Positions 1 to 64,000 of a DNA stretch of 64,000 nucleotides are shown here, in pieces; position 1 is the first letter of the stretch; every line of letters begins with the position of its first letter. The DNA is from Dehalococcoidia bacterium. Its GTDB lineage: Bacteria > Chloroflexota > Dehalococcoidia > DSTF01 > JACRBR01. The position numbers and the translations under genes were made by a program. A model generated the notes under the pieces. It did no database searches, had not been told where the DNA came from, and worked only from the letters and a program-made list of their open reading frames with translations. Location of the stretch: positions 194,773 to 258,772 of the forward strand of contig JBBDXD010000019.1 of the NCBI GenBank assembly GCA_040902535.1, written 5' to 3'.

Positions 1-528
1 GCGCTCTTGATGCCGGCCTCTTCGCCGGGCATCAGGTCGACGATGTCGGTCGTAAAGCCGCGCTTCTCGGCCCAGCGGAGGAACATGCGCAGCAGCATCT
101 CCGCCCAGTCCTGCGACTCGGTGCCGCCGGCGCCCGCGTGTACCGCGAAGATGGCGTTGCGGTCGTCGTACTCGCCCGAGAAAGTCAGCTCGAACTCCAG
201 GTCGTCGAGCTGCGATTCGATGCCGTCGGCGTCGCGCGCGACGTCTGCGGCGGTGGCTTCGTCGCCATCGGCGGCGGCCAGTTCGAGCAGTTCGAGTCCG
301 TCGTTGACGCGCGTCTCGAGTCCGCGCCACGTATCGACGCGCGCCCGCAACTGCGCGATGCGCTTCATGGTGGTCTGCGCGGACTCGGGATCGTCCCAGA
401 ACCCGGGTTCGGCGGACTGCTGTCCGAGGGTTTCAGCTTCGGAGGCTAGTGAGGCGATGTCAAAGACGCGCCATGACATGCGCAATGCGCTCTTTGAGCC
501 CGATCAGCCGCTCGCGTAGCTCCTGCAT
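1..528 (-). CDS. prfB: Peptide chain release factor 2, 5' part, with programmed +1 frameshift
   Basis: Release factor 2 recognises UGA and UAA stop codons and triggers peptide release on the ribosome. The gene starts at ATG 526-528, preceded by an AAGGACGG Shine-Dalgarno. Frame 0 gives 22 codons and then meets an in-frame TGA (460-462) inside the heptamer CTTTGAC. Reading resumes in the +1 frame with DIASLASEAE and continues through the family's N-terminal helical domain into the typical block AGAGGTESQDWAEML and then DLMPGEEAGIKS, where the window ends. The GGQ catalytic loop lies outside the window. The broken frame is therefore the normal autoregulatory recoding of prfB and not a mutation. 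The identification is firm. Confidence 0.96.
459..465 (-). promoter_or_regulatory. prfB programmed +1 frameshift heptamer CTTTGAC
   Basis: On the minus strand codon 22 is CTT, followed by TGA C. This is the conserved slippery site at which low RF2 levels let the ribosome slip +1 and make full-length RF2. In Escherichia coli an AGGGGG element sits just upstream; here the preceding bases are ATGGCGCGT, so the stimulatory internal Shine-Dalgarno looks weak or absent. Confidence 0.93.
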
Positions 529-657
529 GTCGTGACGTCCGTCCTTTCGTGATTCGTTGTGCTGTTCATCGTAGCGGATTGATGGCGCTATGGAGGGTCA
601 GCCAGATTGCCGCCGTAAACTTGACCAACCAGTATCCGGCACCGAGAATGACGCACC

Positions 658-1075
658 ATGGATATAAAGCTCGGCGTCCTGGCGGACTTCGCCAGCATCT
701 CCCGTGAGGGCAAGCTCAACATCGGGCATCTTCGACGAGATCAACGTCGAGGCTTTCCCTGGCGCGTTGCCTATCTTTTACGTTGTCGTGTCGTACAGTA
801 CCGGAGCGACGGAGTTCGATACCGAGAAGACGATCGAGATCGCACTGCAGAATCAGGATGGCGAGATCCTCCTTAAGATTCAGCAGCCGATCCATGTCCC
901 AAGGCCTGATCATCCCGGAACACGAGGTACAGTGAATCAGGTTCATGCGTTAGCAGGCCTACCGTTCCAACGACCGGGGATGTACGAGTTTGTCATATCG
1001 GTGGCTGGACGTCCCGATCCTCACACAATCCCCATCCGTGTGAATCTGCTGCCGTCCCAGGAGGAAGGGCGATGA
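658..1075 (+). pseudogene. DUF6941-type protein, frameshifted
   Basis: Two adjacent frames together encode one recognisable protein. Frame one from ATG 658 reads MDIKLGVLADFASIS and REGKLNI; after base 723 the second frame continues GIFDEINVEAFPG and runs to the TGA at 1073-1075. Members of this family of unknown function, as I recall them, have LADYA..SxEGKLNIMGIFD at this point, so the join at about 724 fits loss of two bases from an ATCATG run, or one extra G. The rest, with VPRPDHPG, NQVHALAGLPF and PGMYEFVISV, is intact. It could be a decayed gene or an assembly error. The stop overlaps the next start as ATGA. Function is unknown. Confidence 0.7.
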
Positions 1076-1308
1076 CACCACCAGCTACCACCGTACTTGA
1101 ATCGCAGACCGCCAAGATCACCGTCGGCGACTCCCATACGAAGCTTGAGATGTCGCTCGTCGTTTTCACCGCTCATTCCGTCGCCGCGGGGCAATCGCCA
1201 GAAATTTCCTACTATGACGCTGGCTCAATGGTGGATGGCGCTCGGTACCCAAGCCTCGCTGCGGTCTGGGAGAACGACGAGGACGACGCGGCATTTGCCG
1301 ACCTATGA
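1072..1308 (+). CDS. Small protein upstream of toxin remnant, candidate antitoxin
   Basis: A 78-residue protein whose ATG overlaps the stop of the preceding gene (ATGA) and whose TGA lies inside the start region of the MazF/PemK-like frame. The C-terminal part, LAAVWENDEDDAAFADL, resembles the acidic tails of antitoxins that accompany MazF/PemK toxins, which bind and neutralise the toxin. The N-terminal half (TTVLESQTAKITVGD) is not recognised and shows no clear ribbon-helix-helix or AbrB pattern. Position is the main argument for an antitoxin role; it may instead be an unrelated small protein belonging with the DUF6941 gene. Confidence 0.5.
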   Translation: MTPPATTVLESQTAKITVGDSHTKLEMSLVVFTAHSVAAGQSPEISYYDAGSMVDGARYPSLAAVWENDEDDAAFADL

Positions 1309-1629
1309 TGCAGGCTCGGTCGTGGCGGTGCTCTACCGGTACACCAGCGGCGTCGGGGCGAAACGTCGTCCCGCCGTCATCCTCTCGTGCGCTGACTACC
1401 ACGCTTCAAAGGCCGACGCTGTAGTCATACCGCTCACGACACAAATGGCTTTTGACTACTTTGGTACGACCTTCTTGATTGGGCCGCCGCTGGTCTATTA
1501 CAGAGATCCAGGGCCAAAGGTGTCATCGAAACGATCGAGCGCGCCGCTATCGCGAGACAAATCGGTAGACTCAGCGATCGCGATCTGCGGGGCATCAGGG
1601 AGTCTGTTCGTCGTATTCTAGACCTCTGA
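1295..1629 (+). pseudogene. MazF/PemK-type endoribonuclease toxin, frameshifted
   Basis: From TTG 1295 the frame reads LPTYDAGSVVAVLYRY and then GAKRRPAVILSCADYH and VVIPLTTQ, the usual N-terminal beta-barrel of PemK/MazF toxins (KRRPA motif, I/L-T-x-Q). After about base 1477 the family continues in another frame: DWAAAGLLQRSRAKGVI, then IGRLSDRDLRGI up to the TGA at 1627-1629. One missing G in TTCTTGATTGG would restore FLDWAAAGL. The joined protein has the normal length of about 110 residues. As it stands the toxin is inactive unless the shift is an assembly error. Intact relatives cleave mRNA and are held in check by the upstream antitoxin. Confidence 0.8.
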
Positions 1630-1639
1630 CAGTCAATTT

Positions 1640-2398
1640 CTAAAGAAACCGCTTCATCACCACGATCACCTCCCGCACTTCCCTCACCGCGATCCCACCG
1701 TCCGGCGTCCGCAGCGCGTCGTACATGGCGAGCAGGCGGTCGATGTCGCGCTCGACGTCGAGGTCCGGCAGCATCCACGGCGCCGTGAGCAGCAGGTACA
1801 CGAAGTCGCCGAACGTCTCGTAGACGGCGGTGTACTCGTGGCGCTCCGCCCGCTCGACGGGGATGCCGATCGCCGCAAACTCGTCCTGGTAGCGATGGAA
1901 GTGGTCGCCAAAGTCGACGGCCTCCGGGAACCACGCGCGGACCTCGCGCCAGTCATCGTGGCCGACCTGCTGCGTCACGAAGCGGCCGCCCGGCCGCAGG
2001 ATGCGCGCGACGTCGGATGTCGAGAAGTCTTCGTGGCGGCTCAGCACCAGGTCGAACGTCGCGTCGGCGAACGGGATGTCCAGGCTGGAGCATCGCACGA
2101 CGGGAATGCCAAGCGGCGCCAGCCTCCGATACGCGACCGGCGCGTTGACGTGCCACTCTTCGGTCGCGTACATGCGGTCCGGCAGCGACTGCCGCATGGC
2201 CGCGACGCGCTCGCCGCCGCCGGTGCCGAGATCGAGCGCCGCCGTCGCCCCTTCCGCGGCCTCGGCAACGATCTGCGCGTAGTCCCATGGCAGCGGCAGG
2301 TCGGGCGGCCGCACGCGGACGTTATGCATCCAGCCGGAGAATCCGCGCGCCTTCTCGATGTAGGGGCGGAGGTGTTCGAGGGCTTCGTCGCGATCCAT
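1640..2398 (-). CDS. Class I SAM-dependent methyltransferase
   Basis: A 252-residue protein with a methyltransferase 11/25-like core: the SAM-binding motif I LDLGTGGGERV near residue 55, an acidic strand end CSSLDIPFADATFD and the post-motif segment RILRPGGRFVTQQVG. I chose ATG 2396-2398 because the conserved region starts there and the upstream reading (rich in R, C and P) has no protein character. The substrate cannot be read from the sequence. The gene is divergent from the membrane glycosyltransferase at 2488 with about 90 bases between. It ends with EVIVVMKRFL. Confidence 0.85.
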   Translation of the reverse strand: MDRDEALEHLRPYIEKARGFSGWMHNVRVRPPDLPLPWDYAQIVAEAAEGATAALDLGTGGGERVAAMRQSLPDRMYATEEWHVNAPVAYRRLAPLGIPVVRCSSLDIPFADATFDLVLSRHEDFSTSDVARILRPGGRFVTQQVGHDDWREVRAWFPEAVDFGDHFHRYQDEFAAIGIPVERAERHEYTAVYETFGDFVYLLLTAPWMLPDLDVERDIDRLLAMYDALRTPDGGIAVREVREVIVVMKRFL

Positions 2399-2487
2399 CG
2401 CACGAGCGTAACATCCCCCGGTTGACGCCGCCGAAATGGTGCATTTGCACCGTGCCGCGTCATCGCGCGCAGGACGATGCTTCCGGC

Positions 2488-3810
2488 ATGTTGAGGCAGG
2501 CCGCACGCGCTGCGACGCGAGGCACGATCGAGCACGGCCGCCCGCTCGACGCGCGTCGTGTCTCGATTGCGCGCGCGGCGGCGTGGGTGCGCACACGGAG
2601 CGCACGTTGGTGGCTCTGCGCGCTGCTCAGTACGGTCGGAATCGTCGAAGCCGTGCAACTCGCGTTCGCGTTCTTCGGCGACCGCAGCCTGATCTTCTAC
2701 GGCTACGACTTTCCAGCGTTCTACGCCGCCGCCCACATGGTCGCCGATGGCTCCGGCCATCTCATCTACGACGTCGAAGCGGTCGGACGCCGAGAGTTAG
2801 AGATCGTCGGCGCGCCGGTCGGCGGCACCGGCGTGCTCGCGTACTTCAACCCGCCGTTCTTCGCCCTGCTGCTCGCGCCCCTCTCCCTCGTGTCGATCGA
2901 TCGCGCGTTCCAGCTCTGGACCCTGTTCAATCTCGCGCTGCTCGCCGCAAGCGTGCTGATGCTGCGCGCCCTGACGCCGGAGTTGTCCCGCAAGGCGCGC
3001 TGGACGCTGATCCTCGCGTTCGTGACGCTCGTGCCGATCACCTACGGCCTGGCGCACGGGCAGTTCTCGCTGATCCTGCTCACGTCATGGTCCGGCGCAT
3101 ATCTGCTGCTGCGCCGCAACCACGATGCGTGGGCGGGCGCCGCGCTTGCGCCCCTGCTCATCAAGCCGGAACTGCTGATCGTCGTCGCGATCTACGTCGC
3201 CTGGAAGCGGCGATGGGCCGTCTTCGCGACGCTCGCTCCCATCACCGTCGCTGCGGTGCTGGTCTCGCTGTGGGTCGCGGGGCTCGCCTCGGCGATCGAC
3301 TATCCGGCGTACCTGATGGACAGCACGCAGTGGCACGGCGCCGGCGTCACGAGCCGGCTGATGTTCGACTGGAACGGCATCGTTGCGATGGCGTGGGACG
3401 CGCCCGCGTCACGGCTGCGGCTGGCGCTCGTGGCCGTGCTGTCGATCGCGACGGTCGTGCTGGCGGCGCGCGCATGGCGCGGCGGCTTCGACGCGCGGTC
3501 CGGACGCTTCGAACTGCAATGGTTGACCCTAACGATCGCGACGATCCTCGTCGACCCGCATTTCTACCTGCAAGACACGATCATGCTCGCGCTGCCGGCG
3601 TTCGCGTTCCTCAACGCCGTCGAGCGAGACCAGCGCAGGCGAATCGTGCTGGTCATGGTGCTTGGATGGATGCTGCTCGCGCTCGGCACGTTTCCGAACG
3701 AGCACCTTCGCGTCAATCTCGTGGGGTTGTATCTTCTCGGCTGCTTCGCGTTTCTGCTGTGGTGGCCGCGGATGGCCCCGGAGACGCGTTTCGCTCGCGT
3801 AGCCGCTTGA
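2488..3810 (+). CDS. GT87-type (DUF2029) polytopic membrane glycosyltransferase
   Basis: About 440 residues with many hydrophobic helices and the family pattern YDFPAFYAAAHMVADG, then LIYDVEA and YFNPPFFALLLAPLS, typical of the DUF2029/GT87 mannosyltransferase-like family (GT-C fold, polyprenyl-phosphate sugar donors). The Asp and the PPFF loop after the first helix correspond to the extracytoplasmic catalytic region of the family. ATG 2488 is preferred because the first helix follows within about 45 residues; an upstream in-frame ATG at 2287 would overlap the divergent methyltransferase. The last 98 bases overlap the convergent dedA-like gene. The exact sugar and acceptor are unknown. Confidence 0.82.
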   Translation: MLRQAARAATRGTIEHGRPLDARRVSIARAAAWVRTRSARWWLCALLSTVGIVEAVQLAFAFFGDRSLIFYGYDFPAFYAAAHMVADGSGHLIYDVEAVGRRELEIVGAPVGGTGVLAYFNPPFFALLLAPLSLVSIDRAFQLWTLFNLALLAASVLMLRALTPELSRKARWTLILAFVTLVPITYGLAHGQFSLILLTSWSGAYLLLRRNHDAWAGAALAPLLIKPELLIVVAIYVAWKRRWAVFATLAPITVAAVLVSLWVAGLASAIDYPAYLMDSTQWHGAGVTSRLMFDWNGIVAMAWDAPASRLRLALVAVLSIATVVLAARAWRGGFDARSGRFELQWLTLTIATILVDPHFYLQDTIMLALPAFAFLNAVERDQRRRIVLVMVLGWMLLALGTFPNEHLRVNLVGLYLLGCFAFLLWWPRMAPETRFARVAA

Positions 3811-4423
3811 TGACGAACCACGCCACGGCAGCGACAACGAGCGCCACCACGACGTAGGTCGCGACGCCGACGTAGTCCGACGCGCGCTCCCACTGGTCGC
3901 CGAGGGCGGCGCCGGCGCCAATCAAGGCCGTGTTCCAGATCGCGCTGCCCGCGGCCGTGAAGAGCAGGAACTGCGGCATCGGCATGCGCTCGACGCCCGC
4001 CGGGATCGAGATGATGCTGCGAATGCCGGGGATGCAGCGGCCGATGAAGACGGCCTGCGTGCCGTGGTCCGTGAACCAGCTCTCGGCGCGGTTGTAGTCG
4101 TCCTCCGAGACCAGGAAGTACTTGCCGTAGTCGCGCATGAACGCCCGCACGCGCGCCTCGCTGACGATCGCGCCGAACGCGTAGAGCACGACGGCGCCGA
4201 TCAGCGAGCCGATCGTCGCGGCAACGATCGTCAGCGGGATCGCGATCACAGGCGGGCCGGGAAAGTCACCCTGCGCGGCGAGGAAGCCGCCTAGCGGCAG
4301 CACGAGTTCCGACGGGATCGGCGGGAAGATGTTTTCGAGGGCAATCATGGCGGCGACGCCGGGATAGTGCGCCGCCTCGACGACGTCGCGCACCCATTCG
4401 GTGATCCCGTCCAGCAGCCCCAT
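3713..4423 (-). CDS. DedA family membrane protein
   Basis: A 236-residue integral membrane protein of the DedA/SNARE-associated family. Visible signatures are ALENIFPPIPSELVLPLGG near residue 28, the motif FIGRCIPGIRSIISIPAGV near residue 130 and a hydrophobic C-terminal helix followed by a basic tail. Family members are needed for membrane homeostasis and several are undecaprenyl-phosphate or phospholipid transporters. The 3' end overlaps the convergent glycosyltransferase by 98 bases, so both ends are coding on opposite strands there. The E and R-x-x-P-x-x-R residues associated with function are present. Confidence 0.93.
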   Translation of the reverse strand: MGLLDGITEWVRDVVEAAHYPGVAAMIALENIFPPIPSELVLPLGGFLAAQGDFPGPPVIAIPLTIVAATIGSLIGAVVLYAFGAIVSEARVRAFMRDYGKYFLVSEDDYNRAESWFTDHGTQAVFIGRCIPGIRSIISIPAGVERMPMPQFLLFTAAGSAIWNTALIGAGAALGDQWERASDYVGVATYVVVALVVAAVAWFVIKRLRERNASPGPSAATTAETRSSREDTTPRD

Positions 4424-4487
4424 GTGCGGTCATGCCCCCTGTGATCGACGCGCCGAGGGGCAGCCTACCCGACGGGCGGTACCGGGG

Positions 4488-5594
4488 CTACGGCTCACGT
4501 GACTCGCGGATCACCGCCAGCGCGCGATCTTCGCCGCCCCAGTGCGTGACGGGGCGCTGGTTCGCGACGTAAAACGCGAAGATGTCGTCGCGCAACCGCG
4601 GCAGCCGCGGCGCGATCGCTCGCCGGTCGACGTCGGTGGGGATCGCGAGGAGCTTGTGGTCGCCGTCGCTCCGTTCGAGCACGTCGATGACGCGCACGTC
4701 GATGCGCTCGCCGCGGTCCCGCGGCCGGTCGTCGATGAGCATGATGTCGAGCCACTCGTCGTCGCCTGGGCTGATCAGCCGCGTCGAGCAACCGTAGTGC
4801 GTGAGCATCGGCGGGTAGTCGTGACGAAAGACCACCGCGTCGTCCTCGGCGACCCACTCCCAGCGCCCGTGCTCGCCCTCGCGCTGCTCGATCACCATCT
4901 CCAGCGTCATCTCGAGCAGGCGGCGCTTCATCTCGCCAGCGAGCCGGTCGGCGATGCGCGTCGGTTCCGGCACGCGGTACGTGCGCGTGCACGCCAGCGC
5001 CCACCGCTCCGCCCCGGCGAGCGATATGCGGTGGCCGATCGAGACGTAGACCAGGCGTACGCCATCGCGCGTGCGCAACGCGGCGCCGATCGTCTCGCCG
5101 TGGTGCGTGAGGTTGGCGCGCGCCCCGCGCTCCGTCGCCACACCCGCGTGCTCGCCGATCAGCAGCGACTTGGCGACGCCGATCGTCGGCACGTCGAGCA
5201 GCAGCCCGATGTGACATGCGAACCCGAAGCGACGCGGGTGCGCGTACCCGTGCCCATCGACCATCAGCAGGTCAGGCGTCGTGCGGAGTTGCTCGAACGC
5301 GCCGATCAGCACCGGTGTCTCGCGAAACGACAGCAGCCCGGGCACGTACGGAAACGTCACCGGCGTTTCGACGCAGACCTGTTCGACGATCTCGAGTGAC
5401 GGATACGCGAGCGCGACGGCGACGCCTACCGCGCGACCATGCAGCTTGTCGAATGCCACGTCCGCGCCGGCAACGAAGCGCACGCGCGCCGGATCGAGAT
5501 CGGCTTCGCGGATCACCTGCGACGCAAGCTCCGACTGCAGGCGCATGGCGTCTTTCGGCGAGAGGTCCCACGGATGGAGCTGGCGGACGCGCAT
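4488..5594 (-). CDS. nfi: Endonuclease V fused to a C-terminal inorganic pyrophosphatase-like domain
   Basis: The protein has 368 residues. Residues 1-225 form endonuclease V, which cuts the second phosphodiester bond 3' of deoxyinosine (or inosine in RNA). The metal and catalytic residues are all visible: D45 in AGADVAF, E92 in GLLSFRETP, D113 in DGHGYAHPRRFG and H188 in SIGHRIS. Residues 228-368 resemble soluble family I inorganic pyrophosphatase: E236, R244/E246, R257, Y267 in HYG, then D278-x-E280-xx-D283, then D310 and D312 followed by K314-LLAIP. The length exceeds standalone EndoV (about 220-240). ATG 5592-5594 has a GAGGTG Shine-Dalgarno. The pyrophosphatase assignment rests on pattern matching and its activity is inference. 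Confidence 0.87.
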   Translation of the reverse strand: MRVRQLHPWDLSPKDAMRLQSELASQVIREADLDPARVRFVAGADVAFDKLHGRAVGVAVALAYPSLEIVEQVCVETPVTFPYVPGLLSFRETPVLIGAFEQLRTTPDLLMVDGHGYAHPRRFGFACHIGLLLDVPTIGVAKSLLIGEHAGVATERGARANLTHHGETIGAALRTRDGVRLVYVSIGHRISLAGAERWALACTRTYRVPEPTRIADRLAGEMKRRLLEMTLEMVIEQREGEHGRWEWVAEDDAVVFRHDYPPMLTHYGCSTRLISPGDDEWLDIMLIDDRPRDRGERIDVRVIDVLERSDGDHKLLAIPTDVDRRAIAPRLPRLRDDIFAFYVANQRPVTHWGGEDRALAVIRESREP

Positions 5595-5673
5595 ACCATC
5601 ACCTCTTCGGCGGATCGCGCCCGCTGCCAGGTGCTGATCGCGCAACCGTGCGTTTTCGATAGGATGCTCACGC

Positions 5674-6579
5674 ATGCAACCTCACCCTAACGCACCATCG
5701 CCGGACGAACAGCTCGTGCGCAAATGGAGCCTCACCCCGGTCGAATACCTGGGTGGCCATGCTAATCAGCACTGGCGCGTAGAGTCGGGTGGGCGGAGCA
5801 TGGTGCTCACCAGGTACGCGGATCGGTTTCACGACATCGACTACCAGCTGCGTCTGCTCGCGCGTCTGCGGGAACTGCGATGGCCGGTGCCGGAGGCTGT
5901 CGACGAGCCTGCGCGAGTTGAGGGCCGCACCTGGTGTCTGTTCACGTGGCTTCCCGGTGCCGCCAGATGGCCGCATCCTGACCGTGAGGAGAGACGCGCG
6001 CGCGGACGCCTGCTCGCCGAGTTGCATGACGCCACCGCTCAACTAGGCAGCTTGCGACAACGCGACGGCTACGCCCTGTCCGACGAACTGATCCGCGATC
6101 CGGAACTGCCTCCGTTGCTGCGCGACTACGAACTCATCCGTCCCGTCGAGGGGCGCATCCTTCTGCGATATCTTGAACACGCGCTCGCGTGCTTCGACCG
6201 CATCGGACCGATACATGCCGAGACGATCGTGTTGCACGGCGACTTCAGCCCATGGAATCTTCTGTTCGAGGGCAACAACCTGACGGGCGTGCTCGATTTC
6301 GAGTTCGCGCACCTGAACTACCGCGTCGCTGACTTCGCGCTGTCCTGGCGCGGTTACCAGGACGACGTAATCGAGGGATACGAGGAAGTGCGCAGGCTCA
6401 CCGATCTCGACTGGGAGCTTCTCCTCCCTGCGTACTGGTCGTGGCTCTTCATGGGCGTCAAGGACGAAATCAAAGCGATCACTTCCGGACGGAAACCGGC
6501 GCATGACTTCGGGTGGCAGATCAGGCATCTCTTGAAGCGGTCGGAGTTGGCCGGGCGCCACGCGGCGTATCCGGAGTGA
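5674..6579 (+). CDS. Aminoglycoside phosphotransferase-family (APH) kinase
   Basis: A 301-residue protein kinase-like enzyme of the APH/choline kinase superfamily. The Brenner motif is VLHGDFSPWN (H188, D190, N195) and the metal-binding aspartate is D208 in GVLDFE. The N-terminal lobe contains VLTRYAD in place of the usual lysine strand, and a hinge-like FTWLPG. Family members phosphorylate small hydroxylated substrates such as aminoglycosides, homoserine or choline; which one here cannot be told, and resistance should not be assumed. The start lies 79 bases from the divergent endonuclease V gene, leaving a short shared promoter region. Confidence 0.87.
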   Translation: MQPHPNAPSPDEQLVRKWSLTPVEYLGGHANQHWRVESGGRSMVLTRYADRFHDIDYQLRLLARLRELRWPVPEAVDEPARVEGRTWCLFTWLPGAARWPHPDREERRARGRLLAELHDATAQLGSLRQRDGYALSDELIRDPELPPLLRDYELIRPVEGRILLRYLEHALACFDRIGPIHAETIVLHGDFSPWNLLFEGNNLTGVLDFEFAHLNYRVADFALSWRGYQDDVIEGYEEVRRLTDLDWELLLPAYWSWLFMGVKDEIKAITSGRKPAHDFGWQIRHLLKRSELAGRHAAYPE

Positions 6580-6678
6580 TCGACGGACGATGAACGCTCG
6601 CCGCCGGCACCCGCCGACAGGATCACTCGCACGGGCCGCAAAGACGCCAGCTTGTCCGCGCCCGCGGCGGCGACTAGG

Positions 6679-7116
6679 ATGCCCGACGTGAAACGAAGTC
6701 CCCTCATCCTTCTCGTGCTTTCGAGCGTGCTGATTGCGGCCTGCGGCGTACGGTTCGCCGATGCGACGCCCGGCACGGAGTTCTTCACGGAGATCGAGAT
6801 CAGCGGCGAGATGCGCGCGGGCGCGCCGCTGACGGTGCTCGTGCAGTACGAGCAGTTCTACCCCGTCGACGTGACGTTCCATTGCGAGTTGCGCCGCAAG
6901 AAGGAGATCATCAAGCGGCTGGGGGAGCACGCCGTCATCCCGCTTGAGAACGGCGCTCCCGATAAGACGCCGTTCCCCGGGGCGATCGCGTTCGACTTCT
7001 CGGTCGATGCGCCGGGAGAGTACATCGTCGAATGCCTGACGGAGAAGGACGAAGATAACTTCATCGGCGACGAGATCACGATTGCGCCGGCTGAGGGCGG
7101 GACGCCCGTGCCGTAG
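6679..7116 (+). CDS. Predicted lipoprotein of unknown function
   Basis: About 145 residues with an N-terminal signal of lipoprotein type: basic start, hydrophobic stretch ILLVLSSVLIAAC and the lipobox LIAAC. The mature part (EIEISGEMRAGAPLTVLVQYEQ) is beta-rich, with an immunoglobulin-like feel, and lacks a recognised motif. It may be anchored to the outer face of the cytoplasmic membrane. The start could be ATG 6679 or GTG 6688; either keeps the signal. No operon partner is evident. Confidence 0.72.
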   Translation: MPDVKRSPLILLVLSSVLIAACGVRFADATPGTEFFTEIEISGEMRAGAPLTVLVQYEQFYPVDVTFHCELRRKKEIIKRLGEHAVIPLENGAPDKTPFPGAIAFDFSVDAPGEYIVECLTEKDEDNFIGDEITIAPAEGGTPVP

Positions 7117-7480
7117 GCCCGCGCCCCGATGAGCGCCGCCGTCAACGTCTCCGTCAGGCCACGCCGGCCAGTGCCCTCACCCGCTTCGACATCTCGTGCG
7201 AACGGGCTAGGATCGTCGCGGGAGGCGCATGACATGCGCACTGATTGGCTGGCTATCGTTGCTCCGCTAAACGAGTCGCCTGGGCCGCGGGCGCGCGCAA
7301 GTTGCCCACTCAATCAAACCGGACAATCAAGTTTGAACCTACAGGCGCCCTGCGGGAACACGAAAATCTCAAACAATCGAGTTGGCCCCTTCTGCGCTAC
7401 CGGCTCCGTACCGCCAGCGGCGTATCGCTCCTACACTCCCCGTAGCCCGCCGCATCACGAAAAGCGAGGAGACCGAGCCG
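7117..7480 (+). other. 364-base stretch with no convincing gene
   Basis: Between the lipoprotein and the ThDP enzyme I see no reading frame with protein character, no tRNA and no clear riboswitch. It contains a short AT-richer patch around 7310-7375 and a TACACT hexamer near 7431 that could be a -10 element, but without a matching -35. The leader of the downstream gene contains GAGGAG at about 7466-7471. Confidence 0.5.
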
Positions 7481-9130
7481 ATGGCACAGATTGACGGCGG
7501 CGACCTCGTCGCGCGGATGCTCAAGCGCGAGGGCATCGACACGATCTTCACGCTCTCCGGCGGGCACATCCAGAACATCTACGACGGCTGCATCGACGAA
7601 GGGATCCGCATCATCGATACGCGGCACGAGCAGTCTGCGGGGCATGCGGCGGAGGGGTACAGCCGCCTGACGCGCAAATGCGGCGTCGCGGTCGTGACGG
7701 CGGGGCCGGGCGTCACCGATACCGTGACCGCCGTGGCGACGGCCTACCAGAACGCGAGCCCGCTGCTGGTGATCGGCGGCGCGGCGCCGCTGCGCACGTC
7801 GCTGATGGGAGCGCTGCAGGAGATCCCCGGCACCGTCGAGATGATGCGCCCGATCACGAAGTGGTCGGCGACGATCCCGTTCACCCACCGCATCCCCGAC
7901 TACCTGGCGCAGGCGTTCCGCATCGCGCTCACGGGGCGATACGGGCCGGTGTTCCTGGAGATCCCTTCGGACATCCTCTTCGGCCGCGTCGAAGAAGAAC
8001 AGACGAAGCTGCCCGAGGGATACCGCACCGAGGGCAAGACGCAGGGCGACGCGGCGTTGATCAAGCGCGCCGCGCAGATGCTGGCGAACGCCGAACGGCC
8101 CGTCGTGATGGGCGGCACGGGCGTCTACTGGTCGGACGCCGGAGGGGCGTTGCGGGAACTTGCGGAGAAGGTCCAGGCGCCGATCTACCTCAACGACATG
8201 GGACGCGGCACGGTCAGCCAGGAGCACCCGCAGTTCATGAGCCGTACGCGGCGCACGGCGCTCGGCGAGGCCGACGTCGTGCTCTTCGCCGGCACGATGT
8301 TCGACTTCCGGCTGCGATACGGCGGCAGCATCGGGCCGCAGGCGCAGATCATCTCGATCGATATCGACCCGAACGAACTCGGGCGCAACCGCGGCATCGA
8401 CGTCGGCATCGAAGGCGACCCGAAGAGCGCGCTGATGCAGATTACGGCGGAGATCGGCGCGCGCACGGTGCGTCACGACGAGTGGATCTCGAAACTGCGC
8501 GATGGCGAGACAAAGGTCCTCGAGCTGCGGCAGAAGTGGCTGCACTCCGACAACTCGCCGATCCATCCGCTGCGCCTGTGCAACGAGATGGCGAAGTTCG
8601 TCGACGAGAATACGATCGTCGTGGGCGACGGCGGCGATATCGTCGCGACGGCGTCGCAGGTGCTGCCGGTCAATCAACCGGGACAGTTCATGGGGCCGGG
8701 CCCGCTCGGCACGCTCGGTGTCGGCACGGGCTTCTGCATCGCGGCGAAGAGCGTGCATCCCAAGAAGCGCGTGCTGATGGTGAACGGCGACGGGTCGTTC
8801 GGGCTCAACGGCTTCGACTTCGACACGTTGGTGCGGTTTGACATGCCGGTGGTGGCCGTCGTGGGCAATGACCGCCAGTGGGGCCAGATCCTCGTCGGGC
8901 AGGCGAAGATGTACGGCGAGGAGCGCGTCGTGGCGACGCGTCTGGGCGACAACGCCCGCTACGACAAGGTCGTCGAGGCGCTCGGCGGCCACGGCGAATT
9001 CGTGACGGAAGCGGACGACATCTTCCCCGCGATCGAGCGCGCGTTCGCGAGCGGCAAGCCGGCCTGCGTAAACGTTATCATCGACCAGAAGCCGGACGGC
9101 GTCGCCGGCGGCTACGAGTTCCTTGGCTGA
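7481..9130 (+). CDS. Thiamine diphosphate-dependent enzyme, acetolactate synthase / 2-hydroxyacyl-CoA lyase family
   Basis: A 549-residue enzyme with the three-domain organisation of the ThDP superfamily. The pyrimidine-binding domain has the catalytic glutamate in DTRHEQSAGHAAEGYSR; the central Rossmann-like domain follows (RPVVMGGTGVYW); the pyrophosphate domain carries the GDG...N motif as NGDGSFGLNGFDFDTL. The closest relatives by look are acetolactate synthase-like and oxalyl-CoA decarboxylase/2-hydroxyacyl-CoA lyase proteins. It is not clearly IlvB, since no small subunit or other branched-chain genes are nearby. ATG 7481 follows GAGGAG at a workable distance. The substrate is unresolved. 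Confidence 0.85.
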   Translation: MAQIDGGDLVARMLKREGIDTIFTLSGGHIQNIYDGCIDEGIRIIDTRHEQSAGHAAEGYSRLTRKCGVAVVTAGPGVTDTVTAVATAYQNASPLLVIGGAAPLRTSLMGALQEIPGTVEMMRPITKWSATIPFTHRIPDYLAQAFRIALTGRYGPVFLEIPSDILFGRVEEEQTKLPEGYRTEGKTQGDAALIKRAAQMLANAERPVVMGGTGVYWSDAGGALRELAEKVQAPIYLNDMGRGTVSQEHPQFMSRTRRTALGEADVVLFAGTMFDFRLRYGGSIGPQAQIISIDIDPNELGRNRGIDVGIEGDPKSALMQITAEIGARTVRHDEWISKLRDGETKVLELRQKWLHSDNSPIHPLRLCNEMAKFVDENTIVVGDGGDIVATASQVLPVNQPGQFMGPGPLGTLGVGTGFCIAAKSVHPKKRVLMVNGDGSFGLNGFDFDTLVRFDMPVVAVVGNDRQWGQILVGQAKMYGEERVVATRLGDNARYDKVVEALGGHGEFVTEADDIFPAIERAFASGKPACVNVIIDQKPDGVAGGYEFLG

Positions 9131-9211
9131 CACGCCCGGGGGGAGCACAGTGAACCGCAAAGAAACGCAGAGGTCTTTCGTTGGTTCGCACGCAGCGACG
9201 GTGGCACGTCG

Positions 9212-10087
9212 ATGAGGCGCGCACGGCTCGTAACGCTGTGCGCCATGGTGCTGCTCGCCGTATCGATGAGCGCGGCGCGCTGCTATCCGCCGGGCACCGG
9301 TGTCGTCGTGTTCGTGCAGGGTCTCTACACGTATCTCGATGAAGACGGCACGCAGAGCACGGTGTTGGAGGACCACCGGTTCGACGCGATGAAGGCGGCG
9401 TTCGTCGCGAACGGCTATGGCGCTGACCGGCTGCTCGACTTCAGCTATAACGGCGGTTCGCTGACCGCTGACGGCACGTGGCAGCCGGAGCCTTATCCGT
9501 GTACCGCGACGGACCGGCCTGCGGCGCAGAGCGTCGCCTTGCTGGAGCAGATGCTGCGCAACTATCGCGAGCAGCATCCCAAGTCGCATTTCATCCTCGT
9601 CGGGCACAGCCTTGGCGGCTACCTGAGCTTCCTTGCGGGAGCGCGCGACGCGACGCGGCCGCCCGGCGAGCGGCTCGAGATCAGCGCCGTCGTCGCGCTG
9701 GACTCCCCGCTCAACGGGGTCAGCGCCGACAAGAAGTTCGTGATCGACCTGATCCCGTGCGACAAGACGTTCCAGGCGGGCGCCGAACTCGTCGCCGACG
9801 GCGCGAATGCGCAGATCAGGGACATCCGGCGCTACCAGGCGGGGGTGATGGCGGCCGATGGCGTGCGACTGGCGACGATCGGCAACACGCGAGACTGCCT
9901 GTACAACACGGTCGCCTGCACGGGCATCGCGCTGGCGGACGACAGCGAGACGCAGTTCATCGAGAACGCGGCGCTGGTCAAGCGGTACACGATCAACTCC
10001 GAGGTGCTCGCGAGCCACGACTTCATCGCCTCGTTCGGGCCCGCGATCCAGGACGTCGTGACGTTCGCGGGGCGGGGCGACCGGTAG
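9212..10087 (+). CDS. Secreted alpha/beta hydrolase (lipase-like)
   Basis: A 291-residue protein with an N-terminal signal sequence (LVTLCAMVLLAVSM) and a classical nucleophile elbow, VGHSLGGYLS, placing the catalytic serine at about residue 133. The preceding strand is VVFVQGLYT, as in lipases and PGAP1-like esterases. A candidate acid is in VALDSPLNG and a late histidine in LASHDFIASFG. Four cysteines in the mature part (IPCDK, TRDCLY, VACTG, PYPCTAT) may form disulfides, consistent with export. The cysteine at 24 lacks a good lipobox. The substrate is unknown. A gap of 81 bases separates it from the ThDP enzyme. Confidence 0.8.
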   Translation: MRRARLVTLCAMVLLAVSMSAARCYPPGTGVVVFVQGLYTYLDEDGTQSTVLEDHRFDAMKAAFVANGYGADRLLDFSYNGGSLTADGTWQPEPYPCTATDRPAAQSVALLEQMLRNYREQHPKSHFILVGHSLGGYLSFLAGARDATRPPGERLEISAVVALDSPLNGVSADKKFVIDLIPCDKTFQAGAELVADGANAQIRDIRRYQAGVMAADGVRLATIGNTRDCLYNTVACTGIALADDSETQFIENAALVKRYTINSEVLASHDFIASFGPAIQDVVTFAGRGDR

Positions 10088-10191
10088 CTGGATAGCAGAA
10101 CAGGGGCAGCCGCGTGGCAGATGCTACGGTTAGGGTCCGGCACCTTTTCAAAGCCTCAATTGCCGCGCTTCTATCGTCGCTCGTTCGCGCC

Positions 10192-10197
10192 TATAAT
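10192..10197 (+). promoter_or_regulatory. TATAAT -10 element upstream of mreB
   Basis: A perfect TATAAT lies 60 bases before the mreB start. The -35 region at the right spacing (TTCTAT or nearby) is a poor match. It is the best promoter candidate for mreB. Confidence 0.5.
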
Positions 10198-10256
10198 GCC
10201 CGTCGCTGCGCCGGTGCTTCGGCGCGCTCGCAGATAGCTTCGCGCCGAGGGATCGG

Positions 10257-11318
10257 GTGATTAATCCGCTAACGGCCCTGCTGGGCTTCTTTTCGCATGA
10301 CGTCGGCATTGACCTGGGTACGGCGAACACGCTGGTGATGGTCAAGGGGCGCGGCATCGTCATCGACGAGCCTTCCGTCGTCGCCATCGACCGCCACACG
10401 AAGAAGATCCTGGCGATCGGCGAGGAGGCCAAGCGCATGGTGGGGCGGACGCCGTCGAACATCATCGCCGTACGTCCGCTCAAGGACGGCGTCATTTCGG
10501 ACTTCGAAGTGACCGAGCGGATGCTCCAGTACTTCATTCGATCCGTGCACGAGCGGTTTGGCTTCGGCATTCCGCGGCCGCGCGTCGTCATCGGCATACC
10601 ATCCGGCGTGACGGAGGTCGAAAAGCGCGCCGTGCACGATGCAGCGCTCAACGCCGGTGCGCGGCTGGCGTTCCTCGTGGAAGAGCCGATGGCGGCGGCG
10701 ATCGGCGCCGGATTGCCGATCATGGAACCGAACGGCTGCATGATCGTCGACATCGGCGGCGGCACGACGGAGGTCGCCGTGATCGCGCTCGGCGGCGTCG
10801 TTGTCAGCACATCGATCCGCACGGCCGGCGATGAGATGGACCAGGAGATCATGGCGTACGCGCGCCAGGTGCACAACATGCTGATCGGCGAGCGCACGGC
10901 GGAAGAGATCAAGATCGAGGCGGGGTCGGCGTATCCGCTCGAAGAGGAAGGTATCGTCGAGATCCGCGGGCGCGACCTTGCGACGGGACTGCCGAAAAGC
11001 GTCGAAGTGAGCACGGTCGAGATCCGTGACGCGCTGTCGGGCAGCATCAACGCCGTCATCGACGCGGTGCGCTCGACGATCGAGATCACGCCGCCGGAAC
11101 TCGTCGCGGACCTGATGTACCGGGGCATCGCTCTTGCGGGCGGCGGAGCGATGCTGCGGGGACTTGATCGGCGACTGGCGCAGGAGACACGGTTCCCGGT
11201 GTACGTGGCGGAGGATCCGCTGTTTTGCGTTGTGAAGGGCACGGGCGAAGTGCTCGAAGAGACGAAGATGCTCCAGAAAGTACAGTCGTCGCTGGCGATG
11301 CGAAAGCCGCCGCGATAG
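10257..11318 (+). CDS. mreB: Rod-shape determining protein MreB
   Basis: A 353-residue bacterial actin that polymerises on the inner membrane face and guides elongation synthesis. Visible actin-fold motifs are DVGIDLGTANTLV (phosphate 1), IGIPSGVTEVEKRAV, MIVDIGGGTTEVAVI (phosphate 2) and GIALAGGGAMLRGLD (adenosine site). The start is GTG 10257. It stands alone here, about 36 kb from mreC and mreD, instead of forming the common mreBCD operon, so its expression is probably set separately from a TATAAT-type promoter. The N-terminal INPLTALLGFF segment is hydrophobic and may help membrane binding. Confidence 0.97.
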   Translation: MINPLTALLGFFSHDVGIDLGTANTLVMVKGRGIVIDEPSVVAIDRHTKKILAIGEEAKRMVGRTPSNIIAVRPLKDGVISDFEVTERMLQYFIRSVHERFGFGIPRPRVVIGIPSGVTEVEKRAVHDAALNAGARLAFLVEEPMAAAIGAGLPIMEPNGCMIVDIGGGTTEVAVIALGGVVVSTSIRTAGDEMDQEIMAYARQVHNMLIGERTAEEIKIEAGSAYPLEEEGIVEIRGRDLATGLPKSVEVSTVEIRDALSGSINAVIDAVRSTIEITPPELVADLMYRGIALAGGGAMLRGLDRRLAQETRFPVYVAEDPLFCVVKGTGEVLEETKMLQKVQSSLAMRKPPR

Positions 11319-11414
11319 GCGGAACAAATCGGCGGATGCCGGCGTCTTCCAGTCGATAGCAAAACAGACAACGATGAGAAGACAGTAAATCGCACACTAG
11401 AGGGGTCCCCCGCC

Positions 11415-12077
11415 ATGAAGTTCCCATTGTTCGTACTTTCGCTCGCCGCGGCTGCGTCGCTGCTCGCGTCTGTGGCGTGCGGCGATGATGACGACAACGC
11501 CGATCCGACGCCGGAACGCACACCTACTGCCGAAGCGACGGCTGCAGCCTCGCCGACACCTGCCGTTTCGCCGACGCCGGGGAGTGACGGCGTTTCAGGC
11601 ATCGCCGCCGTCGACGACGCGATCGCATCGATGGTCGCCGGTGACTTCCAGGCCGTCGAGGCGATGTTCCAATTCCAGATGGTGGCGTGCGAGATCGACG
11701 TGATGGGCGCAGGCGGACCGCCGCAGTGCGAGGCGGACGAAGCTGACGGCACCGAGGTCGAAGTATTCCCCGTCGCGCAGTGCGAAGGCGCGTTCCTGCG
11801 CGCGGACGAAGTGTTCTTAGCGGAGCGGCTGCGCGACCAGCAGATGGAACTCTACGCTGTGTACGACGCGACTTCTGCCGGCATCTATCCGGCGGGTGAC
11901 TACGCCGTACTGTTCTCGTACGTGCGGCCGGAGATTCCCGGGACGACGCTGGCCCTCGAACTGATGATGGACGACGACGGCGTGACGGGCGTGGACTTCG
12001 GCTGCGGCGAGGATCCAGCGACGCTCGCCGAGGCGCAGGGACTCACGGACGCGATCGTTACGCCGGAGGGGACGTAG
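11415..12077 (+). CDS. Predicted lipoprotein with Thr/Pro-rich linker
   Basis: A 220-residue protein with a signal peptide ending in a lipobox-like SVAC, then an acidic GDDDDN and a low-complexity spacer of repeated PTP/SPTP units (residues about 30-56), followed by a globular domain with several cysteines (VACEID, PPQCEAD, AQCEGAF, FGCGED). The domain is not recognised. The linker suggests that the domain is held away from the membrane through the wall. The GGGG of its Shine-Dalgarno sits in a small AGGGGTCCCCC palindrome. The last 20 bases overlap the end of convergent recJ. Confidence 0.75.
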   Translation: MKFPLFVLSLAAAASLLASVACGDDDDNADPTPERTPTAEATAAASPTPAVSPTPGSDGVSGIAAVDDAIASMVAGDFQAVEAMFQFQMVACEIDVMGAGGPPQCEADEADGTEVEVFPVAQCEGAFLRADEVFLAERLRDQQMELYAVYDATSAGIYPAGDYAVLFSYVRPEIPGTTLALELMMDDDGVTGVDFGCGEDPATLAEAQGLTDAIVTPEGT

Positions 12078-13785
12078 CTCCCGCAGGGCGCAAGTCCTCG
12101 ACGCGCAGTCCGACCATGCCGGCGGGCGAGACTTCGATGGTGTAGACCACGTCGACGTTGTCGCCTGCGGCGAGGGCGATCTCGGCCATGTCGAACGCAA
12201 CGGCTGGCCACACGGTGGCGCCATCGCGCAGCTTGAGGCGACGGTGCTTGTCGCCATCGCCCAGCCACTTCGTCTCGGTGACGACGACGTTGCGCGCGAG
12301 GAACGCAGGCGCGGGGTTGCCGATGCCAAACGGTCCCAGGCGAGTCAGCCAGCGCAGCTCTTCGCCACGGAGCTGGCTGAGCGGGAGATTGCAGTCGATC
12401 TCGAGCACGGGTGCCAGTTCGCGGCCGGCCAGTTCGCGCTCCGCTTCGGCCACCAGGTGAGCGCGTACCTCTTCGATACGCGCGTTCTCCGCCGTGAAGC
12501 CGGCCGCAGCACGATGACCGCCGAAACGCACGAACAGGTCCGGCTGCGCGCGCAAGGCGTCGGTGATGTGAAACTCGTCGATGCTGCGGCATGACGCGCG
12601 GCTGGTCGTGTCGCCGATCTCGTAGACGACGGACGGCCGTCCGTAGAGCGTGACGAGCTTCGCTGCGATCAACCCGACGATGCCGGACGAGAACTCTTCG
12701 TGGCCGATCATAATCAGCGCCGGGTGCTCCCGATCGCCCATCATCTGGGTCGCCATCTGCACGGCATCACTCGTCTTGCGCTGACGTTCGCGGTTGAGGG
12801 CATCGAGTTGGAGCGCGAGCGCCATGCCGCGCTCCTCGTCGTCCGTCATGAGCAACTCGAGGGCTAATTTCGCGTGTGCGATGCGTCCAGCGGCGTTGAG
12901 CCGGGGACCAAGCTTGTAGCCGATGTCCTCGGCGGTGACGTTCGGGCGGTCGATGCGTGCGACGTCCATCAGCGCGCGCAGGCCGGGGCGGCGTGTGCGC
13001 GCGAGCGCGCCGATGCCTGTGCGCATGAGGCGCCGGTTCTCATCGACCAGGGGCGCCATGTCGCAGACGGTGCCGAGCGCTGCGACATCGAGGTACGCCT
13101 CGGCGTCGAAGGGGCGACCGGCAGCGTCGTGGAGCGCGGACGCGACGTGGAACGCGAGGCCCGCGGTCGCAAGTTCGAGCATGCCGCCGGGCGTTGCACC
13201 GGGCAGCCTGGGATTGACGAGCGCGTTCGCGTCCGGGAGCGCCGGCGGCACCGTGTGGTGGTCGAGCACGATCACGTCCATGCCGATTTCGCGAGCGCGC
13301 GCCACTTCATGCACAGAACTCGTGCCACAGTCGGCGGTGACGAGCAGCGTGGCGCCATCGCGGCGCAGCCGTTCGATCGCCGGGACGTTGAGGCCGTAGC
13401 CCTCGCTGAAGCGATCCGGGACGTAGGGCACGGGCACGCCGCCGAGCGCGGCGATCGCTTGCGAAAGTTGCGCGGCGGAGGTCACGCCGTCAACGTCGAA
13501 GTCGCCGAAGATCGCTACCGTCTCGCGCTCGCGGACGGCGCGCAGCATGCGCTCGATCGCGATATCAAGCGCGGGCAGTGCGTACGGATCCGGCTGACCT
13601 TCAGGGGAGGCGAGAAAAGCGCGCGCGGACGCATCGGTCACGATCCCGCGCATCGCCAGCAGGCGGCCGATGAGATCGGGAAATTCACCTTGCGGGATCG
13701 CTTCGGGACGAGGGCGCCCGCGCCACCGACGCCGTCGCGACGGTGATTCGTCGGCGCGTGTCTCTTGCGTCGCGGAGAGCACCAT
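12058..13785 (-). CDS. recJ: Single-stranded-DNA-specific exonuclease RecJ
   Basis: A 575-residue 5'-3' single-strand exonuclease of the DHH superfamily, used in recombination and mismatch repair. The manganese-binding motifs are visible: IFGDFDVDGVTSA (motif I), TADCGTS (motif II), VLDHHTVP (motif III, DHH) and the DHHA1 block FVRFGGHRAAAGFT, followed by the C-terminal OB-like region ending in VEDLRPAG. I chose ATG 13785, which gives a short basic leader (SRRRRWRGRPRP) before the domain. The length agrees with the family. It converges on the lipoprotein at 11415 with a 20-base overlap. Confidence 0.96.
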   Translation of the reverse strand: MVLSATQETRADESPSRRRRWRGRPRPEAIPQGEFPDLIGRLLAMRGIVTDASARAFLASPEGQPDPYALPALDIAIERMLRAVRERETVAIFGDFDVDGVTSAAQLSQAIAALGGVPVPYVPDRFSEGYGLNVPAIERLRRDGATLLVTADCGTSSVHEVARAREIGMDVIVLDHHTVPPALPDANALVNPRLPGATPGGMLELATAGLAFHVASALHDAAGRPFDAEAYLDVAALGTVCDMAPLVDENRRLMRTGIGALARTRRPGLRALMDVARIDRPNVTAEDIGYKLGPRLNAAGRIAHAKLALELLMTDDEERGMALALQLDALNRERQRKTSDAVQMATQMMGDREHPALIMIGHEEFSSGIVGLIAAKLVTLYGRPSVVYEIGDTTSRASCRSIDEFHITDALRAQPDLFVRFGGHRAAAGFTAENARIEEVRAHLVAEAERELAGRELAPVLEIDCNLPLSQLRGEELRWLTRLGPFGIGNPAPAFLARNVVVTETKWLGDGDKHRRLKLRDGATVWPAVAFDMAEIALAAGDNVDVVYTIEVSPAGMVGLRVEDLRPAGATSPPA

Positions 13786-13905
13786 GCGTTCGACTCTAAC
13801 AGCAACGCGTCGCCAAGTCGAACACTTGTACGCGTCATAAGGTTCGCGCGTTGCGGCCGATGCTATCCGGGGGAGCTCCACCTGGGGGACTAGCACGGAG
13901 GAACA

Positions 13906-14349
13906 ATGACGAAGATCCAGCTGAAGCTGGGCATTGCCATCGCGGCCGCTGCCCTGATGGTCGTTGGCGGGCCGGCGGCGGGAGGCGTTGTTCGCGCAGG
14001 CGAACGGACGCGCTTCCCGCAACCCGAGGAATGGACCGCGGTGATGGATTACCTGGAAGCGATCGCCGCGAACGAGACGAGGGCGCCGGCCACATCGCCG
14101 GATGCCGCGCCCGCCGAAGCGCCCATCGAATCGGCGCCGGTCGCACCGCCCGCCGCGCACGTCGAAGCTCCGGCCGTGCCCGCGGCGGTCATCGATACGG
14201 CGGCACCGGCGCCTGCCGTGCAACTCCCGAACGCAGGCACCGGCGGCGAAAGTCCCGCGTTGCCTATGACGATCGGGTTGCTGGCGCTGTCCGGCGTGGC
14301 GATCGTCGGGGCGGCACCCGCACTACGCATCGCGAGAGCGAGCGTGTAA
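13906..14349 (+). CDS. Exported Ala/Pro-rich protein with LPNAG sorting-like tail
   Basis: A 147-residue protein: N-terminal signal sequence (residues 5-27), a short domain with EEWTAVMDYLEAIAA, a long Ala/Pro/Glu linker (residues 60-105), then LPNAG at 107-111, GTGGE, a hydrophobic helix at about 119-139 and the basic end RIARASV. This order (motif, membrane helix, positive tail) is that of sortase substrates, although the canonical Thr of LPxTG is replaced by Ala, with TG following two residues later. No sortase gene is present in the window. It could be wall-linked or simply membrane-anchored. A good terminator follows. Confidence 0.7.
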   Translation: MTKIQLKLGIAIAAAALMVVGGPAAGGVVRAGERTRFPQPEEWTAVMDYLEAIAANETRAPATSPDAAPAEAPIESAPVAPPAAHVEAPAVPAAVIDTAAPAPAVQLPNAGTGGESPALPMTIGLLALSGVAIVGAAPALRIARASV

Positions 14350-14369
14350 GCACAGCAGATGGTCGCAGG

Positions 14370-14400
14370 AAGGCGCCGCTCCGGATGGAGCGGCGCCTTC
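14370..14400. terminator. Bidirectional hairpin terminator
   Basis: A 13-base-pair stem AAGGCGCCGCTCC / GGAGCGGCGCCTT with a GGAT loop (14370-14399) lies between the convergent genes ending at 14349 and 14399, and is followed by TTCATTCT on the plus strand. The A-rich 5' and T-rich 3' flanks of the stem make it usable from both sides. It overlaps the stop region of the minus-strand LOG-family gene. Confidence 0.82.
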
Positions 14401-15178
14401 ATTCTCCGAGCGCCTTGCGGCGGCGGATCGGCTCGGCGTACTTCAAGCCGAATTTCCGGATCGCGGCATCGCGGATGATGGTCGCAGCTTCCTGCGGCGA
14501 ATCCGTGAGATGGAACATCGCGAGATCGCCCCCACCGATCGTGCCGGCGGCCAGCAGGTGCGCGCGCATGTAATCGAGAAGCGGCGTCCAGAAATCGACG
14601 CCCATCAGGATGAGCGGGAAGTCCTTGATCTTGCCGGTCTGGATGAGCGTCGCGGCCTCGAAGATCTCGTCGAAGGTGCCGTAGCCGCCGGGCAAGGCGA
14701 TGAAGGCGTACGAGTACTTCACGAGCATGACCTTACGCACGAAGAAGTAGCGGAACGTAAGCACGATATCTACGAACCTGTTCGATGCCTGTTCATGCGG
14801 GAGGACGATATTGACGCCGACGGAACGTCCGCCGGCTTCCCTGGCGCCGCGGTTCGCGCCTTCCATGACGCCGGGCCCGCCGCCGGTGATGATCGTGAAT
14901 CCCGACCGCGCCAGTTCGGCTGCTGTCTGGCGCGCGAGCGCGTAGTAGCGGTGGTCGTCAGCGAAGCGCGCGGAGCCGAACACCGTGACGCAGGGGCCCA
15001 CGAAGTGCAGCGTGCGAAAGCCGCGAACGAACTCCCAGGCGATGCGCAGTACGCGCAGAAGTTCGGCGAGGCGGCTCTGCGGGCCGGCGAGAAAGCGGAC
15101 CTCTTCGGGGTAGGCCTTTCCGGGGGGTGGGTTGCCGGGGGCCTCGGGGGGCTGCTGCTCGACTTCGACTTCGGCCAT
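14399..15178 (-). CDS. LOG family protein (TIGR00730 Rossmann-fold nucleotide phosphoribohydrolase)
   Basis: A 259-residue protein with both family signatures: GGGPGVMEGANRGAREAGG near residue 95 and LPGGYGTFDEIFE near residue 155. Characterised members cleave nucleoside 5'-monophosphates to base and ribose 5-phosphate, including cytokinin riboside phosphates; the bacterial role is often nucleotide recycling. ATG 15178 is supported by an AAGGA Shine-Dalgarno seven bases upstream. The N-terminal 60 residues, rich in E and P and then helical, extend beyond the minimal fold. The 3' end meets the bidirectional terminator. Confidence 0.9.
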   Translation of the reverse strand: MAEVEVEQQPPEAPGNPPPGKAYPEEVRFLAGPQSRLAELLRVLRIAWEFVRGFRTLHFVGPCVTVFGSARFADDHRYYALARQTAAELARSGFTIITGGGPGVMEGANRGAREAGGRSVGVNIVLPHEQASNRFVDIVLTFRYFFVRKVMLVKYSYAFIALPGGYGTFDEIFEAATLIQTGKIKDFPLILMGVDFWTPLLDYMRAHLLAAGTIGGGDLAMFHLTDSPQEAATIIRDAAIRKFGLKYAEPIRRRKALGE

Positions 15179-15365
15179 GAGCGTTCCTTCACGGTGAAAA
15201 AGTCGCCGGGTAGTTGGCACAGATTCTAGACGAGCCGCGCTGGCTGTTGGAGTGCAAAGACGATGGGCGTCGGTCGGGCGGGCGAGGTCAATCGCGCCGT
15301 GTGCGCGGATCGCCCTGCGACCTCGCTGTTAGCATCGCGTCAAGATCCTTCGGCGACGCGTTGGT

Positions 15366-16838
15366 TCAGGGTCGCGGCGCCGGAGCGACGTCGCGTTGTT
15401 CAGCCTCCGGGACTTCGGTGACCTTCGTTGGCGCCATCGTCGGTGCGGCGGCGCGGTCGTTGATCAGCAGTGCGACGAAAACGCCAACGAGCGAGAGCAG
15501 GCCGATGAGCAGGAATACGTCGTGGAATGCCGAGATCGCTGGGGCCGGAGTCGCAGGCCCAAGTACGGCACCGTGATCGGAGAGCCGGCTCGTAAGCGCC
15601 GTCGCTCCGATCGCGACGCCAAAGCTCGATGCTACCTGGCTCGCCGCGTTGTACAGCGCCGTCGCGCGGCCGGTGTCGGACGCAGAGACGGTGGCATAGG
15701 TGGCGGCTTGCAACGGCACGAGCACGAACCCGAAGCCAAGTCCGCGCACGAGCATCAGCGCCCGGATCGTCCACAGATTGGTGTCTAGCTCCACATACAT
15801 CAGCGCCAGCGTCGTCAGCGCCATGGCGACGAGCCCGGCGCCGATCATGCGACGCGGCCCGACGACGCGATAGATGCGGCTGGCGGGCTGCGCGATCATC
15901 ATGACGCCGATCGCCATCGGAAACGTCGTGAGTCCCGACTCGAGCGCCGACAGGCCGCGGACGGCCTGCAGCTCGAGCGTGACGAGGAAGATCATGGACG
16001 CCCCGCCGAACATCGTCACGAGCCAGGCGAGGTTGCAGGCACGAAACAACGAGTCGCGATAGATGCGCAGGTCGAGCATGGGCTCGCGCACGCGAAACTC
16101 GACGAGCGCGAACGCCGCGAGCAGCGCGATCCCGGCGAGGCCGCCGGCGATGACGCGCTGGTCGTCGAAGCCGCGTTCCCCGGCCTCCGCCAGCGCAAAG
16201 ACGACGAGCGCGAGTCCGGCGGCGGAGAGGATAAAGCCGAGCGGGTCGAAGCGGCCGGGGTTCGGCTCGCGGTGCTCCCTGATGTACAGCGCGGTGATCA
16301 GCAGCGCGACGACCCCGATGGGCACGTTGACGAGGAAGATCCACTCCCACGAGACGTAGTCGATCAGGAGCCCGCCAACGACGGGACCGCTGGCCGGCGC
16401 CGCTGCCGCGGGCACGACCATGATGCCGGCCGCCTTCGAGCGCTCCTCCGGCGGAAAGGCGCGCCAGACCATCGCGAACGCGACGGGCGAAAGCATGCCG
16501 CCGCCGACGCCCTGCAGCACACGGAAGGCGATGATCGTCTCGACGTTCCACGCGAAGGCGCAGAGCAGCGACGCCAACGTGAACGTCGCGACGGCGAACA
16601 TGAAAACGCGCTTGGTGCCGAAGCGGTCGCCGGCCCACCCGCTGACCGGAATGAAGACTGCGAGGCTGAGCAGGTAGCCCGTGATCACCCACTGGATGAC
16701 CGACGCCGAGTCGACTTCGAACTCGCTGGCGAGCGTGGGGATGGCGACGTTCACGATCGTCGTATCGATGAGTTCCATGAAGATGGAGAACACGCCGACG
16801 ATGGCGACGATGTACTTGTGATCGATCCTGGCCAGCAT
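15366..16838 (-). CDS. MFS transporter, DHA2 (EmrB/QacA) 14-helix drug efflux family
   Basis: A 490-residue transporter with about 14 hydrophobic helices. The DHA2 signatures are LIDTTIVNVAIPTLA (motif D1), GWAGDRFGTKRVF (motif A, between helices 2 and 3) and VLQGVGGGMLSPVAFAMV with a later GPVVGG (motif C). Such proteins use the proton gradient to export hydrophobic or cationic compounds. The substrate here is unknown. It stands alone, with no adjacent TetR-type regulator, between the LOG gene and a divergent CoA transferase, about 140 bases from the latter. Confidence 0.92.
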   Translation of the reverse strand: MLARIDHKYIVAIVGVFSIFMELIDTTIVNVAIPTLASEFEVDSASVIQWVITGYLLSLAVFIPVSGWAGDRFGTKRVFMFAVATFTLASLLCAFAWNVETIIAFRVLQGVGGGMLSPVAFAMVWRAFPPEERSKAAGIMVVPAAAAPASGPVVGGLLIDYVSWEWIFLVNVPIGVVALLITALYIREHREPNPGRFDPLGFILSAAGLALVVFALAEAGERGFDDQRVIAGGLAGIALLAAFALVEFRVREPMLDLRIYRDSLFRACNLAWLVTMFGGASMIFLVTLELQAVRGLSALESGLTTFPMAIGVMMIAQPASRIYRVVGPRRMIGAGLVAMALTTLALMYVELDTNLWTIRALMLVRGLGFGFVLVPLQAATYATVSASDTGRATALYNAASQVASSFGVAIGATALTSRLSDHGAVLGPATPAPAISAFHDVFLLIGLLSLVGVFVALLINDRAAAPTMAPTKVTEVPEAEQRDVAPAPRP

Positions 16839-16981
16839 CTCATCTCCGATCCGACGCCATGTACATCGATCCCTGCACGTGGCGGACTGCTTCTAGTAAA
16901 AAACAAGCTACCGCTTAGACGCCAAGCAGCGCCACCCTGCCCATATAATCACCGCATTCCAAACTGTGAAGGAGGGGCGGT

Positions 16982-18184
16982 ATGCCGGGTCCGATGGACG
17001 GCATCAAGGTCGTCGAGATGGGTGTGTGGGTGGCGGGGCCGTCGTGCGCGGCGATCCTCTGCGACTGGGGCGCGGACGTCATCAAGATCGAGCCGCCGGC
17101 GGGCGATCCGTTTCGCGGGCTCTTCGCAAGCGCGCTCGGCGCGTCGATTCCCGTCAACCCGCCGTTCGAGATCGACAATCGCGGCAAGCGCAGCGTCTGC
17201 CTGAACTTCGAGAACGAAGAGGCGCGCACGATCGGGCGGCGTTTGCTCGATGAAGCAGACGTGTTCATCAGCAACATGCGGCCGCGCGTGCTCGAGCAGT
17301 TCGGCTTCTCGTACGACGAGCTGCGCCGGACGAACGCGAAGATCATCTATTGCCAGGTCACGGGGCACGGGCCGGAGAACCCCGACCGCGACCGTGCCGC
17401 CTACGACATCGGCGCGTTCTGGGCGAGGGCGGGGGTCGGCGCATCATTGACGGCCGACGGGCAGCCGATCCCGCAGCAGCGCGGCGGTATGGGCGATCAC
17501 ATGACGGGCTTGAGCGGCGCCGCCGCGATCTCGGCAGCGCTCTATCATCGCGAGCGCACGGGGGAGGGGCAGCGCGTCGCCGTGTCGCTCGTGCGCACGG
17601 GCGTCTACATGATGGGCTGGGACTACGCGCTGGAGATGCGGCTGGGCGTGCAGACGAAGCCCTACGACAGGTATCACGCGCCGAATCCGATCATCAACTG
17701 CTTCAAGACGAAGGACGATCGCTGGTTCTGGCTCCTCCTGTTGCAAGGAGACCGACACTGGCCGGATCTGCTGCGCGCGCTGGGGCGCGAGGATCTGGCG
17801 ACGGACGAACGCTGGAGCGACATCAGCCTGCGACGGCAGAATTCGGAAGGCATCGTCGGCGAACTGGATGGCGAATTCGCGAAGCGCACGCTCGACGAAT
17901 GGGCGCCTATTTTCGACCGGGAGAACGTCTGGTGGGCGCCGGTGAACACGATCACCCAGGCGCTGCAAGATCCCGTCGTGCAGGCGTCGAACTCCGTCGT
18001 GCAGGTTGCGGGGCCGGATGGCGCGGTGCCCATCGTGAACACGCCGGTCGACTTCTACGCGACGCCGAACGCGCCGAAGGGGCTCTCACCGGAACTGGGA
18101 CAACACACCGAAGAGGTCTTGCTGGAGATGGGCTTCGACTGGGAGAAGATCATCGCCATGAAGGAAGCCGGGGCGATCCCCTGA
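16982..18184 (+). CDS. Class III CoA transferase (CaiB/BaiF family)
   Basis: A 400-residue family III acyl-CoA transferase. It begins with the usual MDGIKVVEMGVWVAGPSC and GADVIKIEPPAGDPFR; the catalytic aspartate is expected at D172 in RGGMGDHMTG, corresponding to Asp169 of formyl-CoA transferase. The second domain ends with GQHTEEVLLEMGF. Members move CoA between carboxylic acids such as oxalate, carnitine, bile acids or succinate; the pair here is not determined. A strong GGAGG precedes ATG 16982. The gene lies between two MFS transporters that point the other way, so it probably forms its own unit. Confidence 0.92.
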   Translation: MPGPMDGIKVVEMGVWVAGPSCAAILCDWGADVIKIEPPAGDPFRGLFASALGASIPVNPPFEIDNRGKRSVCLNFENEEARTIGRRLLDEADVFISNMRPRVLEQFGFSYDELRRTNAKIIYCQVTGHGPENPDRDRAAYDIGAFWARAGVGASLTADGQPIPQQRGGMGDHMTGLSGAAAISAALYHRERTGEGQRVAVSLVRTGVYMMGWDYALEMRLGVQTKPYDRYHAPNPIINCFKTKDDRWFWLLLLQGDRHWPDLLRALGREDLATDERWSDISLRRQNSEGIVGELDGEFAKRTLDEWAPIFDRENVWWAPVNTITQALQDPVVQASNSVVQVAGPDGAVPIVNTPVDFYATPNAPKGLSPELGQHTEEVLLEMGFDWEKIIAMKEAGAIP

Positions 18185-18200
18185 GCCCGTCGTCGCGGCG

Positions 18201-19553
18201 TCATGCGGGGCTCGTATGCAGTTCGCGAGGTGCGATCGACTCGCGATGCGACACGTAGTAGGCGAGCGCAATCAGGACGCCAAGGAGGCACGCGGCGGCG
18301 TTGACGGCGATCGCCGTCGAAACGCCCATGGTCTCCGCGAGGAAGCCCGTGAGGAAGCCGCCGATCGGCGTCGAGCCGGCGAAGAGCAGCATGTAGAGCG
18401 CCATCACGCGGCCGCGGAGGTGGTCTGGCGTGGCGAGTTGCAGCGAGGTGTTCGCCGTCGATGCGAACGTCGTGTTGGCGACGCCCAGGAACAGGAGCAG
18501 CGCGAGCGTCAGCAGGTACCACTGGCTGAACGCGACGCCGGCGAGCAGCGCCGTAAACGCGAAGCCACCGATGAAGAGCGTCGAAACGGCGGCGCGCGAG
18601 CGGCTCGCCAGCACGAGCGCCGAGATCAGCGCGCCGAGTCCGACCGCTGCCGTCATGAAGCCGAGGCCTCGCGGTCCGCGGTCGAGCACGTACTCCGAGA
18701 GGAGCGGCAGCATCACCGTAAAGTTGTAGCCGAACGTCCCGACGATCGCGACGAGGATGACGACGAGTAAGACCGACGGCGTCCGGAATGCGTACGACAG
18801 CCCCTCGCGCAACTCGCCGATCGGGTTCATGCGGTCGCTCCTGCGACTTTCCGTGCCGTGGAGTTGCGATGTGTCCATCAGAGCGAGGCTGAGCAGGATC
18901 GGGATGAAGCTCAGTCCGTTGATCAGAAACGCCGTGTCGACGCCGAACAGGTCGATGATCACGCCGCCGAACGCAGGACCGACGAGCCGCGCGCCATTGA
19001 ACAAGCCCGAGTTGAGCGCGATGGCGTTCATCAGGTCGTCCTTGCCGACCATGTCGACGATGAACGCCTGGCGTGCGGGCTGTTCGAACGCGTTCGAGAG
19101 CCCGAGCACGAAGGCCAGCGAGTAGACGTGCCACAACTCGACGCGGCCGGAGTAGACGAGCGCCGCCAGCACGAGCGCCTGGGCCATTGCGAGCGTGCGC
19201 GTGGCGAAGATGAAGTTGCGCTTCGGCACGCGGTCGGCGATGACGCCAGCGAACAGCACGAATATGGTGATCGGCAAGAACTGGAGCATCGTCACGGTGC
19301 CGAGGGCGATCTTCGAGTCAGTGAGCTCGATGACGAGGATCGCCTGGGCGATGGTCTGCATCCAGGTGCCGCTGAGCGAGATCGCCTGGCCCGTATAGAA
19401 GAGCCGGTAGTTGCGATTACGAAGCGCGCGAAATGTGGCATCGAGCGTACCGCCCGGCGAGGGTGGCGCGGCCGCTTCGAGCGCGCCGGGTATCGGTTCG
19501 ACGTTGCGCCAGCGGAACAGGCGCCCGAATCGAGACGGAGTGCGGCGCTTCAC
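18201..19553 (-). CDS. MFS transporter (MFS_3/EntS-like)
   Basis: A 450-residue transporter with about 12 helices. The segment starting RNRNYRLFYTGQAISLSG is typical of the EntS/MFS_3 group, followed by VIADRVPKRNFIF as motif A and ANTSLQLATPDHLRGRVMALYM in the second half. GTG 19553 is chosen because AAAGGGAAC lies just upstream; longer readings add only low-complexity sequence. The likely role is export of a small molecule. Its end lies 17 bases from the end of the convergent CoA transferase. Confidence 0.9.
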   Translation of the reverse strand: MKRRTPSRFGRLFRWRNVEPIPGALEAAAPPSPGGTLDATFRALRNRNYRLFYTGQAISLSGTWMQTIAQAILVIELTDSKIALGTVTMLQFLPITIFVLFAGVIADRVPKRNFIFATRTLAMAQALVLAALVYSGRVELWHVYSLAFVLGLSNAFEQPARQAFIVDMVGKDDLMNAIALNSGLFNGARLVGPAFGGVIIDLFGVDTAFLINGLSFIPILLSLALMDTSQLHGTESRRSDRMNPIGELREGLSYAFRTPSVLLVVILVAIVGTFGYNFTVMLPLLSEYVLDRGPRGLGFMTAAVGLGALISALVLASRSRAAVSTLFIGGFAFTALLAGVAFSQWYLLTLALLLFLGVANTTFASTANTSLQLATPDHLRGRVMALYMLLFAGSTPIGGFLTGFLAETMGVSTAIAVNAAACLLGVLIALAYYVSHRESIAPRELHTSPA

Positions 19554-19779
19554 GCGTTCCCTTTCGTTGACAGATGATGTCGATTGTAGCGAACGGCCTC
19601 GGCGCAAGCCGCTCGACCGCGTGCGCGGCCTCGCTGCCGCTCAAGGCCGCACTCGGAACAGCCTGCACCGCCGCGATGCGCATACAAACGATGGCACAGC
19701 GCGCCAGCGTGGCGTTCGTCAATTTCGACGGCCGCAGTCGACGGATTGCGCGCCTAGTGGCTTGCGCTCGGAAATATCG

Positions 19780-19788
19780 TGCTATCAT
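19780..19788 (+). promoter_or_regulatory. Extended -10 promoter TGCTATCAT
   Basis: TGC followed by TATCAT matches an extended -10 element. A TTGCGC lies 15 bases upstream, shorter than the usual spacer. It would drive the unknown acidic-tailed protein starting at 19822, giving a leader of about 27 bases that contains the Shine-Dalgarno. Confidence 0.55.
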
Positions 19789-19821
19789 GATCGTGAAGAT
19801 ATTCGCCGCGAGGAGGCATCT

Positions 19822-20355
19822 CTGGACTCCGATTACCGCATCGACGTCTCCGAAGTGAATCGCAACATCGACCTCGTCGATGTCATTGCGATGTACTTTC
19901 CGTTGCTTCGCAAGACGCTGCTGATGGACCTGCGCACGAGCGAGGTGGACGGCCCGATGATCCGCGTCGTGCCGATGGCGAACACGCCGGAGGAGCGCTT
20001 TCAGTCGCTGATCAAGATGCGTCCGCGCTTCGGCAAACCGGACACGATCACGATCATCCCCTGGCCCAAGTACGTGCAGAGTGTCGTCGCGCTGGGCATC
20101 TGGGATCACATCGTGCGGCGATACGCCGACACCGGCTCCGCCGCGATGGTGCGCCAGTGCGAGAAGTGCCTGGCCGAGCTGGCGAAGCTCGAACGGGAAG
20201 AGACGGCAAGGGCGATCACGGGCGAAAACTACGAGACGATCTGGGGCAAACCGGGCGTCGCAGAGGTCACTTCCAACCTGCTGGAGGACGAATCAGACGA
20301 GGACTTCGACGACGAGGACGACATCGTCGAGGACTTCTTCGAGAACGACGACTAG
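19822..20355 (+). CDS. Protein of unknown function with acidic tail, paralogue of 29349-29786; probable CTG start
   Basis: About 177 residues, family not recognised. It contains DGPMIRVVPMANTPEERFQS, then IKMRPRFGKPD, IPWPKYVQS, GIWDHIVRRY and a helical ELAKLEREETARAITGENYE, followed by a very acidic end (DEDFDDEDDIVEDFF). A second copy of the core lies at 29349-29786. No ATG, GTG or TTG fits the N-terminus; CTG 19822-19824 stands five bases after AGGAGG and aligns exactly with the ATG of the paralogue (LDSDYRID against MDNEYHLD). GTG 19855 is the fallback. It looks soluble and cytoplasmic. A terminator follows at 20382. Confidence 0.8.
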   Translation: MDSDYRIDVSEVNRNIDLVDVIAMYFPLLRKTLLMDLRTSEVDGPMIRVVPMANTPEERFQSLIKMRPRFGKPDTITIIPWPKYVQSVVALGIWDHIVRRYADTGSAAMVRQCEKCLAELAKLEREETARAITGENYETIWGKPGVAEVTSNLLEDESDEDFDDEDDIVEDFFENDD

Positions 20356-20381
20356 ACGCTCCAGCGACTAAGACGACGAAC

Positions 20382-20405
20382 GGCCGCCGATTGGCGGCCT
20401 TTCTG
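20382..20405 (+). terminator. Rho-independent terminator
   Basis: Stem GGCCGCC / GGCGGCC with loop GATT (20382-20399), followed by TTTCTG, lies 27 bases after the stop of the preceding gene. Confidence 0.85.
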
Positions 20406-20493
20406 CTACCGCTCACCAGACTAAACAATTGCTCGCTCATGCGCCAAGTGCCGTGTTAGAATCCGCGCGTCGTACGGAGGCGCACACATCGGC

Positions 20494-20898
20494 ATGCAGG
20501 CTCGACAGATCGGCCGCCCGAACCCGACGTCGCATGCGCGTCTCCAACTCGTCCTCGTCGCGCTCGGCGCGTGGAACCTGCTGATCTTTCTCCTGGAACT
20601 GACGAACGCCGGCCCGCTCCGCGTCGGCGATGTCGACGGGGTGCTCGGCGCACGCGCTGTCAGCGGCGCTGTTGGCGTGCTGGGCGTGGCGTACCTGTAC
20701 GCGGCGCGCAATCCCGTGCGTTACCGGTTCGTGCTATGGCTGGCGACGCTCGAGCAGTTCGTCGGATTGTTCACGGCGACGTTCCACTGGGCGCGCGGCG
20801 ACCTCGGCGCGGACGAGGCGGTCGTGCCGATCCTGGTGTGCGCCGGCGCGCTCGTGCTGCTGATGACGAACCTGCCGCGCCAAACTGATACGCTCTGA
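20494..20898 (+). CDS. Four-helix membrane protein of unknown function (first of tandem pair)
   Basis: A 134-residue protein with four hydrophobic stretches: LVALGAWNLLIFLLEL, GAVGVLGVAYLYAA, LWLATLEQFVGLFTATF and VVPILVCAGALVLLM. The order and spacing match those of the next gene, so the two look like diverged duplicates. No catalytic motif is visible. The start ATG 20494 gives a short basic leader. The gene ends two bases before the next start, so the pair is almost certainly co-transcribed. A DoxX-like or sensor-accessory role is possible but unsupported. Confidence 0.75.
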   Translation: MQARQIGRPNPTSHARLQLVLVALGAWNLLIFLLELTNAGPLRVGDVDGVLGARAVSGAVGVLGVAYLYAARNPVRYRFVLWLATLEQFVGLFTATFHWARGDLGADEAVVPILVCAGALVLLMTNLPRQTDTL

Positions 20899-20900
20899 GT

Positions 20901-21476
20901 ATGCGCCGATCCGCGGAACCCGCCCCCCCGGCCGCGACCCGCTCGGAACCCGACGTCGTCCCTGCATCGGGCGTATACCGCGCCGCGATCATTCTGCTTG
21001 GCGTCTGGACTATCTTCGCCGGACTCGCGCTGGTGACGCAGGGCGTGCCCGCGCTATCGCTCGGTGCGAACGATGCGGCGGAGCGGATCATCGGCTCGCA
21101 GATGCTCATGCTCGTGCCGATCTACGCGCTGATCGTCTGGCGCCCGGACGAGAACCGCCTGCTGCGCTGGATCCCGTACGCAGCGCAGCTTTCGATCATG
21201 CTGCCGTTCGTTTGGGACACGCTGATCACGGGCGACCACACGTTTACCGACGGCGCTCTGCTGTTCGTCGCGGCGGCCGTGTTCCTGGGCGTGCTCGTCT
21301 ACCTGCGGTCGAGCGCGCATCCGCTCGGCTTCTTCGCCGTCGACTCCGAGGACGAAGAGATCGACGAGGACGCGGAGTATGACGAAGAAGAGGGCGATCT
21401 TCTCGACGAAGAGGAGGAGCCCGAATCCGGCCCGGAGCGAAACGCGCGAGGACGCCGGTATCGACGCAGCACGTAG
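20901..21476 (+). CDS. Four-helix membrane protein with acidic C-terminal tail (second of tandem pair)
   Basis: A 191-residue protein. After a Pro/Ala-rich leader come four hydrophobic helices (AIILLGVWTIFAGLALV, MLMLVPIYALIVW, YAAQLSIMLPFVWDTLI, LLFVAAAVFLGVLVYL) laid out as in the upstream gene. The tail after residue 145 is a long run of Glu and Asp (SEDEEIDEDAEYDEEEGD) ending in a basic RGRRYRRST. Such a charged cytoplasmic tail could bind a basic partner. The function is unknown. It ends one base before the end of the convergent glycerate kinase gene. Confidence 0.75.
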   Translation: MRRSAEPAPPAATRSEPDVVPASGVYRAAIILLGVWTIFAGLALVTQGVPALSLGANDAAERIIGSQMLMLVPIYALIVWRPDENRLLRWIPYAAQLSIMLPFVWDTLITGDHTFTDGALLFVAAAVFLGVLVYLRSSAHPLGFFAVDSEDEEIDEDAEYDEEEGDLLDEEEEPESGPERNARGRRYRRST

Positions 21477-22595
21477 TTACCGCGCGAAGTCGCGGACCAG
21501 GCGCGCCGCCGCCTCGGCGACAAGCGCCGCTCCTGCGCGCATGGCGTCTTCGAGGCGCATCCCGCTCGGCGTCGATGCCATCACGGCGTCAAACATGAGC
21601 GAGGACGGATCATAGTCGCTGATCGTGCCCGCGACGGCGATCACCGGCTTCCCACACTCGCGCGCCACCGCGGCGACGCCGGCGGCGGCCTTGCCGTACG
21701 CGGTCTGGCTGTCGAGCCGGCCCTCTCCCGTGACGACGAGATCCGCCGCTTCGACACGCGCGCGCAACCCGATCGCATCAGCGACGATCGGGAAGCCGGG
21801 CTCGATCGTCGCACCGGTGCCGACGAGAAGACCGGCGCCGAGACCGCCCGCCGCGCCGCTGCCCTCGATCGCCTGGAGGTCGAGAGCGAAGTCACGTTGC
21901 ACGACCTCGGCGAAGCGTCGCAGGGCGGCGTCGAGCGTCGCGACCGCCTGCTGAGATGCGCCTTTCTGCGGCCCGAAGACGACGGCGGCGCCTTCGGGCC
22001 CGTAGAGCGGGTTGCGCACGTCGCTCGCAACGCGGATCGCCGCGCGGGCTACGCGCGCATCGATGGTTGTCAGATCGATGCGATCGAGATCCGCGAGCGC
22101 AGCGCCACCGCGATCGAGATCGGCGCCCGACGCATCGAGCAGGCGCGCGCCGAGCGCCTGCAGCGCACCGGCGCCCGCATCCACCGTCGCGCTGCCACCG
22201 ACGCCGACGATGATGTTGCCGCAACCGGCGTCCAGCGCGGCGACGATCAACTCGCCGACGCCGGACGTCGTCGCGGCAAGTGGATCGCGCTCGGCTTCCG
22301 CGAGCAGCACCAGTCCGGAGGCTGCAGCCATTTCGACGACGGCTGTAGCGTGCGGGAGCAGCGCCCACGTGGCTTCGATCGGGCGCATCAGCGGATCGTG
22401 CACGGTGATCGTACGGCGCTCACCGCCGCGGCCGGCGATCAGCGCGTCGACGAGGCCCGGGCCGCCGTCAGACACCGGCGCTTCGTCGACGGTCGCGCCG
22501 GCCATCGCCCGGCGCACGCCGGCGGCGATGGCGCTCGCGGCTTCGACCGCGGTGAGGCTTCCCTTGAATTCTTGCGGCGCGACGAGGATGTGCAT
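21477..22595 (-). CDS. glxK: Glycerate 2-kinase (GK-I family)
   Basis: A 372-residue enzyme of the glycerate kinase type 1 family, phosphorylating glycerate, usually to 2-phosphoglycerate. The start MHILVAPQEFKGSLTAVEAA is the family N-terminus, with DGGPGLVDAL near residue 45, TSGVGELIVAALDAG, NIIVGVGGSATVDAGAG and VTGEGRLDSQTAYGKA near residue 290. ATG 22595 is chosen because the conserved motif begins there. It stands alone on the minus strand, and the promoter of the divergent zinc-ribbon gene lies 68 bases away. No glyoxylate carboligase or tartronate reductase is next to it. Confidence 0.93.
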   Translation of the reverse strand: MHILVAPQEFKGSLTAVEAASAIAAGVRRAMAGATVDEAPVSDGGPGLVDALIAGRGGERRTITVHDPLMRPIEATWALLPHATAVVEMAAASGLVLLAEAERDPLAATTSGVGELIVAALDAGCGNIIVGVGGSATVDAGAGALQALGARLLDASGADLDRGGAALADLDRIDLTTIDARVARAAIRVASDVRNPLYGPEGAAVVFGPQKGASQQAVATLDAALRRFAEVVQRDFALDLQAIEGSGAAGGLGAGLLVGTGATIEPGFPIVADAIGLRARVEAADLVVTGEGRLDSQTAYGKAAAGVAAVARECGKPVIAVAGTISDYDPSSLMFDAVMASTPSGMRLEDAMRAGAALVAEAAARLVRDFAR

Positions 22596-22662
22596 GGCGC
22601 GGCTTTCCCTCTCGCTCGGCAGAAAGAGGATAGAAGATGTGCCTGGCCGCCACTCTGAGGTC

Positions 22663-22691
22663 TTGACATCGCACAGGCGTTCTATTATGAT
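22663..22691 (+). promoter_or_regulatory. Near-consensus sigma-70-type promoter TTGACA-17-TATGAT
   Basis: TTGACA at 22663-22668 and TATGAT at 22686-22691 are separated by exactly 17 bases. This is the best promoter match I found in the window. It drives the 43-residue zinc-ribbon protein and perhaps mtaB downstream. Confidence 0.85.
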
Positions 22692-22727
22692 CGCCAGAAC
22701 AGAACATTTGTACCAACGGAGACCGCC

Positions 22728-22859
22728 ATGACTCGCCGTATCCGTGTCCGAACGATCGTCCTGCCGCGTGCGCGGGACTGCCCTGACTGCGGCGGTCCCC
22801 TGGTGCATGCTGAGGGCTGCGTTACGTGTCCCGTGTGCGGGTTTAGCGCTTGCAGTTGA
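22728..22859 (+). CDS. 43-residue zinc-ribbon protein, NrdJ-tail-like
   Basis: A very short gene: ATG 22728 to TGA 22857-22859, preceded by CGGAG. After a basic stretch (MTRRIRVRTIVLPRARD) it has CPDCGGPLVHAEGC followed by TCPVCGFSAC, i.e. C-x2-C ... C-x2-C-x2-C plus a final Cys-Ser. This is the pattern of the C-terminal zinc-ribbon of vitamin B12-dependent ribonucleotide reductases and of small stand-alone relatives. A structural zinc is likely; the role is unknown. It has its own strong promoter. Co-transcription with mtaB is possible. Confidence 0.8.
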   Translation: MTRRIRVRTIVLPRARDCPDCGGPLVHAEGCVTCPVCGFSACS

Positions 22860-22884
22860 CCTAGACTCGCGACACGGCCGCTGC

Positions 22885-22893
22885 TGTTATGAT
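22885..22893 (+). promoter_or_regulatory. Extended -10 element TGTTATGAT upstream of or inside mtaB 5' end
   Basis: TGT followed by TATGAT is a full extended -10 match. It contains the two ATG codons that would give the longest mtaB reading frame. If it is used, transcription starts after them and translation must begin further down, after AGGGAGG at 22908-22914. Confidence 0.5.
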
Positions 22894-24277
22894 GCCTGCG
22901 AATCTGCAGGGAGGCGCCGGCATCAACCCGCACGCGACGCAGACACTGGCCCCGGTCGACCTCCCGCTAGTCGCAGACCGGCCCTCTCGCTATGTCGCTC
23001 CGCCTTCCACCAGCCCTCGCATCGGGCGGGTCGCCATCATCACGCTCGGCTGCAAGCTGAACCAGGCCGACTCCGAGTCGATCGCGCGCCAGTTCACGCA
23101 GCGCGGCGTCCAGGTCATCGATCGGCCTGCTATCGCCGACGCATACGTCATCAATACCTGCTCGGTCACCCACGTCGCCGACCGCAAGGCGCGGCGCATG
23201 GTGCGCCTCGCGCGGCGGCTGTCGCCAAACGCGCCCATCGTGCTGACCGGCTGTTACCTGCAGACGGCGCCCGCCGATATCGCGCGCGAACTCGGTGCGG
23301 ACATAGCGATCCACACACGCGACAAAGCGTCGATCGCCGACCGGATCGGCGTCGTCCGGCGTATGCGGGCCGTCGAGCAGCCGACCGCGTTGCGCACGCG
23401 CGCATTCGTGAAGGTGCAGGAAGGCTGCAACGACGTCTGCGCGTTCTGCATCGTGCCTAAGACGCGCGGGCGCGAAGTCAGCGAACCCATCGAGCGCGTC
23501 GTGCGCGAAGTGCAGGCGCGTGAACGGGAAGGCGTCCAGGAAGTAGTGCTCACGGGCACGCAACTCGGCGCATACGGCCGCGACGCCGGGACGGCGCCCG
23601 CCGATGTCATCGCGGCGGTGCTGGCCGAGACGTCGGTGCCGCGGATCCGGTTTTCTTCGCTGCAACCGCAGGACATCACGCCGGCGCTGCTGGGACTATG
23701 GGACGACCCGCGCCTCTGCCGCCACTTCCACCTGGCGCTGCAGAGCGGCTCCGACGCGACGCTGCGCCGCATGCGCCGGCGATACGACGTGGCGCAGTAT
23801 CGCGACGCCGCGCAGCGGATCCGCGCGCACACCGGTGACGGCGTGGCGATCACGACGGATGTGATCGTCGGGTTCCCGGGCGAGACGGACGTTGAGTTCG
23901 AGGAGAGCATCGCGTTCTGCCTTGAGATGGGATTCGCGCAGATGCACGTCTTCCCGTACTCGAAACGCTCGGGGACGGTCGCCGCGCGCCTGCCGGACCA
24001 GGTGCCCCACGATGTGAAACACGCACGCATGCAGCGCATGCTCGCCGTCGCGCCGGAGTCACGCCGGGCGTTCCTCGATCAGTTTGCGGGACGGGTGATG
24101 CCGGTGCTCTGGGAGCGCAGCCGCGGCGATGCCAATGGAGCGCCGGCGTGGGACGGGCTGACAGATAACTACATCCGCGTCACCGCTCGTTCGCACCGCG
24201 AGTTGCGTAACCAGCTCACCGTGGCGCGGCTCGTGACGGTGAACGCCGACGGCGGGTTCGAAGGGGAGGCGTTGTGA
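22889..24277 (+). CDS. mtaB: tRNA t6A37 methylthiotransferase MtaB
   Basis: A radical-SAM methylthiotransferase of the MiaB/RimO/MtaB group that converts t6A37 to ms2t6A37 in tRNA. The N-terminal UPF0004 domain shows TLGCKLNQADSE, INTCSVTHVADRKAR and LTGCYLQT with three cluster cysteines; the radical-SAM cluster is CNDVCAFCIVPKTRGRE; a TRAM-like region closes the protein. The N-terminus is uncertain. ATG 22889 or 22892 lie in a -10-like box without Shine-Dalgarno, while ATC 22922 stands seven bases after AGGGAGG. The stop overlaps the next start as GTGA. Confidence 0.94.
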   Translation: MMPANLQGGAGINPHATQTLAPVDLPLVADRPSRYVAPPSTSPRIGRVAIITLGCKLNQADSESIARQFTQRGVQVIDRPAIADAYVINTCSVTHVADRKARRMVRLARRLSPNAPIVLTGCYLQTAPADIARELGADIAIHTRDKASIADRIGVVRRMRAVEQPTALRTRAFVKVQEGCNDVCAFCIVPKTRGREVSEPIERVVREVQAREREGVQEVVLTGTQLGAYGRDAGTAPADVIAAVLAETSVPRIRFSSLQPQDITPALLGLWDDPRLCRHFHLALQSGSDATLRRMRRRYDVAQYRDAAQRIRAHTGDGVAITTDVIVGFPGETDVEFEESIAFCLEMGFAQMHVFPYSKRSGTVAARLPDQVPHDVKHARMQRMLAVAPESRRAFLDQFAGRVMPVLWERSRGDANGAPAWDGLTDNYIRVTARSHRELRNQLTVARLVTVNADGGFEGEAL

Positions 24278-24954
24278 GCGACGGCGCGCTCGAGCAGGTC
24301 AACCGCTTCATCATCATCGTTGCGGCCATGCTCATCATATTCGCGCTGGCGATCGTGGTGCTGATCGCATGGGCGGCGCCTTCGGACGGCATCGGTTGGG
24401 TCGATGACTTCGCCGGTTACCTGGCCGACCACGAAACGCGCGAGGCGAAGACCATCGTGACGCTGGTCGCGGTCGTGATATCGCTGCTGATGCTGACGTT
24501 AATCATCGTGCAACTGACGCCTTCGCCGACGGAGAAGATGCGCGTGCGCGACGTCAAAGCGGGCGACGCGACGATCAAGACGACGGAGATCGCCGGGCGC
24601 ATCGATGACGGTGTCCGGGAGGTAGCGCACGTAGCAGATTGTCGCTCGATCGTCGCGGCGCGGGGTACTGCCGTCGAAGTCGTGCTCGACCTGCACGTCG
24701 ATGCCGGGGCCGACCTGGCGAAGACCGCCGACGAAGCGTGCCGGCGGGCGCACGAGATCGTGGAGCAAGAGATCGGCGTGCGGGTGTCCGCCCCGCCGCG
24801 CGCTACGCTGCACTACCGCGAACTGCTGCTCAAAGAGGAACCGGCGCGACCCGGGCGCACAACGCAGCTTCCATCCGGATGGGAACGACCCGCCGACGAG
24901 GGGACACATGACGAACGAGCAAACGCCGACGCACCTGAAGAAGCGCAAGCCTAA
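24274..24954 (+). CDS. amaP: AmaP/Asp23-family membrane-anchor protein
   Basis: A 226-residue protein with two N-terminal membrane helices (FIIIVAAMLIIFALAIVVLIAW and ISLLMLTLIIVQL) and a soluble Asp23-like domain at about residues 90-190 (TEIAGRIDDGVREVAHVAD, then VEVVLDLHVDAGADL). In Gram-positive bacteria AmaP anchors the alkaline-shock protein Asp23 to the membrane. No separate asp23 is nearby. The GTG start overlaps the mtaB stop by four bases; the 3' end overlaps scpB by 47 bases, so the two are coupled. The extreme C-terminus is rich in E, P and A. Confidence 0.8.
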   Translation: MSDGALEQVNRFIIIVAAMLIIFALAIVVLIAWAAPSDGIGWVDDFAGYLADHETREAKTIVTLVAVVISLLMLTLIIVQLTPSPTEKMRVRDVKAGDATIKTTEIAGRIDDGVREVAHVADCRSIVAARGTAVEVVLDLHVDAGADLAKTADEACRRAHEIVEQEIGVRVSAPPRATLHYRELLLKEEPARPGRTTQLPSGWERPADEGTHDERANADAPEEAQA

Positions 24955-25510
24955 GCTCATCGAGCGGCCCGAGCCGGACGAGTTGCTGCCAATCCTGGAG
25001 GCGGTGCTGTTCGTCGCGGACGCGCCGATCGACATCGCCGCGCTGGCGCGCACGGTGAACGCGCCGAGGCAGGAAGTGCTCGATCGGCTGGAGGAGCTGA
25101 CGGAAGCGTGTCGCGACCGCGGCGTGCGCCTGCAGCAGACGGGCGATCTGGTGCAATTGGTATCGGCGCCACAGACCGCCGCGTACGTCGAGCGGTTCCT
25201 GGGGCTGGAGCATCCGCCGCTGACGAATGCATCCCTCGAGACGCTGGCGATCATCGCCTACCGGCAGCCGGTGACGCGCGCCGGCATCGAGTCGGTGCGT
25301 GGCGTGGATTGCGACGGGCCGATCCGCACGCTGATAGCGCGCGGGCTGATCGAAGAAGTCGGCCGGGCGCCGGTGATCGGGCGGCCCACGCTCTTCGGGA
25401 CCACGGTGCGCTTCCTGGAGTATTTCGGGCTCGAGAAGCCGGATGACCTGCCGCCGCTGCCGCAGATCGAGGAGCAGGACGAGGAAGAGACCGAAGAGGC
25501 GGCGATCTGA
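24908..25510 (+). CDS. scpB: Segregation and condensation protein B
   Basis: A 200-residue ScpB, the winged-helix subunit that with ScpA joins SMC into the bacterial condensin. Visible features are the start of the first winged helix, PILEAVLFVADAPIDIAALA, and the second-domain signature TLAIIAYRQPVTRAGIESVRGVD followed by IGRPTLFGTT. The C-terminal tail is acidic (EEQDEEETEEAA), as is common. ATG 24908 lies inside amaP. The usual partner scpA is not adjacent; upstream is amaP instead. The stop TGA overlaps the following YlxP-like gene's CTG as CTGA. Confidence 0.94.
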   Translation: MTNEQTPTHLKKRKPKLIERPEPDELLPILEAVLFVADAPIDIAALARTVNAPRQEVLDRLEELTEACRDRGVRLQQTGDLVQLVSAPQTAAYVERFLGLEHPPLTNASLETLAIIAYRQPVTRAGIESVRGVDCDGPIRTLIARGLIEEVGRAPVIGRPTLFGTTVRFLEYFGLEKPDDLPPLPQIEEQDEEETEEAAI

Positions 25511-25803
25511 ACGTCGGCGTGCTGCGCTTCACCCTTCGCATTCCGGAGAGCGGATCGCTGAAGGACAAGCGGCAGGTCGTCCGCAGCGTCGCGCAGCGCC
25601 TCCGCAACAAGTACCAGGTGGCCGTCGCCGAGGTCGATGACAACGATGCGTGGCAGATCGCGACCATGGGCGTCGCCTGCGTCGCCAACACGGCACGCCA
25701 CTGTGACGACGTTTTGTCGGAGATCGTGGCGTTCGTCGAGCAGTCGCGCCTCGACGCCGAGGTGACGGACGTCGAGCGGGAAGTGATTTCGTTTGACGCC
25801 TGA
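25507..25803 (+). CDS. DUF503 (YlxP-like) protein, probable CTG start
   Basis: A small protein of about 98 residues with the DUF503 pattern: (M)NVGVLRFTLRIPESGSLKDKR, then VVRSVAQRLRNKYQVAVAEV and ATMGVACVANTARHCDDVL. The family is widespread, often near rbfA or infB, and poorly understood. Relatives begin with M-x-VGVL; here that requires CTG 25507, which stands seven bases after AAGAGG and overlaps the scpB stop as CTGA. The alternative GTG 25519 loses four residues and has no Shine-Dalgarno. The 3' end overlaps the next gene by 11 bases. Confidence 0.86.
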   Translation: MNVGVLRFTLRIPESGSLKDKRQVVRSVAQRLRNKYQVAVAEVDDNDAWQIATMGVACVANTARHCDDVLSEIVAFVEQSRLDAEVTDVEREVISFDA

Positions 25804-26602
25804 CGCCGATCCGCGCGGCCTCGCCCCGACGAGTTGGTTCGACCAGGAAGTCGCAGCGTACGAGCGCGCGCGGCCATCGTATCCCGACGCGTTGTTCGAA
25901 GACTTGATCGCGTATCTGCGGGCCGGGGGCTGCGACGCGCCGTTCGACGCCATAGAGATCGGGCCCGGCACAGGTAAGGCGACGGCATCCCTGATCGATC
26001 GCGGCTTCCGCGTCACGGCGGTCGAACCGGGAGCGAACATGGCTGCATTCCTTCGCGAGAAGTTCGCGGGTAAGCCGCTCGACGTTGTACACGCACGGTT
26101 CGAGGATGCCACGCTCCCCGATAGCTCGTTCGATGCCGTCGTCAGCGCCACGTCATTCGGGTGGGTGGACAAAGACGTGCGCCTCACGAAGTCATCGCGG
26201 CTTCTTCGCGCGCGCGGCGTCCTGGCGGTCATCGGTACGGAGCAGATCGCCTCAGACGTCGACGGTGGCTTCTTCGAGCGCTGCTTTCCCATCTACCTGC
26301 GCTACCGTCCGAATGAGGAGAACCGGCCCTTGCCTGGCGAGGACGTCACTCCCTCGGTGCTGGAGGAGGTCGAGGCGAGCGGCCTGTTCGGATCGGTCCG
26401 CCTCCATCGCTACCGCTGGGACCAGACCTATCCGACGGATCAGTACGCCGATCTCGTGCGCTCATACTCGAACACGCAGATGATGCCTCGTGACGAGAAG
26501 GAGGCGCTGATCGCGGATCTGTGCGCGCTGATCGACGCGGAGTTCGATGGTTACGTCGTGCGTCCGCTGGTGATGACGTTGGTGGTCGGGCGCAAGGCGT
26601 AG
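25793..26602 (+). CDS. Class I SAM-dependent methyltransferase
   Basis: A 269-residue methyltransferase of the methyltransferase 11 type. It starts at TTG 25793 inside the previous gene. The N-terminal WFDQEVAAYERARPSYP is characteristic of a subgroup of small-molecule methyltransferases; motif I is AIEIGPGTGKATASL near residue 60, followed by VTAVEPGANM, and motif IV is DAVVSATSFGW. The protein continues to a helical domain ending VMTLVVGRKA. The substrate is unknown. It ends about 60 bases from the end of convergent rimO. Confidence 0.87.
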   Translation: MTPDADPRGLAPTSWFDQEVAAYERARPSYPDALFEDLIAYLRAGGCDAPFDAIEIGPGTGKATASLIDRGFRVTAVEPGANMAAFLREKFAGKPLDVVHARFEDATLPDSSFDAVVSATSFGWVDKDVRLTKSSRLLRARGVLAVIGTEQIASDVDGGFFERCFPIYLRYRPNEENRPLPGEDVTPSVLEEVEASGLFGSVRLHRYRWDQTYPTDQYADLVRSYSNTQMMPRDEKEALIADLCALIDAEFDGYVVRPLVMTLVVGRKA

Positions 26603-26662
26603 AACTTCGCCTGCGGCGGCGGATGGACCGGCGAGGGCGCCTGTCGTCCACGCTTCGCGATT

Positions 26663-27985
26663 TTAGGTCGTCACAGCTTGCGCGATCGGGCGTGCGACGA
26701 GGTCGTACGCGAGCGCCGACGTGACCGTCGCGCGGACGAAGTCGCCGGGTTGGAAAGCGCCTTCGAGCAACACCAGTCCGTCCACTTCCGGCGCATCCCG
26801 GTACGAGCGTCCGACCGCGATCCCCGCGCGCTCGCCCTCCTCGGTCTCGCTCAGCGACTCTACAAGCACGTCGATCTCGCGGCCGACCATGAGGCGATTG
26901 CGCATGATCGAGACCTGCTGCGCTACTTCCATGAGCTGGCGCTGGCGCCGCTTCTTGATCTTCTCGGGCACCGGATCCGGCTCGTGCGCTGCTGGCGACT
27001 CCGACTGAGGCGAAAACGTGAAGCATCCGACGTGGTCGAACTCCATCTCTCGCACGAAAGCGAGGAGTTCGTTGAACTCCGCGTCGGTCTCGCCCGGATA
27101 CCCGACGATGAACGTCGTGCGGATCGCGATGTCCGGCATGGCGGAGCGCAGGCTGCCGAACATCTCGCGCACCATGCGCGTGTTGCTCGGGCGCTTCATG
27201 CGCTGCAGCACGCTCTCAGCGGCGTGCTGCAGCGGAATGTCGATATAACGTGCGACGTTGGGGAGGCGCGCCATGGTCTCCGCGAGCTTCGGCGTCACGT
27301 GCCCCGGGTACGCGTACATGATGCGTATCCACGGCACATCCGGCACGGCGGCCGACAGCCGTTCGAGCAGCTCCGGCAGTGCGTCGCGGAGTCCGAGATC
27401 GCGCCCGTAGTCCGTGCTGTCCTGCGCGACGAGCACGATCTCGCGCACGCCCTCGCCGGCGATCCGGCGCGCTTCCGTGATGAGGTCGTCGGCGGGCGTG
27501 CTGTGCAGCTTGCCCTTCATCTTCGGGATGATACAGAAGGTGCAGGGAGCGTTGCAGCCGTCGGAGATCTTCAGGTAGGCGCTGGGACGCGCGACGCGCG
27601 TCGTCTCGGGGATGTCGTAGCGCTGGCGGTCGAGCACGACCGGCTCGACCATGGCGGCGTACTTGCCGATGCCCGCCCAGTCCTCGGCGCCGAACACGGC
27701 ATCGATCTCGGGGACTTCGGCCTTCAGTTCGTCGCCGTGGATCGCGGTCAGACAGCCGGCGACGACCAACTTTTGGCCGCGTCGCTTCGCCTGCGCCAAC
27801 TCGACGATCGTCGTGACGGACTCATCCTTCGCGGCGTCGATGAAGCCGCAAGTGTTGACGATCACGACGTCGGCGGCATCCGGCGCGGCGACTTCGGCGT
27901 GATCGCCGGCGCCGAGCACGCGCGTGATGCGCTCGCTGTCCGCGACGTTTTTCGCGCAACCCAGGGTGACGATGTGATAACGCAC
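26663..27985 (-). CDS. rimO: Ribosomal protein uS12 methylthiotransferase RimO
   Basis: A 440-residue radical-SAM enzyme that adds a methylthio group to the conserved aspartate of ribosomal protein S12. The N-terminal MRYHIVTLGCAKNVADSE is the RimO hallmark (CAKN in place of the CKLN of MtaB), with VNTCGFIDAAKDES and VVAGCLT. The radical-SAM cluster is ISDGCNAPCTFCIIPKMKG and the TRAM domain ends the protein (GEIDVLVE-like, then PGDFVRATVT). It is the second methylthiotransferase within 5 kb. The ATG at 27985 begins directly at the conserved motif. Confidence 0.96.
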   Translation of the reverse strand: MRYHIVTLGCAKNVADSERITRVLGAGDHAEVAAPDAADVVIVNTCGFIDAAKDESVTTIVELAQAKRRGQKLVVAGCLTAIHGDELKAEVPEIDAVFGAEDWAGIGKYAAMVEPVVLDRQRYDIPETTRVARPSAYLKISDGCNAPCTFCIIPKMKGKLHSTPADDLITEARRIAGEGVREIVLVAQDSTDYGRDLGLRDALPELLERLSAAVPDVPWIRIMYAYPGHVTPKLAETMARLPNVARYIDIPLQHAAESVLQRMKRPSNTRMVREMFGSLRSAMPDIAIRTTFIVGYPGETDAEFNELLAFVREMEFDHVGCFTFSPQSESPAAHEPDPVPEKIKKRRQRQLMEVAQQVSIMRNRLMVGREIDVLVESLSETEEGERAGIAVGRSYRDAPEVDGLVLLEGAFQPGDFVRATVTSALAYDLVARPIAQAVTT

Positions 27986-28028
27986 GGATCATCTTAGCGA
28001 ATCGGCTGCGACGGGCAGTCTTTCGTAG

Positions 28029-28706
28029 CTAGCCGCGGGGGACGACGAGCGTGACGGACGTGCTGCCGTCGGCATCGCTGCCGCTGGCCGGGCTTTGCGA
28101 CGTGATCACGCCGGGGGTGCCGGCGGCGGTGTCTGTCTCGACGATCAGGTAGTCGATCTCGGCCTGCTTGAGCGCCGCGATCGCATCATCGATGCGCACG
28201 CCGGCGAGATCGGGCACGACGTCCTTCTCGACCTCACCGACGGGCCGCCCGAGGCCCGGCTGCGGACCGCCGCCCTGGCCCTCCGGTGCTGACGTCGGCA
28301 CCGCGTCACCCGGCGACGCTACCGAGGGGTCGTCGTTGTCGCCATCGCTGCGACTCGAGAGATACAGGAAGGCGCCGGCGATCACCAGGAACGCCGCGAC
28401 GATGCTGGCGAGCGTCCAATTCATCGAACCAGTGGCAGGTGTGGCGCGCACCTCCGGCAAAGGCTTGATCTCCGGTTCTTCCTGCGCCTGGTACATGCGC
28501 ATGAGTTGCTGCGGGTCAAGCGACAGATATTGGGCATAGGTGCGCAGGAAGGCGCGGCTATAGACGGGCGCGGGAAAGATCTTCCAGTCCTCGCGCTCGA
28601 GCGCGTCCAGGTACCGCTTGGAGATGCGGGTGTCGCGCTCGCAATCTTCGAGCGTCAGTCCGCGCGTGACTCTCGCCTGTGACAGTGTCTTGCCGAGTTC
28701 GGGCAT
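28029..28706 (-). CDS. RodZ-like HTH membrane protein with C-terminal PASTA domain
   Basis: The protein has 225 residues. Residues 3-70 form the RodZ-type helix-turn-helix (LGKTLSQARVTRGLTLEDCE, then SKRYLDALEREDW and YSRAFLRTYAQYL). One membrane helix follows at about 97-116. The outside part is an acidic, Gly/Pro-rich linker and then a PASTA-like domain at 162-224 (VVPDLAGVRIDDAIAALKQA, then GVITSQSPASGS). RodZ links MreB to the elongation machinery; the usual external DUF4115 domain is replaced here by PASTA, which binds peptidoglycan or muropeptides in kinases and PBPs. The combination suggests that wall state could be sensed by the MreB complex; this is inference. Confidence 0.86.
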   Translation of the reverse strand: MPELGKTLSQARVTRGLTLEDCERDTRISKRYLDALEREDWKIFPAPVYSRAFLRTYAQYLSLDPQQLMRMYQAQEEPEIKPLPEVRATPATGSMNWTLASIVAAFLVIAGAFLYLSSRSDGDNDDPSVASPGDAVPTSAPEGQGGGPQPGLGRPVGEVEKDVVPDLAGVRIDDAIAALKQAEIDYLIVETDTAAGTPGVITSQSPASGSDADGSTSVTLVVPRG

Positions 28707-28977
28707 CTGGCCTTCTACGAAAACCGCGCCGCGGGTCGAAGCTTGGCTTGAGAGTACCGGAGGGCCCAGAGGCGATCAAACGAGCGCGATGTTAAGTCAA
28801 GCCGTCGCTCCCCAACCCGACCAAACGTGTCAATGCTCCTTCTGCCGGGCGGCAGGGGCGCACCGTCCCAGATGCTAGCTTCAAACAAGTCACTATCCGA
28901 TGGAGGAGGGCGCGGCGCACCACCGTGAGGCAGGCGACGAGCGATAGGCGGCTACCGCGTCTGGCTAAACCCGGCGC

Positions 28978-29346
28978 TCAGCCGCGGCCCAACTCGTCGA
29001 GGCGGTCGTCGTCGATGCCGAAGAAGTGTCCGACTTCGTGCAGCACCGTCGTGCGGATTTCTTCGACGAGCGCACCGTCGTCTGCGAAGTCTTCTTCGAG
29101 CGGCTCCTGGTAGATGTAGATGACGTCGGGCACGGTCATGCCATAGCCGCTGGTGCGCTCAGTCATTGGCACGCCCTGGTAGAAACCGTACATCGACTCG
29201 CCCGGCACGAGCCCGGCGGCGTCCAGATCGGCCGCGGTTGGACGCCGCTTGACGATAATGTCGATCTCCTTCAGATGGTGCTTGAAGGGCTGCGGCATCT
29301 CGCGCAGGGCGCGTCGTACGAGGCGTATGAACTTCGTCCGGTCCAA
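28978..29346 (-). CDS. Zincin-like metallopeptidase family protein
   Basis: A 122-residue protein of the Zincin_1 (PF06262-like) family. The zinc motif is TVLHEVGHFFGIDDDRLDELG, with H103, E104 and H107 and the expected acidic residues after it. An upstream strand pair (VIYIYQEPLEE) is the usual YRxPLE-like element. Function is unknown for most members, although a minimal gluzincin protease fold is accepted. The start is TTG 29346, two bases after the stop of the upstream paralogue gene, so the two are translated together. Confidence 0.88.
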   Translation of the reverse strand: MDRTKFIRLVRRALREMPQPFKHHLKEIDIIVKRRPTAADLDAAGLVPGESMYGFYQGVPMTERTSGYGMTVPDVIYIYQEPLEEDFADDGALVEEIRTTVLHEVGHFFGIDDDRLDELGRG

Positions 29347-29348
29347 CG

Positions 29349-29786
29349 TCAGCGCGTCGCGGGCCAGAGCGTGCGGTAGCCCTCGCCGGCGATCGCGTTC
29401 GCGACCTCATCGCGCTCCATGCGTTTGAGTTCGGCGAGGATCGAAGCGCATTCCGCGGCGGCGTCCGTAAAGCCGCCATCGGCGATGCGCTTGACGAGCG
29501 CGTCCCACACGCCGGTCTCTTCCAGGCTGGCGATGTACCGCGGCCACCAGATGGCGCTGATCTTGTTCGGCAGCTTGAAGCGGGGGCGCAGCATCTTCAG
29601 GCTCTTGAAGCGCTCTTCAGCGCTGACGACGCGCGGCACGAGCTTCACCATGGGCGGATCGATCTCGTTCGAGCGATTGTCGATCAGGAGTCGCATGGGC
29701 ACGGTGACGAAGCGAAACGCGACGACCTCCGCGTTGCGGATGCTGTTTAGAATCTGGTCGTAGTCGAGGTGGTACTCGTTGTCCAT
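29349..29786 (-). CDS. Protein of unknown function, paralogue of 19822-20355
   Basis: About 145 residues. It shares with the protein at 19822 the segments DPPMVKLVPRVVSAEERFKS, MLRPRF, a W-x-x-Y pair, ETGVWDALVKRI and a helical end ELKRMERDEVANAIAGEGYR with a final TLW, but lacks the acidic tail. No known family comes to mind. I take ATG 29786 because it aligns with the paralogue; ATG 29831 would add 15 residues. A TAGAAT hexamer lies at that upstream ATG. It is followed within two bases by the metallopeptidase gene, which hints at a joint role. Confidence 0.82.
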   Translation of the reverse strand: MDNEYHLDYDQILNSIRNAEVVAFRFVTVPMRLLIDNRSNEIDPPMVKLVPRVVSAEERFKSLKMLRPRFKLPNKISAIWWPRYIASLEETGVWDALVKRIADGGFTDAAAECASILAELKRMERDEVANAIAGEGYRTLWPATR

Positions 29787-29887
29787 CGCCTCGAGTCGCT
29801 CCGCGGGCAGGCCGGAAGGGTGTGCGAGCATTCTAACACGGCGCGATCATCTTCCTGCTCCGACGGGGTGGCGGGTACCCTACCGGC

Positions 29888-30823
29888 ATGCTGCTTTCGC
29901 GCGAAGAACTCAGCCGTCATGCACCGGGGCGTCCGCTTGGGGTGACGATCGGTGTGTTCGACGGCGTGCACCTGGGTCACCGCCACCTCATCGACACGCT
30001 GCGGCAGCGGGCAGGAGAACGCGGGCTGGCAAGTGGCGTTGTCACGCTGCATCCGGACCCGGTGCAGGTCTTGCGGCCCGACGTCCGCATGTCGTACCTC
30101 ACGAGCCTGGAAGAGCGCGTCGAACTCTTGCGGGCGACCGGCGTCGACGCCGTGGCGCCGCTGACGTTCACGTCTGAGGTCGCCGAGTTATCGGCCTTCC
30201 AGTTCCTGGAACTGCTTCATGCCACGCTCGACATCAACTACCTGCTCATGGGGCCCGATCACGCGTTCGGGCGTGGTCGTGAAGGTACGCCGGCCCGCGT
30301 CGGGGAGATCGGCGAGGAACTCGGATTCGACGTTGACGTACTGCCGTCGCCGCTTGGAGGCACGTCCGGGGCCGTCAGCGCCACGGCGATTCGCAACGCA
30401 CTCTCCGAGGGCGACATGGGGCTCGTGCAGCAACTGCTGGGGCGCCCGTTCTCGATCCGCGGGCCCGTGGTGCGGGGCGCCGAGCGGGGCCGGACGATCG
30501 GCTATCCGACGGCAAACATCGCCGTGACGCCTGACCGCGCGATGCCGGCGTTCGGCGTGTACGTTACCCGCGCGATCGTCGGCGGGCGCACCTATGCTTC
30601 GGCAACCAACATCGGCATCAAGCCGACGTTTGTCGATGAGCGGCCGTCGGTCGAGGCGTACATCCTGGACTTTGAGGGCGACCTCTACGGGCGCGAGATC
30701 CGCATCGAAGCCCTGCACCGGCTGCGCGGCGAGATCAAGTTTGACAGCATCGACGCGCTGACGGAGGCGATTGCGGCGGACGTGCAGGAGACGCGTGAGT
30801 ACTTCGCAGCGCACCCGCTCTGA
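29888..30823 (+). CDS. ribF: Bifunctional riboflavin kinase / FAD synthetase
   Basis: A 311-residue enzyme converting riboflavin to FMN and FMN to FAD. The N-terminal nucleotidyltransferase domain shows GVFDGVHLGHRHLID (HxGH), LHPDPVQVL and the AxSATAIR-like GAVSATAIRNAL. The C-terminal kinase domain shows GPVVRGAERGRTIGYPTANI and GVYVTRA, with NIGIKPTF. The length is normal. ATG 29888 is close to the divergent unknown gene, with about 100 bases between their starts. The 3' end overlaps the DNA methyltransferase by 29 bases. Confidence 0.96.
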   Translation: MLLSREELSRHAPGRPLGVTIGVFDGVHLGHRHLIDTLRQRAGERGLASGVVTLHPDPVQVLRPDVRMSYLTSLEERVELLRATGVDAVAPLTFTSEVAELSAFQFLELLHATLDINYLLMGPDHAFGRGREGTPARVGEIGEELGFDVDVLPSPLGGTSGAVSATAIRNALSEGDMGLVQQLLGRPFSIRGPVVRGAERGRTIGYPTANIAVTPDRAMPAFGVYVTRAIVGGRTYASATNIGIKPTFVDERPSVEAYILDFEGDLYGREIRIEALHRLRGEIKFDSIDALTEAIAADVQETREYFAAHPL

Positions 30824-31706
30824 CGAAGGTTCTCGGGAGCGCGTCAGCTTCGGATCGCCGCGGCTTCCGCCGAACCGGCTGATCCAGGGCGACAACCTGG
30901 ACGTGATGCGCGCGCTGCCGGACGCAAGCATCCATCTGATCTACGCGGACCCGCCGTTCTTCACGGGGCGCGACCACGCACTCACGGATGGCGGAGCGGG
31001 ATTCGCCGATACGTGGACCGACGGCATCGAGGAGTACGTGACGTGGCTGCGTACGCGGTTCCTCGAGATGCGCCGTCTGCTCGCGTCGCGAGGCGTGCTC
31101 TGCGTGCATTGCGACTGGCACGCCGGGCACTACGTCAAGGTCGAATTGGACCGCATCTTCGGCGGCGAGGTCTTTCGCAACGAGATCGTCTGGCATTACG
31201 GGCTCGGCGCGTCGAACGCGACGCGCCACGTGCTGCGCAAGCACGACACGTTGTTGGTCTACGGCGCACCGGGATCGACGTTCAACCGCATCCGCGGCGA
31301 GGTGACATCGGCGATGCTCGCGAAGTATTGCCATGAAGACGAGCGCGGACGATACATGATGTCGCGCGGGCGGCGCTACTACCTGAAGGGCGGCAAGCCG
31401 TTGGACAGCGTGTGGAACATACCGGCGATCGCGGCGACGTCTCGCGAGCGCGTTGGCTACCCGACGCAGAAACCGCTGGCGCTGTTGGATCGCGTCGTGC
31501 GGGTGTGGTCGAACGAAGGCGACGTCGTCGCCGACTTCTTCGGCGGCAGCGGCACGACGGCGGTCGCCGCGCAGCAGCTCGGTCGCCGCTGGTTAGTGTG
31601 CGACGAATCAGTTACCGCGATCGGGCTGGCGCATCAGCGGGTCGTCGCCGGAGCGGAGGGGTTGGCCGGCGTCGGACACGCGGTGCCGGACATCACCTTC
31701 CGTTAA
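30795..31706 (+). CDS. Orphan DNA methyltransferase, beta-class (N6-adenine or N4-cytosine)
   Basis: A 303-residue methyltransferase with the circularly permuted beta-class order: catalytic motif IV ADPPFF near residue 52, preceded by LIQGDNLDVMRALPDASI, then a target-recognition region, and the SAM motif I DFFGGSGTTAVAAQQLGRRW near residue 245. DPPF/Y in this order is typical of adenine methyltransferases such as HinfI and CcrM. GTG 30795 follows AGGAG by four bases and overlaps ribF. No restriction endonuclease is adjacent, so it is probably a solitary regulatory enzyme. The recognition site is unknown. Confidence 0.88.
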   Translation: MSTSQRTRSDEGSRERVSFGSPRLPPNRLIQGDNLDVMRALPDASIHLIYADPPFFTGRDHALTDGGAGFADTWTDGIEEYVTWLRTRFLEMRRLLASRGVLCVHCDWHAGHYVKVELDRIFGGEVFRNEIVWHYGLGASNATRHVLRKHDTLLVYGAPGSTFNRIRGEVTSAMLAKYCHEDERGRYMMSRGRRYYLKGGKPLDSVWNIPAIAATSRERVGYPTQKPLALLDRVVRVWSNEGDVVADFFGGSGTTAVAAQQLGRRWLVCDESVTAIGLAHQRVVAGAEGLAGVGHAVPDITFR

Positions 31707-31780
31707 CAATGGCGTACCGCCCATGTCGTGCGGGGCTGAGGTCCGCGTCGTCGCAAGGTGGCGATGTGTGACGCGGCGTA

Positions 31781-31993
31781 TCAGCGGATCTTCTGTTTCA
31801 CCATCGGTGAGAGACGGCGCGCGGCGAGCAGCGCGACCTTCGACACGCGGCCGTGCGGCAGTGCGGCGTAGAGCGCCCACGGCAGCAGGCTCACCACCGT
31901 ACGGCGCACCGTCGATGGGCGCGCGCGAAACGAGAGCGTGAAGCCGATCGGCTTGATCTCGATGCTCTTTTCGAAGATCGGCTCGGGATCCAC
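31781..31993 (-). CDS. Small hypothetical protein
   Basis: A 70-residue frame starting at GTG 31993. It has a basic, partly hydrophobic second half (RRTVVSLLPWALYAALPHG, then KVALLAARRLSPMVKQK), which could be an amphipathic or peripheral membrane region. No family is recognised. I include it because it fills an otherwise empty 400-base gap and its composition looks protein-like; it may not be real. Confidence 0.38.
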   Translation of the reverse strand: MDPEPIFEKSIEIKPIGFTLSFRARPSTVRRTVVSLLPWALYAALPHGRVSKVALLAARRLSPMVKQKIR

Positions 31994-32050
31994 GGGCGCA
32001 GCGTAGCAGGTACCGAATTAGGCGTGGGACCCTGGGGAATCGAAGAGAAG

Positions 32051-32080
32051 TTGACGAACGATTAGCGCTCGGTCTAAGAT
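32051..32080 (+). promoter_or_regulatory. Promoter TTGACG-18-TAAGAT before AAA ATPase
   Basis: TTGACG at 32051-32056 and TAAGAT at 32075-32080 are separated by 18 bases, directly before an AT-rich leader and the GAGGAG Shine-Dalgarno at 32104-32109. A second hexamer, TAGAAT, starts one base after TAAGAT (32082). Confidence 0.6.
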
Positions 32081-32119
32081 TAGAATAGTTCATAATTTTA
32101 GCCGAGGAGCTAATTCATT

Positions 32120-33331
32120 ATGGAAAAGGCAGTCAAGAATCCCTTTCGGCCAGGCGCCGGACACGATCCGCCATATCTGGCGGGACGTGGCACCGAGAAG
32201 GCTGAGTTCGCCCAGTTTCTAAAGCAAGACCGGATCTTGGACAACGTGATTCTGACCGGCCTCCGCGGGGTTGGTAAAACAGTCCTCCTTGAAGGCGCCT
32301 TCAAGCCGATGGCGATCAGGGAGGGGTGGATCTGGGTGGGTACTGATGTCTCGGAGTCGAGCAGCGTAACAGAGGAGACGTTGGCAATCCGACTCATGAC
32401 TGATTTATCGGTAGTAACGTCATCCCTCATCACCGGAGTGACCGTGGAACGAGGTACGGGGCTCGCCGCGGGAGACAGAGCCACGGCACGTACGCTGGAC
32501 TTCCACGCGCTGGTTGCAACTTGGCAAGCGACCAATGGACTCTCAGCGGACAAGCTTAAAGCCGTTTTGGAGACTGCTTGGGCTTCAATCGCCCCTCTCA
32601 GTAAGAAGGGAGTGATTTTCGCCTACGACGAGGCTCAGAACCTCGCTGATCATGCGGGACGGCGCGAGTATCCGCTGTCGCTCCTGCTGGACGTATTCCA
32701 ATCGCTCCAAAAAAGGGGCATCCCTTTCATGCTCGTCCTCACGGGACTTCCAACTTTATTCCCGAAGCTCGTTGATGCGCGTACGTTCGCGGAGAGAATG
32801 TTCCATGTGATGACGCTGGAACGTCTTGATGATGCGGCTACGCGCGACGCCATCATGAAACCCATCAAGGACTCAGGCGCGTGGGTGAGTATCGCCGAGG
32901 GCTCGGTGCCGGGGATCTACAACGTCACGCGAGGGTATCCCTATTTCATTCAGTTCGTCTGCCGGGAGCTTTATGACGTGTGGACGCAACAGGCGGAGGC
33001 TGGAGAAGAGCTCCGATCCGTTCCATGGGACAGCGTCATGCGAAAACTTGATGCCGACTTTTTCTCCGGGCGGTGGGCACGCGTTACGGATCGCCAACGT
33101 GACTTGATGTGGGTTATCGCCCAGCTCGAGAATGCCGAGAGCGAGTTCTCTGTGCAGGACATTGTGAGGCAGTCAGCCATGCTGCCAAAGCCGTTCAGTG
33201 GCAGTCACGTAAGTCAGATGCTCATCGCTCTCGCCGATGCGGGACTGGTTTACAAGAATCGGTGGGGGAAGTACTCGTTAGCAGTTCCTCTGCTTGACCA
33301 GTTCATAAAACGGCAGATGGCATCTCTTTAG
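32120..33331 (+). CDS. AAA-type ATPase with C-terminal winged helix, probably acquired
   Basis: A 403-residue P-loop ATPase. Walker A is GLRGVGKT at 47-54 and Walker B is IFAYDEAQN (D170, E171); a sensor-1-like VLTGLP and an arginine-containing region follow. The C-terminal 80 residues (RQRDLMWVIAQLENAESEFS, then VSQMLIALADAGLVYKNRWG) look like a winged helix. The overall build resembles Orc1/Cdc6-like and STAND-type AAA_16/AAA_22 proteins. Codons are visibly less GC-rich at third positions than in all neighbours (many TTA, ACA, CTT, GAT), and the leader is AT-rich, pointing to horizontal transfer. No partner gene is evident; the role is unknown. Confidence 0.82.
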   Translation: MEKAVKNPFRPGAGHDPPYLAGRGTEKAEFAQFLKQDRILDNVILTGLRGVGKTVLLEGAFKPMAIREGWIWVGTDVSESSSVTEETLAIRLMTDLSVVTSSLITGVTVERGTGLAAGDRATARTLDFHALVATWQATNGLSADKLKAVLETAWASIAPLSKKGVIFAYDEAQNLADHAGRREYPLSLLLDVFQSLQKRGIPFMLVLTGLPTLFPKLVDARTFAERMFHVMTLERLDDAATRDAIMKPIKDSGAWVSIAEGSVPGIYNVTRGYPYFIQFVCRELYDVWTQQAEAGEELRSVPWDSVMRKLDADFFSGRWARVTDRQRDLMWVIAQLENAESEFSVQDIVRQSAMLPKPFSGSHVSQMLIALADAGLVYKNRWGKYSLAVPLLDQFIKRQMASL

Positions 33332-33354
33332 CTCACCTGGCGTCGACGTCGAGA

Positions 33355-34635
33355 TCAGTCTTCGTAGCGCTGGAAGATGACGCAGGCGTTGTGGCCGCCA
33401 AGTCCGACGCTGTTCGACAACGAGACGCGCACATCAGCCTGGCGGGCTTCGTTCGGCACGTAGTCGAGGTCGCAGTCGGGGTCGGGCACCTCGTAGTTGA
33501 TCGTCGGGGGGATGATGCCGGTGCGGATCGCCTGGATCGCCGCGATCGACTCGAGTGCGCCGGCGCCGCCCATCAGGTGACCATGAAGCGCCTTCGTCGA
33601 GCTGATCGCGAGCTTCTTCGCGTGGTCGCCGAATGCCGCCTTGATGGCATTGGTCTCGGCACGGTCGTTGAGCGGCGTGCCCGTGCCATGCGGGTTGATG
33701 TAGTCCACGTCCGACGGCTCGATACCGGCCTTCTTCAGCGCGCGCGTCATCGCCATCGCTGAACCACGGCCATCCTCGAGCGACGCCACCATGTCGTACG
33801 CATCGGCGCTGGAGCCGTAGCCGATGACTTCGGCATAGATCTCGGCGCCGCGCGCCTTCGCGTTGTCGAGGCTCTCCAGCACGAGCGCCGCTGCGCCCTG
33901 CCCGACGACGAACCCGTCGCGGCGCGCGTCGAACGGCTTGCACGCACGCTCGGGGCGCTCCGGATCGTTCGCGAGCGCGCGCAGAGCGTGAAATCCGGCG
34001 AGCAGCACGGGCAGCAGCGGGTTGTCCGTGCCGCCGGCAATGATCGCCTCGGCATCGCCGCGACGGACCGTCTCCCACGCTTCACCGATGGCGCCCGAGC
34101 CCGTGGAGCATGCAGACGCGACGGCCATGTTCGGTCCGGCGGCACCGAGCAAGATCGAGACGTGCCCGGATGCGGCATCGGGCAGCATGTTGCTGATCAG
34201 GAAGGGGCTGACGCGACGATAGCCGCTCTTCTGGAAGATCTCGTACTGTTCCAGCAGCAGGCCATAGCCGCCGCCCGCAGACCCGAAGATGACGCCGACG
34301 TCGTCGCGGTTCGACTCATCGATGACGAGGCCGGCATCGGCGACAGCTTCGAGCGCGGAGACGACGGCGTACTGGCCGTTCTTGTCCATGCGCCGCAGCT
34401 CTTTGGTGGGGATCGCCTCTTCGGGACGAAAGTCCTTGACCTCGCCGCCGATCTGCACTTCGAACTGGCTAACGTCGAACTGCGTGAGCCTGGCGATGCC
34501 GGAGCGGCCGTCGACCATCGCCTGCCAGGCATCGCGCCAGTTGTTGCCAAGCGGGCACACGGTGCCCATGCCGGTCACGACGACGCGACGGTTGGGCAGA
34601 TACTCGGGGCGGCCCTTGGACGAGGCGTTGGTCAC
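33355..34635 (-). CDS. fabF: 3-oxoacyl-ACP synthase II
   Basis: A 426-residue ketoacyl-ACP synthase that elongates fatty acids by condensing malonyl-ACP with acyl-ACP. The catalytic triad is visible: C176 in VASACSTGSG, H316 in NPHGTGTPLND and H353 in ALHGHLMGGAGA, with the conserved K348. The N-terminal RRVVVTGMGTVCPLGN is typical. GTG 34635 overlaps the fabD stop as GTGA, so the two are coupled. Neither acpP, fabH nor fabG is present in the window. Confidence 0.96.
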   Translation of the reverse strand: MTNASSKGRPEYLPNRRVVVTGMGTVCPLGNNWRDAWQAMVDGRSGIARLTQFDVSQFEVQIGGEVKDFRPEEAIPTKELRRMDKNGQYAVVSALEAVADAGLVIDESNRDDVGVIFGSAGGGYGLLLEQYEIFQKSGYRRVSPFLISNMLPDAASGHVSILLGAAGPNMAVASACSTGSGAIGEAWETVRRGDAEAIIAGGTDNPLLPVLLAGFHALRALANDPERPERACKPFDARRDGFVVGQGAAALVLESLDNAKARGAEIYAEVIGYGSSADAYDMVASLEDGRGSAMAMTRALKKAGIEPSDVDYINPHGTGTPLNDRAETNAIKAAFGDHAKKLAISSTKALHGHLMGGAGALESIAAIQAIRTGIIPPTINYEVPDPDCDLDYVPNEARQADVRVSLSNSVGLGGHNACVIFQRYED

Positions 34636-35648
34636 GAGACGAATGTCTTCTCGGGAGCGGTCGCGTTGCCTTCGTCGAGTCGCGGTAGTGCAAGCACCAA
34701 CTCCTGCCACTGCGTCTCATCGAACGGGTCGAAGACGGTGACGTCCTTGTCGACGCGTTTCGCGAGGTTCGCCAGCACGTGGCCCGGACCCACTTCGAAG
34801 AACGTCGATGCGCCGGCGCGGCGCATCTCCAGGAACGCGCGCATCCAGTTGATGGCGCCCGTCATCTGGTCGCTCAGCTCCTGCTTCGCCTCGTCGGCCG
34901 TCGTCAGGGCGCGGCCGGTGAGGCTCGAGACGATCGGGAACTTCGGGTCGTGAAACTCGATCTGCTCGATGAATTTGCGGAGTTCTTCGCGCGCCTCTGA
35001 CATCTTGGGAAAGTGGCCGGGCACGGATATTGGCAGGTGCACGACGCGGGCGCCGCGCTCCTTGACAAGTTCCGCGGCGCGCTGCAGGGCGGCGATGGTG
35101 CCGGAGATGACGGTTTGTCCCGGCGCGTTGATCGCGGCGACGCCCACATCGCCATCGGGCGAGACCTCCTCGCAAGCGTCGCGCACGTCGTCATCGGACG
35201 GGCCGATGATCGAGGCCATGCCGCCGGGGCGCTTCTTCGACCACTTCGTCATAATGCGGCCGCGCTCGCGCACGAGGCGGAGCGCATCGGAGAACGAAAG
35301 CGCGTCGGCGGCCGCGGCGGCGGAGAACTGGCCGAAGCTATGGCCGGAGCCGAACGAGGGCTTGATCTGCCTCCCGACGCTTTCGGCACGCTCGCGCAGA
35401 TAGGCGAGATATGCCCAGCTCACGGCGAGGATCGCCGGCTGGGTGTTGACCGTGCGGGCAAGATCCCGCTCCGAGCCTTCCAGCACGATCTTGGTGACGT
35501 TGATTTTGAGGATGTCGTCGGCCTGCGCGAAGACGTCCCGCGCGGCGCGTGACCGTTCGGCGACCTGCTTACCCATGCCCGGGTGTTGCGATCCCTGACC
35601 GGGGAAGATCAAGGCGAGCTTGCGCTCGCGCTGCGGGGTTAGCTCCAT
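34632..35648 (-). CDS. fabD: Malonyl-CoA:ACP transacylase
   Basis: A 338-residue acyltransferase that loads malonyl groups onto ACP. Family motifs are LIFPGQGSQHPGMG near residue 13, the nucleophile S104 in SGHSFGQFSA, the conserved GRIM-like RGRIMTKWS and a catalytic histidine in SVPGHFPKM. The usual GHSLGE is GHSFGQ here, a Glu-to-Gln change next to the active site. ATG 35648 begins the conserved region but has no obvious Shine-Dalgarno. An extended -10 lies about 40 bases upstream. It forms an operon with fabF. Confidence 0.93.
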   Translation of the reverse strand: MELTPQRERKLALIFPGQGSQHPGMGKQVAERSRAARDVFAQADDILKINVTKIVLEGSERDLARTVNTQPAILAVSWAYLAYLRERAESVGRQIKPSFGSGHSFGQFSAAAAADALSFSDALRLVRERGRIMTKWSKKRPGGMASIIGPSDDDVRDACEEVSPDGDVGVAAINAPGQTVISGTIAALQRAAELVKERGARVVHLPISVPGHFPKMSEAREELRKFIEQIEFHDPKFPIVSSLTGRALTTADEAKQELSDQMTGAINWMRAFLEMRRAGASTFFEVGPGHVLANLAKRVDKDVTVFDPFDETQWQELVLALPRLDEGNATAPEKTFVS

Positions 35649-35688
35649 AGGAGTCGTCGCGACCGTCCTGACTGACAATCTGCGGGGA

Positions 35689-35714
35689 ACTATAGCATAG
35701 CGTTGGCGTGTCAA
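35689..35714 (-). promoter_or_regulatory. fabD promoter, extended -10 TGCTATAGT with TTGACA
   Basis: On the minus strand TTGACA (35714-35709) precedes TATAGT (35694-35689) by 14 bases, and TGC directly before TATAGT makes an extended -10. The short spacer means that the extended -10 is the main argument. Confidence 0.55.
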
Positions 35715-35778
35715 GCGGCGTTCCGCAGGGCCGCGCGGCTATACTACGTTCGCGTGACGGGCGGGGACGGAGGATTCT

Positions 35779-36705
35779 GTGCGCGGACGTGATCTGCTCT
35801 CCATCGCCGACCTCAGCCCCGACGAGGTCGAGAAGATCCTGCACATCGCCCTGAGCATGAAACGCGATGGCGGCGGCACGGACTTGCTCGCGCGCAAGAC
35901 GCTTGGCCTGATCTTCGAGAAGCCGTCGCTGCGCACGCGCGTCAGCTTCGACGTCGCGATGCAGCAGCTTGGCGGCCACGCCGTCTATTTGAACCAGGCG
36001 GAAGTGGGGCTCGGCCAGCGTGAGCCGGTCGCCGACGTCGCGCGCGTGTTGAGCCGTTATGTCGATGTGATCGCCGCGCGCACGTACCTGCACCAAACGC
36101 TGATCGACCTCGCACGGCACGCCGACGTACCTGTGATCAACGCCCTTTCCGATGAGGAGCACCCCTGCCAGGCGATGGCAGACCTCCTGACGATCCTTGA
36201 ACGGCGCGGCACCCTCCGTGGTGTACGGCTGGCATTCATTGGCGACGGGTTTAACGTGGCGCAGTCACTCGCCGAGGCCTCGGCCCTCACGGGCATACAG
36301 TTCGCGATGGCCTCCCCGGAGGGCTATGAGTTGCCGCCGGGGATCATCCGCGCGATCGAAGACATGGCACGCGCGAACGGCGGCCACTTTGAGCTGCACG
36401 CCAGCGCCGCCGCCGCCGCGCGAGACGCCGACGTGGTGTATACCGACGTCTGGGCGAGCATGGGCCAGGAAGACACGTACGCCCAGCGCAAGGAAGCGTT
36501 CGCCGGGTTCAGCGTCACGGCCGACGTGATGGCCCTCGCGAAGCGCGACGCTATCTTCATGCACGACCTGCCGGCGCACCGCGGCGAAGAAGTCACGGAA
36601 GATGTGATCGAAGGCCCGCAGTCGGTGGTGTTTGACCAGGCGGAGAACCGGCTACATGCGCAGAAAGCGATCCTTGCGCTGGTTGCGAGCGAGCATGCCC
36701 TGTAG
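35779..36705 (+). CDS. argF: Ornithine carbamoyltransferase, with HDLP variant motif
   Basis: A 308-residue transcarbamylase making citrulline from ornithine and carbamoyl phosphate. The carbamoyl-phosphate loop is EKPSLRTRVSFDVA, the second phosphate-site motif is EEHPCQAMADLLTI, and the ornithine-site SMG loop is DVWASMGQED. The conserved HCLPxHRGEE motif reads MHDLPAHRGEEV here: the active-site cysteine is replaced by Asp. That change could alter ornithine binding or be a lineage variant; the SMG loop favours ornithine as substrate over other carbamoyl acceptors. The start is GTG 35779 after GGAGGA. No other arginine genes are adjacent. Confidence 0.92.
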   Translation: MRGRDLLSIADLSPDEVEKILHIALSMKRDGGGTDLLARKTLGLIFEKPSLRTRVSFDVAMQQLGGHAVYLNQAEVGLGQREPVADVARVLSRYVDVIAARTYLHQTLIDLARHADVPVINALSDEEHPCQAMADLLTILERRGTLRGVRLAFIGDGFNVAQSLAEASALTGIQFAMASPEGYELPPGIIRAIEDMARANGGHFELHASAAAAARDADVVYTDVWASMGQEDTYAQRKEAFAGFSVTADVMALAKRDAIFMHDLPAHRGEEVTEDVIEGPQSVVFDQAENRLHAQKAILALVASEHAL

Positions 36706-36714
36706 CGCCGTGCG

Positions 36715-37503
36715 ATGACGGATCTGTGGGACTTTATCGTCGACAACTTCGAGCAGTTCGACTCCACGGCGGCGCTTGACGTCTTTCTGATCTGGTCGCT
36801 GATTTTCGGCATGCTGCTGTTGCTCCGCGGCACGACCGCGATGGCCGTCGTCCGCGGCGCGACGATCTTGCTGATCGGCGCCTTCATCCTGGGCAGAATC
36901 TTCGACTTGCGCTTGCTCAACTTCCTGCTGCGCAACTCATTCCTCGGTCTGCTCATCGCTCTGCCCGTCATTTTCCAGCAGGAGATCCGGCGTGCGCTCG
37001 AACGCGTCGGGCGCGCGGGCGCGCGGGCATTCGGCACGCTCGACTACGACGAGACGCTCGACGCCGTGAGCGAAGCGGCGCTTGATATGGCGCGACAAAA
37101 GATCGGCGCCCTGATCGTGCTCGAACGAGAGACGGGGCTTACGGAGTTTTCGGAGCGCGGCATAGCCGTCGACGCGGTCCCTTCGCCCGAACTGATCGAG
37201 AACATTTTCTTTCCCAAGTCACCGCTGCACGATGGCGCGTTGGTGGTGCGGGGCGACCGCGTCGTAGCTGCGGGCGTAACACTGCCGTTGTCCGAGAACT
37301 CGCTGCCGGGCGAATTGGGCACGCGGCACCGCGCAGGGCTCGGCATCACCGAGCGCACGGACGCGGTGTCACTCATCGTGTCCGAGGAGACGGGCCGCAT
37401 CTCGGTGGCGGCGGATGGCCGCATGTACACCCGGCTCGATGAAGCGCGATTGCGCGGACTGCTCGAGCGGTTGCTCGGCGGCCAGAACGGGGCGAGCGTG
37501 TGA
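36715..37503 (+). CDS. cdaA: Diadenylate cyclase CdaA
   Basis: A 262-residue membrane-bound enzyme that makes the second messenger c-di-AMP from two ATP. Three N-terminal hydrophobic helices (residues about 20-90) precede the DisA_N domain with its hallmark motifs LHDGALVV (DGA) and GTRHRAGLGI (RHR), plus IVSEETGRISVA. c-di-AMP controls potassium and osmolyte uptake and wall integrity in Gram-positive-type bacteria. The stop overlaps cdaR by GTGA, as in Firmicutes; glmM, the usual third gene, is replaced here by der. Confidence 0.96.
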   Translation: MTDLWDFIVDNFEQFDSTAALDVFLIWSLIFGMLLLLRGTTAMAVVRGATILLIGAFILGRIFDLRLLNFLLRNSFLGLLIALPVIFQQEIRRALERVGRAGARAFGTLDYDETLDAVSEAALDMARQKIGALIVLERETGLTEFSERGIAVDAVPSPELIENIFFPKSPLHDGALVVRGDRVVAAGVTLPLSENSLPGELGTRHRAGLGITERTDAVSLIVSEETGRISVAADGRMYTRLDEARLRGLLERLLGGQNGASV

Positions 37504-38762
37504 ATACGCTGCGCAGGTTGCCGGGCGCTCTGCTCTTTATCGGCCGTGGTGCGATCACGTCGGTGATCGGCAACCTGAGCCTGGCGGCGCTGGCGTTGGC
37601 GCTGGCGGTGAGCCTGTGGCTGTACGTGACCGAGCGGGAGAACCCGACGACGGAGCGTACGTTCAACAAGGCCATCCCCATCACGTACGTCAACGTGCCG
37701 AACGACCTGGCTGTCTCGCAGGCGTCCGCTTCGACCGTAAGTATCCGCATCGAGGCGCCGGAGAACGAATTTGAGGGGCTGGACGTCGATGACTTCGAAG
37801 CGACGGTTGATCTCGGCGGCCTGACGGTGGGCCGGTCAGGGGTGCCGGTGGATGTTGCGCCGCCGAATGGCCGCGTCAACGTGGTCTCGACAACGCCCGC
37901 GCAGGTCGACGTGACCCTGGAGCCGCGACGCTCCCGCGATGTGCCGGTGCGCGTGGAGATCGTCGGATCGCCGCAGACGGGGTTCGCGGCAGCCAACACA
38001 AACGTCCAACCAGACAGTGCGACGGTTACGGGGCCGGAAAGCCTGGTGGCGCTCGTCGACAGCGTGGTAGCGGAGGTGAACCTCACGGGCGCGCGCGTCG
38101 ACGTGACGGAGGACCGCGTGGCTCTGGAGCCGCGCGACGCCCGCGACGGAGCGCTCAGCCGCGTAACGGTGAGCCCTTCGACGGCGAGCGTCGACGTGGA
38201 CCTCGAGCAGCGGGAGTTCAGTTCGCCGTTCGTCGTGTCGCCCGTGATCGCGGGCAACCCGGCGGCCGGGTTCAACGTGGCGGACATCAGCGTGCAGCCT
38301 GCCATCGTCACGATCAGCGGATCGCTCGAAGTCCTGCAGTCCATCGATGCCGTCCGCGGTGTGTTGACCGAAGAGATATCGATCGCGGATGCCCGTGACG
38401 ACGTGCGCCGCACGGTGCAGCTGCAACTGCCGCCGGGGGCGCGCTTGCAGGGCAACCCGACGATCGAGGTGGCGATCGATATCGAACCAGGCAGTGGCGA
38501 GTTCACGTTCCTGGTCGTGCCGCAGATCGCGAACGTCGGCGATGGGTTGTTCGCGACGCCGGCGGAGCCGGTAGCGGTGACGCTCGCCGGCGACGTATCG
38601 GTGTTGGGGCAGCTCACGGCACAATCGATCGTCGTCAGCGCCGATGCGCAGGGATTGGACGAGGGACTGCATGTCCTGCCGCTGCAGGTAACCCCGCCCG
38701 GAAACACCAGCGTCATACGGGTCGAGCCGGGGGAACTCGGGGTCGCGCTGACGCGCCAATGA
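37500..38762 (+). CDS. cdaR: YbbR-domain protein CdaR, regulator of CdaA
   Basis: A 420-residue exported protein with one N-terminal membrane helix (LSLAALALALAVSLWLYV) followed by the conserved start WLYVTERENPTTERTF and about four YbbR repeats (recognisable by their P-x-x-V-x-V-x-G spacing, e.g. QPDSATVTGPESLVALVDSV and QPAIVTISGSLEVLQSI). CdaR binds and modulates CdaA from outside the membrane. It is coupled to cdaA (GTGA) and to der (ATGA). The tail ends in a beta-rich repeat (GELGVALTRQ). Confidence 0.93.
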   Translation: MNTLRRLPGALLFIGRGAITSVIGNLSLAALALALAVSLWLYVTERENPTTERTFNKAIPITYVNVPNDLAVSQASASTVSIRIEAPENEFEGLDVDDFEATVDLGGLTVGRSGVPVDVAPPNGRVNVVSTTPAQVDVTLEPRRSRDVPVRVEIVGSPQTGFAAANTNVQPDSATVTGPESLVALVDSVVAEVNLTGARVDVTEDRVALEPRDARDGALSRVTVSPSTASVDVDLEQREFSSPFVVSPVIAGNPAAGFNVADISVQPAIVTISGSLEVLQSIDAVRGVLTEEISIADARDDVRRTVQLQLPPGARLQGNPTIEVAIDIEPGSGEFTFLVVPQIANVGDGLFATPAEPVAVTLAGDVSVLGQLTAQSIVVSADAQGLDEGLHVLPLQVTPPGNTSVIRVEPGELGVALTRQ

Positions 38763-40111
38763 ACGCGACCCCGGACGGCGCTTCCCGCGTCGTTGCAATC
38801 GTCGGGCGGCCGAACGTCGGCAAGTCGGCGCTGTTCAACCGCCTCGTAGGCGGGCGGCCCGCGCTCGTCGAAGACCTGCCAGGCACGACGCGCGACCGCA
38901 TCTACGGCGCCGTCGAATGGCGCAACCGCGAGTTCACGCTCGTCGATACGGGCGGGCTCGAGCCAGACGTGCCGGGAACGTACACACCGCTGGTGCGTGC
39001 GCAGATCGAACAGGCGCTCGAAGAGGCGGCGATCGTATTGTTCGTCGTCGATGCGCGCGACGGTTCGACCGCGGCAGACATCGAAGTCGCAGATATCCTG
39101 CGGAGGTCGAACAAACCGGTGCTGCTGCTCGCCAACAAGGCGGAGAACGAAGAGCGCACGGACGCGTCGGTCGCGTTTTATGAACTCGGCCTGGGCGATC
39201 CGATACCCGTGAGCGCGCTGCACGGTCACGGCGTTGCGGACGTGCTCGACATGATCGTCGATACGCTGCCGCCGGAAGAGGCGGAGGAGCGGCAGGACGA
39301 AGAAGGTCTGCGGCTCGCGATCGTGGGACGGCCAAACGTCGGCAAGTCGTCGTTGCTCAATGCGGTGCTCGGCGAAGAGCGGGTGATCGTCAGCGATGTC
39401 CCGGGCACGACGCGAGATGTCATCGACACACCGTTTGAGTTCGAGTCCCGGCGGCTCATCCTCATCGACACCGCCGGTTTGCGGCGCCGCGGCTCGATCG
39501 AGGCGGGCGTCGAGAAGCACTCCACGCTGCGCGCTCGCCGGGCGCTGGAGCGCGCGGAGATTGCGCTTGCGGTCTTCGACCTCTCGCAGGGGTTCACGGC
39601 ACAGGATTCGCACGTCGTGGGCTACGCGCTCGACGCGGCCTTGGGCTTGATCGTCGTCGCGAACAAGTGGGACCTCGTAAGAGACGGGGAATGGGCGCGC
39701 GAGGACTGGGAGCGGCGGCTGCGCTGGAAGCTCAAGTTCGCGCCGTGGGTTTCGCTGCGTTTCGTGTCGGCGAAAGATGGCGATGGCATCGAGGCGGTGC
39801 TCAAGGAAGCCGTGCGCATCGGCAACGAGCGGCGAAAGCGCGTCGATACGGGCGAACTCAACCAGGTGATTCGCCGCTCCGTCGCGGAGCGGCCGCCGAC
39901 GGTGCCTTCGAAGGGCAAGCGGCTGAAGCTGCTGTACATCACGCAGGCGGAAGTGGCACCGCCGACGTTCGTCTTCTTCGTCAATGATCCTACACTCGTG
40001 CATTTCAGCTACCGGCGTTACATGGAGAACGTGATCCGCCGCCGGTGGGGCTTTCAGGGAACCGCGATCAAGCTGGTGTTCCGGGGCCGAACAGAAGAGG
40101 TGCCCGAGTAG
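38759..40111 (+). CDS. der: GTPase Der (EngA), 50S assembly
   Basis: A 450-residue tandem-GTPase needed for large-subunit assembly. Two G domains are seen, each with GRPNVGKS: first VAIVGRPNVGKSALFNRL near residue 12 with DTGGLEPD (G3) and LLANKAEN (G4), then LAIVGRPNVGKSSLLNAVL near residue 185 with IDTAGLRRRGSI (G3) and VANKWD (G4). A KH-like C-terminal domain follows (KLLYITQAEVAPPTFVFFV), ending near RGRTEEVPE. The length is normal. It is fused by overlap to the cdaA-cdaR unit. Confidence 0.97.
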   Translation: MNATPDGASRVVAIVGRPNVGKSALFNRLVGGRPALVEDLPGTTRDRIYGAVEWRNREFTLVDTGGLEPDVPGTYTPLVRAQIEQALEEAAIVLFVVDARDGSTAADIEVADILRRSNKPVLLLANKAENEERTDASVAFYELGLGDPIPVSALHGHGVADVLDMIVDTLPPEEAEERQDEEGLRLAIVGRPNVGKSSLLNAVLGEERVIVSDVPGTTRDVIDTPFEFESRRLILIDTAGLRRRGSIEAGVEKHSTLRARRALERAEIALAVFDLSQGFTAQDSHVVGYALDAALGLIVVANKWDLVRDGEWAREDWERRLRWKLKFAPWVSLRFVSAKDGDGIEAVLKEAVRIGNERRKRVDTGELNQVIRRSVAERPPTVPSKGKRLKLLYITQAEVAPPTFVFFVNDPTLVHFSYRRYMENVIRRRWGFQGTAIKLVFRGRTEEVPE

Positions 40112-40188
40112 CGATCCCGCCGCGGCGGCGCATGGGCTAGAGTAGAACGGATCGCGCTGGAAGCACGCTGCCGAGGAGCACAAGCGCC

Positions 40189-40872
40189 GTGGTGTGGGCG
40201 ATTCCACTCGCCGCCGTTGTCGGATATCTGATCGGGTCGATTCCGGTCGGGCTGATCGTCGGGCGCGTCACGCGCGGCATCGACGTGCGCGACTATGGCA
40301 GCGGCGTCACCGGCGCGACGAACGTCATGCGCACGTCCGGCATGAAGGCGGGTGTCGTCGTGATCGTCGCGGATATCGCGAAGGGCATCGTGCCCGTGTA
40401 TCTCGGGCAAGGCCTTGCGCGGCTCGCGGATATCGGGACGACAGATGACCGCGCTTGGGTCGCGGCCGCCGCCGGCTTCGCCGCCGTGTGCGGGCACATC
40501 TGGCCGGTATTCGCGAATTTCCGCGGCGGGCGCGCCGTCGCGAGCGGCTACGGCGCGGCGCTCGCGATGAACCCGCTGGCGGCGCTGGCGATGATCCCGG
40601 TAGCCGCGCTGGTGGTCGGCGCGACGCGGATCATGTCCGTGATGTCGATCAGCATGGCGCCTGCACTCGCCGTGGTGTTCATCGCCCTGGCGACGATCGA
40701 TGTCAGCCCGTGGGCGTACGCGGCGTACGCGACGGGCGCCGCGGCGCTTATCGTATACAAGCATCGCCCGAACATCGAGCGACTGCTCGCGGGCGCTGAG
40801 CCGAAGATCGGCCGAGGCGGCGACAAGCGCGCCCACCCCGTCGAAGAGGAACGAGCGCCATCGCCGTCGTAG
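40189..40872 (+). CDS. plsY: Acyl-phosphate glycerol-3-phosphate acyltransferase PlsY
   Basis: A 227-residue polytopic enzyme that starts phospholipid synthesis by acylating glycerol 3-phosphate from acyl-phosphate. The family layout is clear: LIGSIPVGLIVG, then YGSGVTGATNVMRTSG (usually GSGNxGATN; Asn is Val here), the second loop FANFRGGRAVASGYGA (usually FRGGKGVAT) and the final helix with IVYKHRPNIERLL. The changes in loops one and two are conservative in shape but touch substrate-binding residues. The basic C-terminal tail is long. GTG start. It is followed by gpsA, which supplies its substrate. Confidence 0.92.
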   Translation: MVWAIPLAAVVGYLIGSIPVGLIVGRVTRGIDVRDYGSGVTGATNVMRTSGMKAGVVVIVADIAKGIVPVYLGQGLARLADIGTTDDRAWVAAAAGFAAVCGHIWPVFANFRGGRAVASGYGAALAMNPLAALAMIPVAALVVGATRIMSVMSISMAPALAVVFIALATIDVSPWAYAAYATGAAALIVYKHRPNIERLLAGAEPKIGRGGDKRAHPVEEERAPSPS

Positions 40873-41858
40873 CCTTCACCGGCGCGACGGCCTGGGGTAT
40901 GACGCTCGCGTGGCTGCTGGCGCGCAACGGCCATGCCGCCCGCATCGTCACGCGCACAAGCGAAGAGGCGCGCGAGATCAACGGCAACCGCCGCGCGCCG
41001 CGCATGCCGTCGCTCGAACTGCCATTCCATCTCGTCGCGACGAGCGATACGCGCACGGCGATCCACGGCGCCGACGTGATCGTAATCGCTGTGCCGTCGC
41101 AGTCGATCCGCGAGAACGCGAGAGCGATCCGCGACGCGATCGCGCCTCGCACCCTCGTCGTACATGCGACCAAGGGGCTCGAGCGCACATCGGCAAAGCG
41201 CGTGTCGGAAATGTTGCTGGAAGAACTGCCACAGGAAGATGAGGGCGACATCTGCGCTCTCTCCGGTCCGAATCTTGCGTCCGAGATCGCGCGCGGCCTT
41301 CCGGCGGCGACGGTCATTGCGGGCCGGAATCCGGCGAACGTTGAGCGTGCGCAATCGCTGTTTCACAGCGCGGCGTTTCGAGTCTACGCGTCGAGCGACG
41401 TGGCGGGCGTCGAGCTTGCGGGCTCCCTGAAGAATGTCGTCGCGATCGTCGCGGGCATCGCCGATGGCCTCGGCGTCGGCGACAACGCGAAAGCGGGCAT
41501 CATCACGCGCGCGCTGGCCGAGATCACGCGGCTCGGCGTCGCCGCGGGCGGAATGCCGGCGACCTTCGCCGGGCTCGCAGGCATAGGCGACGTGATGGCG
41601 ACTTGCTATAGCCCGCTGAGCCGCAACCGCAGCTTCGGAGAAGCGATCGCTCAAGGCGCATCGGAGCCGGAGGCGCGTGCGCGTTCGGAGGGCGTCGTCG
41701 AAGGCATCGATGCGACGGCTTCGGCGTGCGTGCTCGGCGAGCGCCTGCGCATCGACCTGCCAATCACGCAGAGCCTGCGTGCGGTGTTGTTCGAGGAAGC
41801 GACGACCGCATCGATGATCGCGCGGCTGCTCGAGCGGGAGCCAACGCGGGAGGCGTAG
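40860..41858 (+). CDS. gpsA: Glycerol-3-phosphate dehydrogenase [NAD(P)+], probable ATC start
   Basis: About 332 residues. The NAD-binding N-terminus is (M)AVVAFTGATAWGMTLAWLL, with the usual GxGxxG as GATAWG; later come LSGPNLASEIARGLPAA, GSLKNVVAIVAGIADGLG with the catalytic lysine, and AGIGDVMATCYSPLSRN. The product glycerol 3-phosphate is the substrate of PlsY, encoded just upstream and overlapping. No ATG, GTG or TTG precedes the NAD motif in frame. ATC 40860 lies nine bases after GAGGA; ATG 40899 would delete the dinucleotide loop. So either ATC is used or the sequence has an error. Confidence 0.93.
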   Translation: MAVVAFTGATAWGMTLAWLLARNGHAARIVTRTSEEAREINGNRRAPRMPSLELPFHLVATSDTRTAIHGADVIVIAVPSQSIRENARAIRDAIAPRTLVVHATKGLERTSAKRVSEMLLEELPQEDEGDICALSGPNLASEIARGLPAATVIAGRNPANVERAQSLFHSAAFRVYASSDVAGVELAGSLKNVVAIVAGIADGLGVGDNAKAGIITRALAEITRLGVAAGGMPATFAGLAGIGDVMATCYSPLSRNRSFGEAIAQGASEPEARARSEGVVEGIDATASACVLGERLRIDLPITQSLRAVLFEEATTASMIARLLEREPTREA

Positions 41859-41885
41859 CGGCCTGCTGCCGAGCGCTCTCGTTCC

Positions 41886-42881
41886 TTAGGCGGACGGGTT
41901 GGGGCCGACAGGCGCCGGTTCCGTTCGCCGGTCGCGGACCTGCAGCCGTTCCGCCGCCTCGACGAGCAGCAGTCCGAACGCGTTGGAGACGATGAGCAGC
42001 ACGCCGAGTGCAAATCCGACCGACGCGCCCTGCGCAGACGTCGCGCCGGCGTGATTCAGGAGCGCTGAGTAGCTCGATTCGCGAACGCCCAGGCCGCCGA
42101 GCGTGACCGGCAACAACAGGGCGATCGCGACGACCCACGTCGCGAAGGCCCAGTACCACCACGACACCTCGATGCCGAGGGCGCGCCCGGCCAGCGCGAT
42201 CGTCGAGATGTAGAGCGCCTGGATGGCGAGAGAGAACACCGACATCTGGTACACGGCGACCAGTTCGCGGCGGTGGGCGAGCAGATTGCGCAGGAAATGA
42301 TCGTGCTGAATCGCCGGGAACGGCATGCGCGGCAGCACGAACGCAAGCACGAGCGCGGCGCTCGCGCCGCCGGCGAGGGCGAGGAAACCGATCGCGACGT
42401 TGCCATAGTGGAACGCCGCGCCGAGCGCGCCCAGGCAGGTCATCGCGCCGTATCCGGTCGCGCGCTCGTACAGCACGCTCATCGTCACGTCGGCGGCGCG
42501 CGCCTGCGCCTCGCGCTGCATGCGATACACGCGGTAGACGTCGCCGCCTACGGCCGTCGGCAATACGTTGCTCAACAGGTTGCCGATGCAGTACATACGC
42601 GCCACGCGCAGGAACGGCTGCTGAACATCGCGCGCGCGCAGCAGCACGAGCCACTTGATCGCCACGAGGAACTGGACGGCGAACATCAACGCGGCTGACG
42701 CGATGAGCAGCCAGGGATCGGCGTCGCGCGCGGTATCGCGCAGGTCGCCGGGAGACAGCTTGACGATCAGCCCGGCGACAATTGCGAGCGTGACGACGAT
42801 GCGGACCGCGGCGAACAGGCGGCTCTGCATGAAGCCAGTCTGAGGCTCAGGCACGTCTGGGGCGGCGGCGTCTGTGTCCAA
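41886..42881 (-). CDS. Lysylphosphatidylglycerol synthase-like / UPF0104 flippase-type membrane protein
   Basis: A 331-residue integral membrane protein of the LPG_synthase_TM family (PF03706-like). The features are about eight helices, the conserved GNLLSNVLPTAVGGDVYRVY near residue 100, RATGYGAMTCLGAL, and LLPVTLGGLGVRESSYSALL in the second half. Related proteins flip or bind lipids or glycolipids. The 5' end overlaps rodA by 35 bases, so it is the last gene of the elongation operon. It may act on a wall or membrane glycolipid; the specific substrate is unknown. Confidence 0.87.
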   Translation of the reverse strand: MDTDAAAPDVPEPQTGFMQSRLFAAVRIVVTLAIVAGLIVKLSPGDLRDTARDADPWLLIASAALMFAVQFLVAIKWLVLLRARDVQQPFLRVARMYCIGNLLSNVLPTAVGGDVYRVYRMQREAQARAADVTMSVLYERATGYGAMTCLGALGAAFHYGNVAIGFLALAGGASAALVLAFVLPRMPFPAIQHDHFLRNLLAHRRELVAVYQMSVFSLAIQALYISTIALAGRALGIEVSWWYWAFATWVVAIALLLPVTLGGLGVRESSYSALLNHAGATSAQGASVGFALGVLLIVSNAFGLLLVEAAERLQVRDRRTEPAPVGPNPSA

Positions 42882-43971
42882 GAATGCTCAGCAGAATTCC
42901 CAATGATGCCAGTAGCGTCACGAGCGAACTTCCGCCCAGGCTCACGAACGGCAGCGGCACGCCCGTCACCGGGATCAACCGGATGTTCACGCCGATGTTA
43001 ACAAACGCCTGGAAGAGCACGAATGACGCGATGCCGATAGCGATCAGGCGGCCGAACGTGTCGTCGGCGCGGGACGCTATCTGGATCATGCGGAAGAGCA
43101 GGATGACGAACAGACCGAAGAGCACCATCGCGCCGGCGAACCCCAGCTCTTCGGCACCGACGCTGAAGACGTAGTCCGTCGTCTGCGTGCGCAGGTAGTC
43201 GAGCTGCGTCTGCGTGCCGTGCGTGAACCCCTTGCCCCAGGTCCGCCCCGAACCGATGCTGATTTCCGCCTGCAAGATGTTGAATCCCGACCCGGTCGGG
43301 TCCTTCTCCGGATCCCACCAGATGAAGATGCGCTCTCGCTGGTACCCGTGCGCAAGCTGCCAGATGGCCAACGGCGCGATGGCCGCGGCGGCGGCCAGGA
43401 GTCCCGCGAGGTGCAGCGGACGGACGCCTGCCACGATCGCCATTGCGAGCCACAGCACGCCAAACACCATCGCTGATCCCAGATCCGGCTCGATGAGGAC
43501 GAGGGCGCCGGGCACCGCGGCGATAGCGAGCGATGTCGCAAAGACGCGCAGTGAACGGAGATTCTCATCGTTGTCGGCGAAGAACTTCGCCAGCATGATG
43601 ACGGTGCAGGTCTTTGCGATCTCGGAAGGTTGGACCTGGGTGCCGGGCAGATCGATCCAGCGGCGCGCGCCATACTCGCTGGTGCCGGCAACCAGCACAA
43701 AGACCAACAGTGCGAGCGATACCAGGTACAGCGAGAGGCTCAACGGCCCCAGCAGCCGGTATTCGAAGCGCGACACGACGAGCATGACACCCAGGCCGAA
43801 GATCGCAAACGCTGCCTGGCGCGTCACCGGATGCGACAGATCCATGCCGGGGTCGCCGTAGGTATTGAGGCTGCCACTGTAAATGAGCAGCAGGCCGTAC
43901 GTGATAAGCGCGGCGGCAGTCAGCACCAGCACGAAGTCAAACTCACGCGTCGGCGTGTTGCGCCAATTCAC
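42847..43971 (-). CDS. rodA: Rod-shape SEDS glycosyltransferase RodA
   Basis: A 374-residue SEDS protein that polymerises lipid II during elongation together with the class B PBP encoded just upstream. Typical segments are RRWIDLPGTQVQPSEIAKTC, LIEPDLGSAMVFGVLWLA, HGYQRERIFIWWDPEKDPTG and the end LIPVTGVPLPFVSLGGSSL. The catalytic-site aspartate lies in the extracellular DPxxxPxG-type loop. About ten helices. The GTG start overlaps the mrdA stop as GTGA. The FtsW of the same family is encoded in the dcw cluster at 55588. Confidence 0.96.
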   Translation of the reverse strand: MNWRNTPTREFDFVLVLTAAALITYGLLLIYSGSLNTYGDPGMDLSHPVTRQAAFAIFGLGVMLVVSRFEYRLLGPLSLSLYLVSLALLVFVLVAGTSEYGARRWIDLPGTQVQPSEIAKTCTVIMLAKFFADNDENLRSLRVFATSLAIAAVPGALVLIEPDLGSAMVFGVLWLAMAIVAGVRPLHLAGLLAAAAAIAPLAIWQLAHGYQRERIFIWWDPEKDPTGSGFNILQAEISIGSGRTWGKGFTHGTQTQLDYLRTQTTDYVFSVGAEELGFAGAMVLFGLFVILLFRMIQIASRADDTFGRLIAIGIASFVLFQAFVNIGVNIRLIPVTGVPLPFVSLGGSSLVTLLASLGILLSILGHRRRRPRRA

Positions 43972-45884
43972 GGCGCCACCGCCTGTTGCCCGGGCGCCTG
44001 GCGGTGGAAGTAGTAGTCGAGGATCTTCGAAGCGAGCGGCGCCGCTTTAATGGCGCCGACACCGCGCTCGAGGAAGACCGTGATCGCGATCTGCGGATCG
44101 TTGGCCGGCGCGAAGCCCGCATACCACGCGTGCGTTTCGTAGTTGCCATCGGCGAAGCGCTGGCCGAACTCGGCGGTGCCGGTCTTTCCGGCGACTTCGA
44201 CGCCGCGCACCGCGCCGTCCTTCGCCGTGCCCCAGCTCACGGCCTGTCGCATGGCCTCGCGGATGATCTCGAAGTTATGCTCGTCGATCGGGATCCGCGA
44301 CTCGACTTGCGGCTGGTTCGGGACGATGACGTGCCCTTCGGCGTCGACCACCTCGCGGACGACGCGCGGGTGCAGCACCAGTCCGCCGTTAGCGACTGCG
44401 GCCGTTGCGCGCACCATCTGGATCGGTGTCGCCGCCAGGAATCCCTGGCCAATGCCCATGTTGTAGGTGTCGCCGAGTGTCCATTGCTCGCCGAACGTCT
44501 CCATCTTCCAGTCCGGATCCGGCACGTTGCCGGGCGCCTCGCCGGCGATGTCGATTCCGGTCGGGCGGCCCAGCCCGAACATGCGCGTGTACGCGGAGAG
44601 CTTGTCGATGCCGAGCCCGTTGAAGTTGAAGCCGTACTCGTGGTAGCCGCCCGCCAGAAAGTAGAAGTACACGTCGGACGACATCGCGACGCCGCCGTAA
44701 AAATCCAGCGTCCCGAGGCTCGCCCAGTCGCGGAACGTGTAGATGACCGACGGGTCGTACTGGTTGGGGACGGTGATGTAGCCGTTGCTCGTAATCGTCG
44801 TCGAAGGGTTCGCGACGCCTTCCTGCAGCGCCGCCGAGCCGGTGATCTGCTTGAAGATCGAACCCGGTGCGTACTGCTCCGCCAGCGCGTGGTTCACGAG
44901 CGGTTTCTTGGGGTCGTCCAGATATCGCTCGAGCCGAACTTCGTCGATCTTGCCGGATAGGACGTTGTTGTCGTACATCGGCAGCGATACCAGTGCGAGG
45001 ACTTCGCCGCTGTTGACGTCCATGATGATGGCGGCGGCCTGACCGCCATTCGCCGCCGCCTGCGTCAGTTCCGTCGCCTTCTTCTGCAGATCGAGGTCGA
45101 TCGACAGGATGAGGTCATTGCCGGGTTCGGCGAGCACTTCATCGAGTACCTGGATCTCCCGGCCCGACGCATCCTTCTCGATCTGTTTGGAGCCGGGGAC
45201 GCCGCGCAGGTAGTCCTCGTACGCCGCTTCAACGCCGGCCTTGCCCAGGCGGTCACTCGCGAGATACCCCTCGTCCTTCAGTATCGCGTAGTCATCCTCG
45301 TCGACCCGGCCGGTGTAGCCAAGCACGGACGAGAGGATCTCTCCCTGCGTGTAACGGCGTACCGGCTCGATGATCACCTGGAGGCCGGGTAGGTCTGGCA
45401 ATTCTTCGCGCACGCGAAAGGCGCTGGCGCGATCAAGTCCGTCCTTGACGATGACCGGCGTGAACGGATCGTTCGACTTGCGCGCGGCTTGAATGCGCAG
45501 CACGGTCTCGAGCGCAGGCACGCCGAGCAGTTCTTCGATCCCCGCGGCGATCTCGAGCGTGCGGTCGTCGGGTACGTCGGCCGCGACGAGGCCGGCCGAA
45601 AAACTCGGGACGTTTTCGACGACGGGCACGCCGTTGCGGTCATAGATCAGCCCGCGCGACGGGATCACGGGCTCGACGCGCAACTGGTTGAGTTCGGCGC
45701 GCTGCTCGAACTCGGCGCCACGCATGATCTGCAGGCGCGCAAGTTGCAGGGTGAGCGCGCCAAACGCGATCAACACGAGCAACCGCAAGAGCGCGAGCTT
45801 GAATTTGACCTGTTCTTTGGGGTCGGGCTCCTCGACGTTCTCAGAACGCCATCTCCGCCGCCTTGACCCTATTGCCAGTCCCAT
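43968..45884 (-). CDS. mrdA: Penicillin-binding protein 2 (elongation transpeptidase)
   Basis: A 638-residue class B PBP. A short cytoplasmic leader and one membrane helix (ALLRLLVLIAFGALTLQLA) precede the dimerisation domain (VEPVIPSRGLIYDRNGVPV) and the transpeptidase domain with SxxK in APGSIFKQ, SSD in MSSDVYF and KTGT in VAGKTGTAEF. It works with RodA in side-wall synthesis. ATG 45884 has AAAAGGA upstream. The order mreC-mreD-mrdA-rodA on the minus strand is the classical elongation operon. Confidence 0.96.
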   Translation of the reverse strand: MGLAIGSRRRRWRSENVEEPDPKEQVKFKLALLRLLVLIAFGALTLQLARLQIMRGAEFEQRAELNQLRVEPVIPSRGLIYDRNGVPVVENVPSFSAGLVAADVPDDRTLEIAAGIEELLGVPALETVLRIQAARKSNDPFTPVIVKDGLDRASAFRVREELPDLPGLQVIIEPVRRYTQGEILSSVLGYTGRVDEDDYAILKDEGYLASDRLGKAGVEAAYEDYLRGVPGSKQIEKDASGREIQVLDEVLAEPGNDLILSIDLDLQKKATELTQAAANGGQAAAIIMDVNSGEVLALVSLPMYDNNVLSGKIDEVRLERYLDDPKKPLVNHALAEQYAPGSIFKQITGSAALQEGVANPSTTITSNGYITVPNQYDPSVIYTFRDWASLGTLDFYGGVAMSSDVYFYFLAGGYHEYGFNFNGLGIDKLSAYTRMFGLGRPTGIDIAGEAPGNVPDPDWKMETFGEQWTLGDTYNMGIGQGFLAATPIQMVRATAAVANGGLVLHPRVVREVVDAEGHVIVPNQPQVESRIPIDEHNFEIIREAMRQAVSWGTAKDGAVRGVEVAGKTGTAEFGQRFADGNYETHAWYAGFAPANDPQIAITVFLERGVGAIKAAPLASKILDYYFHRQAPGQQAVAP

Positions 45885-45911
45885 GAATTCCTTTTCAGCG
45901 GATGAACGTCA

Positions 45912-46415
45912 TCAATACGCGTACCTGTTGCGCGATGCGCGTGGCTTCGCCGGCCGCATGAGCACATATACCGGAGGCGCCAGGAGCAGATTGACCGCGG
46001 CGGCCGGCAGTACGACATCGCCGAAGGCGCCCCGCAGGTCGAAGACGCCGCCCGTTGCCATGACGCCGAACACGAGCACCGTCTCGTAAATCAGCGACGC
46101 CAGTCCTACGAGCAGCAGGGTTAGCACGAGTTCGCTGCTCACGATGTGCATCTCCCGCAGCAGACCCACGGGCGCGATCGCGAGCAGCAACGCCAGCAGC
46201 ACGAATCCCGGTGTCTGCAGGCCGACGAACCCGAGCGTGATACCCGTGACAGCCACCATCGGCAGTACGTCGTCGAGTCCGCGGACGACGAGCCAGCACA
46301 CGAGCATGACCAGCATGAGATTCGGAATGACCCCCATGACGCGAACCTGTTCGACCGACGACGCCTGGAACATGGCGAGCAGGAACGCGGCGGCAGCACC
46401 GAACACGTATCTCAC
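45912..46415 (-). CDS. mreD: Rod-shape determining protein MreD
   Basis: A 167-residue membrane protein with about five helices: YVFGAAAAFLLAMFQ, IPNLMLVMLVCWLV, VAVTGITLGFVGLQTPG, SELVLTLLLVGLASLIYE and AAAVNLLLAPPVYVLM. The PNL motif in the second helix and the spacing are as in MreD. It connects MreC to the elongasome. GTG 46415 overlaps the mreC stop as GTGA. Sequence conservation in this family is low, so the assignment also leans on position. Confidence 0.9.
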   Translation of the reverse strand: MRYVFGAAAAFLLAMFQASSVEQVRVMGVIPNLMLVMLVCWLVVRGLDDVLPMVAVTGITLGFVGLQTPGFVLLALLLAIAPVGLLREMHIVSSELVLTLLLVGLASLIYETVLVFGVMATGGVFDLRGAFGDVVLPAAAVNLLLAPPVYVLMRPAKPRASRNRYAY

Positions 46416-47236
46416 GGCTGCTCCAGCTCGATGGGCTCAAAACTCATCAGCACGAGCACGCTCTCCATGCTCGTGAGACTCGCAAGGTGGTCGACGTACA
46501 CCGCCTGGAACAGATCCTGCTCGGTCTTCTTCACGCGCGAGACACGTCCGATGACGATGCCTTCGGGATATCCGCCGCCGATGCCCGACGACATGACGAA
46601 GTCGCCGGTTTTGACGATCGCGCCCTGTCCGACGAACTCCATGATCAACTCGCCGCCGTAGTTGCCGGCGACGACTCCTTCGGCGCGTGACTCCTGCACC
46701 ATCGAGCTTACGGCGCTCTTCGGGTCGGTGATCAGCGTGACCCACGCGTAATCGTCGAAGGTTTTCGAGATCGTGCCGACCAGACTGCGTCCCTCCGAAA
46801 CCACGATCATGCCATCGCGCGCGCCGTCTGCCCGGCCGATATCGATCGCAATGATCGATCGGACGTTGGTGGTGTCGCGCGCAATCACGGCGGCATCCAG
46901 GAAACTGTCGTCCGGGAACTCCGCGCGGACGGCCTCCAACTCCGCCTGCTGTTCTGCCTGCACGGCGCCTTCGCGTGCGCGCGTGAGTTCGTTGCGGAGT
47001 TGCTCGTTTTCGGCGCGCAGTTCGCGATTCTCAGCGGACAGCGCACCCGCGTCCGTCACGTTGTTCACCCATCGAGCGACGGGGCGCGTAGTGTCACTCA
47101 TGACCCCCTGCACCGGTGAGGTGACGTTGAGGGTGACATTTTCGACGGGGTCAAGGACGGTGAGGCCGCTCGCCGCCATGAGCATGAAAGCGGCAACCGC
47201 AATGAAGCCTGTCCAGGCCAGCGTACGCGCGGTCAT
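46412..47236 (-). CDS. mreC: Rod-shape determining protein MreC
   Basis: A 274-residue protein with one N-terminal helix (LAWTGFIAVAAFMLMAASG), a coiled coil at about residues 65-100 (ENRELRAENEQLRNELTRAR) and the two beta-barrel MreC domains with DAAVIARDTTNVRSIIAID, ISKTFDDYAWVTLITDP and FVMSSGIGGGYPEGIVIG. It activates PBP2-RodA. ATG 47236 follows AGAGGC. A 95-base leader separates it from a TATACT -10 element that abuts a perfect palindrome. Confidence 0.95.
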   Translation of the reverse strand: MTARTLAWTGFIAVAAFMLMAASGLTVLDPVENVTLNVTSPVQGVMSDTTRPVARWVNNVTDAGALSAENRELRAENEQLRNELTRAREGAVQAEQQAELEAVRAEFPDDSFLDAAVIARDTTNVRSIIAIDIGRADGARDGMIVVSEGRSLVGTISKTFDDYAWVTLITDPKSAVSSMVQESRAEGVVAGNYGGELIMEFVGQGAIVKTGDFVMSSGIGGGYPEGIVIGRVSRVKKTEQDLFQAVYVDHLASLTSMESVLVLMSFEPIELEQP

Positions 47237-47330
47237 TTGCAGCCTCTCTGCCGCAATCGATCAACGTTGTACGCGCGGCGCTCCCCCGCCAGGTCCGCGC
47301 GAATTTTGAGGTGGAGTGAAAACCTCAGCG

Positions 47331-47353
47331 AGTATAGCCGAGGATCCTCGGCT
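47331..47353 (-). promoter_or_regulatory. mreC-operon promoter -10 (TATACT) abutting an 18-base perfect palindrome
   Basis: On the minus strand TATACT occupies 47336-47331. Immediately upstream, 47353-47336, is the perfect palindrome AGCCGAGGATCCTCGGCT, filling the space where the -35 to -10 spacer would be. The -35 itself is poor. The placement is that of an operator or an activator site; no regulator gene is adjacent. Confidence 0.6.
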
Positions 47354-47490
47354 GTGCGATCCCTCTCCGAGATTACAGATGTGAAATCGCGGGCTGCGGA
47401 AGCAGCGCGCCGACATGCCCCCGCAGCGAGCACATCGCAGCACGCGGACATCGCGACGAGGAGCCTGCGCCAGATCACGCGATGATCTCG

Positions 47491-47979
47491 TTATGACCAC
47501 GTGGGATGCTCCGTCGCGCCGCGGAGCAGGTCCACCGCATGCGGCAGTACACCGATGATGGCGCTGAGCGACTCGCGCACACCCTTTTCGCTGCCGGGTA
47601 AGTTGACGATAAGAGTGGACCGCCGTACGACCGCGACGGATCGGCTCAACATCGCACGCGGTGTGTGCTTCACTCCTTCAGCGCGCATCGCTTCAGCGAG
47701 TCCGGGCACGGAGCGCTCAGCGATGCTCATCGTCGCTTCCGGTGTTATGTCGCGTGCGGCAAGGCCCGTGCCTCCGGTCGTGAGGATCAGGTCGAGGCCG
47801 CCGCCGTCGCACCACTCGCGCAGCGTCGATGCGATGGTCTCGACTTCATCGGGAACAACCTGGTACCGCCCGATGTCCCCACCGGCTCCCACGATCAACT
47901 CGCGTATCGCGTCGCCGCTTGTGTCGGCGCGTTCGCCGCGGCTTCCCGCATCGCTTACGGTGAGAATGCCGACGTTCAT
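47491..47979 (-). CDS. mogA: Molybdopterin adenylyltransferase (MogA/MoaB family)
   Basis: About 162 residues. MNVGILTVSDAGSRGERAD is the family N-terminus; the nucleotide and molybdopterin site motif is LILTTGGTGLAARDITPEAT; the end shows NLPGSEKGVRESLSAIIGVL. The enzyme adenylates molybdopterin before molybdenum insertion. The start could be ATG 47979 or ATG 47988. No other molybdenum cofactor genes are in the window. It lies between the elongation operon and dcw cluster and is divergent from mraZ. Confidence 0.92.
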   Translation of the reverse strand: MNVGILTVSDAGSRGERADTSGDAIRELIVGAGGDIGRYQVVPDEVETIASTLREWCDGGGLDLILTTGGTGLAARDITPEATMSIAERSVPGLAEAMRAEGVKHTPRAMLSRSVAVVRRSTLIVNLPGSEKGVRESLSAIIGVLPHAVDLLRGATEHPTWS

Positions 47980-48075
47980 CGCGCGCATCGTACAGCGCTG
48001 TGTCGTTCCGTGGTTGCACCGGGCTCCATTGAGGCATGCGGTGGAAGAAGATGGGAAAAGTTTATGTGTAAGCAC

Positions 48076-48103
48076 TTGACACATCGAAGTTCAATGGTAG
48101 TCT
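48076..48103 (+). promoter_or_regulatory. dcw cluster promoter P-mraZ
   Basis: TTGACA at 48076-48081 and TAGTCT at 48098-48103 with a 16-base spacer lie about 70 bases before the mraZ start. The -10 is a weak match, but the position next to the MraZ boxes supports it. Confidence 0.65.
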
Positions 48104-48118
48104 GTGGGGGTTCGTGGG
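48104..48118 (+). promoter_or_regulatory. MraZ-binding repeats (GTGGG boxes)
   Basis: GTGGG occurs at 48104-48108 and 48114-48118, exactly ten bases apart, with a degenerate third copy (TGGCT) near 48124. Such phased (G)TGGG repeats are the known MraZ operator. They start right after the -10, at the expected transcription start, so MraZ would repress its own operon. Confidence 0.78.
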
Positions 48119-48173
48119 GATACTGGCTGACGGATGGATCCTTTGAGCCATCGACAGGACGTCGAGCGATCTC

Positions 48174-48611
48174 GTGTACTTTCTCGGAACCGCCGATTAC
48201 GCGATGGACGAGAGAGGGAGAGTGCCCCTCCCTCCGCGTTATCGCGACGCGTTCCGCAGCGGGGTCGTGCTCAGCCAGGGCTCCCCGGACAAATGCCTGC
48301 GCGTCTACACCCAGGAAGCGTTCGAGACGCAGGCCGCACAGACGGTCGCGCAGCCATCGCTCCGCCGCAGCGGCCGCGACCTGCGCAAGTCGCTTTTCTC
48401 GCGCTCGTTCGAAACGGAGCTGGACAAGCAGAACCGTATCCTGATTCCAGCGCATATGCGCGAATACGCAGCGCTCTCGGGCAAAGTGCTGATCATCGGC
48501 GCAGGCGAGTGGCTGGAAATTTGGTCGCCCGACGCGTACGAAGCGGAGATGGCGCGCGTCGACGCGGAACTCGAAGTGACGCTCGAATCGGTACAGACGT
48601 GGGAACCATGA
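48174..48611 (+). CDS. mraZ: Transcriptional regulator MraZ
   Basis: A 145-residue AbrB-like regulator with two tandem MraZ domains, each with the D-x-(K/R)-G-R signature: YAMDERGRVPLPPRYRDAF in the first and TELDKQNRILIPAHMREYA in the second. It binds upstream GTGGG repeats and represses the dcw operon. It starts at GTG 48174. Its stop overlaps the start of rsmH. It is the first gene of a run that reaches ftsZ. Confidence 0.96.
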   Translation: MYFLGTADYAMDERGRVPLPPRYRDAFRSGVVLSQGSPDKCLRVYTQEAFETQAAQTVAQPSLRRSGRDLRKSLFSRSFETELDKQNRILIPAHMREYAALSGKVLIIGAGEWLEIWSPDAYEAEMARVDAELEVTLESVQTWEP

Positions 48612-49546
48612 TGGCAGATGTGAAACACATCCCTGTCATGCTCGGAGAAGCCCTCACGACGCTGGATGTGCAGGCGGGCGGCAGATATGTCGACTGCACG
48701 CTGGGCGGCGCCGGGCATGCGGAGGCGATTCTCGATCGTGCGCAGCCCGGTGGCACGCTCCTCGGCATCGACGCCGATCCGGCGGCGATCGCGCGTGGGA
48801 ACGAGCGGCTGGCGCGCTTCGCCGGAAGCTTCGAGCTGGTACAGGGCAACTTTGGCGATGTCGGCGAGATCTGCCGGCAGCGCGAGTTCGCTCCCGTCAA
48901 CGGGGTGCTGATGGACCTGGGTCTCTCATCATTCCAGCTGGAACTGGGCGAGGGGTTCAGCTTTCAGCGCGACACGACGTTGGACATGCGCTTCGGCGGC
49001 GAAGGACTGACCGCCGGCGACATCGTCAACACGTACAGCGAGGCCGAACTGGCCGACCTGATCTTCAAGTATGGAGAGGAACCGGCGAGCCGCAGGATCG
49101 CCCGCCGGATCGTCGCAGCTCGCCCGGTTCGGACGAGCATTGAACTAGCCAAAGCCGTCGAGCAGGCCGTGGGTAGGAGAGCCAATCTGAAAACCCACCC
49201 CGCCACCAGGACGTTTCAGGCTCTCCGCATCGCGGTTAATCAAGAGCTAGAGAATCTAGCCGCCGCACTTCCTCAGGCCCACGGCCTGCTCGGCTTTGGG
49301 GCACGGCTCACCGTGCTCAGCTACCACTCGCTCGAGGACCGGATCGTCAAGGAGTACATCCGGCGAGAATCGAGGGATTGCATCTGTCCGCCGGGCCTCC
49401 CGGAGTGCCGGTGCGGTCACATGGCCACGCTGCGGCCGGTCACGAAGGGCGCGCTCAAGCCGTCGCACGCGGAGATCGAAGCGAACCCGCGCGCGCGCAG
49501 TGCACGGCTGCGCGCCGCAGGGCGCCTCGCCGATCACGCGGCTTAG
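48608..49546 (+). CDS. rsmH: 16S rRNA m4C1402 methyltransferase RsmH
   Basis: A 312-residue methyltransferase acting on C1402 of 16S rRNA. Motifs: HIPVMLGEALTTLDV, DCTLGGAGHAEAIL, LMDLGLSSFQLE, DTTLDMRFGGEGLTA and THPATRTFQALRIAVNQELE, then LTVLSYHSLEDRIVK. A zinc-like cysteine cluster CICPPGLPECRCG is present near residue 265. ATG 48608 or 48611 (ATGATG) overlaps the mraZ stop. This is the standard second gene of dcw clusters. Confidence 0.97.
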   Translation: MMADVKHIPVMLGEALTTLDVQAGGRYVDCTLGGAGHAEAILDRAQPGGTLLGIDADPAAIARGNERLARFAGSFELVQGNFGDVGEICRQREFAPVNGVLMDLGLSSFQLELGEGFSFQRDTTLDMRFGGEGLTAGDIVNTYSEAELADLIFKYGEEPASRRIARRIVAARPVRTSIELAKAVEQAVGRRANLKTHPATRTFQALRIAVNQELENLAAALPQAHGLLGFGARLTVLSYHSLEDRIVKEYIRRESRDCICPPGLPECRCGHMATLRPVTKGALKPSHAEIEANPRARSARLRAAGRLADHAA

Positions 49547-49555
49547 GGACGGGCG

Positions 49556-49993
49556 ATGGCAGCGCTGCACCGGCCTGCAATGCCCGCTCCGCGAATCTTC
49601 GGCAAAGCGCGTTCGGGAAGACTCGTCCTGTACGTCGTTGCGGCGATCGTCGTCGCGGTGGCGCTCTTGCAGGTGAACCAGTTCAGCCGGCTGACGAGCA
49701 CCGGCTACCAGATCGAATCGTTGAAGCGCGAGCGCGACGTGAAGCTCGCGGCGAATCACAAACTGGAGGCCGATGTCGCAAGCCTGTCGTCGCTGGCGCG
49801 GGTGGACCTCGTCGCTCGCATCGAGTTGGGGATGCTGCCGGCGCAGCGACGACTCTATATCGATGTAAATCAGGCCGTGCCGGAGCGCCAGACACTGCCG
49901 ACACGGTTCCTTCCGGATGAACCACAAGCCGAAACGCCCGCACAAGACGGCAAACCGTTCTGGAAGCGCGCGATCGACTGGCTGATTCCGTAG
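49556..49993 (+). CDS. ftsL: Cell division protein FtsL-like
   Basis: A 145-residue bitopic protein: a basic N-terminal region, one membrane helix (LVLYVVAAIVVAVALLQV), then a coiled coil (QIESLKRERDVKLAANHKLE) and a segment ARIELGMLPAQRRLYIDV resembling the hydrophobic knot of FtsL/DivIC proteins. With FtsQ it forms the complex that activates FtsW-FtsI. Conservation is low, and the position between rsmH and ftsI is the strongest support. The C-terminal tail is Pro/Glu-rich. Confidence 0.85.
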   Translation: MAALHRPAMPAPRIFGKARSGRLVLYVVAAIVVAVALLQVNQFSRLTSTGYQIESLKRERDVKLAANHKLEADVASLSSLARVDLVARIELGMLPAQRRLYIDVNQAVPERQTLPTRFLPDEPQAETPAQDGKPFWKRAIDWLIP

Positions 49994-50044
49994 TAGCAGA
50001 TCGCGGACCCGCCCGGGCCGCGTGGACTGGTCGAGGGATCGAAG

Positions 50045-51778
50045 ATGTTCGGGAAGCGCGGCCGCATGAACACGCGTCTCACGGCACTCGCCGCGGCGTT
50101 CGCCATCGCGGGCCTGGTGCTCACCGCGCGCGTCGTGCAGGTGCAGATTTTCGACGGCGCCCACTACAAAGCCGAAGCGCGCTCCGAGCATTTTGGACAG
50201 CAGGAAGTGCGGGCGCCGCGCGGCGCCATCCTCGACCGCAACGGGTATCCGCTTGCGACGACCGTCGACGCATATGACGTGTACATCAATCGCGCGGACT
50301 GGCGAGATGTCTCAGTCGCCCACGCAGCGGCATCGGTGATTGCGCCGCTGATCGGACGCACGGCGGCGGACCTGGTGACCGAGGCCCGCAAGGAGGACGA
50401 GGGAACATATCTTGCGCACCGCGGCCTCGACTTCGATGCCGGGCAGTCGTTGAAGGATGAAGAGGCGCCGGGGCTGCGCCTGGTGCTGTCAGCGAAGCGC
50501 TTCTATCCGGAGGGCGACCTGGCATCGACGCTGATTGGCTTCGTCGGGCGCGACCACACGGGTCTCACCGGCCTCGAAGCCGACCTCGATACGGAATTGG
50601 GTGGGACGCCGGGTACGATCTACTTCGAGCGGGACAGCATCGGCAACCGCATTGCGCTGGGGATCGAGCGCATCGGCAAGAAGCCGGAGGCGGGCGGCGA
50701 CGTCACGCTGACAATCGACCGCTACATCCAGCGCATCGTGGAAGGCGAGTTGGACTCGCGCATCAAAGCGACAGGCGCGCTTGGCGGCACGATCATCGTG
50801 ATGGAGCCTGCGACGGGCGCGCTGCTCGCCATGGCGAGCGAGCCGGGCTTCCGGCTCTCACAGCTCAATCTGAACGATCCGAACGAGGCGCTGTTTCGGA
50901 ATCGCGCGGTCACGGACGTCTACGAACCCGGATCTGTCTTCAAAACGCTGACGGCGGCGATGGCGATCGACCAGGGGCTCGTCACGCCGGAGACGACGTA
51001 TGACGATACGGGCGCGGCGTACATCGGCGTGTCTACGATTCGAAACTGGGATTACAGCGCGAACGGCATCACCACCGTGACGCAGGTGCTGCAGCGGAGC
51101 CTCAACACCGGCGCGGTATGGCTCGGCCAGCTCGTCGGGGCGGACCTCTTCTACAAGTACGTGCGTGACTTCGGCATGGGCGAGTCGACCGGCGTCGGCC
51201 TGGGCGGCGACCCGGAGGGGCTGGTGCGGACGAACGACGACCTTTACTGGTCGGAAGTCGACTTGGCCACGAACAGCTTCGGACAGGGGATCGCCGCATC
51301 GCCACTGCAGGTGATCACGGCGGTGTCGTCGCTGGTCAACGGCGGCGGGCTGATGCGCCCGTACGTCTTGCAAGAGATGGAGACGCCGCAGGGGCCCCGG
51401 CGCTTCGAGCCGGTCGTCGTCAGGCAGGTGGTCAAAGAGGAAACGGCTAACACGGTAGCCGATATGATGAACCAGGTGGTCGAGGGCGTGCCCGGTCACC
51501 TCGCGGCCGTGAAGGGCTACCACGTCGGTGGCAAGACCGGCACGACGACGGGTGCCACGCTCGCGGATGGCACGGTGCAGGACGGCAACATCGCGTCGTT
51601 CATCGGCTTCGCACCGGCCGAAGACCCGCAGATCATCGTGCTGGTGAAACTCGATTTCAAGGAAGACAAGCTTGGAGGCACGGTCTCCGCGCCGGTGTTC
51701 TCCGCGCTCGCACCCAGCATCCTCGCCTACCTCGGCGTGCGGCCCGAGGGGCCGCAACTGGTGACAACAGGCCGCTGA
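50045..51778 (+). CDS. ftsI: Division-specific penicillin-binding protein (FtsI/PBP3)
   Basis: A 577-residue class B PBP: membrane helix (LTALAAAFAIAGLVLTARVV), dimerisation domain starting RAPRGAILDRNGYPL, and a transpeptidase domain with SxxK in EPGSVFKT, SxN in RSLNTGAVW and KTGT in VGGKTGTTTG. It cross-links septal peptidoglycan with FtsW. No PASTA repeats follow, unlike some Gram-positive homologues. ATG 50045 has GAGGG upstream. The 51-base gap after ftsL has no clear terminator. Confidence 0.96.
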   Translation: MFGKRGRMNTRLTALAAAFAIAGLVLTARVVQVQIFDGAHYKAEARSEHFGQQEVRAPRGAILDRNGYPLATTVDAYDVYINRADWRDVSVAHAAASVIAPLIGRTAADLVTEARKEDEGTYLAHRGLDFDAGQSLKDEEAPGLRLVLSAKRFYPEGDLASTLIGFVGRDHTGLTGLEADLDTELGGTPGTIYFERDSIGNRIALGIERIGKKPEAGGDVTLTIDRYIQRIVEGELDSRIKATGALGGTIIVMEPATGALLAMASEPGFRLSQLNLNDPNEALFRNRAVTDVYEPGSVFKTLTAAMAIDQGLVTPETTYDDTGAAYIGVSTIRNWDYSANGITTVTQVLQRSLNTGAVWLGQLVGADLFYKYVRDFGMGESTGVGLGGDPEGLVRTNDDLYWSEVDLATNSFGQGIAASPLQVITAVSSLVNGGGLMRPYVLQEMETPQGPRRFEPVVVRQVVKEETANTVADMMNQVVEGVPGHLAAVKGYHVGGKTGTTTGATLADGTVQDGNIASFIGFAPAEDPQIIVLVKLDFKEDKLGGTVSAPVFSALAPSILAYLGVRPEGPQLVTTGR

Positions 51779-51817
51779 TCCGGCGAGGACGGCGCCCGAG
51801 GCAGGCAGGCTCCGCCC

Positions 51818-53179
51818 ATGATTAGTGCTAAGGAACTGGCCACCGCTCTCCGCCCGGCATTGCTGCAGGCGCCATCCGTCGGGCCGATGAAGTTTCGGCA
51901 GGCGGTGGTGGACTCTCGCAAAGCCGGCAAGAACGACATCTTCGTCGCGCTTCCTGGCGAGCACGCCGACGGTCATGACTTCGTGGCGCACGCAGCGCAG
52001 CGCGGCGCGTCAGCGGCGATCGTCGCGCGTGCCGTTGATGCTGACCTCGCGCAGTACGTCGTCGAAGATCCGCTCAAGGCACTGCAGAGCCTGGCATGGG
52101 TGCGCCGCCAGGCTCGTTCGAACGTGAAGGTCGTCGCCGTCACCGGCAGCGTCGGCAAGACAACGACCAAGGAACTGACAGCCGCCGTGCTCGCGACGCG
52201 CTATCCGCTGCTCAAGAACGAAGGCAACCTCAACAGCGAGATCGGCCTGCCGCTCGTCTTGCTCGAACTGACCCGAAGGCACCGCCGCGCCGTGCTCGAA
52301 ATGGGAATGTGGGCGCCGGGCGAGATCGCGCTGCTCTGCAAGATCGCCATGCCGGATGTCGGCATCGTGACGAACGTCGGGCCGGCGCACATGGAACGCC
52401 TCGGTACGATCGAGGCGATCACGGCTGCGAAGACGGAACTCGTCGAGTCGTTAGACGAGGACGGCACCGCGATTCTCAACATCGATGATCCGCGCGTCGC
52501 CGGCATGGCTGGCCGGACGACCGCGAACGTCATGACCTACGGGCTTGCGTCGGAAGCCGACGTGCGCGCGGAGGACATCGAGAGTCACGGGCTCGCGGGC
52601 GTGCAGTTCACGCTGGTGCACGGCGATGAGCGCGCGACCGTGTACTCGCGCCTGCCGGGCGTGCAGCTCGTCCACAACGCGCTCGCCGCCGCCGCCGCGG
52701 CCATCATCGATGGCATCGACGTGACCGACGTCGCCGCGGCGCTATCCGAGGCGCAGATCCCGGTGCGCTTGGCGCAGCGACCCGGCCCGAAGGGTTCAAC
52801 GATCATCGACGACACCTACAACGCGAGCCCAGCGTCGATGCGGGCAGCGCTTGACCTGCTGGGCGAACTGCCGGGGCGCAAGTTCGCCGTCCTCGGCGAC
52901 ATGCGCGAACTCGGCGACGCTTCGATGGACGGCCATCGGGAGGTGGGACGGCGCGCGGCTGAGGTCGCGGATGTGATTTTCGCCGTGGGGGAGTTGGGCC
53001 GCTGGATCGGCGACGCCGCCATCGAAGCGGGGCACGCGGACGTGCGGATCAGCATCGACAAGCACGGCATCGCGGGCGAGTTGCTGCGGCAGGTCGCGGC
53101 GGGCGACGTGGTGCTGCTCAAGGGATCGCGCGCGCTCGCGCTCGAGACGCTCGTCGACGAACTGCAGGCGGACGCATGA
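51818..53179 (+). CDS. murF: UDP-MurNAc-tripeptide D-Ala-D-Ala ligase MurF
   Basis: A 453-residue Mur ligase that adds D-Ala-D-Ala to the UDP-MurNAc-tripeptide. The ATP loop is VTGSVGKTTTKEL; MurF-specific stretches are NEGNLNSEIGLPLVLLEL, VLEMGMWAPGEI and IIDDTYNASPASMRAALD. It takes the place directly after ftsI where murE would usually come first; murE is missing from this cluster. The stop overlaps mraY as ATGA. Confidence 0.96.
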   Translation: MISAKELATALRPALLQAPSVGPMKFRQAVVDSRKAGKNDIFVALPGEHADGHDFVAHAAQRGASAAIVARAVDADLAQYVVEDPLKALQSLAWVRRQARSNVKVVAVTGSVGKTTTKELTAAVLATRYPLLKNEGNLNSEIGLPLVLLELTRRHRRAVLEMGMWAPGEIALLCKIAMPDVGIVTNVGPAHMERLGTIEAITAAKTELVESLDEDGTAILNIDDPRVAGMAGRTTANVMTYGLASEADVRAEDIESHGLAGVQFTLVHGDERATVYSRLPGVQLVHNALAAAAAAIIDGIDVTDVAAALSEAQIPVRLAQRPGPKGSTIIDDTYNASPASMRAALDLLGELPGRKFAVLGDMRELGDASMDGHREVGRRAAEVADVIFAVGELGRWIGDAAIEAGHADVRISIDKHGIAGELLRQVAAGDVVLLKGSRALALETLVDELQADA

Positions 53180-54147
53180 CCACCGCCTTGTTTGCCGGTT
53201 GCATCGCGGCGGCCATCGCCGTCCTGGCCGGCAAGCCGTTGATCGCGTTCCTGCGCGAGAAGAAGCTCGGCAAGGCGATCAGCGCCGATGGACCAGAGTC
53301 GCACATGGTCAAGGCCGGCACGCCGACGTTCGGCGGGCTGCTGATCTTCGGCGTATCGCTGCCGGTGGCGCTGATTGCGGTGGTCCCGCAAGACGCGGAC
53401 ATGCTCCTGCCGATTGCGGTCGCGGGCATGCTCGCGCTCGTCGGCTTTTACGATGATCTGGGCACGCTGATCGACCGCGGGCAGCGCGAGGCTCATGACC
53501 GCACGACGATGGTCTTGAAACTGGTCGCGTTCGCGGTCATTGGCGTCGGTGCTTCCCTTCTGCTTTATGAGGGTATCGACGCGCCGCGGTTGTTGGTGCC
53601 GCACTACGGACACTACGACATCGGCCCGATCTACGTGCTGATCGCGATCGGCGTCTTCGTGTCGACGACGTCGGCGGTCGGCGTCAGCGACGGCCTCGAC
53701 ATGTTGTGCGGAAGCACGTCGGCGGTGGCAATCGGGGCGTTCGGCGTCATCGCGTTGATGCAGGAACAGGACGCGCTCGCGACGTTTTGCTTTGCGCTCG
53801 TCGGCGCGCTGCTCGGCTTCCTGTGGTGGAACGCGTACCCCGCGCGGATCTTCATGGGCGACAGCGGATCGTTGCCGCTCGGCGGCACGCTCGCCATCGT
53901 CGCGTTGATGACGGGTTGGTGGCTCTTGGTACCGCTGATCGGCGTCATCTTCGTCGTGGTGATCGCGTCGAACGTCATCCAGATCGGCTACTTCCGTATG
54001 ACGGGCGGCAAGCGCGTCTTTCGCATGGCGCCGATCCATCACCACTTCGAGAAGCTGGGGGTCCCCGAGGTCCAGATCACCGTGGCGTTCCTCGTCATCA
54101 CGATCCTGGGCGCCCTGGCGGGGATCGCGCTGGTGGCGTTGGACTGA
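53176..54147 (+). CDS. mraY: Phospho-MurNAc-pentapeptide transferase MraY, divergent
   Basis: A 323-residue polytopic transferase making lipid I. GTPTFGGLLIF (usual GTPTMGG), the double Asp in LVGFYDDLGTL, GDSGSLPLGG and the catalytic-loop MAPIHHHFEKLG are all present, with about ten helices. The normally strict NLTDGLDGL motif reads VGVSDGLDML, so the Asn is Val while the two Asp remain. The protein is also shorter than the usual 350-360. Position and the HHHFE loop make the identification safe; the active-site variation is notable. Confidence 0.93.
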   Translation: MTTALFAGCIAAAIAVLAGKPLIAFLREKKLGKAISADGPESHMVKAGTPTFGGLLIFGVSLPVALIAVVPQDADMLLPIAVAGMLALVGFYDDLGTLIDRGQREAHDRTTMVLKLVAFAVIGVGASLLLYEGIDAPRLLVPHYGHYDIGPIYVLIAIGVFVSTTSAVGVSDGLDMLCGSTSAVAIGAFGVIALMQEQDALATFCFALVGALLGFLWWNAYPARIFMGDSGSLPLGGTLAIVALMTGWWLLVPLIGVIFVVVIASNVIQIGYFRMTGGKRVFRMAPIHHHFEKLGVPEVQITVAFLVITILGALAGIALVALD

Positions 54148-54165
54148 ATTGAAAGGCGGCGATGC

Positions 54166-54195
54166 TTGACAGCGGATTTGCTAACGTGCTATGAC
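54166..54195 (+). promoter_or_regulatory. Promoter-like TTGACA-18-TATGAC overlapping the murD start
   Basis: TTGACA at 54166-54171 and TATGAC at 54190-54195 (preceded by TGC, an extended -10) are separated by 18 bases. The -10 contains the ATG assigned as the murD start. It may be an internal dcw promoter, which would require a downstream murD start, or a coincidence. Confidence 0.45.
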
Positions 54196-55588
54196 AGGTA
54201 AACGAGACTTCCTGGTGGGGAAACGGGTGACCGTTATTGGTCTCGGCATCGAAGGCGTGGATGTGGCCAGGTTCGCGGCCACGCATGGCGCGGCAAGCGT
54301 CACGGTCATCGACGCCAAGCTCCCGGAAGCCCTCACCGACCGGCTGGAACAGCTTCGGGAGCTTCCCATCCGCTACGAACTCGGACCCTCCGGCAACGCA
54401 GATCCCGCAGACAGCGATGTCGTCTTCGCCTCTCAGGGCGTGCCGATGAGCCACCCGACGGTCGTGGCGGTGCAGGAACGCGGCATCCGCCTCAGTTCGA
54501 TGACGCGCGAGTTCATGGAGCACTGCCCGGGACCGACGATCGGCATTACGGGCAGCAGCGGCAAGACAACAACGGCCAGCCTCGTCGCCCACATGCTGGC
54601 GACCGCCGGACGCCCGTACCGGGTGGGGGGCAACATCGGCACGGGCTTGCTCGGCATTCTCGACGGTCTCAACGAACACACGTGGACCGTTATGGAAATG
54701 AGCCACACGCAACTGGCAATGACGGACCGCAGCCCGCACATCGCTTCGATATTGAATGTCACGCCGAACCACCTCGATCAGTTCAGATGGGATGATTATG
54801 TCGCGCTCAAACAGAAGATCGTCCGCTTCCAGTCGCCGGATGATCACGTCGTATTGAACCTCGACGACGCGATCGCGGCCGCGTCTGCTGAACTGACGCC
54901 CGCGCGCCTCTCCCATTTCACCGTCTCAGACGACGTGCCCGGCGACGGCGCCTTCGTACGCGACGGCGCGATCTTCGTGCGTGGCGAGAGCATCGAGGAG
55001 ATGGTGCTGCCGACGAGCGAGATCCCTCTCCGCGGCCAACACAACGTGGCGAACGCGGTTGCGGCGACGGCGATCGCCCGGGCGGCGGGCATCGGCGGCG
55101 AGACGATCGCCGCCGCGATCCGCTCATTTGCGCCGATTCCGCACCGGCTCGAGACCGTCGGCGAGGTCGACGGCGTGCGTTACGTCAACGACAGCATCGC
55201 CACCACACCCGAGCGCACGCTCGCGGGCATCCGTTCGTTCAGCGAGCCGCTCGTGCTTCTGCTCGGCGGCCGCGACAAGGACTTGCCGAAGGACGAACTG
55301 GCGCGCGAAGCGATGAAGCGCTGCCACGCCATCGTGTTCTTCGGACAGGACGGCCAGCGGCTGCACGACGCGTTCGCGGCGGAGGCCGACGACCCGGAGA
55401 ACAACGCCGTCATGTTCCAGGTCACGACGCTCGCCGAAGCAATGAAGGTCGCGCGCGCGCAGGCAGAACCCGGCGAGGTCGTCCTGCTCTCACCGGCCTG
55501 CACCAGTTTCGACGCGTATCGCAATTTCGAGGAGCGCGGAGATCAGTTCCGCCGCTTCGTGCAACAGATCGGTGCGGAGGCGCGGTAA
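54191..55588 (+). CDS. murD: UDP-MurNAc-L-alanine:D-glutamate ligase MurD
   Basis: A 465-residue Mur ligase adding D-Glu. The N-terminal Rossmann part reads GKRVTVIGLGIEGVDVARFA; the ATP loop is GITGSSGKTTTASLV; NVTPNHLDQF and the C-terminal LLLGGRDKDLP and LLSPACTSFDAYRNFEERGD are MurD signatures. ATG 54191 has no Shine-Dalgarno and lies in a -10-like box; GTG 54215 or 54227 are alternatives that keep the Rossmann motif. The stop overlaps the ftsW start (TAATG). Confidence 0.95.
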   Translation: MTGKRDFLVGKRVTVIGLGIEGVDVARFAATHGAASVTVIDAKLPEALTDRLEQLRELPIRYELGPSGNADPADSDVVFASQGVPMSHPTVVAVQERGIRLSSMTREFMEHCPGPTIGITGSSGKTTTASLVAHMLATAGRPYRVGGNIGTGLLGILDGLNEHTWTVMEMSHTQLAMTDRSPHIASILNVTPNHLDQFRWDDYVALKQKIVRFQSPDDHVVLNLDDAIAAASAELTPARLSHFTVSDDVPGDGAFVRDGAIFVRGESIEEMVLPTSEIPLRGQHNVANAVAATAIARAAGIGGETIAAAIRSFAPIPHRLETVGEVDGVRYVNDSIATTPERTLAGIRSFSEPLVLLLGGRDKDLPKDELAREAMKRCHAIVFFGQDGQRLHDAFAAEADDPENNAVMFQVTTLAEAMKVARAQAEPGEVVLLSPACTSFDAYRNFEERGDQFRRFVQQIGAEAR

Positions 55589-56835
55589 TGGCCGTCACGG
55601 CGCATCCCGCTCGCATGAAGGTCGGCACACCCGACTACCTGATCATGTTCACCGTCGGCGCTCTCGTCGTGCTCGGCGTGCTGGTCGTCTACAGCTCGAG
55701 CTTCGCGCTCGGGCTGCTCGAATTCGGCGATGCCAACTATTTCGTCTATCGACAGGTGTTCTTCGGCATGATCGGCGCGGTGGCGATGGTCGTGCTGATG
55801 AAGATGGACTATCGCCAACTGCGCGTCATCAGCCCCTTGTTGATGCTCGGCGCCGTGCTGATGCTCGTGGCGGTGCTGGTGCCGGGCGTCGGCGTCGACC
55901 GTAACGGAGCGCAGCGCTGGATCGCCGTGGGCGGGCCGATCCCGCCGATCCAGCCGAGCGAGTTCGCCAAACTCGCGCTGATCATTTACGTCGCCGCATG
56001 GCTGGCGGGCCGTGGCGAGCACGTGAAGGCGTTCTGGACGGGGTTCTTTCCGTTCGTGCTGCTCGTCGGCCTCGTCGCGGGATTGATCATGCTGCAGCCG
56101 GACCTCGGCACGACGATCGTGATCGTGGCGACGACGCTCACGCTGGTGTTCGTGGCCGGCGCGTCGCTGACGCACATCGCCGCGTTCACATGCATCTCCG
56201 GCGTCGTTGCGTCGTTGCTGATCCTGAGCGGCGATTACCGCACCGACCGCATCTTCGCGTTCATCAGGGCCGAAGACGACCCGACCGGACGCGGCTTCCA
56301 CACACTGCAAATGCTGATCGCGCTCGGCAGCGGCGGCTGGCACGGGCTTGGTCTGGGCGCGAGCCGCCAGAAGTTCTTCTACGTGCCCGGCGCCCACACG
56401 GATGGCATCTTCGCCATCATCGGCGAGGAACTCGGATTCATCGGCTGCTTCGTCGTGATCGCGCTGTTCGCGCTGCTCATCGCGCGCGGCTTCCGCGTGA
56501 TCCTCCGAGCGCGCGACGACTTCGGGTCGTTGCTCGCGGTCGGGGTCGTATCGTGGGTCGCTTACCAGGCAATCATCAACGTCGGCGGTATCACCCGGAT
56601 GATGCCGCTGACCGGGATCCCGCTGCCGTTCCTGAGCTACGGCGGCTCGGCGCTCATGGCCATGCTCGCCGCCATAGGCATTCTGCTCAGCATTTCCCGG
56701 TACGGCGTCGACGCGCGCACGCTCGCCAAGAAGCCGAAGCCCGTCGACGACTCCGACAAGATCGTCCGTCCGACACGCCGCACGACGAGAGACGTGCGCA
56801 AGGGCGGCTGGCCGCAGCGGAAGGGAGCGCGGTGA
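55588..56835 (+). CDS. ftsW: Division SEDS glycosyltransferase FtsW
   Basis: A 415-residue SEDS protein with about ten helices, partner of FtsI in septal synthesis. Segments: LGVLVVYSSSFALGLLEFGD, GAQRWIAVGGPIPPIQPSEF, IMLQPDLGTTIVIVATTL, ILSGDYRTDRIFAFI and MMPLTGIPLPFLSYGGSAL. The cytoplasmic tail is basic (TRRTTRDVRKGGWPQRKG). It is homologous to RodA at 42847. The stop overlaps murG as GTGA. Confidence 0.96.
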   Translation: MAVTAHPARMKVGTPDYLIMFTVGALVVLGVLVVYSSSFALGLLEFGDANYFVYRQVFFGMIGAVAMVVLMKMDYRQLRVISPLLMLGAVLMLVAVLVPGVGVDRNGAQRWIAVGGPIPPIQPSEFAKLALIIYVAAWLAGRGEHVKAFWTGFFPFVLLVGLVAGLIMLQPDLGTTIVIVATTLTLVFVAGASLTHIAAFTCISGVVASLLILSGDYRTDRIFAFIRAEDDPTGRGFHTLQMLIALGSGGWHGLGLGASRQKFFYVPGAHTDGIFAIIGEELGFIGCFVVIALFALLIARGFRVILRARDDFGSLLAVGVVSWVAYQAIINVGGITRMMPLTGIPLPFLSYGGSALMAMLAAIGILLSISRYGVDARTLAKKPKPVDDSDKIVRPTRRTTRDVRKGGWPQRKGAR

Positions 56836-57929
56836 GAGTGGTGCTCGCAGGAGGCGGCACTGGCGGACACGTGTACCCGAGCCTGGCGGTCGCACGTGCC
56901 CTCGAGGCGGAGATGCGCGGACGCGCCGAGGCCCTCGACATGCTGTACATCGGCGTGAAGGGCCGTGTGGATGCGCAGATCGTGCCGCGCGAAGGCATCG
57001 CGTTTCGCGCCATATCGGCGGGTCAACTGCGGGTTGCATCGCCGATCACGTTCGCGCGCAACATCGTGAAGCTCGCGCTCGGCATCGTGCAGTCGTTGTG
57101 GGCGCTGGGACGCTATCGGCCGGACGTCGTGTTCGCAACAGGCGGCTACGCTAGCGTGCCGGTCAGCGTCGCGGCGCGCGTGCTGCGCAAGCCGCTCGTC
57201 GTATATCTGCCCGATGTCACGCCCGGTTGGGCGGTGCGCCTGCTCTCCCGGCTCGCGACGCGCATGACGACGACATCGGAGCGCGCGCTCGACTACCTAC
57301 CGGCGCACAAAACGACGGTCGTCGGCTACCCGGTGCGCGGTGACTTCTGGTCGCTGGACCGCAACGCCGCGCGTGACCGCGGGGGCCTGCCGCGCGACGC
57401 GAAGGTGGTGCTCGTCACCGGCGCGAGCCTCGGTGCGCACGCGATCAACAGGGCGATCGTTGCCGCCCTTCCTGATCTGCTCGCGCGCGCACACGTCATG
57501 CACCTCACAGGCGCCGACGACGAAGCGTGGGCCATCGCACAGCGCGAACAGCTCGATGCGAACCTGCGCGAGCGCTACCACGTACGCGGCTACACCGACG
57601 ACATGCCCGCCGCGATGATAGCGGCGGACCTCGTCGTGAGCCGTTCGGGCGCATCGACGCTCGGCGAGCTGCCGGCGGCGGGCGCAGCGGCGATCCTGGT
57701 GCCCGGCGAGTACGAGGGCTGGTCGCAGGCGCCGAACGCGGAGTACCTGCAGGCGCAGGGCGGCGCGGTCATGCTGCGTAACGCTGAGATCGAGCGCCTC
57801 GGCGAAGTCGTCATCGAACTGCTCGAAGACGATGCACGTCGCGAGCGCATGGCCGCGGCGATGCGGACGTTGGCGCGACCGGACGCCGCACGCGACCTGG
57901 CGCGCACGCTGATCGAGGTGGCGGCATGA
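56832..57929 (+). CDS. murG: UDP-GlcNAc:lipid I GlcNAc transferase MurG
   Basis: A 365-residue GT28 enzyme producing lipid II at the inner membrane face. GTG 56832 gives VRVVLAGGGTGGHVYPSLAV with the glycine-rich loop; FATGGYASVPVSVAARVL, the acceptor region VYLPDVTPGWAVRLLSRLA and the donor-site SRSGASTLGELPAAGAAAIL follow. The usual EQNxxPG loop is altered to PDVTPG. It is coupled to ftsW (GTGA) and murC (ATGA). Confidence 0.95.
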   Translation: MRVVLAGGGTGGHVYPSLAVARALEAEMRGRAEALDMLYIGVKGRVDAQIVPREGIAFRAISAGQLRVASPITFARNIVKLALGIVQSLWALGRYRPDVVFATGGYASVPVSVAARVLRKPLVVYLPDVTPGWAVRLLSRLATRMTTTSERALDYLPAHKTTVVGYPVRGDFWSLDRNAARDRGGLPRDAKVVLVTGASLGAHAINRAIVAALPDLLARAHVMHLTGADDEAWAIAQREQLDANLRERYHVRGYTDDMPAAMIAADLVVSRSGASTLGELPAAGAAAILVPGEYEGWSQAPNAEYLQAQGGAVMLRNAEIERLGEVVIELLEDDARRERMAAAMRTLARPDAARDLARTLIEVAA

Positions 57930-59320
57930 GCGAACGGGCGCCCAACGTCCCCGACCGAGTGCACCTTGTCGGTATTGGCGGCGCGCACATGTCGGCGATC
58001 GCGAAGATCCTGCACGCTTGGGGCCACACCGTGCGCGGCTCCGACCAGCGAGCAAGCGATGCAACGAAGAAGCTCGAAGCGTTAGGCATCACGGTCTACA
58101 TCGGGCATGCAGCCGAGCACGTGGGAGACGCGGAGCTTGTCGTGTTCACGTCTGCCGCACACGAGGACAACGCCGAGATCGCCGAAGCGCGGCGGCGGGG
58201 CATCGCGACGATCAAGCGCGCGGAGATGGTGGCAATGCTGATGGAGGGGCGCTACAGCATCGCCGTCGCGGGCACGCATGGCAAAACGACGACCAGTGGC
58301 CTGATCGCGCACATGCTCGTCGAAGCGAAGCTGGATCCGACGTACCTGATCGGCGGCGACGTGCGGAGCCTCGGCACGAACGCCGCGCCCGGTGAGGGCA
58401 AGTACATCGTCGTCGAAGCGGACGAATACGACCGCGCGTTCCTCAGCTATACGCCGGACGTGGCTGTCGTGACCAATATCGATCCGGACCATCTCGATAT
58501 CTATGCCGACATCGACGACCTGGTGGGTGCGTTCCGGCAGTTCATGGCGAGCGTTCCCGCGTCGGGTCATGTAATCGCATCTGCGGACAGCGAGCGGGTG
58601 CGCGAGGCGGTCGCTGCGGGCGGCATAGCTGCGAACGACAAGCAGACGTATGCGCTGGAGCAACCGGCGACGTGGACGGTGCACGAAATCTCGCACGACG
58701 AACGCGGCCAGACCTTCAGCGTGGACAATCGGGGCGCCGCGTTTGGCGAATTCCGCATTGGGCTTCCGGGGCGCCACAACGTCAGCAACGCGCTCGCTGG
58801 CATCGCCGCCGGCAACACGATCGGCATCGACACGGCGGTGATGAAGTCAGCGCTCGCGTCGTACCGCGGCGCGCAGCGGCGCTTCGAGTACGTCGGCGAG
58901 GCGGCGGGCGTGACGGTGATGGACGACTACGCGCATCACCCCACGGAGGTGCGCGCCGGCATGGTGCAGCCGGCGCGGGAGCGGTTCGGCGACCGGCGGC
59001 TTGTAGTGCTGTTCCAGCCGCACACCTATTCGCGCACGGCATACCTGCTCGACGAATGGAAGACTGCATTCCAGGGCATCGACGTGCTGTACATCGGGCC
59101 GACGTACGCGGCGCGCGAAGAACCGGAGCGCGGCATGTCCGGCGAAGGCCTGGCACGCGCGATCGTCGCGCCCCCGGCGACGTACGTCGCGACCTTCGAC
59201 GAGGCGACCGAGCGCGTCGCATCGGACCTGCGGCCGGGTGATGTGTTCTTCACCGTGGGGGCGGGAGACGTGAACAGCGTCGGTCCGCGAGTGCTGGAGA
59301 AGCTGAGGGAGCGTGCGTAG
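57926..59320 (+). CDS. murC: UDP-N-acetylmuramate:L-alanine ligase MurC
   Basis: A 464-residue Mur ligase adding L-Ala. The N-terminal HLVGIGGAHMSAIAKILHAW is the MurC hallmark (here GGAHMSA against the common GGxGMSG); the ATP loop is VAGTHGKTTTSGL; VVEADEYDRAFLSYTPDV, TNIDPDHLDIY and MDDYAHHPTEVRAGM follow. The length is standard. It is coupled to murG and directly abuts murB, as in many Gram-positive-type clusters. Confidence 0.96.
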   Translation: MSERAPNVPDRVHLVGIGGAHMSAIAKILHAWGHTVRGSDQRASDATKKLEALGITVYIGHAAEHVGDAELVVFTSAAHEDNAEIAEARRRGIATIKRAEMVAMLMEGRYSIAVAGTHGKTTTSGLIAHMLVEAKLDPTYLIGGDVRSLGTNAAPGEGKYIVVEADEYDRAFLSYTPDVAVVTNIDPDHLDIYADIDDLVGAFRQFMASVPASGHVIASADSERVREAVAAGGIAANDKQTYALEQPATWTVHEISHDERGQTFSVDNRGAAFGEFRIGLPGRHNVSNALAGIAAGNTIGIDTAVMKSALASYRGAQRRFEYVGEAAGVTVMDDYAHHPTEVRAGMVQPARERFGDRRLVVLFQPHTYSRTAYLLDEWKTAFQGIDVLYIGPTYAAREEPERGMSGEGLARAIVAPPATYVATFDEATERVASDLRPGDVFFTVGAGDVNSVGPRVLEKLRERA

Positions 59321-60283
59321 ATGCACGCAATGACGCGCAGGGAGGCGCGCCCGGGCGAGATGTACGAAGAACTGGCCGATCGCCTGCAGCCGATAGCGCC
59401 CGTGAGGAGGGAAGAGCCCCTCGCGCGCCACACCACGTTCGGCATCGGCGGGCCGGCCGACGTGTTCGTGAGCGTGCGCAACGCCGGCGAACTCGCACTG
59501 GCCGTCGTTGAAACGCGACGCGCCGGCGCGCCGTACTTCATCCTCGGTTCCGGCAGCAACATTCTCGTCGGCGACCTCGGCATTCGCGGCGTCGTCATCG
59601 ACAACCAGGCGAAGCACGTCACGGCCCCGCATGAAGTGGACGGCGAGTGGACGGTCCGTGCGGAGTCCGGCACGTCGTTCGCCGCGCTCGCGCGGAACCT
59701 CGCACGCCAGGGATTCGGCGGCATCGAGTGGGCATGCGGCATACCGGGCACGCTCGGCGGCGCCGTGGTCTACAACGCGGGCGCATACGACGGCTCCATC
59801 GCCGATGTGCTGCGGTTCGTATCGATGCTCACGGCCGACGAGCAGACAAAAGAGGTGCAGGCGCCGGACCTGAAGCTGACGTACCGCAACAGCGTCTTCA
59901 CGCGCGGCGAGTGCGAAGGGTGCGTCGTGCTTGCGACGCAGCTTGTCGTCACGCGCGGCGACGCCACCGCGCTCGTGCGCCGGATCGCCGAGATCGATGC
60001 GCAACGGTTGGCGGCGCAGCCGCGCGGGCGCAACAGCGGCAGCACCTTCAAGAATCCGGATGGACGCCACGCCTGGGAGTTGGTCGACGCCGTCGGGCTG
60101 CGCGGGCACCGTATCGGCGACGCGATGTTTTCGAACAAGCACGCCAACTTCATCGAAAACCTGGGTGCGGCCAGCGCGGCCGACGTGACGGCGCTGATCC
60201 GCGAGGCGCAGCGACGGGTGAACGAGCATCATGGCATTGGGCTGGTCACCGAGGTCGAGTTCGTGGGCGAGGGTTTCGCATGA
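59321..60283 (+). CDS. murB: UDP-N-acetylenolpyruvoylglucosamine reductase MurB
   Basis: A 320-residue type II flavoenzyme that reduces enolpyruvyl-UDP-GlcNAc to UDP-MurNAc. The FAD domain has HTTFGIGGPADVFV and ILGSGSNILVGDLGIRGVVI; the active-site residues are the Arg/Ser of TYRNSVF-type and NSGSTFKNPDGRHAWELVD, and a late glutamate in EVEFVGEG. The start immediately follows the murC stop. The stop overlaps ddl as ATGA. Confidence 0.95.
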   Translation: MHAMTRREARPGEMYEELADRLQPIAPVRREEPLARHTTFGIGGPADVFVSVRNAGELALAVVETRRAGAPYFILGSGSNILVGDLGIRGVVIDNQAKHVTAPHEVDGEWTVRAESGTSFAALARNLARQGFGGIEWACGIPGTLGGAVVYNAGAYDGSIADVLRFVSMLTADEQTKEVQAPDLKLTYRNSVFTRGECEGCVVLATQLVVTRGDATALVRRIAEIDAQRLAAQPRGRNSGSTFKNPDGRHAWELVDAVGLRGHRIGDAMFSNKHANFIENLGAASAADVTALIREAQRRVNEHHGIGLVTEVEFVGEGFA

Positions 60284-61350
60284 CGAAGATGCAGCTCGGC
60301 GTCATCTTCGGGGGACGCTCGGTGGAGCACGAAGTCTCGGTCGTCTCGGCGATCGAGATGATCAAGGCCGCCGACTCTGACCGCTTCGACGTCGTGCCGT
60401 TCGGCGTCACGCGCGACGGCCGCTGGCTGACGCCGGAAGAGACGCACCTTCAGCTTGGCCGCGACGACCCGCCATTCCAGAAGCGGCTCGAGGGGGAGGT
60501 GCCGCGTCTGCTCGAACGCCACGAGATCTTTGACCAACTCAGCTCCGTCGACGTGCTCTTTCCGCTCGTGCACGGCATCAACGGTGAAGACGGCACGCTC
60601 CAGGGCATGCTCGAGATGTTCGCGCTCCCGTACGCCGGTTGCGGCGTCGCGGCGAGCGCCATCGGCATGGACAAGGGGTTGCAAAAGCACCTGCTCGTCG
60701 AAGCCGGTATCGACGTCGCGCCCTATATCGAGCTGCGCGAGTCGCACTGGACAGGCGACGCGAGGAGCGCCGCGTTGCAGATTGAGCAGGCCGTCGGCTA
60801 CCCGGCGTTCATCAAGCCCTCGAACGGCGGCAGCAGCGTCGGCGTGAGCAAGGCGCATTCGCGCGAAGATCTGGAAGGCGCCATGAAGGCGGCCTTCGCG
60901 ATCGATGGCAAGGTCCTTGTCGAGACAGCGATCCGCGGGCGCGAGATTGAATGCGGCGTCATCGGCGGCCAGCCGGCATCGGCATCGCCGGTCGGCGAGG
61001 TGATGCCGGCCGGTGAGTTCTATGACTACGCCGCGAAGTACCTCGAGGACAGCGCACGGCTGGTGGCGCCTGCGGAACTGGATGACGAGACGGTCGAGTC
61101 TGTCCAGGAAACGGCCGTCGAAGTGTTCGACGTGATTCAGGGCGGTGCCGGATTCGCGCGCGTTGACTTCTTTTTGGAGCGAGACGGACACCTGGTGTTC
61201 AACGAAATAAACACGATCCCGGGCTTCACGCCGATCAGCATGTTTCCGCGACTGTGGCAGCTCACCGGCCTCACATACCGCGAGTTGATCAGCAAACTCG
61301 TCGACCTGGCGCTCGGGCGGTTTCGAGAGAGGGAGGCGCGCAATGCCTAA
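60280..61350 (+). CDS. ddl: D-alanine:D-alanine ligase
   Basis: A 356-residue ATP-grasp ligase making D-Ala-D-Ala for MurF. GVIFGGRSVEHEVSVVSAIE near the start, VHGINGEDGTLQGMLEMFAL (usual HGxxGEDGTxQG), IKPSNGGSSVGVSKAHS and NEINTIPGFTPISMFPRLW are all family signatures. The serine-loop position is consistent with D-Ala-D-Ala and not D-Ala-D-Lac. It overlaps murB and ftsQ, fitting one operon. Confidence 0.96.
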   Translation: MTKMQLGVIFGGRSVEHEVSVVSAIEMIKAADSDRFDVVPFGVTRDGRWLTPEETHLQLGRDDPPFQKRLEGEVPRLLERHEIFDQLSSVDVLFPLVHGINGEDGTLQGMLEMFALPYAGCGVAASAIGMDKGLQKHLLVEAGIDVAPYIELRESHWTGDARSAALQIEQAVGYPAFIKPSNGGSSVGVSKAHSREDLEGAMKAAFAIDGKVLVETAIRGREIECGVIGGQPASASPVGEVMPAGEFYDYAAKYLEDSARLVAPAELDDETVESVQETAVEVFDVIQGGAGFARVDFFLERDGHLVFNEINTIPGFTPISMFPRLWQLTGLTYRELISKLVDLALGRFREREARNA

Positions 61351-62197
61351 CCCTCGCACTCCCAGGCGGTGGCCGTACAAGGCGGCGAAGCCCGGCCGCC
61401 CGAACCGCGTCGTGAAGACGAAAGAGCCGGAGCGCGGTGTGCATCGTCGCGAGAAGCCGGAGCCTGTGTGGCGGATCACGCCGCTGCAGGCACGCATCGC
61501 CTTCTTCGGCGCCACGCTCACGCTGGTCGCGTCCGCGGCATGGTGGGCGTACCGGTCGCCGTACCTGACAGTCAGCAACGTGCAGGTCGCCGGCGCGGCG
61601 GAAGTGCCCGCCGACGACATTCTCGACGCTGCGGAGATAAGGGGCGACAGCATCTTCACGCTCGACCTGGCCGCCGCCGAGGAGCGCATCGAAGAGATCC
61701 CGAAGGTCTACGAGGCGACGATCGAAAAGCACGGGTGGACGAGCGTCACGATCACCGTCGAAGAACGGACGCCATGGGGCAGCTGGCAGATCAATGGTGT
61801 GAACGTGCCGATCGACATCGACGGCTACGTGCTAGACGGTCCGGCGGCCGCCGAAGGCTCGCCCGTGATCCTCGAAGTGGATGCTCGGCGCGTGCTCAAC
61901 AAGGGCGATCGCATCGATCGCGGCGCGATCCAGCTCGCGGCGCGGATCGTGGACGAGGCCGAGACGGCGTTCGGGCGCCGGGTGCTCGTACTCGCGTATC
62001 GCCAGGAGTCGGGGCTGACGGTGGCGCTTTCATCGACGGACATCAACGGAAAGCCAGTCTGGGTGACGTTCGGCGATTCACGTGATTACGACTACAAGAT
62101 CGCCTCGCTCTACGTGCTGCTGGAGCAGGCGAAGGAGAGGGACCTGGCGCTCAACGCGGTCGACCTTCGATTCGGCGATCGCCTGAGCTTCAACTAG
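61343..62197 (+). CDS. ftsQ: Cell division protein FtsQ/DivIB
   Basis: A 284-residue bitopic division protein. A 47-residue very basic cytoplasmic tail (RTPRRWPYKAAKPGRPNRVV) precedes a membrane helix (IAFFGATLTLVASAAWWAY), then the POTRA domain starting YLTVSNVQVAGAAEVPADDI and the FtsQ beta domain (TITVEERTPWGSWQINGVNV, with PIDIDGYVLD). It stabilises the FtsL complex. Its start overlaps ddl by eight bases. Confidence 0.92.
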   Translation: MPNPRTPRRWPYKAAKPGRPNRVVKTKEPERGVHRREKPEPVWRITPLQARIAFFGATLTLVASAAWWAYRSPYLTVSNVQVAGAAEVPADDILDAAEIRGDSIFTLDLAAAEERIEEIPKVYEATIEKHGWTSVTITVEERTPWGSWQINGVNVPIDIDGYVLDGPAAAEGSPVILEVDARRVLNKGDRIDRGAIQLAARIVDEAETAFGRRVLVLAYRQESGLTVALSSTDINGKPVWVTFGDSRDYDYKIASLYVLLEQAKERDLALNAVDLRFGDRLSFN

Positions 62198-62207
62198 GAG
62201 GGCCGTC

Positions 62208-63452
62208 ATGAGCCGTGTTGGGACGTTTGCGTCGATCGACATCGGGACGACGAAGATTTGCACCGTCGTCGGCGAGGTCTCGCATGACGACGAGATGCGC
62301 ATCCTGGGGGTGGGCGTAGCGCCATCGGACGGGCTGTCGCGGGGCATGGTGGAGAACATCCGCGATGCCACGGAGTCGATCCGCGCATCAGTGGACAAAG
62401 CGGAGCGGTCGAGCGGCACGCGCATCCTTTCCGCGCACGTCGGCGTTGCCGGATCGCATATCAGCTGCCTGAACAACCGCGGCATCATCGCCATCCCCGA
62501 CCGGACGCGGCCGATCATGCCGGACGACGTCGCGCGGGTGCTCGATGGTGCCCGCGTCGTCAGCATCCCGACGAACCGCGAGATCGTCCACGTTATTCCG
62601 CGCTACTACGTCGTCGACGGCCAGGACAACGTCTCGGACCCGGTGGGCATGTACGGCACGCGGCTGGACGTCGAGACGCACATCGTCACGGGCATCGACA
62701 GCGCGATCCAGAACCTGACGAAGTGCGTCGAGAACTGCGGCGTGCAGGTCGATGGCCTGATCCTCGAGCCGCTCGCCGCCGCCGAAGCGGTGCTCGACCA
62801 GGAAGAGAAGGAGCAGGGCGTCGTGCTGGCGGACATAGGAGGCGGCACGACGGCGATCGCGCTCTTCATCGAAGGCAGCGTGTATCACACAGCCGTGCTG
62901 CCCGTCGGCGGCAACCACGTGACACGCGACATCGTGGTGGGGTTGCGGGCGCCGTACCAGGCGGCGGAGGAGGCCAAGAAGAACTTCGGCCACGCGATCC
63001 CGAGCATGGTGGACGCACACGAGACGTTCGTCATGGAGGCCTTTGGCTCAGAGGGCGAGAAGACGGAACTGCGGCGCCGGCTCTGCGAGATCGTGCAGGC
63101 GCGCTGCGAAGAGATCCTGGAGATGGTCACCGCGGAGGTAAAGCGCGCCGTCCACGATGACATCGTCTCGGCCGGGATCGTCTTGACCGGCGGGACGGCG
63201 AAGCTCTCCGGCATCGACCTGCTGGCCGAGCAGGTGACCGGCTGGCCCGCGCGCACAGGCATGCCGCGCAACCTGCACGGACTGACGGACGTGCTCACCG
63301 ACCCGGGCTACGCGACGAGCGTCGGTCTGCTGCAGTGGGCCGTGAACGAGGCGGAGGCGAGTTCGTGGCACAGGGCGCCGCGGGCATCGCTCGACATCAA
63401 CAGCATCTGGCGGCGCGTCGGGAATTGGGCGCGCGTGTTGCTACCGGAGTAG
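62208..63452 (+). CDS. ftsA: Cell division protein FtsA
   Basis: A 414-residue actin-like protein that tethers FtsZ filaments to the membrane. Motifs: ASIDIGTTKICTVVGEVSHD, the 1C-domain region with VNNIRDATES-like residues, VLADIGGGTTAIALFIEGSV and IVLTGGTAKLSGIDLLAEQV. The C-terminus is an amphipathic stretch (NSIWRRVGNWARVLLPE), matching the membrane-targeting sequence. It has a strong AGGAGGG Shine-Dalgarno. The presence of FtsA is informative because many Gram-positive-type lineages use SepF instead or as well. Confidence 0.95.
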   Translation: MSRVGTFASIDIGTTKICTVVGEVSHDDEMRILGVGVAPSDGLSRGMVENIRDATESIRASVDKAERSSGTRILSAHVGVAGSHISCLNNRGIIAIPDRTRPIMPDDVARVLDGARVVSIPTNREIVHVIPRYYVVDGQDNVSDPVGMYGTRLDVETHIVTGIDSAIQNLTKCVENCGVQVDGLILEPLAAAEAVLDQEEKEQGVVLADIGGGTTAIALFIEGSVYHTAVLPVGGNHVTRDIVVGLRAPYQAAEEAKKNFGHAIPSMVDAHETFVMEAFGSEGEKTELRRRLCEIVQARCEEILEMVTAEVKRAVHDDIVSAGIVLTGGTAKLSGIDLLAEQVTGWPARTGMPRNLHGLTDVLTDPGYATSVGLLQWAVNEAEASSWHRAPRASLDINSIWRRVGNWARVLLPE

Positions 63453-63492
63453 GGCGCCACGCGCGCCAGAGGAGGTGGAGCAAGGAGGGTGA

Positions 63493-64000
63493 ATGCCGCA
63501 AGACCGCCAATCGGTGATGTTCGAGGATGAGCTCGCAGCGATGAAACAGGAAGAAGCGATCAGGGAGGCGACCATGACAAGGACGTATTCGGACGGGCTG
63601 CCGCCAATCAAGGTCATTGGCGTGGGTGGTGGGGGCTGCAATGCCGTCAACCGCATGATCGCCGAACAGATCGCGGGCGTGCAGTTTGTCGCCGTCAATA
63701 CCGATGGCCAGGCGCTGCAACAGTCGCCGGCGGAGATCAAGATCCGCATCGGCGACAAGCTGACGAAGGGGCTGGGCGTCGGCGGCGACCCGGCACGCGG
63801 CCTGCGGGCGGCCGAAGAGAGCCGCGACGAACTGTTGGAAGCCCTCCGCGGCTGCGAGATGGTGTTCGTGACGGCCGGCATGGGCGGCGGCACCGGCACC
63901 GGAGCATCGCCGATCGTGGCGGAGGTCGCGAAGGAGGCCGGCGCCCTGACGATCGGCGTCGTGACGAAGCCGTTCGGGTTTGAGGGCACAAAGCGGCGTG
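63493..64000 (+). CDS. ftsZ: Cell division protein FtsZ, 5' part
   Basis: The first 169 codons of the tubulin homologue that forms the Z ring; the gene is cut by the window edge. ATG 63493 follows the strong AAGGAGGGTGA. After a 38-residue acidic and charged leader ([20 protein letters not shown]) comes the FtsZ core: [18 protein letters not shown], then [14 protein letters not shown] and the tubulin signature [12 protein letters not shown]. The leader is longer than the usual 10-15 residues before the core. Confidence 0.97.

Follow-up and report, generated by a model that had tools for sequence, protein, structure and literature searches.

The window analysed here, a stretch of 64,000 nucleotides from the genome of a Dehalococcoidia bacterium, contains a gene in which an endonuclease V (EndoV) is continued, within a single ORF, by a domain with the fold of family I inorganic pyrophosphatases (PPases), and the same protein is found in seven of the eight sampled genomes of the bacterial family. 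The second domain belongs to an apparently undescribed clade of this fold, with members carried by both EndoV and Nudix proteins, in which PPi-contact residues are lost and the metal site is kept. We give a probability of roughly 40% to the prediction that it is a metal-dependent hydrolase of altered specificity attached to EndoV.

The gene and its reading frame

The gene is read on the minus strand, which the initial annotation had left unstated, from 5594 to 4488, and these are the exact bounds of its ORF; on the plus strand, the corresponding frame is interrupted by stops.

4488-5594, minus strand: EndoV-PPase-like fusion gene, 368 amino acids, ATG at 5594 and stop at 4488-4490 (uninterrupted ORF and orthologues)
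5601-5606, minus strand: Shine-Dalgarno-like AGAGGT, about 6 nt upstream of the ATG at 5594 (read in the sequence)

A longer form of the protein, starting from an ATG at 5675, is possible; homology to EndoV starts near HPWDL. A gene for an APH-type phosphotransferase (5674-6579, plus strand) is divergent from the fusion gene and its start abuts this alternative ATG. There is also a plus-strand ORF of 285 amino acids (4542-5399), which is entirely antisense to the fusion gene and which we regard as a shadow ORF in G+C-rich coding sequence.

Distribution and origin of the fusion

Besides the source genome, the fusion is present in G016, G070, G137, G169, G212 and G231, while G191, of the same family, is without an EndoV match. 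Five of the copies are separate public MAG records (L003-L007). In other genomes of the class that have an EndoV, the match ends near residue 225 among the matches listed, and a search of 393 genomes of the class with a profile of the C-terminal domain found none joined to EndoV outside this family. The fusion was not found on plasmids, where the EndoV part alone gives matches. The EndoV halves of the seven fusions are monophyletic (support 89/93) and the neighbouring genes are partly conserved, with methyltransferase and release factor 2 genes on one side and a lipoprotein-like gene on the other. From this monophyly and the partly kept neighbourhood, the fusion reads as formed once, in the family's ancestor, and inherited vertically since. 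The initial annotation, which had proposed the fusion, had also warned of an assembly error joining separate genes; such an error, or a frameshift artefact, is ruled out by the occurrence of the fusion in seven genomes and by the partly conserved gene order. Our literature search, limited to open-licence papers, found no report of a fusion between EndoV and a PPase, and none is mentioned in a review on EndoV (PMC4693234).

The endonuclease V domain

4944-5531, minus strand: endonuclease V domain, residues 22-217, with D45/E92/D113/D216 (PF04493 at 7.3e-72; Z of 25 to solved EndoV)

Judged by its sequence, the N-terminal part is a complete, normal EndoV, for which cleavage at hypoxanthine is predicted. 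It matches PF04493 (Endonuclease_5) over profile positions 2-198 of 198 with 241.6 bits, for a cut-off of 23.4, and the NCBIfam match of the fusion protein is deoxyribonuclease V. The catalytic set first put forward was D45, E92, D113 and H188. Its first three members hold, since they align with D43, E89 and D110 of Thermotoga maritima EndoV and are invariant in the seven orthologues, but H188 does not: it is variable, being Asn in the G016 orthologue, and the counterpart of T. maritima H214 in the alignment is D216, which is invariant in all seven. In the AlphaFold2 model presented below, the EndoV part superposes on solved EndoVs with Z values of 23-25 (VIA-align). The likeness to the E. coli and T. 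maritima enzymes (nfi, PF04493) thus covers the complete domain, D45, E92, D113 and the K142 position; in contrast, known EndoVs and the stand-alone relatives of the class end near residue 225, after which the fusion protein has a second folded domain. From earlier work, we know that EndoV nicks the second phosphodiester bond 3′ of hypoxanthine and that Pol I and ligase complete the repair (PMC6364969).

The second domain has a pyrophosphatase fold

4491-4922, minus strand: family I pyrophosphatase-fold domain of a noncanonical clade, residues 225-368 (PF00719; PDB profile search 2.3e-8; Z of 17-18)

On the fusion protein, PF00719 matches residues 233-365 with 22.0 bits for the whole protein, just below the curated cut-off of 23.5, and with 26.0 bits, above it, when the C-terminal domain is taken alone; the C-termini of all seven orthologues match at E ≤0.1 (best, 5.7e-8). 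In the source genome, the HsdM methylase belonging to a type I restriction system (L002 1528-1800, C11) reaches 19-22 bits against the same profile, a match that we take as due to chance and do not accept as a genuine second PPase. Because such a score can be reached by chance, the single-sequence values of 22-26 bits are weak alone, and the assignment of the fold is founded instead on profile, structure and tree.

A profile made from the C-termini of the seven orthologues was searched against all PDB sequences. It retrieved 38 distinct sequences at E ≤1, the best at 2.3e-8. With one exception they are named inorganic pyrophosphatases; the exception, listed simply as APC40078 (3i4q), in turn gives a match to E. 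coli PPase at 3.5e-82. Aligned by hhalign with the family's own canonical PPases, this profile gave 97.3% and 2.3e-11 over 138 columns. An AlphaFold2 model of the full protein, built from the seven-sequence alignment, has a mean pLDDT of 77; within the second domain, the pLDDT per 10-residue block is 79-95, except for residues 241-260, where it is 52-56. Comparison of the model with solved PPases gave 5.9e-9 at best and a probability of 1.00 with Foldseek, and VIA-align superposed about residues 225-368 with Z values of 17.4-18.4 (140-144 residues, rmsd 2.2-2.6 Å). A C-terminus without similarity to the pyrophosphatase fold would have spoken against the annotation; instead, PF00719, the PDB profile search and the comparisons of the predicted structure all agree on that fold, and profile, fold and tree lead us to reject a chance resemblance. 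It could still be argued from the low PF00719 score, and from the comparable score of HsdM, that two genes were joined by an artefact or that the resemblance to PPases is fortuitous, but this is extremely improbable in view of the seven genomes, five of them as separate MAG records, of the structure and profile matches, and of the 53.6 bits to PF00719 obtained with a stand-alone relative (L069).

An altered active site under constraint

4746-4763, minus strand: metal-ligand motif D278-D-E280-W-L-D283, corresponding to E. coli D65, D67 (here Glu) and D70 (alignment; D, E and D invariant in the seven orthologues)
4653-4667, minus strand: shortened loop D310-G-D312-H-K314, corresponding to E. coli D97, D102 and K104, with three residues deleted (alignment; deletion common to the whole noncanonical clade)

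The residue comparison is based on aligning the clade to the E. coli PPase and to 22 canonical PPases, and E. coli numbering is used below unless stated otherwise. The residues on which the domain had initially been recognized (E236, R244, E246, Y267, D278, E280, D283, D310, D312 and K314 of the fusion protein) are all present and invariant in the seven orthologues. With family I PPases (PF00719, E. coli Ppa) the seven fused domains share, besides the fold, E20, E31, Y55, D65, D70, D97, D102 and K104. They differ from them by falling in a separate clade and by several changes: K29 is replaced by Arg, D67 by Glu, Y51 by Met and R43 by His (Gly in one of them), E98 and two neighbours are deleted from the D97-D102 loop, and neither Y141 nor K142 is retained. 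The canonical Tyr-Lys pair is absent, although the alignment is less sure near position 141, where six of the seven domains have a Tyr three positions earlier. The full 15-residue active site of E. coli PPase is thus not present in the fused domain; the 22 canonical loci all keep the set, except that E98 is D or Q in four.

The altered site is nevertheless conserved. Across the fusions, invariance extends to 11 of the 14 active-site columns, compared with 28 of the remaining 124 (Fisher p 5e-5), and the invariant active-site columns include the substituted positions K29R, Y51M and D67E. The dN/dS ratios (Nei-Gojobori) of three closer pairs are 0.16, 0.15 and 0.25 for the PPase-like half, close to the 0.27, 0.14 and 0.29 of the EndoV half. 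Taken together, column conservation, changed residues included, and dN/dS indicate that the site is under selection in its altered form.

In the E. coli and yeast PPases, R43, Y141 and K142 touch the leaving phosphate. The attacking water of family I PPases is bridged by two metals held by Asp residues (PMC5507929), which we map to D65, D70 and D102. With the metal ligands and K104 kept and the contacts to the second phosphate lost, the site would suit hydrolysis that frees a phosphoryl group from a different leaving group, or binding alone. Since the metal site is kept and the grip on pyrophosphate altered, the domain probably does a job other than PPi hydrolysis, on a phosphate or nucleotide.

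A noncanonical clade with two kinds of fusion

In the tree, the fused domains group with stand-alone proteins and with four proteins fused to a Nudix domain, apart from all canonical PPases (100/99); the branching order inside the clade is unsure because its deep branches are long. All members of the clade have the loop deletion and K29R, and E20, Y55, D65, D70, D102 and K104 are retained in the 22 members examined. The stand-alone members are L069, found in a different family of the class, and ten proteins from family f138, of another class. L069 is the closest to the EndoV-fused group (99/94) and also has D67E. In f138, the stand-alone genes (L156-L162) adjoin a conserved rhodanese gene and, in several genomes, epimerase and SMC-like genes as well.

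The four Nudix fusions (L088-L091) come from families f105 and f126 of Chloroflexota. They consist of a zinc-ribbon-like N-terminus, a Nudix domain and a PF00719 match at 55-60 bits. They resemble the EndoV fusions in belonging to the noncanonical clade, with its loop deletion and K29R, but what precedes the module is a zinc-ribbon Nudix hydrolase, and the D67 position is occupied by Arg or Ala. Since one clade contains both fusions, the module has been attached to two distinct enzymes that hydrolyse nucleotides or nucleic acids.

A parallel is provided by the InPase domains described by Iyer et al. (2017; PMC5512222) in phage polyvalent proteins: these have the PPase fold, are used as modules, some of them fused to or beside Nudix, and are suggested either to act on phosphoesters resembling nucleotides or to clear PPi. 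InPase domains (PF18823) are, however, mainly phage-borne and without the beta hairpin between core strands 1 and 2, whereas the fused domain matches PF00719 and is encoded by a chromosomal gene. In our model, hairpin strands are predicted with low confidence at residues 244-248 and 253-257, between strands 230-237 and 266-274, in a region where the pLDDT is no more than 52-56. No match of PF18823 to the fusion protein is listed at E ≤10, though the filters drop weak matches; only the Nudix-fused L091 is matched, at 0.014.

Proteins of about 500 amino acids, with an N-terminal degenerate PPase-like domain and a long C-terminal part, are also encoded in three genomes of the phylum (L121, L125 and L126, in G410, G577 and G458); they have lost most of the active-site Asp residues.

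Other pyrophosphatases of the family

A membrane H+-PPase is present in the source genome and, in all, in seven of the eight family genomes (the exception is 72% complete). A canonical soluble PPase was found in G016, G070, G191 and G212, thus together with the fusion in three of them, and none was seen in the other four. That the fused domain is the only PPase of the cell is consequently rejected. The product of rdgB/HAM1 cleaves dITP and XTP elsewhere, with release of PPi; rdgB occurs in all eight family genomes, and an rdgB/HAM1-like gene is the immediate neighbour of the canonical PPase genes L057 and L058 of G016 and G070. This adjacency links the ordinary PPase of the family to the clean-up of deaminated purines; it does not tie the fused domain to it directly.

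One possible role for the second domain is that of a working inorganic pyrophosphatase, which would clear the PPi of repair synthesis after EndoV incision and so pull repair forward. The fold and most metal ligands are kept, Pol I synthesis finishing EndoV repair releases PPi (PMC6364969), PPi clearing is one of the roles proposed for the InPase modules, and half of the family genomes have no detected canonical soluble PPase. But R43, Y51, Y141 and K142 are lost, and the mutation K136R of the Plasmodium PPase, the counterpart of K29R by our mapping, results in a 40-fold higher Km and a 10-fold lower kcat (PMC5507929). With H+-PPases almost throughout the family and a canonical PPase beside the fusion in three genomes, we hold such a role to be unlikely. 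The second domain had been annotated as handling PPi or nucleotides; it is the PPi part of this proposal that is weakened, by the loss of the PPi-contact residues, by K29R and D67E, and by the other PPases.

Possible functions of the second domain

The main rival to a repurposed hydrolase is a non-catalytic module. Family I PPases are oligomers, and a pseudoenzyme of this fold might tune EndoV by sensing metal or phosphate, by oligomerising or by binding nucleic acid. The lost PPi contacts, K29R and D67E would agree with this, as would the complete loss of D67 in the Nudix-fused relatives, which suggests that some members of the clade may not be catalysts, and the degenerate PPase domains of other large proteins of the phylum. 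A decayed site, on the other hand, would not be expected to keep D65, D70, D97, D102 and K104 invariant in the seven fusions, with active-site columns conserved above the rest, and we consider a pseudoenzyme somewhat unlikely.

A hydrolase of changed specificity is the preferred reading. EndoV would nick DNA or RNA 3′ of hypoxanthine; the second domain would most likely still bind a divalent metal as well as a phosphate group and act on a nucleotide-like phosphate, for example a deaminated purine nucleotide, rather than on PPi; and the tether would couple incision at hypoxanthine with the removal of related small molecules. The analysis establishes the fusion, the fold, the orthology, the residue pattern and the constraint; from these we infer that the domain binds metal and is catalytic, what its substrate would be, and that it is coupled to EndoV. 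Three observations count against this reading: the D67 position of the Nudix-fused relatives, which is filled by Arg or Ala, the dN/dS between the source genome and G016 (0.63 for the PPase-like half vs 0.39 for the EndoV half), and the rhodanese and epimerase neighbours of the stand-alone relatives, which do not indicate nucleotides. The combined nucleotide-pool and repair activity suggested in the initial annotation is a reasonable conjecture, which the clade relatives fused to Nudix hydrolases strengthen. At this stage we may speculate further, although the proposal is rather improbable, that the clade is specific for deaminated or non-canonical purine nucleotides and was recruited separately by EndoV and by pool-cleaning Nudix enzymes, so that one polypeptide would combine the repair of hypoxanthine with the removal of its precursors.

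EndoV figures in the open literature as an enzyme of one domain, and little is known of its partners in the cell. A fusion fixed across a bacterial family provides a candidate for such a partner activity, which can be assayed on one purified protein.

Follow-up and report, generated by a model that had tools for sequence, protein, structure and literature searches.

The Dehalococcoidia genome examined here (3.18 Mb in 28 contigs) appears to carry, as a gene of its own, a copy of the terminal cysteine ribbon of NrdJ, the B12-dependent class II ribonucleotide reductase, and this gene is very probably controlled by LexA. It lies at 22728 to 22859 of the window, by which we mean the whole 64,000-nucleotide stretch of contig C19 that was analysed, and judging from the relatives compared below, genes for stand-alone NrdJ-type ribbons, with an SOS-type operator that is conserved among them, occur across much of the class.

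The open reading frame is on the forward strand, with its ATG at 22728 and a stop codon ending at 22859, and encodes 43 amino acids, which places the gene below the usual annotation size. A Shine-Dalgarno-like GGAG (22718 to 22721) precedes it on the same strand, as does a sigma-70-type promoter (22663 to 22691) made up of TTGACA (22663-22668), a 17-base spacer and TATGAT (22686-22691). This arrangement matches the consensus at 11 of 12 positions and occurs once between 22000 and 23500, where 50 shuffles gave 0.1 on average; the earlier note's description of a short frame with its own near-consensus promoter and Shine-Dalgarno sequence is thus confirmed, while its count of five cysteines was wrong, as the protein has six (residues 18, 21, 31, 34, 37 and 42; spacing 3,10,3,3,5). 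Codon comparison indicates selection at the protein level. Between L001 and L005 the protein is 91% identical and the DNA 77%, with 23 silent and 4 amino-acid-changing codons of 42, and between L001 and L006 there are 25 silent and 4 amino-acid-changing codons, L005 and L006 being the two nearest orthologues.

The divergent neighbour, at 21477 to 22595 on the reverse strand, is a glycerate kinase gene (TIGR00045, E 4.1e-123), and mtaB (22889 to 24277, forward strand; TIGR01579, above its cut-off) follows 29 bases downstream and is possibly cotranscribed with the small gene. A divergent glycerate kinase gene was found just upstream at 20 of 40 testable orthologous loci, mtaB just downstream at 17 of 44, and both neighbours together at 11 of 46. 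We considered mtaB as the true LexA target and disfavour it, as the boxes described below remain at the small gene where mtaB was not found downstream (27 of 44 testable loci, a class that takes in short or diverged loci).

That the small protein is homologous to the NrdJ ribbon is, on the sequence comparisons, very probable. Its best NCBIfam match is PRK08665 (vitamin B12-dependent ribonucleotide reductase), of which positions 730-759 of 759 align with residues 14-43 at E 7.8e-9, the next match after this model standing at E 3.9e-5; the whole-protein cut-off of PRK08665 is 961 bits, which is out of reach for any fragment. The same model was matched by 20 of the 21 orthologues scanned (E <= 1e-3), and the resemblance to the C-terminal tail of the B12-dependent enzyme that had been proposed from the sequence is thereby borne out. 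The cysteine spacing is identical in the window protein and in the tail of the NrdJ encoded on contig C9 of the same genome, and a position-by-position comparison of 51 distinct stand-alone ribbons with 50 distinct NrdJ tails found E29, G30 and all six cysteine positions common to both. As the protein has its own 43-residue frame and is not fused to a catalytic chain, it is to be regarded as a homologue of the tail and not as an NrdJ. A Pfam scan of the small protein gave no match over cut-off, and a PDB sequence search with it gave no convincing relative. Its AlphaFold2 model is weak (pLDDT 71.9, pTM 0.43), and a Foldseek search with that model returned nothing significant, the best matches (E 0.15) being ribbons of RNA-polymerase factors, ribosomal proteins and PriA.

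The biochemistry of the homologous domain provides a frame for what the small protein might do. As described in PMC5704485, the six cysteines of the Stackebrandtia NrdJ carry electrons to the active site, four of them being proposed zinc ligands and Cys-933/Cys-945 the proposed redox pair, and electron transfer between subunits occurs; in an AlphaFold study (PMC9669993) this finger lies beside an IscU-like domain. The small protein shares with this cysteine-rich domain (CRD; PMC5704485, PMC9669993) six cysteines in the same order, a near-identical spacing and the core EGC..C..CG[FY][ST]xC. It differs in that the small proteins are free, of 31 to about 70 residues, and correspond only to the last 28 or so residues of a 150-220-residue domain, in that the IscU-like part is missing, and in that the gene is preceded by a promoter of its own that bears LexA-type boxes. 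NrdJb of the split NrdJa+b of P. aeruginosa likewise has its CRD ribbon on a gene separate from that of the catalytic chain; NrdJb, however, has an IscU-like domain and completes a tail-less NrdJa, whereas the protein described here is 43 residues long in a genome where both NrdJ proteins have tails.

The second line of evidence is the operator, which the earlier note did not mention. Dehalococcoides LexA, we presume, uses the Gram-positive type of box. The genome encodes LexA and RecA, and the promoters of both genes have boxes of the type GAAC-N4-GTTC, which the cited sections of PMC3323433 and PMC2248561 give as the LexA box of Gram-positive bacteria; the boxes at the small gene are of the same type, yet one half-site is often degenerate there (GNAC or GTAC). 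Box 1, CGCACAGGCGTTCT, lies at 22670 to 22683 between the -35 and -10 elements and scores 11.9 bits, and box 2, AGAACATTTGTACC, lies at 22701 to 22714 just after the -10, covers the expected transcription start and scores 15.6 bits, more than was ever obtained when the upstream region was shuffled 100 times; neither is assigned to a strand. A weaker third match (11.1 bits) falls at 22749, inside the coding sequence. The scoring matrix was built from 34 sites in the recA and lexA promoters of relatives and used no small-gene promoter; recA loci L081-L085 and the lexA locus L109, all of them partial, were set aside. The matrix is not blind, because its sites had to lie within one mismatch of GAAC-N4-GTTC, and that consensus was prompted in part by the small-gene promoters themselves.

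The boxes are conserved well beyond the window. Frame length and three sequence words served to filter out NrdJ frames, which left 46 distinct orthologues; in 43 of these the score was higher than in at least 95 of 100 dinucleotide shuffles. Scores of at least 12 bits were found for 43 of 45 promoters of the small gene, as compared with 2 of the 113 regions upstream of other frames at the same loci. At a threshold of 10.5 bits, a box is present at 65 of 66 genes and two or more at 62; the sole gene without one (G316) has only 142 bases of its upstream region covered. Furthermore, 62 of the 66 orthologues have a TTGAC at a distance of 6-12 bases on the 5' side of a LexA-type box, and the plan of -35, box, -10, box is therefore conserved while neighbours and N-termini change. 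As is asked of a member of the LexA regulon, the small gene has the box in its promoter and sits in a genome with LexA and RecA, and we regard its control by LexA, predicted from these patterns, as very probable. SulA, YneA and SidA are other SOS-regulated small proteins, and those known act mostly on division or membranes. The present protein is like them in being small, apparently LexA-controlled and part of the response to DNA damage, a likeness of description with no claim of sequence likeness. The titles and abstract starts of the literature searched gave no description of a LexA-controlled NrdJ or small ribbon.

Other boxes were seen in passing. One of 12.5 bits lies at 13819-13832 of the window, about 35 bases before the ATG (13785) of recJ (TIGR00644, E 1.4e-137), which may belong to the SOS regulon as well, and two boxes 32 bases apart lie upstream of a frame of another kind on contig C1 of the same genome (G000 C1:58140-58183; L041, L042).

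Homologues of the small protein, which the earlier note had proposed to seek, make up a conserved family of 66 genes. Orthologues among 60 relatives share 91-69% identity within the window's family and down to 45% beyond it. A class-wide search with an alignment of 21 members as query (393 genomes, E <= 1e-11) matched 119 genomes, 65 with a short stand-alone gene and the rest with a long nrdJ frame or a fragment thereof; these 65 genes and a diverged copy from an earlier search (G011) constitute the set of 66. In a phylum-wide search (201 genomes, E <= 1e-8) 34 genomes matched, and among the matches listed only the window's own was a short frame. Ten relatives were found on viral contigs, some NrdJ-like and several of them other short ribbons without EGC; stand-alone frames of 43-75 residues with CPxCG-type ends and other residues in place of EGC occur on the IMG/VR contigs L268, L270, L272, L274 and L275, and are perhaps other free NrdJ-like ribbons.

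The would-be redox cysteines are both kept in 61 of the 66 members, whereas the conservation of the four zinc cysteines is no test, these having been required by the search pattern. Both redox cysteines are gone in G011 and G050, which retain the zinc four, and the last one is gone in G012, G041 and G266; all five keep their LexA-type boxes. The suggestion that disrupted cysteines in close relatives would tell against the gene therefore has a divided outcome, none of the six members found in the window's family having lost a cysteine, while 5 of 66 overall lack one or both redox cysteines. In one of the five (L022, G012) a long unrelated tail has taken the place of the last cysteine and the C-terminus; this may be the result of a frameshift.

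The relation to NrdJ itself can be examined within the genome. The earlier note had raised the idea of a detached tail serving an NrdJ that lacks its own, and in this simple form the idea fails, since the genome-wide check found two NrdJ large subunits, one on C9 and one at C19:262731-264347, each ending in its own six-cysteine ribbon. The latter (L263:4569-7565) lies behind an NrdR-like gene about 4 kb past the window's end, and its product has the C-terminal sequence CANCGWIMMRSGTCYRCENCGSTSGCS; no box-like match upstream of it scores above 9.1 bits. The C9 nrdJ, in turn, has a LexA-type box, CGCACAGACGTTCT (13.8 bits), directly before a TATAAT, at about 2317-2345 on the reverse strand (G000, L004), and because the start codon follows the TATAAT so closely, its mRNA may be leaderless. 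In several relatives, two nrdJ genes lie close together on one strand. A whole-genome pattern, GNACRNNYGTTCTRNTA, was found only at the C9 nrdJ and the small gene and is given no weight, having been designed after both had been seen and with 0.8 chance hits estimated.

In a wider comparison, 32 genomes with the small gene and 19 without it were tested for an nrdJ box of at least 10.5 bits, which turned up in 15 and 2 of them respectively (Fisher one-sided 0.007, uncorrected for kinship), so that 17 of the 32 show none at the copy examined; in one of the two box-bearing genomes without the small gene (G029) the box seemingly falls within coding sequence. This comparison leaves out G002 (start outside the sequence covered) and G023, G024 and G043 (no NrdJ start found), and a first G006 locus that was too short was replaced by L351. 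The C9-type copy has the box in all six tested members of the window's family (G000, G001, G003, G004, G006, G007) and, with different letters, in five of the six tested members of family f5, as well as in G009, G011, G017 and G038, 11 of the 15 genomes thus falling in two families; the other nrdJ copy of the window's family, which in the window's genome stands behind the NrdR-like gene, reaches 10.5 bits in none of six. These distributions suggest that nrdJ and the free tail may have been drawn into one regulon more than once. A ribonucleotide reductase large subunit is encoded in 39 of the 40 tested genomes with the small gene, the exception (G016) being 77% complete.

With this in mind, we tentatively favour, at somewhat less than even chances, the reading that the small protein is a free version of NrdJ's redox ribbon, made upon SOS induction and acting on class II ribonucleotide reductase. 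In healthy cells LexA bound to the two promoter boxes would repress the small gene, and upon DNA damage its release would induce it. Cys 18, 21, 34 and 37 of the product would hold zinc, and Cys 31 and 42 would form a dithiol like the Cys-933/Cys-945 pair of the NrdJ tail; the free ribbon could then act on NrdJ in trans, either as an electron donor to the oxidised active site or through a change in oligomer state, and so adjust dNTP supply during repair. The steps that we infer are LexA binding and induction, the zinc and dithiol chemistry, the ribbon's contact with NrdJ and the sense, boost or brake, in which it acts. Action on NrdJ in either direction, as helper or inhibitor, we consider rather probable, and action as a helper taken singly just short of an even bet; the trans action is better motivated because LexA-type boxes stand at both the small gene and one nrdJ. 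For basic turnover the free ribbon would be unnecessary, since each NrdJ here already has a tail. The joint loss of both would-be redox cysteines in two lineages agrees with the published pair assignment, and because redox cysteines are lost in five members that keep LexA-type boxes, the dithiol is apparently not needed everywhere in the family; such variants speak against a purely redox role across it. According to Loderer et al. (PMC5704485), a truncated NrdJ combined with a separately expressed cysteine-rich domain gave no activity with TCEP, a result that counts against the proposal; that domain is 150-220 residues long, far above the small ribbon in size.

The loss of redox cysteines bears also on the opposite sign of action, in which the free ribbon would compete with the enzyme's own tail and lower dNTP production as a checkpoint. 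Ribbons devoid of the redox pair (G011, G050) could still compete, and homology and co-regulation serve this account as well as they do that of a helper, but the joint induction of nrdJ and its inhibitor makes little sense and both cysteines are kept in 61 of 66 members, and we hold inhibition to be unlikely. We think it similarly improbable that the SOS-regulated ribbon has nothing to do with NrdJ and acts, for instance, on RNA polymerase, ribosomes or DNA. Zinc ribbons are widespread, and the top structural matches were to ribbons of just such proteins, though none of these was significant and the model behind them is poor; the EGC and final-cysteine positions, moreover, are NrdJ-like and not generic.

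A further account concerns the N-terminus. The beta-clamp binding consensus is QL[SD]LF or QLxLxL. Segments resembling it (Q[LM]R[LMF]xL[FSY]-like, QLTF or QFSLF) occur in 16 of 66 members, mostly of families f114, f119 and f37 and with varying flanks, and are kept in G050 and G266 despite the loss there of one or both redox cysteines; ImuB has a known clamp-binding motif of similar shape, QLPLWG, in the cited part of PMC10421592. Such proteins could be SOS-induced fork adaptors in some lineages, the N-terminus binding the sliding clamp and the ribbon a second protein, with redox chemistry secondary or absent. Against this, the motif is absent in 50 of 66 members, including the window protein, which has VRTIVL at the aligned place, several members begin right at the ribbon (MKRHRCPDC), and common descent may explain why the 12 TQLR-type sequences of f114/f119 resemble one another; we judge the adaptor role doubtful. 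A bolder combination, in which the detached tail is a new kind of SOS effector linking ribonucleotide reductase to the damaged replication fork, seems to us very improbable. In the QLRLxLF lineages the protein would be tethered to the clamp by its N-terminus and would, through its ribbon, either dock into NrdJ oligomers or supply them with electrons, bringing dNTP production to the places where repair synthesis needs it, and in the window's lineage the fork link would have been lost or rewired and nrdJ itself put under LexA.

Returning to the free ribbon acting on NrdJ, the evidence suggests that damaged cells may use this small protein to adjust their supply of DNA building blocks. A candidate partner of the CRD-bearing NrdJ enzymes, whose natural reductant Loderer et al. 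did not find (PMC5704485), is a free ribbon that shares their dithiol; natural variants of the small protein, furthermore, separate zinc binding from the dithiol. If the proposal is true, it would link dNTP synthesis to the SOS response in a class of bacteria that is large and mostly uncultured.
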